Virus record (IMG/VR): IMGVR_UViG_3300036804_000340
Location: 1-28,045 of that record
Length of the DNA stretch: 28,045 nt
DNA from: a virus
Strand: one strand, 5' to 3'
Shown here: piece by piece, positions 1 through 28,045 of the stretch
Numbering within the stretch: the first letter of the stretch is position 1
How the letters are laid out: every line of letters starts with the position of its first letter
Translations under genes and position numbers: made by a program
The notes under the pieces: model-generated
What the model was told of the DNA's origin: nothing
The model's input: the letters and a program-made list of their open reading frames with translations, nothing else
The model's database searches: none

Positions 1-729
1 CTACTTTTCGCTCTCCATACGATGTATTAGGCGTGCCACTTTTCCCTCGTGGGCGCTAATGGCCTTTTGCAGTGTCTTCTTCTTCGTTACAGATTTTGGC
101 GTGAACATTGAAAGCTGATTCCTTCGAAAGCCGTGCGCCTGCATCACCACTAAACAGATAGCAGCGATGTGTTTTATATTGACCCCCGCGTCCCGCAATT
201 CCAATATGAGTGGCATACAATGAGTGTAAGGTTTGGGGTCCTGTTCCTTGCGGAGGGCGCGGACCATTCGCAATGTGCGATGACATTCGTGCCTCGCTTC
301 TTCCAGCCGCTGGCGCAATGTCTCGATAGTGAATGTCGTCAATCCACTCCTTGGTACGACTTTGCTGCCTGCTGAGTCGATCCCTCCAATAAGTGATCGC
401 AGCCTCGTTTCCATATCTAATATCGCATCGTGTAACTGATCCTGCTGGTCCTTCTCGTGGTGTGAAGCCAGAAGCGGCATCGTGAGTTCATACACAATCT
501 CCAGATGTGCCATCCACGGTCGGAATGCTTTGCCATAGTCGTCGCCCGACATATATAGCTTGTCGAACTTCCGTTTCCAAGCTTTGAATGGAATGCGGTT
601 TGGTATTGATGCCTGCTGCTGTTTTGCCGTGACCATATGCCAACAATCGTATCCATTCTGCCGTTCAATTGAAAGGCCTGTGCGAGCCGGGCCCTCAAAA
701 GTTTTTTTGAGGAATCCCCGTCGACGCAT
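1..729 (-). CDS. Hypothetical protein, 242 aa
   Basis: I do not recognise this protein. The frame is complete, with a TAG stop at positions 3-1 and an ATG at 729-727. It is basic at the N terminus (MRRRGFLKK) and rich in charged helical sequence, notably around residues 90-170 (an arginine/glutamate-rich run compatible with a coiled coil). No membrane segment, signal peptide or known catalytic motif is visible. No clear Shine-Dalgarno precedes the ATG at 729, and a later ATG at 636 (MVTAKQQQ) is an alternative start. It is transcribed divergently from the HUH-like gene that begins near 848, and the -35 of a candidate + strand promoter lies inside its 5' end. Whether it belongs to the phage or to flanking host DNA cannot be decided from the window. 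Confidence 0.6.
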   Translation of the reverse strand: MRRRGFLKKTFEGPARTGLSIERQNGYDCWHMVTAKQQQASIPNRIPFKAWKRKFDKLYMSGDDYGKAFRPWMAHLEIVYELTMPLLASHHEKDQQDQLHDAILDMETRLRSLIGGIDSAGSKVVPRSGLTTFTIETLRQRLEEARHECHRTLRMVRALRKEQDPKPYTHCMPLILELRDAGVNIKHIAAICLVVMQAHGFRRNQLSMFTPKSVTKKKTLQKAISAHEGKVARLIHRMESEK

Positions 730-734
730 AAATA
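707..734 (+). promoter_or_regulatory. Candidate promoter TTGAGG-16-TAAATA
   Basis: TTGAGG at 707-712 and TAAATA at 729-734 are separated by 16 bp and read toward the HUH-like gene. This is one of only two TAAATA sites in the window with a plausible sigma-70 -35 box. An ATG three bases downstream (738) opens a 19-codon frame ending at 797. Confidence 0.4.
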
Positions 735-847
735 GGGATGCGCTTCAACGCGCCGTTTGGTCTGGCCACTAAACGCAAAATCAACTTCATCGTTTGATTC
801 CGATCTTGGCTGCTGACTCCCCGTTGGCAGCTGGATCAAAAGCAGGG

Positions 848-1339
848 ATGAAGGCAAGGCAAACGATGAGACATCCATCAGACGACAACAATACATTCCG
901 CGGCGAACTCGCAGTGTCACTGCGTCCAACCAAAGCCTTTAGTACTCGCACGGGTATGGAGCAGATGACTGAGCACTACTTGAAAGTCCTCGACAAAGCG
1001 ATCTACCCTCACGGGCAGAAGTCGCTCAAGGCTATTGCTGTCATCGAGGACAATGATCACGTGCATATGAGCATTGCTGGCTTTCCGTTTGCAATGGACG
1101 ATGACAAGATTCGCGCAAAGGCCATCAGAGCAGCGACAGTCGTGAAGAAGATTTGGGATGAGCGTGGCATCAGGGACAACGAACGATTCAAGATTTTGAA
1201 AACAGGCGATGACGCGACACAATGGTTGGGATACTTCTTAAAAGATGAAAAGACCCCAATCATTCAAAGCGGTCCTGTAAGAAGCAAGACAACAACACTC
1301 GACAATTGGTTTGGTAGTCCTTTGGATAGCCAGAAGTAA
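848..1339 (+). CDS. Putative HUH-type (Rep-like) endonuclease, 163 aa
   Basis: The protein carries two motifs that define HUH nucleases in the expected order: His-Val-His at residues 71-73, inside a hydrophobic strand that follows a Ile-Ala-Val-Ile-Glu strand, and Tyr-Phe-Leu-Lys at 129-132, matching Y-x-x-K, after a Trp at 126. An amphipathic helix containing Trp103 lies between them, as in small rolling-circle Rep-like proteins. In such families the tyrosine nicks single-stranded DNA and the histidines bind the metal. The open frame extends up to a TTG at 794. I prefer ATG 848; ATG 866 is also possible and has AAGG-like purines upstream. It sits alone, divergent from the preceding gene. Family membership rests on motifs alone; it could be a domesticated or inactive member. 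Confidence 0.45.
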   Translation: MKARQTMRHPSDDNNTFRGELAVSLRPTKAFSTRTGMEQMTEHYLKVLDKAIYPHGQKSLKAIAVIEDNDHVHMSIAGFPFAMDDDKIRAKAIRAATVVKKIWDERGIRDNERFKILKTGDDATQWLGYFLKDEKTPIIQSGPVRSKTTTLDNWFGSPLDSQK

Positions 1340-1812
1340 CAACCGTTTTTGAGTATTAGCAGTGCTGGAAGGGTCGAAAGGCCCGGCGTTTAGTTATACG
1401 TGTATCTACAAATAGCCAATCAGCTCTTCTCATCTCTTCATCATCTCCCATCCATCCACTCTACTCACACCGGCTATTCCGTAAGCACAAAGAGCGAATA
1501 CGAATACAAGACATGAATCCACAGTGTTGACATCGTTGGAATATAGAACACGATGCAGGAACTGTTTGAAATGCCAACCGCTCATCCCCAATCACATCTC
1601 CAATCAGTTCCCCACACCTGATTCCCAACACACCCCGAACAACACAGACGCAGTCAAGAGCGAAGGCATAGAACAGTGCCAAAAAGCGGTGTAGACGCTG
1701 TCGCACAGAGATTCGCACCTGACACAAAAGAAAGACTGGCCAATGAACGGCTTTTGACATACCATGCCGCTAAACCACAACTACTTCTGGGACTGGTCAA
1801 GGGGGATTCATC
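1340..1812. other. Gene-poor gap of 473 bp
   Basis: No convincing gene is seen. The + strand is T-poor and unusually rich in C and A, with a pyrimidine tract at about 1421-1470 (repeated CATC/CTCT). TTGACA occurs at about 1527 and 1755, but neither has a good -10 at 16-18 bp. The only clear signal is the strong ribosome site AAGGGGG near 1799-1805 serving the next gene. Open frames across the gap on either strand lack ribosome sites and look accidental. Confidence 0.5.
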
Positions 1813-2856
1813 ATGGGGATTCGGAAAGCGATTGCCAGTATTTTCAATCAGCAGAACCTCTGGGCAATGTTCGGCGCGGGTGTTGTGTTGTCGGCAACGC
1901 TTTTTTACTTATCGTGGGTCACAAACGCTACTTTTGTTGGACTCGATGCAGCCGCTGCAAAACAGGATTCGCTCATTCAGACCATTACGGCAGAAACAGC
2001 TGACCTCACGATGGCGGGCCGCCTTGCGTCAGACAATTCGGCGAGGGCGCTCTCTTCTCAAGCACTTCAGAGAGAGCTACAGAATTTTGGTCGCCAAGCC
2101 CAAGACATAGCGACAATCCTTGACCAAGCTAAACTTGATAATGCCGTCGGGATATACTCCGTGACGCTGGGGCTACAGCACACTCGTGGTTACATCAAGA
2201 TTGGAGCTAATGTGATTACATTGGCTTCAATAGGATTTGCGATACTAGCCTACCTAAGACGCGGTGCGGCGCCGCAGATGTCAGCAGCGGAACTTGAAGA
2301 ATATACCGACCAAGACATTGGTGCTTCTTCTGAACCGGCAGCGGCTGTGCCCATAATCTTCAAGGCCATTAAAAGGAGATTGAGGCGAGAGATAGAAGAC
2401 CTCGGCAGACGTGGAAATGTGAATCTCGCGGTTGGCGTAGTTGTGACGGTCGCCGCAGTGGCAGTCCTAGTCTACCTTACTCAGGGGGCACATACATTTA
2501 CGAGCACGCCGGAAGCTCTTCAGTTCTACCTTCCACGCATCACGACTGTCGTCCTCATCGAGACATTCTCGTACTTCTTCCTCGGCCTCTATCGCAACAA
2601 TCTCGCAGAAATCAAGTACTACCAGAACGAGCGAACAACCGTGGAAGCAATGGAAATCGCCTGGCGCTCTGCTGCGGCTGGTGAACACAAAGGCCCCGAA
2701 GTGGACGTCATAAAACAGTTTGTTCGGACGGATCGCAACTTGGCTACAAAGGGCCTCGCGACTATCGGTGACGGCACTCAGAATGACGCTCTCGAAATTG
2801 TCAAGACACTGTCAAAGATCGTCGCGGATTCAGTCAAGAAGGGCGGGAAGGAGTAG
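1813..2856 (+). CDS. Multi-pass membrane protein of unknown function, 347 aa
   Basis: Four hydrophobic segments are visible at about residues 16-36, 127-147, 203-222 and 243-260. A helical stretch rich in Gln and Ala (about 45-110) lies between the first two, a basic loop (about 185-200) between the second pair, and a long charged C-terminal tail follows. The start at ATG 1813 is well supported by AAGGGGG about 8 bases upstream. A small membrane protein follows 21 bp downstream, so the two are probably cotranscribed. I do not recognise the family. Paired membrane proteins at the edge of a phage structural region could be morons, superinfection-exclusion factors or flanking host genes, but nothing in the sequence proves any of these. 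Confidence 0.75.
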   Translation: MGIRKAIASIFNQQNLWAMFGAGVVLSATLFYLSWVTNATFVGLDAAAAKQDSLIQTITAETADLTMAGRLASDNSARALSSQALQRELQNFGRQAQDIATILDQAKLDNAVGIYSVTLGLQHTRGYIKIGANVITLASIGFAILAYLRRGAAPQMSAAELEEYTDQDIGASSEPAAAVPIIFKAIKRRLRREIEDLGRRGNVNLAVGVVVTVAAVAVLVYLTQGAHTFTSTPEALQFYLPRITTVVLIETFSYFFLGLYRNNLAEIKYYQNERTTVEAMEIAWRSAAAGEHKGPEVDVIKQFVRTDRNLATKGLATIGDGTQNDALEIVKTLSKIVADSVKKGGKE

Positions 2857-2877
2857 GCTCATCACAAGCGAGAGCAC

Positions 2878-3111
2878 ATGGGAATACTGACGATGATCGG
2901 ATACGCGATTCGTGATGTCTTCTGTGCAGTCTGTGTTCTCTACGTTTTGCATTGGGCGCTTTCTGCGCTCTATTGGGCCTATCGCTGCATCCTTAGAGGC
3001 GACGATCCGCGTTATGCAACCCGCTCAGTCTTCCGCAGCAATTGGCGATTCAGGCCAAATCAAGGAACAGATTGGATCGCAGTGATCTCATCAAGGTTTC
3101 GACGGAAGTGA
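2878..3111 (+). CDS. Small membrane protein, 77 aa
   Basis: A single long hydrophobic stretch spans about residues 6-38 and contains several Cys, Trp and Tyr residues. It is followed by a basic, soluble C-terminal tail ending in RRK. GCGAGAG a few bases before ATG 2878 is a reasonable ribosome site. The gene starts 21 bp after the preceding membrane protein and is likely part of the same transcript. The family is not recognised. Its size and topology would fit a small accessory subunit or an inner-membrane moron. Confidence 0.5.
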   Translation: MGILTMIGYAIRDVFCAVCVLYVLHWALSALYWAYRCILRGDDPRYATRSVFRSNWRFRPNQGTDWIAVISSRFRRK

Positions 3112-3245
3112 ACCACTTTCACTTGAGGCTAGAACATTTCACTTCTGGTGGAATCACCATCACATCTGGTGGCATTGATCGCTGCGACAATGCGACACGA
3201 CACTATACTCATGAGAACAGATACACAACAGGGGTCGAGAAGAAC
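3112..3245. repeat. Short direct repeats with about 20-bp period
   Basis: TTTCACTT occurs at 3117-3124 and 3137-3144 (period 20). TCTGGTGG occurs at 3144-3151 and 3165-3172 (period 21). The repeats therefore fall about two helical turns apart, upstream of the first promoter-terminator cassette. They could be binding sites for a regulator. They are short, so chance cannot be excluded. Confidence 0.3.
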
Positions 3246-3251
3246 TAAATA
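3246..3251 (+). promoter_or_regulatory. TAAATA promoter-like element (cassette 1)
   Basis: CTAAATA with no recognisable -35. It precedes about 60 bp without an ORF and then a hairpin terminator, so the predicted transcript would be non-coding. Confidence 0.45.
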
Positions 3252-3256
3252 CAGAC

Positions 3257-3352
3257 GCTGGGCTGAGTTTCATCATACGTCCTCTCCTGGCATTCTCCTT
3301 CACATGATGGGCCTGAACCGTTTTTGCCATTCGGTTCGGGCCTTCTGTTTTT
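3257..3352 (+). ncRNA. Candidate small RNA 1
   Basis: This interval lies between the TAAATA element at 3246-3251 and the terminator at 3310-3352. It has no ORF with a ribosome site. If transcription starts 6-7 bases after the hexamer, the RNA would be about 95 nt and end in a strong hairpin with a U-rich tail. It is inferred only from signal layout. It could instead be an untranslated spacer whose terminator serves the upstream membrane-protein genes. Confidence 0.3.
3310..3352 (+). terminator. Rho-independent terminator
   Basis: GGCCTGAACCG (3310-3320) pairs with CGGTTCGGGCC (3332-3342) through 11 bp including one G-T pair. It is followed by TTCTGTTTTT. Confidence 0.85.
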
Positions 3353-3366
3353 GCTCTGATCAGAGC

Positions 3367-3372
3367 TAAATA
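3367..3372 (+). promoter_or_regulatory. TAAATA promoter-like element (cassette 2)
   Basis: GCTAAATAC lies 14 bp after the previous terminator. It leads into a stretch with a perfect hairpin and a second terminator but no ORF. Confidence 0.45.
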
Positions 3373-3392
3373 CAAACGTCATAAAAGTACTC

Positions 3393-3431
3393 CTTCTAAA
3401 TCTTATGTCGGCTAAACTCAAGATTTAGAAG
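3393..3431. repeat. Perfect 12-bp inverted repeat, 15-nt spacer
   Basis: CTTCTAAATCTT at 3393-3404 is the exact reverse complement of AAGATTTAGAAG at 3420-3431. Each arm contains CTAAAT, the core of the recurrent promoter-like motif, in opposite orientations. It may fold as an RNA hairpin or act as a DNA operator. Confidence 0.8.
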
Positions 3432-3495
3432 ATTGAATTCAACAGTTTGATAGCTGCAATCCCATAACAGGCTCGCAGCAGACTATCAATCGACA

Positions 3496-3537
3496 CCCGT
3501 ATCCGGATTCACCTCTGGGTACGGGCTTTTCTGTTTT
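3496..3537 (+). terminator. Rho-independent terminator
   Basis: CCCGTATCC (3496-3504) pairs with GGGTACGGG (3517-3525) with one G-T pair. It is followed by CTTTTCTGTTTT. It lies five bases before the next TAAATA element. Confidence 0.85.
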
Positions 3538-3541
3538 GCAG

Positions 3542-3547
3542 TAAATA
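3542..3547 (+). promoter_or_regulatory. TAAATA element, 5 nt before an ATG
   Basis: TAAATA is followed by TTCAC and then ATG 3553. No Shine-Dalgarno fits in the gap. The spacing predicts that transcription begins at or next to the start codon. Confidence 0.5.
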
Positions 3548-3552
3548 TTCAC

Positions 3553-4032
3553 ATGAAGACTGCGCGCCGAATCACATACGACGGAACAACTCTCACGACG
3601 TTTGAGTGGGCCGCGAAGATTAGGATTCCATATGGCTTATTCGTCGCTCGCTTGAAAGCACATGGCATCTGCGCAGAGACATTCGCACCCACGCGCAAGC
3701 CTCGATCTCGCAAGCACACGCAAATCACCCACGACGGAATGACTCTCACGAAACATGAGTGGGCTGAGAGGCTTGGGATTTCATATGGAGTATTCATCAG
3801 TCGTCTAACCCGATATGGCCTCTGTGCAGAGACCTTCGCGCCTGGAATCATGGAGCGCGGTTGGCGCTTGAATCTCCCACCAACACCAGATGAACAGTCG
3901 GAGCGGGCATGCGAAGTCGAGCGGCAACGAGCAGAACGCATACGTATTGCAGCCACGCAGGGTGATCACTATCGCGAACTGTCACTGCATTACGCCAAAT
4001 ATGGACGTCCGAAACGAAATGACGTCTTTTGA
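3553..4032 (+). CDS. Tandem-repeat DNA-binding-like phage protein, 159 aa
   Basis: Two copies of a 40-residue unit occur at residues 7-46 and 58-97. Each has the pattern I-T-x-D-G-x-T-L-T-x-x-E-W-A, then a helix with Y-G-x-F, then G-[IL]-C-A-E-T-F-A-P. This resembles the small helical modules of phage and HNH-associated proteins thought to contact DNA (a G-x-T-x-x-x-x-E-W-A entry followed by a turn-helix). A linker rich in Glu and Arg leads to a C-terminal motif at 137-150 (G-D-H-Y-R-x-x-S-x-H-Y-x-x-Y) that recurs in the short ORF at 4368. The start ATG 3553 lies 5 nt after TAAATA with no ribosome site, so translation may be leaderless. The function is unproven; regulation or DNA binding is the best guess. 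Confidence 0.7.
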   Translation: MKTARRITYDGTTLTTFEWAAKIRIPYGLFVARLKAHGICAETFAPTRKPRSRKHTQITHDGMTLTKHEWAERLGISYGVFISRLTRYGLCAETFAPGIMERGWRLNLPPTPDEQSERACEVERQRAERIRIAATQGDHYRELSLHYAKYGRPKRNDVF

Positions 4033-4062
4033 TCGCTAAGATCGCGCCTTTTGCGCCACCCC

Positions 4063-4069
4063 GCTAAAT
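4063..4069 (+). promoter_or_regulatory. Near-match CTAAATC element
   Basis: CTAAATC lies 23 bp before ATG 4093 and differs from the recurrent CTAAATA at the last base. A good ribosome site (CAGGGAG) lies between it and the start. It may be a weaker member of the promoter set. Confidence 0.25.
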
Positions 4070-4092
4070 CCATATACAGGGAGAACAAAACA

Positions 4093-4368
4093 ATGACATC
4101 TAAACACCATTCTATTTCCGACTCCGTTATAGATGCTGCCTACGACGCGCAAGTAATCAACAGTTGGGAAGTCGATTTTCTTCTGAAGCTCGACGACTTT
4201 CACCAGCTATCAGAGAAGCAGCAAGCAAAACTGGACAGGATCACGTACAAGATTTCCCGCGCAATAGACAACGACATCATCACCCCGAAATCAGCCGTGC
4301 CACAGATCGGCGACTTCAGGCAGGTGATCGAGGACAGCGTTTGTCCACATTGCCGCAGGGCACTTTAA
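4093..4368 (+). CDS. Small phage protein with C-terminal CxxC, 91 aa
   Basis: The start at ATG 4093 is supported by CAGGGAG about 10 bases upstream; the frame also extends upstream without a good start. The centre reads W-E-x-D-F-L-L-K-L, then L-S-E-K-Q-x-x-K-L-D-R-I, a pattern I associate with C-terminal segments of phage replication proteins and with stand-alone phage ORFs. The tail has a single Cys-x-x-Cys (VCPHC) that could form half of a zinc site. It overlaps the next ORF by one base (TAATG), implying translational coupling. The function is unknown. Confidence 0.65.
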   Translation: MTSKHHSISDSVIDAAYDAQVINSWEVDFLLKLDDFHQLSEKQQAKLDRITYKISRAIDNDIITPKSAVPQIGDFRQVIEDSVCPHCRRAL

Positions 4369-4511
4369 TGCAGGAGCAAATAACAGCCGAAGTACTGAGA
4401 GCCAAACGACTGGCCGAAGCCGAATCGGTGGGACACCACTACCGCGCAATCTCATTCCATTATTGCGTCTACAAAGAATCACCCAAGCAGGAGGTTCCGG
4501 AAAAGAAATGA
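4368..4511 (+). CDS. Short accessory ORF, 47 aa, with HYR/HY motif
   Basis: The ORF starts inside the stop of the preceding gene (TAATG) and ends inside the start of the next (ATGA), so it sits in a tightly coupled run. Residues 12-35 align with the C terminus of the 3553 protein: A-x-R, then G-x-H-Y-R-x-x-S-x-H-Y-x-x-Y, about 11 identities in 24 positions. The C terminus is charged (EVPEKK). The recurrence of this segment as an independent ORF supports it being translated. Its role is unknown. Confidence 0.55.
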   Translation: MQEQITAEVLRAKRLAEAESVGHHYRAISFHYCVYKESPKQEVPEKK

Positions 4512-4672
4512 TGCCAGAACAACAGAGGCAGATTACAGAACAGCTTCAGGATATCAAGCGACAATTGACAACTCTCCAACTGCTCATAGCCGAGAACACA
4601 GGACGTTACAACAAACAGTCGCACAGGATTGAGACTCGTCCTGCGCGTACTACCAACATCGAGACACGATAA
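4508..4672 (+). CDS. Short coiled-coil protein, 54 aa
   Basis: GGAGG at 4490-4494 precedes two adjacent ATGs (4508 and 4511). The first overlaps the upstream stop as ATGA. The first 35 residues are Gln/Glu/Leu-rich with a heptad-like pattern (I-T-E-Q-L-Q-D-I-K-R-Q-L-T-T-L-Q), and the tail is basic. Small coiled-coil proteins beside holin-like genes are common in phages, but this one matches no family I can name. It is followed two bases later by the holin-like gene. Confidence 0.5.
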   Translation: MMPEQQRQITEQLQDIKRQLTTLQLLIAENTGRYNKQSHRIETRPARTTNIETR

Positions 4673-4674
4673 CA

Positions 4675-4893
4675 ATGCCCAACATCAAAGCACTCATTAC
4701 CACATTTATCAGCTTGTTTGCTGGCGCTCTTGTATCGGAATTGCAAACCATGTTGGATACAGGTCACATGGCTTTCACCACGAAGTCCGTGGAACATATG
4801 TCGGTGACCGGCGCCGTTACGGCTGCCGTTGCTCTGTATCACCTATATACACCCTCACCTAAGCAATTGCAGAAAGATGCCACAACTCGCTAA
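4675..4893 (+). CDS. Putative holin-like membrane protein, 72 aa
   Basis: Two hydrophobic segments, at residues 6-21 and about 43-58, are separated by a short polar loop, with a basic Lys/Gln/Arg tail. Size and topology match two-TM (class II) phage holins, which form pores for lysis. It starts two bases after the preceding stop and overlaps the HNH gene by 17 bases. Holin-like genes just before an HNH/terminase block are known in siphoviruses. No endolysin is adjacent, so the lysis role is inferred from topology only. Confidence 0.45.
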   Translation: MPNIKALITTFISLFAGALVSELQTMLDTGHMAFTTKSVEHMSVTGAVTAAVALYHLYTPSPKQLQKDATTR

Positions 4894-5200
4894 ACGATTC
4901 TGCCTTCGCCCTGGCTGTCCATCGCTGGTGCCGTCTGGCTATTGCGACAAACACAAACCGGTTGTTGATCAGACAGAGAAGAACCAAATATATGACTGGA
5001 AATGGCGCTGCTTCCGCAAGGCCTTTCTCGCTGACAATCCGCTCTGTGCCGACTGTCTCGCGGACGGCCGCGTTACGGCTGCAACAGAGCTGCACCACCG
5101 AATCAAAGCGCGGTTGCGTCCTGACTTGCGTCTCGATCCCAACAACATCCTGCAATTGTGCGACACGCACCACAACATACGAACAGCACGAGGAGAATAG
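4877..5200 (+). CDS. HNH endonuclease, 107 aa
   Basis: The HNH core is clear: Cys57-x-x-Cys60, His73-His74, Asn90, then Cys95-x-x-His98-His99, matching the zinc-supported HNH family found next to phage terminases. An additional N-terminal finger-like set (Cys9, Cys14, Cys23, His26) is present. HNH proteins of this type (HK97 gp74-like) assist the terminase in cutting DNA during packaging. It lies about 0.9 kb upstream of the small terminase subunit, separated by the reversed Rap1a-like gene. The start ATG 4877 lies within the previous gene, so expression is probably coupled to it. The length is normal for the family. Confidence 0.9.
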   Translation: MPQLAKRFCLRPGCPSLVPSGYCDKHKPVVDQTEKNQIYDWKWRCFRKAFLADNPLCADCLADGRVTAATELHHRIKARLRPDLRLDPNNILQLCDTHHNIRTARGE

Positions 5201-5214
5201 CTTGCGAATGAGGA

Positions 5215-5610
5215 TTACTTGTGACATGGATAGGCTTGAGTGAATGCGACAAGCACAAGCATTCGGTAGCTCATATGCAAGCTGTTTGGATTGTCATTCA
5301 AGAACTTCACGACTACCTTTGCACTTTCGAGCATCGTGATTCCGTCAACGGGCAAGCACACCGTCGCCGCCGATGGGTTCAGTTGTTTCAGTGACTTCAG
5401 CATCGAGAGAGTGTCCGTTACGCCCGAAAGATAGCCCATGCAGTGCTGCGCTTTCCCCCAGTCTTCTCCAACCGGCATATGTTGTGGAGCAGAGTTGGCT
5501 ACGATACTGCACTCTTCCAATAGATCAACTCCCGTTGGCCCAATATTGTTTTGTGCGTGTGTGTAGACAGTTGGACAGAGCAGAAGGACTGCAAGAACAA
5601 ACCATCTCAT
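5215..5610 (-). CDS. Secreted Rap1a/Tai-family-like protein, 131 aa
   Basis: A Sec signal peptide (hydrophobic residues 3-15, Ala-x-Ala-type site near T-H-A|Q at 19/20) precedes a mature domain with exactly four cysteines (34, 57, 85, 129). The pattern D-L-L-x-x-C, then A-Q-x-C-x-G-Y-L-x-G-V, then C-L-P, then F-L-N-x-x-P-x-x-L-H, ending A-Y-P-C, matches the Rap1a/Tai immunity-protein family, where two disulphides stabilise a periplasmic fold that blocks peptidoglycan amidase toxins. AGGGGG lies about 6 bases before ATG 5610. The gene is reversed between the HNH and terminase genes, a typical moron position. Its target is not shown by the sequence. It could protect the host envelope from a hydrolase or from competing cells. 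Confidence 0.75.
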   Translation of the reverse strand: MRWFVLAVLLLCPTVYTHAQNNIGPTGVDLLEECSIVANSAPQHMPVGEDWGKAQHCMGYLSGVTDTLSMLKSLKQLNPSAATVCLPVDGITMLESAKVVVKFLNDNPNSLHMSYRMLVLVAFTQAYPCHK

Positions 5611-5624
5611 TGGTGCCCCCCTAG

Positions 5625-5685
5625 ATCACAGTGATTTGCACTATAGCACGCAAGGGATAGGGGGCCACCAAATGTTTGCCCCCTA
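5625..5685. promoter_or_regulatory. Palindromes in the reversed-gene control region
   Basis: ATCACAGTGAT at 5625-5635 is a perfect palindrome with one central base. A second inverted repeat, TAGGGGGC (5658-5665) with GCCCCCTA (5678-5685), lies upstream. On the - strand, TATAGT at 5645-5640 could be the -10 for the Rap1a-like gene, which would place the first palindrome over the transcription start. No convincing -35 was found. Confidence 0.35.
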
Positions 5686-5727
5686 AGCCTCCGCAACCCA
5701 GCCTGAGTCATCTGCACGCAAAAGCAG

Positions 5728-5755
5728 TTGGAAAATCCTGACCTATTGCTAAATA
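5728..5755 (+). promoter_or_regulatory. Promoter TTGGAA-16-TAAATA
   Basis: TTGGAA at 5728-5733 and TAAATA at 5750-5755 are spaced by 16 bp. ATG 5761 follows 5 nt after the hexamer without a ribosome site. It drives the packaging genes. Confidence 0.55.
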
Positions 5756-5760
5756 CATAC

Positions 5761-6093
5761 ATGATTTCACGACACCCATTCAACGCAGAGAAGTACAAGA
5801 CGGCGGATGACATCATTGGGTTGCCTCAAAAGCATCTCGATGTGCTAGTCGGCGTATGGCGCACACCACACCTCCTATTTCCTGAAAATGTCACATACCT
5901 AGGGGCCGACCCACATTTTACCCGTCGGCATTTTAGCGCCTGTGATGATTTGTTTGAGGACGGCCTTATACAGCGCAGCATACGAGTAAAGGGTTTCTGT
6001 CAAGATATCGTCATGTCACTGAACGACGATCTGCCACCACATGCAAAAGACATACTGAACGAAGTGATGACATTCCTACAATTACAGACCTGA
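5761..6093 (+). CDS. Hypothetical protein before the terminase, 110 aa
   Basis: I do not recognise this protein. It is mixed alpha/beta in character, with two cysteines and several histidines (around residues 37-60 and 78). No signal or TM segment is seen. The start ATG 5761 is 5 nt downstream of TAAATA and lacks a Shine-Dalgarno, consistent with a leaderless message; an upstream TTG in frame would place the promoter inside the gene and is unlikely. It is followed after two bases by the small terminase gene, so it is the first gene of the packaging transcript. A regulatory or packaging-accessory role is possible. Confidence 0.6.
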   Translation: MISRHPFNAEKYKTADDIIGLPQKHLDVLVGVWRTPHLLFPENVTYLGADPHFTRRHFSACDDLFEDGLIQRSIRVKGFCQDIVMSLNDDLPPHAKDILNEVMTFLQLQT

Positions 6094-6095
6094 TT

Positions 6096-6566
6096 ATGAA
6101 CCCGCCTACTCCGACAGCTATCAGAATCATGCAGGGAAACCCATCAGGCAGACCGCTGCCAGAACGTGAGCCACAAGCGACACCCGGCGCTCCGGATATG
6201 CCCAGTGACTTGTCAGAGCTTGAGCAGCATTACTGGAATCGCCTTGTGCCACTCCTGACAGCGTTGGGAACGCTCACAACAGACAACGAAGACGTGTTGC
6301 GCGCCCTGTGTCAGGAGCTAACAAAGAAGCAGATGGCATGGGAACAGATCATTGCGCGTGGCATCGTTATTGAATCACCACAGGGCATGAAGACCAATCC
6401 AGCCTGCAACGTTCACGACAAAGCACAGAAACAGGTTCGCGTCCTACTAGGCGAGTTCGGCCTTACACCCTCAGCACGTACAAGACTGCGTTCAGTGAAT
6501 CCGGCTCATGCATCACTGCTGGATCAGATATTGGCAGCACGACCACAACATGAGTACAGGGGCTAA
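6096..6566 (+). CDS. terS: Terminase small subunit (P27 family), 156 aa
   Basis: The protein has the layout of the P27-like small terminase family: a Pro-rich N terminus with an R-I-x-x-G-N-P-S-G-R-P motif, a helical core (W-x-R-L-V-P-L-L, L-T-x-x-D), and the characteristic L-T-P-S-A-R-T-R-L near residue 130. Small terminase oligomers recognise the phage packaging site and recruit the large subunit. The length is normal. It begins two bases after the previous stop, with no good ribosome site, so translation is probably coupled. It overlaps the large subunit by 17 bases. Confidence 0.9.
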   Translation: MNPPTPTAIRIMQGNPSGRPLPEREPQATPGAPDMPSDLSELEQHYWNRLVPLLTALGTLTTDNEDVLRALCQELTKKQMAWEQIIARGIVIESPQGMKTNPACNVHDKAQKQVRVLLGEFGLTPSARTRLRSVNPAHASLLDQILAARPQHEYRG

Positions 6567-8232
6567 TGAATATTCATTCGAAACCTATGTCACTGATGTT
6601 CTGAATGGTCACATACCCACGAGCCAGTTCGTAAAGCAAGCCGTACAGAGACACGTAAACGATCTTACCCGCGATGACCTGTTCTTTGATCGGGATCTCG
6701 CTGCTTGGATTTGCTACGACGTCTTCCCGAAGCTATTCCAACATACAGTCGGTACTCTCGCGCCATTCCATCTTGCCCCCTGGCAAGCGTTTGTGATTGC
6801 GGGCGTCTTTGGATGGAAGCGCAAAGACACAGGACTGCGCAAATACAACCGCGTCTACATTGAGATGGCCCGTAAGCAGGGCAAGAGCACATTAATGGCT
6901 GCAATTGCCTTGTTTATGCTGCTCTTCGATAACGAGCCGGGCGCACATTGCTACATCGTTGCCACAAAGCGTGATCAGACAAAGGAAGTCTGGAACCCCG
7001 CAGTGCAGATGGTTCAGAAGAGCGCGGAGCTATCAAAGCTCGTGCGCGTCTATCGCGATTTCCTCTCTGGACCCAACAATTCAACATTCACGCGCTTGAG
7101 CAGTGACGCAAAGAGCCTCGACGGCTTGAACGTTCATTGCGCCATCATTGACGAATTGCACAAGCATCCCACACCACGTGTTTGGGAAGTAATGGATACA
7201 GCAACTGGCGCTCGTCGTCAGCCAATCATCTGGATCATCACAACCGCAGGAACCAACCAAGCTGGCGTCTGCTATGAACGCCGGGACTACATGACCAAAG
7301 TCCTGAATGGGACATATCAGGATGATGACTGGTTTGGATTCATCGCAGAAATTGACGATGGTGATGACTTCAAGAACGAGGCGATCTGGGAAAAGGCGAA
7401 CCCAAACATTCGCTTCATCCCAAGCATGGTGAAAGACCTTCGCAGCAAGGTGCGGCGCGCTATTAGCAGTCCAAGCGAACTCTACAACTTCCTTACACTT
7501 CATATGTGCCGCTGGACACAGCAATCAGAGTGTTGGATACCGCTTGAGAAGTGGGATGCATGCCTCGCCAAACCCGCATTCACATACGAAGAGATGAAAG
7601 GCCGTCCATGTTTCGCAGCATTGGACCTATCACAGAGATTGGATTTGTCTGCTGCATGTCTACTCTTTCCTCCATTAGAACAGGGCGAGAAATGGCGCTA
7701 TATGTGGCGGTTCTTTCTCCCCGAGGACACCGCTGACGAATACATAAAGACCAGTTCTGACAAGTGGCGTGACTGGATTGTCACGAAACAACTCACACTC
7801 ACACCTGGCGCTCGTGTTGACCAGACCTACATCCGGACGCTGATACAGGAATGGGCGCGGGATTTCGATTTGCTGAAGTGCGGCTATGATCCAACCTTTG
7901 CAAACACATTGTCTATGGACCTTGCACACGACGGCATTGAAATGGTTGAGATTCAGCAAAACAACATCCGGTTCCTGACAGAAGGCACACAGGAGTTCGA
8001 ATCGCAAATCTTCAATGGCGAGATGCAACACAACGGCGGGCAATTACTCCGTTGGCAGATTGACAACGTGAAGTTAGATCGTCGCGACAGCTTCTGCAAA
8101 CCAGTCCGGCCTGATCGGAAACGCAACACAAAGAAGGTAGACGGCATTGTTGCAGCGGTCATGGCCTGCTGTGTTGCAGTAAGAACACCTATAGAAACTG
8201 CACCAGCAGACATGGGCTTCTACGTGGTCTAG
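6550..8232 (+). CDS. terL: Terminase large subunit, 560 aa
   Basis: This is the ATP-driven DNA packaging motor and nuclease. The Walker A-like motif is at residues 108-113 (RKQGKS) and Walker B at 198-202 (AIIDE). The C-terminal RNase H-like nuclease shows acidic residues at Asp359 (A-L-D-L-S), Asp447 (G-Y-D-P) and Asp531 (D-G-I-V-A-A). The order and length match the Terminase_1 (HK97-like) family. I chose ATG 6550, which overlaps the small subunit by 17 bases; an in-frame ATG at 6508 would add 14 residues unlike the family. The motor docks on the portal encoded next. Confidence 0.95.
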   Translation: MSTGANEYSFETYVTDVLNGHIPTSQFVKQAVQRHVNDLTRDDLFFDRDLAAWICYDVFPKLFQHTVGTLAPFHLAPWQAFVIAGVFGWKRKDTGLRKYNRVYIEMARKQGKSTLMAAIALFMLLFDNEPGAHCYIVATKRDQTKEVWNPAVQMVQKSAELSKLVRVYRDFLSGPNNSTFTRLSSDAKSLDGLNVHCAIIDELHKHPTPRVWEVMDTATGARRQPIIWIITTAGTNQAGVCYERRDYMTKVLNGTYQDDDWFGFIAEIDDGDDFKNEAIWEKANPNIRFIPSMVKDLRSKVRRAISSPSELYNFLTLHMCRWTQQSECWIPLEKWDACLAKPAFTYEEMKGRPCFAALDLSQRLDLSAACLLFPPLEQGEKWRYMWRFFLPEDTADEYIKTSSDKWRDWIVTKQLTLTPGARVDQTYIRTLIQEWARDFDLLKCGYDPTFANTLSMDLAHDGIEMVEIQQNNIRFLTEGTQEFESQIFNGEMQHNGGQLLRWQIDNVKLDRRDSFCKPVRPDRKRNTKKVDGIVAAVMACCVAVRTPIETAPADMGFYVV

Positions 8233-8242
8233 CCAAAAGCAA

Positions 8243-8248
8243 TAAATA
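8243..8248 (+). promoter_or_regulatory. TAAATA element before the portal gene
   Basis: AATAAATAC lies 10 bp after the terminase stop. The leader to ATG 8288 is about 35 nt and contains TGAGGA as ribosome site. No -35 is recognisable. Confidence 0.4.
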
Positions 8249-8287
8249 CATCAGTATTCGGTTTGACCCCCTGAGGAATAAACGTAA

Positions 8288-9967
8288 ATGGGTATTGTTC
8301 GTCGTATATTAGATCTCTCTTCAGCTGCATTTCGCAGCAATCCGCTCGAAAATCCGGGCGTGCCCCTGTCGTCACCGGGCTTATTTCAGTGGCTGATTGG
8401 TGGCGATCAGACACCAGCTGGCGAAACTATCAACGAACACAACGCCATGAATATCATGACGGTGTTTGGATGTGTGCGCGTCATCGCTGAATCAGTCGGT
8501 CAACTACCACTCAAGTTGATGCAGATCACAAATGCTGGTCGTCGCGATGCGATTGAACATCCTCTCTACTACCTACTGGCAGTGGAAGCAAACCCTGAAA
8601 TGGATTCAGGCGTGTTCCTTGAAACGATGGCAGCAGGCATGGCGCTTACTGGCAACGGATATGCGGAGATCGAGCGCAATCCAAAGTCAAAACAACCGGT
8701 TGGATTATGGCCCCTCCATTCATTTCACACCACTCCAAAGCGTGATCCACTCACACAGCAAATCTATTACGTGACTGGCGATGGCATGCCACCTGGACAG
8801 ACTCGGCGCATTGAAGCGAAAGACATGCTGCACTTCCGTCTGATGTCACTGGACGGATTAAAAGGCATTTCGCCAATTGAACAATGCCGCAATGGACTTG
8901 GATTGGCGAAGGCACAAGAGAACTCCGGAGCACGTCACTTTGCAAACGGATCGATTCCCGGCGGCGTTCTCAAACCAGCTGCAAAGCTGACACCCCAACA
9001 GGTGCAGGAAGCTAAAGAGTCATGGAGCTCCGCACAAGCTGGCGTGAATCAGGGCAAGGCAGCAATTCTGCCGTTCGGTTGGAATTATGAGCAAATCGGT
9101 TTAAGCAACGAAGACAGTCAATGGCTTGAAAGCAGAGCATTCAGCCGCGCCGATATTGCGATGAGCATTTTCCGTGTCCCCCCTCACATGGTCGGCGACA
9201 TGTCGCGTATGACAGGTGCAAACACTGAGCAACTTGCACGCCAATTTGCCACGTTCACATTGCAGCCTTACCTCAGCAAGATTGAAGGCGAGATCATTCG
9301 CAAATTGATTTCCGTACCGGGCCAAGCAGCCCGTTACGAGGTTGAATTCGACATGAATGCCCTTGTACGCGGTGATTTCAAGACCATGATGGATGGTTAT
9401 AGTACAGGACGCATCAATGGCTGGTTTTCAGTTAACGATGTCCTCAAGAAGCTTGGCGAAAACCCTATAGGGCCTGAAGGTGACGTCTACACAACGCCAG
9501 TGAACTACATGAACGCGAAACGGCTGCTTGACTCTTCATATCCACCAACGGAAGCGCCTGCACTGGCAGCAGATGCAGTCAGACGCATTGACCAAGCATA
9601 TTCACAGGCCTATTTGCCCCTATTCCGGGATGCATTGAACCGTACTCTCACGCGAAATAAGCGTGATTTAGACACAATTCGCCCCATTTTCCAACCCGTT
9701 CTTGAAGCGATTTGCAGCATGGCATTGGGTTTCCGGGACGGCATTCCGGATGGCATTGACGTTCAAATCACCGAGAAAGTCGTTGCTGACACCCTAAAAG
9801 GCATGTCCAAGAGGGCTGCAAAGTGGGCCGATGACGACAAGACAGAGCTTATCGACAGCGAATTCAACAAGGTCGTGCGAAGCATTCACATTGCAATTGC
9901 TCAGACTGTTGCGGCTGCAAAGGCAGTCGATGAACTGTCCACACCAGAAAGCGGTGACACCGAATAA
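8288..9967 (+). CDS. Portal protein (HK97 family), 559 aa
   Basis: The portal forms the dodecameric ring at the capsid vertex through which DNA enters and to which the tail connects. Family marks include V-F-G-C-V-R-V-I-A-E-S-V near residue 60, the glycine-rich G-N-G-Y-A-E region near 125, and the clip/wing end around 375-410 (G-R-I-N-G-W-F-S-V-N-D-V, then G-D-V-Y-T-T-P-V-N). Typical members end near 400-430; this one carries an extra helical C-terminal region of about 130 residues, rich in Ala and basic residues. The ribosome site TGAGGA lies upstream of ATG 8288. Its TAA stop is part of the next TAAATA element. Confidence 0.93.
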   Translation: MGIVRRILDLSSAAFRSNPLENPGVPLSSPGLFQWLIGGDQTPAGETINEHNAMNIMTVFGCVRVIAESVGQLPLKLMQITNAGRRDAIEHPLYYLLAVEANPEMDSGVFLETMAAGMALTGNGYAEIERNPKSKQPVGLWPLHSFHTTPKRDPLTQQIYYVTGDGMPPGQTRRIEAKDMLHFRLMSLDGLKGISPIEQCRNGLGLAKAQENSGARHFANGSIPGGVLKPAAKLTPQQVQEAKESWSSAQAGVNQGKAAILPFGWNYEQIGLSNEDSQWLESRAFSRADIAMSIFRVPPHMVGDMSRMTGANTEQLARQFATFTLQPYLSKIEGEIIRKLISVPGQAARYEVEFDMNALVRGDFKTMMDGYSTGRINGWFSVNDVLKKLGENPIGPEGDVYTTPVNYMNAKRLLDSSYPPTEAPALAADAVRRIDQAYSQAYLPLFRDALNRTLTRNKRDLDTIRPIFQPVLEAICSMALGFRDGIPDGIDVQITEKVVADTLKGMSKRAAKWADDDKTELIDSEFNKVVRSIHIAIAQTVAAAKAVDELSTPESGDTE

Positions 9968-9970
9968 ATA
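9965..9970 (+). promoter_or_regulatory. TAAATA element overlapping the portal stop
   Basis: The first three bases are the portal TAA stop. ATG 9987 follows with CGAGG as ribosome site. Because the stop supplies half the motif, this copy is weaker evidence than the others. Confidence 0.35.
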
Positions 9971-9986
9971 GACACGAGGTACCACA

Positions 9987-10739
9987 ATGACGCAAAAGAC
10001 ACCACAGCGCGAACTTCGTTACATGACGCAGGAGTTCCGAGTATCAGCCGATGGCGAATCACCAAAGATCTTCGGCTATGCGGCTGTATTCAATTCACCA
10101 GCACAACTTCCAATGGGCTGGGCTGAAGAGATTGACCCGCATGCATTCGACTCAGTCATGGCAAGCAATCCAGATGTCCGTGCATTGTGGAATCACAATC
10201 CAGATTTCGTCCTGGGCCGCACTGCTGCAGGAACGCTTCGCGTATCCGTTGACACTCACGGTCTTGCATATGAAGTTGACCCGCCGGACACACAAGCCGC
10301 ACGTGACCTAATGGTCAGCATGAGACGCGGCGACGTAACACAGAGCAGCTTCGGCTTTGTTGTGAGACGCGATCAGTGGACTGAGATCAATGGAGAAGTC
10401 AAGCGGCTCATTCTAGAAATGGAAGAACTCTTTGACGTCTCGCCAGTGACATATCCTGCATACCCAACAGCATCATCAGGCGTTCGCTCACTCCCTGCAT
10501 CAATGCCCGCAGAACTGCGCAGCCGTTTTGCAAAGCGCGATGACGAGGAATGCATGTGTGATTGCGCAGAATGCCTAGACGGTGACTGCTCCGATTGCAG
10601 TGACGTTGACTGTAGCGATCCCAATTGCATCTGCAATGCAGAGTCAGATGACGAACAAGTATCGGCACGCGCACAGGAACATGAAGCTGATGAGAACTTG
10701 CGCATGAGAATTCGTCTCGGCTTCGCATCACTTCTCTAA
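9987..10739 (+). CDS. HK97-type prohead protease with cysteine-rich tail, 250 aa
   Basis: This is a serine protease of the S78 (HK97 prohead protease) family that trims the capsid N-terminal delta domain during maturation. His70 (L-W-N-H-N) and Ser121 (T-Q-S-S-F-G-F) are in the family catalytic positions, and the F-D-V-S-P-V-T-Y-P-A-Y motif follows at about 147-158. After the core, residues 189-216 contain nine cysteines mixed with Asp and Ser (C-x-C-x-C, then repeated D-C-S-D), an extension absent from the classic HK97 enzyme. It may bind metal or simply be an acidic linker. The ribosome site CGAGG supports ATG 9987. The gene ends at a strong terminator before the capsid gene. Confidence 0.93.
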   Translation: MTQKTPQRELRYMTQEFRVSADGESPKIFGYAAVFNSPAQLPMGWAEEIDPHAFDSVMASNPDVRALWNHNPDFVLGRTAAGTLRVSVDTHGLAYEVDPPDTQAARDLMVSMRRGDVTQSSFGFVVRRDQWTEINGEVKRLILEMEELFDVSPVTYPAYPTASSGVRSLPASMPAELRSRFAKRDDEECMCDCAECLDGDCSDCSDVDCSDPNCICNAESDDEQVSARAQEHEADENLRMRIRLGFASLL

Positions 10740-10756
10740 TTACATTTCATCCCAGA

Positions 10757-10796
10757 TGGCCTGAGTCCGTAATAACCGGATTCAGGTCATTTTTTT
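10757..10796 (+). terminator. Rho-independent terminator after the protease gene
   Basis: A 13-bp stem joins 10757-10769 with 10777-10789 and includes two G-T pairs. The loop is 7 nt and a run of seven T follows. Confidence 0.92.
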
Positions 10797-10810
10797 GATC
10801 TCCCAACTAC

Positions 10811-10816
10811 TAAATA
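10811..10816 (+). promoter_or_regulatory. TAAATA promoter-like element for the capsid gene
   Basis: ACTAAATAG lies 14 bp after the T-run of the upstream terminator. It would produce a capsid mRNA with a leader of about 135 nt. Confidence 0.5.
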
Positions 10817-10825
10817 GATGCGATG

Positions 10826-10881
10826 TCACCGGAGCTTGGCTACCTAGATAGCTGTGTTAAATCACGCATTGCTCACGGTGA
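10826..10881 (+). promoter_or_regulatory. Structured 5' leader of the major capsid mRNA
   Basis: TCACCGGAGC (10826-10835) pairs with GCTCACGGTGA (10871-10881) to give a 10-bp stem with one bulged A (10875). Inside it, GCTA (10839-10842) and TAGC (10849-10852) can form a small hairpin. A GAAGCTTC palindrome follows at 10889-10896. The rest of the leader is about 60 nt, with GAGG before ATG 10958. It may stabilise the mRNA or control capsid translation. It matches no riboswitch class I know. Confidence 0.45.
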
Positions 10882-10957
10882 AGCAACAGAAGCTTCGGCG
10901 GGTAGTCGGAGTTGTCATTGCACATATAACCACTTCCTATTTTGAGGCATATATAAA

Positions 10958-12118
10958 ATGACTTCCCAAGACCTACGCGATAAGCGTTCCAAACTATATT
11001 TCGATGCTCACCAGATTATGAGCGGCGAGAACCCAACGGCAGAACAGCGTCAATCTGCCGCAAAGATGATTGCTGACGCAGAACAACTTCGTGCCGACGC
11101 AGAATTGCTTGAATCCTGCGAAGCAGAAACCCGCAGTTCACACACAGTTCCTCGTGGCCCAGTAGCCACTGCTGAGACTCGCAGCCGTGAAGAGCGCAAT
11201 ATTGCAACCAACAAGGCACTCCGCGCATATGCAGAAGGCAAAACGTTTGAATCACGTGACCTTACTGTTGCGGGCGATGGTGCATTCATCCCAACTGGTG
11301 TTGCAAATCCCGTGATCGCAAAGAAGTCTGCTGGCAACGTTTATGACGTCGTTGGCAAGCTTTCAACTTCAACGGGCAATCCGATCAACCTACCGCTGAT
11401 TAACGACACCACAAATGGGTTTGTGTTGATTGCAAACAGTATTACAACCACTGATCCAGTCGTGAGTTCCGCAACGATTGGTATCGATGATTATCGCTCC
11501 AATCCTATTCTGCTCGATAACTCGCTATTGCAGGACTCTGCAATTGACGTACTCAGTCTAATTCAAGAAGCAGAACAGAGTCGCTACCAACGCACAATTG
11601 CAAACGCAATTACAGCTGGTAACGGTAGCCAAATTTCTGCTCTAACCTCGGTTTCCACTCACGTGACGACCGCTGCCAACACAGCCATTGCATATGGCGA
11701 TCTAACATCCGTTCTCGGAACACTAGATCCGTCATACACAAGCGGCGCGTGCTGGTTGATGAGCACCGGGACCTTAACCGGTCAGATCATGCAGATTAAG
11801 GACTCCAATAACCGCCCAATCTTCCTTAACTTCATGGACGGTGGTGAGTCTGGCTTTGCTGGTACGCTCTTTGGATTCCCTGTGAAGATCAATCCTTACC
11901 AACCTGCTTTCGCAGCAGCCGCAAGTGCAGTTGTGCAGTTTGGCAACTTCGCACAGGGATACACACTACGTGAGGTTCAGCCAGGCATCGTGATCAAGGT
12001 ATTGCGTGAGCGTTATGCCGAACTCAACAGACTTGGCGTTGTGTCCTTTGTTCGTGCAGCCGGTGTTTTGACTGACGCAGGTACACACCCAATCGTTTCA
12101 CTCAACGTCCACGCATAA
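10958..12118 (+). CDS. Major capsid protein (HK97 fold), 386 aa
   Basis: The N-terminal 80-100 residues are helical and charged (Q-x-x-A-A-K-M-I-A-D-A-E-Q-L-R-A-D-A-E), corresponding to the scaffold-like delta domain removed by the prohead protease. The remainder has the HK97-fold signature: G-A-F-I-P-T-G-V near 108, N-L-P-L-I-N-D near 147, D-D-Y-R-S-N-P-I-L-L near 180, and the P-domain region G-F-P-V-K-I-N-P-Y near 305. The final stretch G-I-V-I-K-V-L-R-E-R-Y is also typical. The gene sits alone between a promoter-like element and terminators, with its own structured leader, as expected for the most abundant virion protein. Confidence 0.95.
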   Translation: MTSQDLRDKRSKLYFDAHQIMSGENPTAEQRQSAAKMIADAEQLRADAELLESCEAETRSSHTVPRGPVATAETRSREERNIATNKALRAYAEGKTFESRDLTVAGDGAFIPTGVANPVIAKKSAGNVYDVVGKLSTSTGNPINLPLINDTTNGFVLIANSITTTDPVVSSATIGIDDYRSNPILLDNSLLQDSAIDVLSLIQEAEQSRYQRTIANAITAGNGSQISALTSVSTHVTTAANTAIAYGDLTSVLGTLDPSYTSGACWLMSTGTLTGQIMQIKDSNNRPIFLNFMDGGESGFAGTLFGFPVKINPYQPAFAAAASAVVQFGNFAQGYTLREVQPGIVIKVLRERYAELNRLGVVSFVRAAGVLTDAGTHPIVSLNVHA

Positions 12119-12120
12119 GA

Positions 12121-12136
12121 TCACTTGACCAAGTGA
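12121..12136. repeat. Inverted repeat TCACTTG-AC-CAAGTGA
   Basis: A perfect 7-bp inverted repeat with a 2-nt spacer begins two bases after the capsid stop codon. It could add a protective 3' hairpin upstream of the terminator. Confidence 0.5.
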
Positions 12137-12146
12137 CGAAAACATT

Positions 12147-12172
12147 GGCCGGGGAGCAATCCCTGGCCTTTG
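12147..12172 (+). terminator. Rho-independent terminator after the capsid gene
   Basis: GGCCGGGGA (12147-12155) pairs with TCCCTGGCC (12160-12168) across a GCAA tetraloop. It is followed by a short T-run (TTTGT). Confidence 0.85.
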
Positions 12173-12188
12173 TCATGCCCAGAATCAC

Positions 12189-12194
12189 TAAATA
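12189..12194 (+). promoter_or_regulatory. TAAATA element for the connector genes
   Basis: ACTAAATAG lies about 20 bp after the capsid terminator. The leader to ATG 12216 contains GGGGA. Confidence 0.5.
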
Positions 12195-12215
12195 GCTTGG
12201 GGAACCAAAATACAT

Positions 12216-12893
12216 ATGGCTTCAATCGGATTCCGACAATTGACCGCACCAGCAGCAGAGCCAGTGACACTGGTGGATGCAAAAGCACAGCTGAATGCGC
12301 CCACCGACTTCACTGATGATGACGGCTTTATATCCAGTCAGATCATCGCCGCTCGTCAGTATTGCGAAAATGTGATGCAAAGGGCGATATTCAACCGCTC
12401 TGTGCAGTTTACTTGCGACAACTTCCCATACCCCGAATTCACGTCAACAGTCAATCCCGTCGATCGGCATTGCCTCTATGGGCAGTACTGGCACCAGCTG
12501 GCAATCAATCTGCCGTTCCCAAACTGCGTTTCTGTCGAATCGATTACATACCTCGATCAAAACGCCGCTTCCCAGACCGTTGATCCTGCAACCTATTTTG
12601 TCGATGTGAACAGTGAACCAGCACGCATTGTTCCGATACCCGGTTTGTACTGGCCCTATGCGCAGTCGTTTCTGCCGGGATCGGTCAAAGTGACATTCAC
12701 TGCTGGATCATACGGCGATGGCGTTGATGTTGATACATGCCCGCAAACAATCAGGCAGGCAATTCTCTTACTCGTCAGCTATTGGTACGGCCATCGCGAT
12801 GCAGCAGAGAGCACTCCATCAAAAGAAGTGGCACTTGGGGTAGACAATCTGCTGACACCATACAAGTTTGACACGTTCGGGCTGGTGCGATAA
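12216..12893 (+). CDS. Head-tail connector protein (phiE125 gp8 / HK97 gp6-like), 225 aa
   Basis: The N terminus has the family pattern: P-V-T-L-x-D-A-K-A-Q-L, then D-D-x-F-I-S-S-Q-I-I-A-A-R-x-Y-C-E, which forms the helical core that stacks under the portal. A central hydrophobic strand region (Y-F-V-D-V-N-S-E-P-A-R-I-V) and a final helix (P-Q-T-I-R-Q-A-I-L-L-L-V-S-Y-W-Y) complete the match. Twelve copies normally form the adaptor ring between portal and tail. The next gene begins immediately after the stop (TAAATG), so the connector, closure and neck genes form one coupled unit. Confidence 0.88.
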   Translation: MASIGFRQLTAPAAEPVTLVDAKAQLNAPTDFTDDDGFISSQIIAARQYCENVMQRAIFNRSVQFTCDNFPYPEFTSTVNPVDRHCLYGQYWHQLAINLPFPNCVSVESITYLDQNAASQTVDPATYFVDVNSEPARIVPIPGLYWPYAQSFLPGSVKVTFTAGSYGDGVDVDTCPQTIRQAILLLVSYWYGHRDAAESTPSKEVALGVDNLLTPYKFDTFGLVR

Positions 12894-13277
12894 ATGCCGC
12901 AACCACTCGACATTCAGGCTGGCACGCTTCGCCATCCCATCACGATAGTCACAGACAACACAGGCAACGTGACAGCATTTGGCACTCCAGTGACTACACA
13001 GTCAATTGTTTGGGCCTGTAGGGCAAGCATTCAGTCAACATCAGCTTTGAGCTACAGAGAACTCGTGTCTGCGCAGTCGCTCAGTTCGACCATGACGCAT
13101 TTGATTGTGATTCGCTATCCGGGCTCATCCATCACCATTGCCCCAGGCATGACGGTGAAGCACGGCAATGACAGCTTCGCCATTCAGGCAGTTGACAACC
13201 TTCTCGAACGCAATCGCTTTTTGAACTTGCTTTGCAAAGCCACTGATAAGAGCAGCACATCTGGAGGTGCAGAGTAA
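12894..13277 (+). CDS. Head closure protein (SPP1 gp16-like), 127 aa
   Basis: The start R-H-P-I-T-I, a central W-A-C-R-A-S-I strand, a Y-R-E-L-V-S-A-Q motif and a C-terminal beta-barrel segment with V-K-H-G-N-D-S-F-A-I-Q-A-V-D-N match the phage head-tail joining family that plugs the portal channel after packaging. Length and position between connector and neck protein are standard. The ATG directly abuts the previous stop, and the TAA overlaps the next ATG (TAATG). Confidence 0.88.
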   Translation: MPQPLDIQAGTLRHPITIVTDNTGNVTAFGTPVTTQSIVWACRASIQSTSALSYRELVSAQSLSSTMTHLIVIRYPGSSITIAPGMTVKHGNDSFAIQAVDNLLERNRFLNLLCKATDKSSTSGGAE

Positions 13278-13756
13278 TGTCGGACGGATTCAAACTCGAC
13301 ATTGACATGCGTGACATCGTCAAAGCCTTCGACTCACTCGCCCCAAACATCCAGAGGAAAGTTGCAAAAGAAGCGCTCAATAAAGCCGGAGAGATTTTCA
13401 CCGTTGCACTTGAGACAGCCATTGACGCAACTGACAAAGGCACAGGGGACGACAACCCTCAGGGTGACTCACTACCAAAAGGTTTCATGCGAAACGATGT
13501 TGTGTTCAACGTCAAAGGCGGAACGCTTGAGGTTGGCTTCAGCCCATTGACGGCACACGTCGCTCGGTGGCAGGACAAGGGATGGACCCTCACGCATGGC
13601 GACAACAAGATCAAAGACATTCCTCCCCGTGACTTCTCCGGGAAGGCTTTCGATGCAGCGGCAGAACTCGCATTGGAAGCAGTCGTTGAATCATTGCGAA
13701 GCAACTATCTACTGGACATCAACGGCTCTGTTGGCAGCGGCACAGGAAACGAATAA
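13277..13756 (+). CDS. Head-tail neck protein (HK97 gp10-like), 159 aa
   Basis: The N-terminal F-D-S-L-A-P-N-I-Q-R-K-V-A-K-E-A-L-N-K-A-G-E-I helix is the usual opening of the HK97 gp10 family. It is followed by a beta-rich middle with V-G-F-S-P-L-T-A-H-V-A-R-W-Q-D-K-G and a closing helical region starting I-P-P-R-D-F (P-P-R-x-F is typical). These proteins form the ring joining the closed head to the tail. Both ends overlap the adjacent genes by one base, implying coupled translation. Confidence 0.88.
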   Translation: MSDGFKLDIDMRDIVKAFDSLAPNIQRKVAKEALNKAGEIFTVALETAIDATDKGTGDDNPQGDSLPKGFMRNDVVFNVKGGTLEVGFSPLTAHVARWQDKGWTLTHGDNKIKDIPPRDFSGKAFDAAAELALEAVVESLRSNYLLDINGSVGSGTGNE

Positions 13757-14139
13757 TGATCGAGGTGCTTAGACAATATCTTTTGGCACAGTCTGCCATT
13801 ACAGCAATCACCAGCAAGGTCATTCCCCTGCCTGCACCAGAGAGTCTTTCTGAATACCCGCTGATCACGTACATGGTTTCCAGCCAGTCACGCAATTACG
13901 GCTTGTCGGGTTCAATTGGCGAGAACGCAGCCCGCATTATCCTCCGCTGTTTCGGCCCAAAGGGTAACGAGAGCTACGACAGCGCAAAGCTGTTGAGCCG
14001 CGCCGTCATTGCAGCGTGCGATGGAGTACAGATTCCCGGTCAGCATATTTGGTTGGAAGTGCTCAACGAGAATGACGATTTCGATACCAATAACCTTATC
14101 AATCTGTGCACTGTGACGCTGAGGGTCACCACTTGGTAA
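13756..14139 (+). CDS. Tail completion protein (DUF3168 / gp17-like), 127 aa
   Basis: The sequence opens with a short helix (I-E-V-L-R-Q-Y-L-L-A-Q-S-A-I-T-A-I-T) and continues with Y-P-L-I-T-Y-M-V, then R-I-I-L-R-C-F-G, and ends in a strand (T-V-T-L-R-V-T-T-W). This is the DUF3168 layout of tail terminator proteins that cap the tail tube before head joining. The gene lies directly before the tail tube gene, the normal position. Its start overlaps the preceding stop by one base. Confidence 0.85.
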   Translation: MIEVLRQYLLAQSAITAITSKVIPLPAPESLSEYPLITYMVSSQSRNYGLSGSIGENAARIILRCFGPKGNESYDSAKLLSRAVIAACDGVQIPGQHIWLEVLNENDDFDTNNLINLCTVTLRVTTW

Positions 14140-14149
14140 GCCACAACAC

Positions 14150-14155
14150 TAAATA
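14150..14155 (+). promoter_or_regulatory. TAAATA element for the tail tube gene
   Basis: ACTAAATAG begins 10 bases after the preceding stop. The leader to ATG 14201 is about 40 nt and has CGAGG as ribosome site. Confidence 0.5.
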
Positions 14156-14200
14156 GAGATTGAAGCAAACACTATTTTTACTCACGAGGTACTACATTAA

Positions 14201-14665
14201 ATGTCATCAAATTCAATCATTGGTGCAGGCGCGACTATTTCCTTTTCGGCACACAGCGCAAACACCTTTCAGCCATTTGCACAGATACAAACATTCACCA
14301 TCACTCCCCCAACTGTGAGTTCTGACGAGATTACCAATCTTAGCAGTCCGCTAGTTGGCACCGCAGTTGTGGTTGAGCGCAGACCGACAAAGATTGATCC
14401 GGGCAAGTTCAGCGCCACTGTTGTCTATGATCCAAGCGACACTTCATTAGCCAATGTACGCACATTCTTCAACGCCCAGACCATTGCGGACTTCAAGGTT
14501 CAGCTACCAAAGGGCGCATCCCAGTCATCGACTGGTGATCTATACCAGTTCACTGGCTTCTTCGAAACTTATCCTATGCCGAGCGGTCTCACGGTTGATA
14601 AGCACGTCGAAGCAACTGTCGGTGTGCAGCTAACTAGCACTTGGAGCTTTACAGCAGGCAGCTAA
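14201..14665 (+). CDS. Major tail tube protein, 154 aa
   Basis: The protein is almost entirely beta-strand in character and has the tube-protein pattern: G-A-G-A-T-I-S-F near the start, a conserved I-T-N-L-S-S region around residue 45, G-K-F-S-A-T-V-V-Y-D-P-S-D around 67-78, and a final amphipathic strand (V-E-A-T-V-G-V-Q-L-T-S-T-W-S-F). It would polymerise as hexameric rings around the tape measure. It stands alone between a TAAATA element and a terminator, which fits the need for many copies per virion. Confidence 0.88.
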   Translation: MSSNSIIGAGATISFSAHSANTFQPFAQIQTFTITPPTVSSDEITNLSSPLVGTAVVVERRPTKIDPGKFSATVVYDPSDTSLANVRTFFNAQTIADFKVQLPKGASQSSTGDLYQFTGFFETYPMPSGLTVDKHVEATVGVQLTSTWSFTAGS

Positions 14666-14693
14666 TTTGCCGAGTCAACAATAGTGTTTACGT

Positions 14694-14720
14694 AAAGGCA
14701 GGCTGCGTGCCTGCCTTTTT
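14694..14720 (+). terminator. Rho-independent terminator after the tail tube gene
   Basis: AAAGGCAGGC (14694-14703) pairs perfectly with GCCTGCCTTT (14709-14718). The loop is 5 nt and two further T follow. Confidence 0.9.
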
Positions 14721-14744
14721 CAGCTATTGCAACGAATGAGGACT

Positions 14745-15080
14745 ATGAAAAAGACAAATATAAGTACAAATCCATTGAAGAGCGAAGGTGTTGTCACAGT
14801 CAATGGAACGGAATACAAGATTGAGTTCAATATGCGCGGTCTGTCCGACGCAGAAGATGCAACAGGTCTATCGCTGATCACAGGGCTTTCACAAACACAA
14901 ATGCAGCAGCCACGAATCAAGCTCGTATGGGCATTGTTCTACGGACTGGCGAAGAAACATACGCCATCGCTGACATATGACGCCGTACAGGATTTGGTTA
15001 CTCCATTAAACCTGAAAGACATCTGGCAGCCGGTGATTGAGGTGTATTTGTCGGCTTGGCAAGCACCAAAAAACGAGTAG
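14745..15080 (+). CDS. Tail assembly chaperone, G-type (upstream frame), 111 aa
   Basis: The gene lies between the tail tube and the tape measure, where lambda G and T reside. It begins with a beta-rich segment (V-V-T-V-N-G-T-E-Y-K-I-E-F-N-M-R) followed by helices (L-V-W-A-L-F-Y-G-L-A-K-K), as in tail chaperones that coat the tape measure before tube polymerisation. The start is uncertain: ATG 14745 has GAGG only three bases upstream, while ATG 14736 has no ribosome site. Its last codons read CCA AAA AAC GAG TAG, and AAAAAAC is a slippery site, so a fraction of ribosomes should continue in the -1 frame. No TAAATA element precedes it; transcription may come by terminator read-through. Confidence 0.85.
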   Translation: MKKTNISTNPLKSEGVVTVNGTEYKIEFNMRGLSDAEDATGLSLITGLSQTQMQQPRIKLVWALFYGLAKKHTPSLTYDAVQDLVTPLNLKDIWQPVIEVYLSAWQAPKNE

Positions 15081-15475
15081 AGGGATCACACGATGAGTTG
15101 ATCCCACTCACGCGGGACGAGCTTTGGGAACACTATTTCCAGATTGCAACTGTTGACCTCGAAATGACTTACGAAGAGTTCTTGGATTCAACACCAAAGA
15201 GACTCGCAATCATGATGGAGCGGAAACAGCAGTTTATGCAACGCGATGGAAGGCTAACCGGAATACTCGCAGCAACAGTTGCGAATTTCAGTTTTGTCCG
15301 GCCGGAGAACAAATGGTTCACACCAAGTGATTTCATCGGTGGGTTACCAGAAGCACAACAGGAAGCGGAGCAGACGAACAGCACAGACAATTCACCAGAT
15401 GCTGTACGCGACAACTTCCAAAATGCATTCCGCCAGATGATGCAACCGCTTAAGGATGCAAAGATTCAGCTCTAG
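15056..15475 (+). CDS. Tail assembly chaperone, T-type extension made by -1 frameshift
   Basis: This open frame has no ATG of its own and no ribosome site. It overlaps the end of the G frame and is most likely made only as a G-T fusion, join(14745..15074,15074..15475), of about 243 residues. The frameshifted codons read K-K-R-V-E-G from the slippery site onward. The extension is helical and charged (W-E-H-Y-F-Q-I-A-T, then M-E-R-K-Q-Q-F-M-Q-R-D-G-R-L-T-G-I-L-A-A). In lambda the fusion protein binds the tape measure while the T part recruits tube subunits. It ends 13 bases before the tape measure start. Confidence 0.85.
   Translation: MASTKKRVEGSHDELIPLTRDELWEHYFQIATVDLEMTYEEFLDSTPKRLAIMMERKQQFMQRDGRLTGILAATVANFSFVRPENKWFTPSDFIGGLPEAQQEAEQTNSTDNSPDAVRDNFQNAFRQMMQPLKDAKIQL
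15068..15105 (+). other. Programmed -1 ribosomal frameshift signal
   Basis: The heptamer A-AAA-AAC at 15068-15074 is in the correct phase (G frame codons AAA AAC). A 7-nt spacer follows, then a stem of GGGATCA (15082-15088) with TGATCCC (15099-15105) and a 10-nt loop. The 0-frame stop TAG is at 15078-15080, within the spacer. This is the classic slippery site plus stimulatory stem arrangement of phage tail chaperones. Confidence 0.9.
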
Positions 15476-15488
15476 AGGTTTAGATTAG

Positions 15489-18038
15489 ATGCCGAGTAAT
15501 GAAGAAGTAAAAGAACTAGTCATAAAAGCGCGGCTTGACATTGCAGAACTACAGAAGGCAACACGCCAGATGGGTTCCGAAATGCAGAGAGCAAGCCGCG
15601 AGATGCAAGGCTCCATCAAGGAGTCGAACGCGTCCATCGCATTACTTGGCGATGTCATTGGTGTCCAACTGCCACGCCATCTGCGCACGTTCGTAAGCGA
15701 ACTGCCGGGTGTGAGCACTGTACTATCAGCAGCATTCAACAGTGTTGCTATCATCGCGCTTGTCGGTGTAGTTGTTGAGGCCGGAAAGAAGGTCGCAGAG
15801 TTCATTGAGAAGAATCGCGAAGCTGCCGAGAAGCTGAAGGCATCACAGGAAGAGTTCGGACTCACAGTTCAAAAGACATACAACAGCTATCAGGAGAAAC
15901 TGCTTGAAGCTGGTATCCGCGCTGATGAATTGCGTGAGGATCATCTTGGCGCATTGCACAAACAGCTTGAACTGATCAACATGCAGGGCTTCGATCAGCT
16001 TCAGGGTGCGTTCAAGTCACTGGAGTCGGCAGCAGACAAGACATTTGACAACATCAAGAACAACTGGTTGTCAGTTGTTACTGAGTTCTCGTTTGCCCAG
16101 GCATCAGGATTCAAGGGAACGCTTGGACGATTCGGCGCTGAATACTCCTCACTTCTCGCGCAGGGCAAAGGCGATGAAGCACAACAAAAGCTGAATGAGG
16201 TTCAACAGAGAGAAGAGCAGAATCGCGCCGATCTCATTGCCATTCGTGCAACGGGAATCCGTTCATATAATCATAGCGGTCTCGTTGATGCGCCGACAAA
16301 CTCCCTGCTACAACGTTTGAAGGCAAATGGGCTCACTGACTTCTCAGACGAGACCTTCAATGCGTCAACACAGACAACTCAGGCATTGGAAGCTCAACAG
16401 AACATTGCCGCATACCAGCGCAGTCTGACGTCAGCCAACAAGAGTAATGCTATCGGCTCCTTCAACAAGGACAGCGATAGCGAGTTGATGACCGCCCTTA
16501 AATCACAACTCTCAGATCTCGAGAGCAGCGGAGCCGTTATCAATGATGCTGACAAAGCTGCCTTTTGGCGCAGTATCTTGTCCAGTCTTGTGACGGACTC
16601 GCGGCTCCATCAGCAACTTCAGGATGCATACAACCAAGCCAATGCCACAGTCGTGCGCCAAATACAGGCGAGCACTACGCGATCTCGCGAGGCAGCTTGG
16701 ACAAACGTTGGCAAAACGCAAGATCAGCAAGCATTGGAGTTCTGGCAGCAATTTGGCGAGGTCGGTAAGGAAGCGCGCTCGGACCTTGCTGAGACGCTGG
16801 CAGCTATAAAGGGCTCCATCTCGACCGACAAAACTGGCATTGACTACAGCCTTCAGCGCGGCAATATATCACAGCAGGATGCAGCCATTGCGATTGCAGA
16901 CTTGCACGCCAAGGAATACAAAGACACACTCGACGCGCTCGACAAGGCACAGATGAACGGTGTTGATGTCACGAAACAGCGAACAGCCGTAGAAGCTGAA
17001 TATGCCAGACAGCAGTTGCAGGATTCACTAGCGACTGAATCAGCATTTGGCAAGATGTTTGATCACATCCGTCAGGGTGCGCAGAACGTGCAAGAGAAGA
17101 TTGCTGCCATCATGGAGCGCACATTGGACGGCATCAATGATCAGATTGTGGGTGCGGCATTTGGTGACAAGACGAACTTCAGCAAGGTGTTTGAGCAGTC
17201 CGAACGCTCACTTGCAAAGACTTCCCTCCAATGGCTTGAGGGATCACTGCTCGGCAAGGACAAGACAAAGACGCCACAGAAGACGTTTTCGGATGCAGTA
17301 GACAAGTTCGCAAAGACTGTTAGCGGGATCGGAAGCGGCACATCCGGTTCTGGGGGTTCAGGCGCTGGTGTCGGCTCAACTGCATCATCCATCGCGTCTC
17401 ACATCCCATTCGTCAGCGGTATCGAAGACAAGATCAAGAATTCAGGCGTTGGCCAGTGGCTGCAACAAAACGGCGGCAAGTATCTACCGGGCGCAATGAG
17501 CGCAGTCGGTGGATTGATGAGCATGTTTCAAGGCCCGCAACGCTTCAAAGGTGAAGGCAGTGGGGTTGCAAATGCCCTTGCACACGCTGGATATGGCCAG
17601 AACACTGCTTCACGCATTCTCGGTGGTTTGGGTGGCATTGCCAGCGGCATTGGCGGTGCGATGTTCGCTGGTGCCGGTGGACTACAAGGCTTGAATGATA
17701 GTGACGCAGCAGGATCACTGTTTGGCGGCAGACTGTTTGGCTCTGGTGGCATATTCGACAACCTACCAGGATTTGCATCCGGTGGAGATGTAGTCGGCGG
17801 CCGTCCAATCAAAGTTGGCGAGCTTGGACCGGAACTGTTTGTTCCACATAGCAGTGGCCGAATCGTTCCCAACAACCAGATCGGTGGTGGCGCACCAACA
17901 TACAACATCGACGCAAGGGGTACTGATCCAGCGTTGACCCAAGCGAATGTGGCACGTGCCATCGCTTCAAGCAATGCTCATGCGGTCAGTCAGGCGCAGG
18001 CCAGAATGATCGACAGGCAGCGTCGCGTCCCAAGATAA
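15489..18038 (+). CDS. Tape measure protein, 849 aa
   Basis: This is the longest helical protein in the module and follows the chaperones. Residues 1-60 are heptad-like (I-A-E-L-Q-K-A-T-R-Q-M-G-S-E-M-Q). A hydrophobic stretch occurs at about 77-100, long coiled-coil regions rich in Gln, Ala and Glu occupy 110-560, and a Gly/Ser-rich linker lies near 615-640. The C terminus has the common tape-measure signature G-E-L-G-P-E-L-F-V-P-H-S-S-G-R-I-V-P. Such proteins fix tail length and may cross the host envelope at DNA ejection. By the usual ratio of about 1.5 angstrom per residue, the tail would be roughly 125 nm (an inference). GAGG about 11 bases upstream is a weak ribosome site for ATG 15489. 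Confidence 0.93.
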   Translation: MPSNEEVKELVIKARLDIAELQKATRQMGSEMQRASREMQGSIKESNASIALLGDVIGVQLPRHLRTFVSELPGVSTVLSAAFNSVAIIALVGVVVEAGKKVAEFIEKNREAAEKLKASQEEFGLTVQKTYNSYQEKLLEAGIRADELREDHLGALHKQLELINMQGFDQLQGAFKSLESAADKTFDNIKNNWLSVVTEFSFAQASGFKGTLGRFGAEYSSLLAQGKGDEAQQKLNEVQQREEQNRADLIAIRATGIRSYNHSGLVDAPTNSLLQRLKANGLTDFSDETFNASTQTTQALEAQQNIAAYQRSLTSANKSNAIGSFNKDSDSELMTALKSQLSDLESSGAVINDADKAAFWRSILSSLVTDSRLHQQLQDAYNQANATVVRQIQASTTRSREAAWTNVGKTQDQQALEFWQQFGEVGKEARSDLAETLAAIKGSISTDKTGIDYSLQRGNISQQDAAIAIADLHAKEYKDTLDALDKAQMNGVDVTKQRTAVEAEYARQQLQDSLATESAFGKMFDHIRQGAQNVQEKIAAIMERTLDGINDQIVGAAFGDKTNFSKVFEQSERSLAKTSLQWLEGSLLGKDKTKTPQKTFSDAVDKFAKTVSGIGSGTSGSGGSGAGVGSTASSIASHIPFVSGIEDKIKNSGVGQWLQQNGGKYLPGAMSAVGGLMSMFQGPQRFKGEGSGVANALAHAGYGQNTASRILGGLGGIASGIGGAMFAGAGGLQGLNDSDAAGSLFGGRLFGSGGIFDNLPGFASGGDVVGGRPIKVGELGPELFVPHSSGRIVPNNQIGGGAPTYNIDARGTDPALTQANVARAIASSNAHAVSQAQARMIDRQRRVPR

Positions 18039-18054
18039 GAGCGCACCAAACGGC

Positions 18055-18060
18055 TAAATA
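18055..18060 (+). promoter_or_regulatory. TAAATA element, 5 nt before an ATG
   Basis: GCTAAATA is followed by ACGCT and ATG 18066. No Shine-Dalgarno is present. This is the third copy with an identical 5-nt gap. Confidence 0.5.
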
Positions 18061-18065
18061 ACGCT

Positions 18066-18458
18066 ATGGCATCAATTACGATAAGCAACATTTCTCTCAG
18101 CAGTTGGCAGGGCAACACATTCGGTGTGCAGCTTCGGATTTACACCAATGGGAACTTCACTGCGAATGGTGGGAACCTTCACCAAGCAACAATCCAATCA
18201 AATCCTGCGAGCCTCAGCACGTTTTTTGACGTTTACAACTGCACATATTCCTCAGGCTCACTGTTCGTTCCCGCCGTGACATTGGACTCGACAACCGACA
18301 GTCCAGACAATCCGTCGGCATCGTATTCCGCCGTCCTCTTTGACACAAACTCCGGAAAACAGATTCAGCAATTCGGAACCTACAACTCATTTCAACTCTC
18401 ACCCAGTCCGACAACGACGACATGGGGAAACATCTTTGCAGCGGGGTCAGACATTTAA
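18066..18458 (+). CDS. Small beta-rich tail-fibre-like protein, 130 aa
   Basis: The sequence is dominated by alternating hydrophobic and polar residues with many Ser, Thr and Asn, typical of beta-sandwich fibre modules. The segment Y-S-S-G-S-L-F-V-P-A-V-T-L-D-S-T-T-D-S-P is notable. No signal peptide or TM segment is seen. Its general plan (soluble beta module, Y-N-x-F region, T-T-W near the end) echoes the N-terminal part of the next protein, so the two may be related fibre pieces. The start lacks a ribosome site and lies 5 nt from TAAATA, suggesting a leaderless message. The tailspike-like gene begins two bases after its stop. Confidence 0.65.
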   Translation: MASITISNISLSSWQGNTFGVQLRIYTNGNFTANGGNLHQATIQSNPASLSTFFDVYNCTYSSGSLFVPAVTLDSTTDSPDNPSASYSAVLFDTNSGKQIQQFGTYNSFQLSPSPTTTTWGNIFAAGSDI

Positions 18459-18460
18459 GA

Positions 18461-21400
18461 ATGCTTCGTAAACTACTTTTTCTAGCCACACTATGTATTG
18501 CAGGCCTTGGTATTGCTAATGCACAAACTTCAGTCTCGGCATCATCTATTACCGATTCATTCGAACGGCCATTTTCGGGCAAGCTCTGCTTTGCACCAGT
18601 CGATGCAACAGGCGCAGCAACAGGTTTCCGCGTGGGCTCTGTACAGGTCATCAGCACTCCTGTTTGCGGTCTCGTTAGCAATGGCGTTCTTCAGACAGGT
18701 CTATCAGTGCAGCCAACACCAACAGGCATCTACTACCACATCACTGTCGCTAATCGCACCACAGGCGCTGTGATCCGTGACTACGGCATGACACAAGTGA
18801 CAGGTTCAAGTTGGACACTGGATTCGTATGATCCAAGCATGGCTGTTTTGCCTGTCACTGCCCTGAGTACAGGTACGACGACGATGCTGCCTCCGGGATC
18901 CGGAGCCTCCTGTACTGTTAGCGGCTCAGGCCCTGCATTACTCAACTGCTCAATTCCGCAAGGTGCGACTGGTGCGACAGGCCCTACTGGTCCTGCCGGA
19001 GGCATTACGAATGTCAATGGAGCAGTAGGCGCATTCGCAGTAAATGGTCCGGGTGCTAGTTGCTCAACAGTGAGCGGTACGTACACGTGTGCAGTTGGCT
19101 ATTCCGGCGTCACCGCTGACGGCTCAAATGGGATTAAAGTCGGGGGTGCCGTTGCTTCAAAACAAATCAGCAATACGTTCTATGTTGATCAGTACGCCAC
19201 AGGGGGCAGCGGCACTTCTGGCAGCGAGTGGACGAGTGCCAGCGGGTGCGGGGGCATTTACGAAGCGTGGCAACAGCTTCCCTCAAGCGGCGGCGTGCTC
19301 TATATGCGTCAAGGCTACTACCAAGTGACCAATTCATGCGCGAGTCACCCGCTACAGGGAAAGAGCTTCACGCTGAAGGCTGACGGCAGAGACAAAGTCT
19401 TTGTTGACGAATCCACTGTGACTGCCGGTACGGTTGCACTTCTTATCGAAGGCTCGATCACGTCAGGGGGAAGCTCCACTACGACATCGGGCGCAATCTC
19501 GCAGGGTTCAACGACCTTTGGAGTTGCAAGTGCTACGGGCATAGCTCAGGGTACGTGGTTGCAGATTCTAAGCACGACTCAAATATGGAATAACAACGAC
19601 GCCACCTTCTATAAGGGCGAGTTTCAGCGGGTACTCAGTATTTCTGGCACAACAATAACGCCGGAAGTACCACTGTGGGACAGCTACAACTCAAGCACGC
19701 CTGTAAACATTCTGTCGCCTGTCGTAGTGGATATTTCTGGCTTCACGATGCTCGGTAATTCCGGTGCGAGCAACGCAATGGGATGTCTGTGGCTCGCCTA
19801 CACCGCTGACTCATCGATTCACGATACGAGCACGCAGAATTGCAATGAACGCGGATGGAACGTCGCCCAGAGCGTGAATGTCAAATTCTTCAACAATACC
19901 GGACGCGAGTACTATCCTACTTCTCCTATTGGAACAAACTACGGCGTAGCGTTTTCTTTCGTATACAACGCCGAAGCATACGGCAACTCGATTGTGGCTG
20001 GCCGTCATGCGATAACGTTCGGTTCGGGTGCTGCCGGTGGTGTTAATCGCATCCTTGATGTGCATGACAATCCAGAACTGACAGCGGGAGCGAATACTGT
20101 GTGGGCTCTCGACACTCATGGCGATTCTGAACACTACAAGTTCCACGACAATCCAAAGGTCGCAGGCGGTATTGGCGTGGCTGGTCAATGGGGCGAGGTC
20201 TACAACAACAAGATCATGTTCAGCCAGAGTGCGAACAACTATCTGATCTGTTTTACCGATATGAAGACGTGGAACATGAACATCCACGACAATACGCTCC
20301 TTGTGAATAAGGCTATCTCTGGTGGCAACGGGATGATCACCAACAGTGCGTTTCCTTCATCTGACGGTGGTGGTGTACTTAAACTGTCAAATACTCGCAT
20401 TGAAGTGCCGAACGGCGTTGTACCAACAACAGCACCAATGGACTTTGTATTCAACCAGGCAGAACCAGCGGCGATTGATGAAATTGACATTGACGGCTCT
20501 TGGCTAGTGAACAACAATCCTGCATCGACTACAAGTACTACTCTCTACAATTGGGTTATAAACACTTCCACAACTGCCATCACTAAATTGGTTCTCAGGG
20601 ACAACAACATTCGACGCGGCTCGATGTTTGTCACGGTAAGTGGTACAGGCTCGATTGGTCGCATTTTGCTGGATCACAATACAATAACTCAAGCTCCCCA
20701 ATATGGCTTGCGCATAAGCATTGCCAACGGAACGACGCCACTTACGATTAAGGACAACGACATTTCATTGTCCAACCAAAACGGGTTGTACTTGGCAACG
20801 AACGGTGGCGCTATTCAACAGTCTGGAAATAGGTTTTACGACAATGGCCAAGATGCAACGCAAACCGCATCTCAACGTGTAGGAGAATTTGCCAGCGGTG
20901 TAGCGATGACGATTAATTCGCTTAACGATTCTTTCACCGATGACCAAGGCTCGCCCACGCAGCAGTACGGACAATATCTAAACACTGGATCGGGCGTCAC
21001 AATGACGCGCAGCAATCCGACCTTCGCGGGCAATGTAACTGCGATAGATTTCTTAGTGTCTGGTAGCGTCGTCTACGACGGGGCAACAAACAGAACTGGT
21101 AACACTGTTTCAAGCGGCACAGCGGCATGGACTGCTGGTACGCAACTCGCCGGTGACATTCGCTGGAACACAGCGCCGACTTCGACGGGACCAGCAGGCT
21201 GGATTTGCGTTACAGGCGGGACTCCTTGCGCATCAGTTGCACAGATGCCGTCTCTCGGACAGGCGGTCTCTTCGTTCACCGCTTCATGGACACCCAGCGC
21301 CGTTACAGCATCTACCTGTGCTGAACAGACCGAAACTGTTACTGGAGTCGTCACAGGTAAGGTGCTCAGTGTGACTCCTCCTGCATCTCCGGGTGCGCAC

Positions 21401-21511
21401 GTTTGGATCAGTGGTACGCGAGCTAGCGCTTCAAATACGGCTGCTGTCGCCTTCTGCGCAGACGCCACTGGTGGTACACCCCCAAGCGGAACTTGGCTCT
21501 TCCGGCAATGA
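18461..21511 (+). CDS. Large beta-helix tailspike-like protein with signal peptide, 1016 aa
   Basis: The N terminus MLRKLLFLATLCIAGLGIANAQ is a textbook Sec signal peptide with an Ala-Asn-Ala cleavage site. Next come a beta domain (about 25-150), a short collagen-like run (GATGATGPTGPAG, about 169-181), and a long right-handed beta-helix-like region (about 240-870). That region opens with the pectate-lyase-type entry A-W-Q-Q-L-P-S-S-G-G-V-L-Y-M-R-Q-G-Y-Y and has repeated H-D-N/D-N-N turns. The C-terminal 140 residues form a separate Cys-containing domain. Such helices in phages usually bind or cleave surface polysaccharide. A signal peptide is unexpected for a virion protein assembled in the cytoplasm. 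The ATG at 18461 is the natural start, since in-frame upstream sequence overlaps the previous gene. Confidence 0.8.
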   Translation: MLRKLLFLATLCIAGLGIANAQTSVSASSITDSFERPFSGKLCFAPVDATGAATGFRVGSVQVISTPVCGLVSNGVLQTGLSVQPTPTGIYYHITVANRTTGAVIRDYGMTQVTGSSWTLDSYDPSMAVLPVTALSTGTTTMLPPGSGASCTVSGSGPALLNCSIPQGATGATGPTGPAGGITNVNGAVGAFAVNGPGASCSTVSGTYTCAVGYSGVTADGSNGIKVGGAVASKQISNTFYVDQYATGGSGTSGSEWTSASGCGGIYEAWQQLPSSGGVLYMRQGYYQVTNSCASHPLQGKSFTLKADGRDKVFVDESTVTAGTVALLIEGSITSGGSSTTTSGAISQGSTTFGVASATGIAQGTWLQILSTTQIWNNNDATFYKGEFQRVLSISGTTITPEVPLWDSYNSSTPVNILSPVVVDISGFTMLGNSGASNAMGCLWLAYTADSSIHDTSTQNCNERGWNVAQSVNVKFFNNTGREYYPTSPIGTNYGVAFSFVYNAEAYGNSIVAGRHAITFGSGAAGGVNRILDVHDNPELTAGANTVWALDTHGDSEHYKFHDNPKVAGGIGVAGQWGEVYNNKIMFSQSANNYLICFTDMKTWNMNIHDNTLLVNKAISGGNGMITNSAFPSSDGGGVLKLSNTRIEVPNGVVPTTAPMDFVFNQAEPAAIDEIDIDGSWLVNNNPASTTSTTLYNWVINTSTTAITKLVLRDNNIRRGSMFVTVSGTGSIGRILLDHNTITQAPQYGLRISIANGTTPLTIKDNDISLSNQNGLYLATNGGAIQQSGNRFYDNGQDATQTASQRVGEFASGVAMTINSLNDSFTDDQGSPTQQYGQYLNTGSGVTMTRSNPTFAGNVTAIDFLVSGSVVYDGATNRTGNTVSSGTAAWTAGTQLAGDIRWNTAPTSTGPAGWICVTGGTPCASVAQMPSLGQAVSSFTASWTPSAVTASTCAEQTETVTGVVTGKVLSVTPPASPGAHVWISGTRASASNTAAVAFCADATGGTPPSGTWLFRQ

Positions 21512-21552
21512 CTTTGAGCTTTAAGTGGCGTGGGTCAGCTATTGGCCTCACG

Positions 21553-21747
21553 TTATGCGATGGATGGGCCGTAGTCTTCAACGGCCTTTAGATTATTCCA
21601 CTGCTGAAGAACAATCGCTTGTACGATGTAAGTCCGAATCATTTCCCACTGCTCTCTGGAAAAGCCGGATTCAATCAGTGCAGTCTCAGCGTGCTCCATT
21701 GCAGCCTCAGCCTTTCCGATTTCCACGTCTACGTTGATTGCAGCCAT
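21553..21747 (-). CDS. Small hypothetical protein on the opposite strand, 64 aa
   Basis: I do not recognise the family. It is acidic and helical: V-E-I-G-K-A-E-A-A-M-E-H-A-E-T-A-L-I-E-S-G, then W-E-M-I-R-T-Y-I-V-Q-A-I-V-L-Q-Q-W. The start ATG 21747 is supported by a strong ribosome site on the - strand (GGAGG, 6-7 bases upstream). The gene is reversed between the tailspike and the tip module, the sort of place where morons and small phage-defence or counter-defence genes are found. No promoter was clearly identified. The opposite-strand frame over the same bases has no ribosome site. Confidence 0.6.
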   Translation of the reverse strand: MAAINVDVEIGKAEAAMEHAETALIESGFSREQWEMIRTYIVQAIVLQQWNNLKAVEDYGPSIA

Positions 21748-21827
21748 GAGGGACCTCCAGCTTCAAGGATAAACAACTAAGGCGTCGGCAGCATCAACCG
21801 ACTAGTCAATAGCTAAACGAAACCACT

Positions 21828-21858
21828 GAGGCCGCTCTTCGGAGTGGCCTCTTCTCTT
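21828..21858 (+). terminator. Rho-independent terminator with TTCG loop
   Basis: GAGGCCGCTC (21828-21837) pairs with GAGTGGCCTC (21842-21851) around a TTCG tetraloop. It is followed by TTCTCTTT. It would stop + strand transcripts coming from the tailspike gene. Confidence 0.9.
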
Positions 21859-21871
21859 TGCGCACCTGGGC

Positions 21872-21877
21872 TAAATA
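21872..21877 (+). promoter_or_regulatory. TAAATA element for the tail tip genes
   Basis: GCTAAATAC lies about 14 bp after the terminator and 10 nt before ATG 21888. There is no Shine-Dalgarno in the gap, so a very short leader or leaderless start is likely. Confidence 0.5.
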
Positions 21878-21887
21878 CCAAACGACT

Positions 21888-22565
21888 ATGAGTATTCTCG
21901 GCACGTTTACCGGACGGAACATCATCGGATTGCCATGCGACACCATGCCCGGTGTCGTGCATCCGTCAAGCATTCAGTGGAATCCGCTCCCAATGGTAAT
22001 GCAGAACACCTCGATTTATACGGGGCAAACGCAGACCTACAACCTAATGAACTCCTATTGGAAGGGAACCATTTCGTTTCCCATCATGAGCCGGGATCGG
22101 TACAGCGCTGATGCTTGGCAATCATTCATCCTCGCATGTCAAGGCATGGCGAACTGCTTCATGCTTGGCGATCCGACGGCGATCTTGCCGAAAGGCGCTG
22201 CCTTAGGTGCACCTCTTGTTGCTGGTGCTGGACAAACTGGCTACAGCCTTGTAACGCGTGGATGGGTTTCCAACTACACAAACATTTTGATGGCTGGTGA
22301 TTACATCCAGATTGGATCACTCAGCACACTTGGCAGCGGATACGCACCACGCCTTTACAGACTCACTGCAAATGCAAGCTCAGACAACGTCGGCGATGCT
22401 ACATTGAGCATTTTTCCGAACCTGCGTGACCTGCCGCCAGACGGCGCACAGATATACACACGCAACTGCGTCGGATTGATGGCTCTGGCACAAAACGACA
22501 ATTCCTACTCATCGAATCCTGGCTCGTATGGTGTCAATGCATTGCCATTCCGGGAGGCAATCTAA
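21888..22565 (+). CDS. Tail tip / distal-tail-like protein, 225 aa
   Basis: It is the first gene of the four-gene tip block, in the position of distal tail or minor tail proteins. The sequence is beta-rich with many Tyr, Asn and Gly. S-I-Q-W-N-P-L-P-M-V lies near residue 30 and a W-Q-S-F-I-L-A-C-Q-G-M-A-N-C-F segment near 85, a plan like phage tail-tip proteins that bind the last tube ring. I cannot name a specific family with confidence. The start ATG 21888 is 10 nt after TAAATA; an upstream in-frame start at 21858 would overlap the promoter and terminator. Its stop overlaps the next ATG (TAATG). Confidence 0.65.
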   Translation: MSILGTFTGRNIIGLPCDTMPGVVHPSSIQWNPLPMVMQNTSIYTGQTQTYNLMNSYWKGTISFPIMSRDRYSADAWQSFILACQGMANCFMLGDPTAILPKGAALGAPLVAGAGQTGYSLVTRGWVSNYTNILMAGDYIQIGSLSTLGSGYAPRLYRLTANASSDNVGDATLSIFPNLRDLPPDGAQIYTRNCVGLMALAQNDNSYSSNPGSYGVNALPFREAI

Positions 22566-23182
22566 TGCCCCGGACCCTCAGCAGCGGAATGATATCTGCA
22601 TTGTCAGCTGGAAGCGTGAACCTTGCAATCTTCGCACAGCTTCAAATGTCCAACGAGACACTTTACCTCTGGAGCGGCATTGGACCAATCACATGGAATT
22701 CAATGACGTTTCAAGGCGTCGGCACTCTGGGCAAAGTCACAGGCATTTCCGAGGCAGCGAACGTAGAAGCGAAGGGAATGCAAATCAGTTTGAGCGGCAT
22801 TCCTTCCTCAATGATCCAAGAGGCGCTTTACAACGTGCGACTCTTTCAGACTGTCAATTTGTGGCTGGCTTGCTTCGATAGCGCAGGAGCAATCATCAGC
22901 GATCCAGTTGTGAGCTTTGCCGGACTGATGGACAAATCATCCATCGATGACGACGGCAATACCAGCACGATCACGATCAACGTTGAGAACGTGCTCGCTG
23001 ACCTGAACCGTCCCGTGTGTCGTCATTACACAGACGCCGATCAGCAATTAGACCTAAAAACGACTCTGACACGGCTTGGACTATCGACAAGCACATTGGA
23101 TACAGGATTCAGCCATGTGAACTTGATTCAAGAACTCACAGTGTTCTGGGGTTCGAATCCGAAATCGGTTAACAACGGTTAA
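22565..23182 (+). CDS. Tail tip hub protein (DUF2163-like), 205 aa
   Basis: The sequence follows the layout of phage and gene-transfer-agent hub proteins: L-Y-L-W-S-G-I-G-P-I-T-W-N-S-M-T-F-Q-G-V-G near residue 35, a G-M-Q-I-S-L-S-G-I-P-S strand, I-S-D-P-V-V-S-F-A-G-L-M-D near 115, and I-T-I-N-V-E-N-V-L-A-D-L-N-R-P-V-C-R-H-Y-T-D-A-D-Q-Q near 140-160. These proteins form the upper baseplate hub and usually precede a cell-wall peptidase, as here. Both ends are tightly packed: one-base overlap upstream and 3 bp to the next gene. Confidence 0.75.
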   Translation: MPRTLSSGMISALSAGSVNLAIFAQLQMSNETLYLWSGIGPITWNSMTFQGVGTLGKVTGISEAANVEAKGMQISLSGIPSSMIQEALYNVRLFQTVNLWLACFDSAGAIISDPVVSFAGLMDKSSIDDDGNTSTITINVENVLADLNRPVCRHYTDADQQLDLKTTLTRLGLSTSTLDTGFSHVNLIQELTVFWGSNPKSVNNG

Positions 23183-23185
23183 AAG

Positions 23186-23626
23186 ATGAGAGAGCAAAAC
23201 TGGACTTACAACTTGGGAGATTTCATCAACTCCATACACAACGCACCGTTTGAATACGGTACGCACGACTGCGGCATTCTCGCTGCTGGCTGCATTAAGG
23301 CACTGACGGGTGTCGATGCAATGCCATCGATGCAGTACACAACAGCCGCAGGAGCCGCTAGAGCAAGCAAACGCATATGCGGATCGCCTTACATAGGCGA
23401 TTTGATCGCGCATTTGGCAGCGCAATACGGCTGGACTGAGGTCAAGCCAACATTTGCACATCGTGGTGACTTGATTGTCATTGGCGAGAAAGCTCAGGCA
23501 CGGCTCGGTATTGTCAGCCTTCACGGAACACACATTATGACGCCGGGTGACACTGGGTTGCTCTATGAGCGGTTTGACCGCTTCGGCCCAGATATCCGTG
23601 CTTACCACATTCAAGGAGCAAGCTAA
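23186..23626 (+). CDS. Tail tip NlpC/P60-like peptidase (DUF6950-type), 146 aa
   Basis: F-E-Y-G-T-H-D-C-G-I at residues 22-31 supplies the catalytic Cys29 in the setting used by tail-associated papain-like peptidases (F-x-x-G-x-x-D-C). A second block, H-R-G-D-L-I-V-I, then R-L-G-I-V-S-L-H-G, includes a candidate catalytic His. In siphovirus tips this enzyme is thought to open peptidoglycan for DNA entry. Its position between the hub protein and the J-like fibre is standard. Its TAA overlaps the next ATG by one base. Confidence 0.8.
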   Translation: MREQNWTYNLGDFINSIHNAPFEYGTHDCGILAAGCIKALTGVDAMPSMQYTTAAGAARASKRICGSPYIGDLIAHLAAQYGWTEVKPTFAHRGDLIVIGEKAQARLGIVSLHGTHIMTPGDTGLLYERFDRFGPDIRAYHIQGAS

Positions 23627-26613
23627 TGTCACGCGGGATTGTCAGCACCGTCATCGGTGGTTTAGAGATCGCAGCCGGTGCAGTTCTGGTGGCCACAGGC
23701 GTAGGTGCGCCATTTGGTGCAGCCCTGATAATTGCTGGTGCAGGTTCAGTAATGACCGGCATTGCGCAGATGCTGGAGAAGCAGCCAGGACAAGGTGTCG
23801 CTACGACGAATCCAGTCGGCGCTTACAACTACATCTACGGCACGATGAAGGTTCCCGGAGTCGAAATATTCTCGGAGACAAACTCTATCACCGGGAGTGG
23901 AGGTACGACTTCAAACGACAAGCAATGGCATCGCGTGTTCGCACTAGCCTGCCACCCAACAGATTCATTGCTGGAAGTGCGTCTCGATGGTCAGGTGCTC
24001 AATCTTGTTCCGCAATCAAGCTCTGACCCCAACACCACAATCTGGCAGTCAGCATCACCAACGCAGACAGTCTGCAATATCACCTCAATCAGTCGCTCCG
24101 GCGGCATTGTCACGATGGTTGTTAGCGGTGGATTCGCAGCGACGTTCAACGGTCAAAGCATGCTGGTCACCGGAGTTGCTGACAACACATACAACGGTGT
24201 CCAGACGGTGTGGTTGCCAAATCCCGCTGACCTCACAACATGGGCGTTTCAAAATGGTGGTGCTAATGGAAGCAGTTCCGGCGGCAACGCTCGGACTTGT
24301 CTACCGGATTACAGCAACAAGGTTCACGTTGAATTCCAGAACGGAAATCAAACTGCAACGTTCCCCACACTACTTGCTGCCCAGATCGGCAGCACATCTC
24401 CTATCACATGGACGGCCACAGATGTGTGCTACGGTCACACACTGGCCTATGTGCAGATGGGCTATGACACATCCTATTTCCCAAACCTACCAACAACCAT
24501 TTCGTTCGTCGTAAAAGGCAAGAATGACATCCTCGATCCACGTACTGGCACTCGCGGCTATACCGAGAATCCTGCACTATGCATCGCTGACTACATGACG
24601 GTGCCACGTATACGCGGCGGATTCGGACTTGCAATTGGATCAACAATTGACTCCAGCAACCTGATTGCTGCTGCAAACACCTGTGACGAGACACTAGCAT
24701 TGGCTGCCGGTGGAACTGTTCCACAATACTCCTGCAATACCGTCTTTGATCTCAATACTGCACGCGGCATAACAGTCGATCGGATGCTTTCCAGCTGTGC
24801 TGGCCGCTTGTCTGTACAGGGTGGGGTATGGAGCATCGTTCCGGGCGCTTGGGTTGCACCAAGTCTGTACCTGAACGAGAAGAACATCGTCGGCCCGATC
24901 AAGCTAGACACACGTTTGTCAGTCGCTGAAGCGTGTAACGCTGCCAAAGGCACCTACGTTAGTGCAGCCAACAACTATCAGCCAAGTGACTACCCGATGT
25001 ATCAACAGGATTCGCTCCACGGCTACGGAACGAATACATGGCTAGTCGAAGACAACAACGAATTCATACCCCACAACCTCGATTTGCCATGCACGAATGT
25101 GTCTGCTGTGGCGCAGCGCCTTGCCAAGATTCAGTTGATGCGGCAACGCTATCAGATGCGCTTGAATTTGCTTTGCGATATGACTGCATATCAGGCAACA
25201 GTCACAGACGTGATTGCAATCAGCATCGCTCGATACACTTGGGTCAACAAGCCCTTTGAGGTTCTCGGTTGTGAACTCATATACGATGACAACGGTAAGC
25301 CACAAGTCGCGCTGTCTTTGGCAGAAGTGGACACAGCAACTTCGTCCGGCGATTCCGCAATCTACTCATGGACCCCAACGGAAGAACTAGCCATCACAGA
25401 CAGTTTGGTGCCGAATAACACTGGCATTCGTGTTTGCGTGCCACCACATGACGTAGTCGCATACAGCGGACCCGGAACTGTTATCAGTGGCATCACATAC
25501 CCAAGCACGATCACAACAGGCACAGATGGCCGCGTTCAGAACTCGATCTATGTTCGCTGGGACACGCCAAATGACGCAAACGTCGAAAAGGGTGGACACA
25601 TTGAAGTGCAGTACCAGATTGACGGCGCTTCCACATGGACTGGACTGACAAAAGTTGATCCATCGGTCTCAAGTCTATTCATTCCAAACGTGAATGACGG
25701 CGGCAACTACAACGTACAGGTAAGAGCTGTGAACACCGCTGGAGTGCCATCAGATTGGATATCAGCTTCTGTAACGGTCTCCAGTTCAATTGGCTCTGGC
25801 TTTTGGGGCGCGCCTATAGCGCATCCTGTTCCGCCACCACCCGGCGGCTTCTCTTTCGCTGTCCTCACAGCACAAGCAAGCGGAGGCACCGCACAGATCA
25901 CTGTGGGAGACTTCAACGCGACTGTGGGAAGCACGACTCTTGCGTGTACTGCGAGTCCGAACATTTTGAGCGGATTGAATCAGGGGCAAAGCTATTACGT
26001 TTACTACATCGACCCTTCGTTCGTCGGCGGAACAATCACGCCGATTGCAACGCAGAATGCTGCTGACTTCACTGGGATAGCGGGATACTTCCTCATTGGT
26101 TCGATTACGACTCCTGTCATTAGCACTCGCTATCAGCCGTCAGCGTTCACTGAGACCGGAGCCAGCACAACATCGAACCCAACGAATGCATATGACAACA
26201 ACGTCATGACCTCGGCGGGTGTCACGTCCTCATGGTGGACAACCGTTACGGGCACAGACCCTGTTACGCACTTGCCGATTTATGGGACCGGCTCAGCGAA
26301 CGGCTCCGGGACGTTCAGCGGCTTTGGAACCGGAACGACTTCATCCTCTCTCACGCTCACTGTTGTCGCTGCATCGTCCTTCAGCGGAAGCGGAGCGTCA
26401 CCAAGTTGCGGAGTCAGCGTCATCATCGGCGGCACTACGTTCAGCGTAGTCGGATTGAGTGGGACGACCGGCACGGCCTCGTACACGTACACAATTCCAT
26501 CCGGAACAGATCTCGCAACGCTTCAGGTCATCGTGAACGCTGCCATTTCGGCGGGTACTCCTCCGGGTGGTGGCGCAATGGTACTTGCAATCTACGAAAT
26601 CTACATCAGCTAA
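23626..26613 (+). CDS. Central tail tip / host-specificity protein (J-like), 995 aa
   Basis: The N terminus has two hydrophobic segments (about 5-25 and 27-50, A-G-A-V-L-V-A-T-G-V-G-A) as in many J-like tip proteins. A-Y-N-Y-I-Y-G-T-M-K-V-P-G follows. The central region has L-C-I-A-D-Y-M, the D-x-N-T-A-R-G-I-T-V-D-R-M-L-S motif and A-Q-R-L-A-K-I-Q-L-M-R-Q-R, all typical of tip attachment proteins. A fibronectin type III-like domain is visible at about 640-725 (I-Y-V-R-W-D-T-P, ending V-Q-V-R-A-V-N-T-A-G). The last 150 residues are Gly/Ser/Thr-rich, likely the receptor-binding end. It probably forms the trimeric tip that binds the cell. Confidence 0.9.
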   Translation: MSRGIVSTVIGGLEIAAGAVLVATGVGAPFGAALIIAGAGSVMTGIAQMLEKQPGQGVATTNPVGAYNYIYGTMKVPGVEIFSETNSITGSGGTTSNDKQWHRVFALACHPTDSLLEVRLDGQVLNLVPQSSSDPNTTIWQSASPTQTVCNITSISRSGGIVTMVVSGGFAATFNGQSMLVTGVADNTYNGVQTVWLPNPADLTTWAFQNGGANGSSSGGNARTCLPDYSNKVHVEFQNGNQTATFPTLLAAQIGSTSPITWTATDVCYGHTLAYVQMGYDTSYFPNLPTTISFVVKGKNDILDPRTGTRGYTENPALCIADYMTVPRIRGGFGLAIGSTIDSSNLIAAANTCDETLALAAGGTVPQYSCNTVFDLNTARGITVDRMLSSCAGRLSVQGGVWSIVPGAWVAPSLYLNEKNIVGPIKLDTRLSVAEACNAAKGTYVSAANNYQPSDYPMYQQDSLHGYGTNTWLVEDNNEFIPHNLDLPCTNVSAVAQRLAKIQLMRQRYQMRLNLLCDMTAYQATVTDVIAISIARYTWVNKPFEVLGCELIYDDNGKPQVALSLAEVDTATSSGDSAIYSWTPTEELAITDSLVPNNTGIRVCVPPHDVVAYSGPGTVISGITYPSTITTGTDGRVQNSIYVRWDTPNDANVEKGGHIEVQYQIDGASTWTGLTKVDPSVSSLFIPNVNDGGNYNVQVRAVNTAGVPSDWISASVTVSSSIGSGFWGAPIAHPVPPPPGGFSFAVLTAQASGGTAQITVGDFNATVGSTTLACTASPNILSGLNQGQSYYVYYIDPSFVGGTITPIATQNAADFTGIAGYFLIGSITTPVISTRYQPSAFTETGASTTSNPTNAYDNNVMTSAGVTSSWWTTVTGTDPVTHLPIYGTGSANGSGTFSGFGTGTTSSSLTLTVVAASSFSGSGASPSCGVSVIIGGTTFSVVGLSGTTGTASYTYTIPSGTDLATLQVIVNAAISAGTPPGGGAMVLAIYEIYIS

Positions 26614-26640
26614 AACAGCACACATTACATATAGGGGCCA

Positions 26641-27021
26641 ATGCAAAACACAATGCCAGATCAACAGACAATCAACCTACTACTACAGGAGTTCCGAGAT
26701 TTTCGCACAGAGTTCAACGATTTCAAGAGCGCGGTTTCTACATGGAATCACGAAGTGGGTCAACGTCTCACAGCCGTTGAGGTCAACGTCAAAGCAGGCA
26801 TTACCGGAAATGGCCAGCCATCACGACTCGCTAACCTTGAACGTGAAGTGGACGACTTGAAACAGGTCAGAAGCGATGAGCGCATCCCTGCATTAGAAAA
26901 GGATGTCGATGGATTGCAGCATGTGAAATGGAAGGCAAGCGGAATCGCGATAGGCATTATCGCGGTGATCGATATTGCAGCAAAGTTCATCCCGCAATTG
27001 ATACAGAAACTCTTCAGCTAA
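26641..27021 (+). CDS. Coiled-coil protein with C-terminal TM segment (XhlA-like), 126 aa
   Basis: Residues 10-95 are charged and heptad-like (F-R-D-F-R-T-E-F-N-D-F-K, then L-A-N-L-E-R-E-V-D-D-L-K), and a single TM helix spans about 101-119 near the C terminus. This topology resembles haemolysin XhlA-type lysis accessory proteins and other phage membrane-anchored coiled coils at the end of tail operons. TAGGGG a few bases before ATG 26641 is a fair ribosome site; ATG 26653 is an alternative. It is the last + strand gene and ends 5 bases before a strong terminator. A lysis role is inferred, since no endolysin is in view. Confidence 0.65.
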   Translation: MQNTMPDQQTINLLLQEFRDFRTEFNDFKSAVSTWNHEVGQRLTAVEVNVKAGITGNGQPSRLANLEREVDDLKQVRSDERIPALEKDVDGLQHVKWKASGIAIGIIAVIDIAAKFIPQLIQKLFS

Positions 27022-27026
27022 ACAAC

Positions 27027-27052
27027 AAAGCCCGGCATATATGCCGGGCTTT
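27027..27052. terminator. Bidirectional terminator, perfect palindrome
   Basis: AAAGCCCGGCAT at 27027-27038 pairs with ATGCCGGGCTTT at 27041-27052. The stem is flanked by A and T runs, so it can end both the + strand tail operon and the facing - strand genes. Confidence 0.93.
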
Positions 27053-27061
27053 CCCTGTGAG

Positions 27062-27151
27062 CTATTGTTTCCGTTTGCGCTTGAAGTGGAAATACGCATG
27101 CCAAAGTAGGATTGCGGATAGTGTACCTGCGATTGTGATCAGATCACCCAT
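27062..27151 (-). CDS. Tiny single-pass membrane protein, 29 aa
   Basis: The frame begins with ATG at 27151, overlapping the TAA of the upstream HNH gene on the same strand (TAATG), and ends with TAG at 27062. Residues 4-21 are hydrophobic (L-I-T-I-A-G-T-L-S-A-I-L-L-W-H-A-Y-F). The C terminus is strongly basic (F-K-R-K-R-K-Q), predicting an N-out, C-in single TM helix. The overlap suggests translational coupling. The bidirectional terminator lies 10 bases beyond its stop. It might be a lysis-related or regulatory micropeptide; no family match can be claimed. Confidence 0.5.
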   Translation of the reverse strand: MGDLITIAGTLSAILLWHAYFHFKRKRKQ

Positions 27152-27483
27152 TACTTGCGACCATTGCGCTTGCGAATGTTCCTTCGTGAGTTGTCCAACG
27201 TGTTTCCTGACACGTGCTCGGTTTGCCAAACAGTGTCGCCTAATAGCGCGTATGCGATCTTCAGCTTCCTCGCGAGTACGACTCTATGCATATAAACAGT
27301 CGTGCCAACTTCAACACCAAATAGTCCTGCTGTTTCAATCGTGGTGTTGTGTGCGACGTACAGATTTGTGCGATTGATTCTCCGACACGACCAACGCAAC
27401 GTCGCTAAATCCTCGTCAACTTGGGAAACCTTTGCCGTACGTCCTTTGTGAATACGTCCATTCTGTGAAATCTCGATAATCAT
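27151..27483 (-). CDS. Free-standing homing-type HNH endonuclease, 110 aa
   Basis: The protein follows the plan of phage HNH homing endonucleases: K-V-S-Q-V-D-E-D-L-A-T-L-R-W at residues 18-31, then V-Y-M-H-R-V-V at 63-69, then E89-H90-V-S-G-N-T-L-D-N-S-R-R-N-I-R to 104, equivalent to the usual D-H-x-N-G-x-x-L-D-N-R-x-x-N-L-R core. It stops soon after this core, so the AP2 DNA-binding domain often found next in larger relatives is absent. AAAGGAG about 8 bases before ATG 27483 is a good ribosome site. A TAAATA copy lies upstream on the same strand. It is the second HNH gene in the window, and of a different subtype from the one at 4877. Confidence 0.75.
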   Translation of the reverse strand: MIIEISQNGRIHKGRTAKVSQVDEDLATLRWSCRRINRTNLYVAHNTTIETAGLFGVEVGTTVYMHRVVLARKLKIAYALLGDTVWQTEHVSGNTLDNSRRNIRKRNGRK

Positions 27484-27539
27484 CTCTATTCTCCTTTTTG
27501 CGAACCGTCTTCTGGTTCACAGGTATTTAAGGAGTCATC
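27484..27539 (-). promoter_or_regulatory. Leader and TAAATA element of the reversed HNH gene
   Basis: On the - strand TAAATA lies at 27539-27534, about 50 nt before ATG 27483. The leader can form a hairpin (GAACC with GGTTC, about 27501-27517) and ends with AAAGGAG. It is the only copy of the recurrent hexamer I found on the - strand. Confidence 0.35.
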
Positions 27540-27606
27540 GAGATTTCTGGTGTCTAAGCGATCAAAAGAGTCGGTCTTGCACTGAGCTTGTTCTAGTGTG
27601 ATTCCG

Positions 27607-27795
27607 TTATGAGTTCTTCTTCTGCCTTGCCCACCGTTTGCGCTGCCCTTCAGCTATCCGCGCACGACCATTCGCACTTAGCCTGCGCCGACCACGACGC
27701 TTTGTCGGTTTGTCGTCTATGTTCTTCGCAAGAAGATTGCGCACTCGTTGCAGCCGGGCAATCTCTTCATCAATGGCTTCAATGATTCTGTCCAT
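27607..27795 (-). CDS. Small basic DNA-binding-like protein, 62 aa
   Basis: The N-terminal half is a helix with a heptad pattern (I-I-E-A-I-D-E-E-I-A-R-L-Q-R-V-R-N-L-L). The C-terminal half is very basic and carries R-R-R-L-S-A-N-G-R-A-R-I-A-E-G-Q-R-K-R-W-A. I have seen this R-x-L-S-x-x-G-R-x-R-I-x-x-A/G-Q-x-x-R-W pattern in many small bacterial proteins, often in Acidobacteriota, where it is presumed to bind nucleic acid. An ATG at 27795 starts the frame, with no strong ribosome site. Its role here may be regulation or nucleoid binding. Confidence 0.65.
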   Translation of the reverse strand: MDRIIEAIDEEIARLQRVRNLLAKNIDDKPTKRRGRRRLSANGRARIAEGQRKRWARQKKNS

Positions 27796-27826
27796 AAGCT
27801 ATTCTGTCACACGATGGGCCAATGAT

Positions 27827-28045
27827 CTACGGTTTCGGAAGCGCCTTCAATGCCTTGATTGCATCCTTAACCTGCCTGTCATCTTTAGAGACTATCGATA
27901 TTCTCTCTGCAAGTTCCCCAAGAACGGTTCGAATGCTTTGAGCCAGCAACAGACAGTGACCGTCGGTCATTCCCTCATCGTGCAATCCTTGGCTAAGCGC
28001 AGAGTGAAGAAGTGTTAAGGGATTTTCACCGTCTATCAGTAGCGC
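27827..28045 (-). CDS. Partial hypothetical protein, C-terminal 72 aa (cut by window edge)
   Basis: On the - strand an uninterrupted frame enters at the window end (28045) and stops with TAG at 27829-27827. The visible part reads N-P-L-T-L-L-H-S-A-L-S-Q-G-L-H-D-E-G-M, then C-L-L-L-A-Q-S-I-R-T-V-L-G-E-L-A-E-R-I. This resembles the C-terminal helical part of larger bacterial proteins with a P-L-x-x-L-H-x-A-L-S-x-G-L-H motif (DUF4145-like in style). The rest lies outside the window, so its full length and role cannot be judged. The next - strand gene starts 32 bases after its stop. Confidence 0.6.
   Translation of the reverse strand, partial: ALLIDGENPLTLLHSALSQGLHDEGMTDGHCLLLAQSIRTVLGELAERISIVSKDDRQVKDAIKALKALPKP

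Follow-up and report, generated by a model that had tools for sequence, protein, structure and literature searches.

The stretch of DNA analysed here (the window) is a 28,045-bp IMG/VR virus record of an HK97-type tailed phage that is known from metagenome sequence alone. It carries genes for the small terminase (6096), the large terminase (6532), the portal (8288), the protease (9987) and the major capsid protein (MCP, 10958), the last three of which were named from gene order and homology to relatives. No close phage was found in the GenBank collection, where the top large-terminase match reached about 36%, and single-protein scans gave no close relatives of the window. Relatives were obtained by alignment-guided scans of IMG/VR with alignments of the large terminase, the MCP and the head-tail protein. 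The nearest of them is L238, a 30.5-kb record whose MCP, portal and large terminase are 75%, 63% and 52% identical to those of the window; L167, a 23.5-kb record, is 47–65% identical to the window, and the 5.4-kb L239 was a further useful relative. Since L238 and L167 encode integrase-like genes, as read from their sequences, the phage group looks temperate. Positions 2627–5341 of L167 also hold a cluster resembling DpdA, QueD and FolE of 7-deazaguanine DNA modification, in which the QueD-type protein alone was confirmed, by Pfam PTPS. The window itself encodes a Rap1a immunity domain protein on the opposite (minus) strand, directly before the terminase genes (5215–5610), and, on the plus strand at 839–1339, a small protein without a PHROG or Pfam match that has an H-x-H stretch (DNDHVHMSI) recalling HUH replication proteins.

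An initial annotation had described positions 3246 to 3537 as two tandem promoter–terminator cassettes without genes, candidates for phage small RNAs, with TAAATA boxes at 3246, 3367 and 3542. All three hexamers are present at these positions on the plus strand. Late promoter 1, ACTAAATA (3244–3251), matches RCTAAATA and gives a predicted start site at 3257, when start sites are set at TAAATA+N5+1; late promoter 2, GCTAAATA (3365–3372), lies 23 nt past terminator 1 and gives a predicted start at 3378. The terminators, placed by the annotation at 3310–3352 and 3496–3537, were recovered as strong hairpins at 3309–3343 and 3496–3525. Intrinsic terminator 1 (3309–3353, plus strand) has a stem of 12 bp, 8 of them G-C, with a loop of 11, followed by the T-rich TCTGTTTTT, and intrinsic terminator 2 (3496–3536, plus strand) has a 12-bp stem with 7 G-C pairs and a loop of 6, followed by the T-rich CTTTTCTGTT. 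The predicted transcripts thus extend over 3257–3352 (about 95 nt) and 3378–3536 (about 159 nt), in agreement with the lengths of about 95 and 160 nt first proposed.

Neither unit contains a same-strand ORF of at least 20 amino acids, which bears out the claim that they hold no credible ORF. The sole overlapping plus-strand ORF of at least that size (3148–3369) begins with GTG, lacks a PHROG match and reads across both the promoter and the terminator of unit 1, while unit 2 has just one 7-codon ATG frame, which on reading the sequence has no ribosome-binding site. Late promoter 3 (TAAATA at 3542–3547, plus strand), ascribed from the outset to a real gene, lies 16 nt past terminator 2 and 5 nt before the ATG of a 159-aa gene (3553–4032, plus strand), a leaderless spacing. 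In this protein, two repeats in tandem resemble a portion of an HNH endonuclease family (phrog_3377), and its homologue in L238, 36% identical, is encoded shortly past that record's own unit.

The hexamer TAAATA occurs 12 times on the plus strand of the window and once on the minus strand, and all 12 plus-strand copies were intergenic or at gene borders according to a simple gene-calling script. Among the 4096 hexamers it ranks first between genes on the plus (coding) strand of the window, L238 and L167, with 26 of its 33 copies so placed, and permutations of its letters have at most three intergenic copies in any of these three genomes. The strand bias was seen again in L238 (9 versus 2 copies of TAAATA) and in L167 (9 versus 0 copies of CTAAATA over the record). 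The full motif, RCTAAATA, was built from the 33 sites in the three genomes, with C preceding TAAATA in 24. A −35 box is absent, as no column outside RCTAAATA exceeded 0.35 bits over the 40 bases before and the 24 bases after the hexamer. A sigma-70 promoter reading of 3246, 3367 and 3542 was dropped because a TTGACA/TATAAT scan found no matching site in the region of the units.

The sites recur at matching places. In the window and L238 one shared site precedes the small terminase or the gene at 5764, and others precede the portal, the MCP, the head-tail gene and each of the genes at 14201, 18066 and 21888; places that match among the window, L238 and L167 are the small terminase or its neighbour and the portal, MCP, head-tail and tail genes. 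Five sites (window 3542, 5750 and 18055; L238 5461; L167 15009) read TAAATA-N5-ATG, so that the mRNAs would be leaderless if transcription starts six bases past the motif, and several late phage mRNAs look leaderless or devoid of a Shine-Dalgarno sequence. Motif, strand and placement together indicate that RCTAAATA is a genuine phage-wide promoter class in this phage group. In higher-GC relatives (L166, L232–L235, L240 and L314–L319) TAAATA is missing, or rare and not promoter-placed, and no alternative conserved word was found in L166.

A strong intrinsic terminator lies 16–23 nt upstream of five TAAATA sites in the window (3367, 3542, 10811, 12189 and 21872), and a terminator followed by a promoter is therefore a usual border between transcription units in this phage. 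The stretch 3246–3540 contains two such borders without a gene between them. On this layout, the client of terminator 2 would be RNA begun at 3367, or transcripts that had run through terminator 1, and nothing else; terminator 1 could in principle serve the gene at 2878–3111, which lies 200 bases upstream. At the counterpart terminator in L238 (3779–3810), the leftward genes of any length are all on the opposite strand and, as L238 has no rightward gene upstream, RNA begun at 3741 is the sole evident client of that terminator.

Both predicted RNAs are structured beyond what their composition gives, with z-scores against dinucleotide shuffles of −3.4 for unit 1 and −5.0 for unit 2. Predicted small RNA 1 (3257–3352, plus strand) consists of a 5′-terminal hairpin (3257–3291) that begins at the first base of the RNA, an unpaired 10-base linker, AUUCUCCUUCA, and the terminator. 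Predicted small RNA 2 (3378–3536, plus strand) folds into three hairpins with a minimum free energy of −49 kcal/mol, among them hairpin a (3393–3431, plus strand), with a perfect 12-bp stem, CTTCTAAATCTT/AAGATTTAGAAG, and hairpin b (3447–3489, plus strand), located by folding. When 279 plus-strand segments were ranked by predicted structure, those starting at 3301 and 3401 came second and fourth; the top place went to 15501–15660 (z −5.6), close to where the gene at 15489 begins. The window units matched no Rfam family at the gathering cut-off, and permissive E-values gave chance-level matches; a tRNA/tmRNA search found none, and the exact hairpin pattern had no match in viral contigs. A type III toxin–antitoxin RNA was set aside, since the units are without the tandem repeats of such systems and the next gene does not seem to resemble their toxin partner.

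L238 has one syntenic unit (3741–3816), the first rightward unit of its record. Its predicted RNA (3752–3816, about 65 nt, z −4.3) has the same plan as RNA 1: a hairpin at the first base, a linker, AAUACUCCUCA, and a terminator. The late genes of the window and L238 share 64–69% DNA identity. Conservation and covariation of both segments in related phages had been suggested as a check, and the units proved not to be alignable between the window and L238: 3246–3540 does not align to L238, whereas the capsid leader does, and the local similarity of RNA 1 and the L238 RNA was no better than that of shuffles. The number of units is two in the window and one in L238, and L167, despite having the same promoters, shows no such unit; a candidate past 6306 in L167 was dropped, because the long gap there holds a small ORF and the fold (z −1.2) was no better than shuffles. 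Neither the sequence nor the number of the units is thus kept in L238, and for this reason we regard the small-RNA claim as partly supported. What stood, and what sequence and comparison establish, are the promoter class, the terminators, the absence of ORFs and the syntenic one-unit counterpart in L238; sequence conservation and a unit in L167 did not bear the claim out. On this comparison, the RNAs may be fast-evolving, like accessory regulators, or else their sequence would matter little.

The capsid leader is an observation in its own right. The 5′ leader of the MCP gene appears to contain a covarying three-way-junction RNA, mostly with a UUCRNU-type loop, which in the window lies at 10825–10883 (plus strand), about 3 nt past the predicted late start site of the promoter at 10811. 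Copies were found in L238 (10715–10772), L167 (12071–12127), L166 (11162–11217), L232 (659–713), L234 (4433–4485), L315 (8224–8282), L318 (8397–8450), L319 (8598–8656) and L023 (4809–4865). Across nine leaders, which were trimmed by hand with the structure in view and so favour that structure, two helices of the junction had 95% paired cells versus 77% in shuffles and double changes in five of seven pairs versus 2.5 in shuffles, and slid partners failed. The L023 copy was found with a covariance model built from the leaders (E 1.5e-5); some 75 bases further on is an ATG whose frame reads MTAQQK and looks like the capsid start. As the MCP leaders of L166, L232 and L238 gave no Rfam match even at E 1, the leader RNA is a candidate new RNA family.

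A CU-rich stretch, CUCC(U), occurs in all three unit RNAs (RNA 1, RNA 2 and the L238 RNA); two of them leave it unpaired, and in one it is partly unpaired. In RNA 1 an anti-Shine-Dalgarno-like CUCCU (3295–3299, plus strand) lies in the linker, unpaired by fold and accessibility; in RNA 2 CUCCU (3390–3394, plus strand) lies on the 5′ border of hairpin a, where its last bases are paired in the stem, and it fails a strict unpaired test. By chance, an unpaired CUCCU occurred in shuffles at a frequency of 0.14 for RNA 1 and 0.02 for the L238 RNA, figures that apply to a feature spotted post hoc. Pairing to start regions in the phage's own genome was energetically a little more favourable than background (p 0.06 and 0.015), with no clear target. 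CUCCU can pair with AGGAG, and blocking of ribosome-binding sites would thus be the likeliest action if the RNAs pair at all. That CUCC(U) could pair with Shine-Dalgarno sequences is no more than suggestive, and this base-pairing step, the weakest part of our explanation, is doubtful. That late RNAs made in abundance, with their anti-Shine-Dalgarno stretch exposed, would dampen Shine-Dalgarno-led translation of host or early phage mRNAs, sparing late phage mRNAs, we hold to be highly improbable.

We think it probable that the segment comprises two genuine non-coding late transcription units. They would be two complete small-RNA genes in a temperate HK97-type siphophage, each with its own RCTAAATA late promoter and each ending at an intrinsic terminator, so that late in the lytic cycle free RNAs of about 95 and about 159 nt would be made. 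Their ends should be protected by the 5′ hairpins and the terminators, and the CUCC(U) stretch, left free, may pair with host or phage mRNAs at their Shine-Dalgarno regions. We infer the production of the RNAs, its timing and their action by base pairing.

The units might instead be relics or insulators, that is, promoter–terminator leftovers whose genes have been lost, or mere separators of transcription blocks, from which RNA would possibly be made but would have no function. This would suit a variable region, in which the unit sequence is not kept in L238, the unit number differs and the gene after the units is just 36% identical, and a genome in which terminator–promoter pairs are a common border. 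However, unit 2 is strongly structured beyond its terminator, with a perfect 12-bp hairpin, a second hairpin and a z-score of −5.0, the two units stand in tandem, and a like-built unit occurs at the same place in L238, where no rightward upstream gene is there to be insulated; we consider such an origin unlikely. In phage lambda, the late promoter PR′ is followed by a short RNA and the terminator tR′, and by analogy a promoter, short RNA and terminator heading the rightward region could be 6S-like leader-attenuators, whose terminators halt late transcription until an antiterminator allows entry into the downstream genes. The L238 unit is indeed the first rightward one, but the next gene in the window has its own promoter 16 nt past terminator 2, as an RCTAAATA likewise serves each of most late blocks, so that read-through is not required. 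The window also has two successive units, and no Q-like protein was recognised, short of a dedicated search, all of which makes attenuation improbable.

Repeats with a spacing of about 21 bp (TTTCACTT..GGTGG) lie just upstream of unit 1 (window 3117–3175), and different repeats (TGCACAGGGTG) lie upstream of the L238 unit (L238 3450–3640), adjoining primase-like genes; both sets are a possible operator or origin. They would fit a role in cis at the DNA level, in which transcription or hairpins serve the start of replication or packaging and the RNAs arise incidentally. Neither intrinsic terminators nor separate promoters would be needed for this, however, and such phages are expected to have their cos-type packaging site close to the genes for HNH and the small terminase, more than 1 kb from the units. 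A role in cis is the least probable of these readings.

As probable late transcription units with a non-coding product, the window units resemble lambda 6S RNA, which is likewise short, made from a late promoter and ended by a terminator, but they differ in that the downstream gene has its own promoter and in that there are two units in tandem. Most of the phage small RNAs that have been studied well belong to a handful of enterobacterial and vibrio phages. Reviewed phage-encoded sRNAs, including VpdS, PreS, OOP and sar, are short non-coding RNAs of about 50–225 nt (PMC12197685); unlike these, the window RNAs would be late transcripts of a phage-specific promoter class, and they have no known sequence relation to them.

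In plan, the L238 RNA and RNA 1 resemble Yfr1, a cyanobacterial sRNA (RF01116) of 54–69 nt in which two hairpins flank an unpaired ACUCCUCACAC (PMC2190773). A 5′ hairpin, an unpaired ACUCCUCA and a terminator make up the L238 RNA of about 65 nt, and the elements of RNA 1 follow in the same order, with UUCUCCUUCACA. Unlike Yfr1, the L238 RNA has just 8 of the 11 conserved bases, ACUCCUCA only, and RNA 1 has CUCCUUCACA in place of ACUCCUCACAC. The L238 RNA scored 15.7 bits against the Yfr1 model, below the gathering score of 38, and the window units gave no Yfr1 match, so the likeness appears to be one of plan and not of family membership. L238 also gave an NsiR1-like Rfam match, well below the cut-off.

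The promoters themselves recall those of T4-like phages, in a published analysis of which the late promoter of phage Aeh1 is CTAAATA starting at −12 (PMC1524935). The heptamer, the lack of a −35 box and the position before most late gene blocks are shared with this T4-type promoter, and the TAAATA-N5-ATG spacing at 3542, 5750 and 18055 would give the same start site, as predicted from the sequence. A scan of proteins from the TAAATA phages, whose records are fragments, found no gp55-like sigma, no gp33 and no clamp. A sigma-70 region 2 protein is encoded before the late genes of L166 (3743–4276), a relative without the TAAATA motif. The promoter code, read here from sequence alone, predicts to the base where transcripts of uncultured temperate phages begin, and so opens their small RNAs to direct tests. 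Unlike the T4-type system, these promoters sit in temperate HK97-type siphophages and, if this is a true T4-type late promoter, the strategy would not be limited to T4-like myophages.
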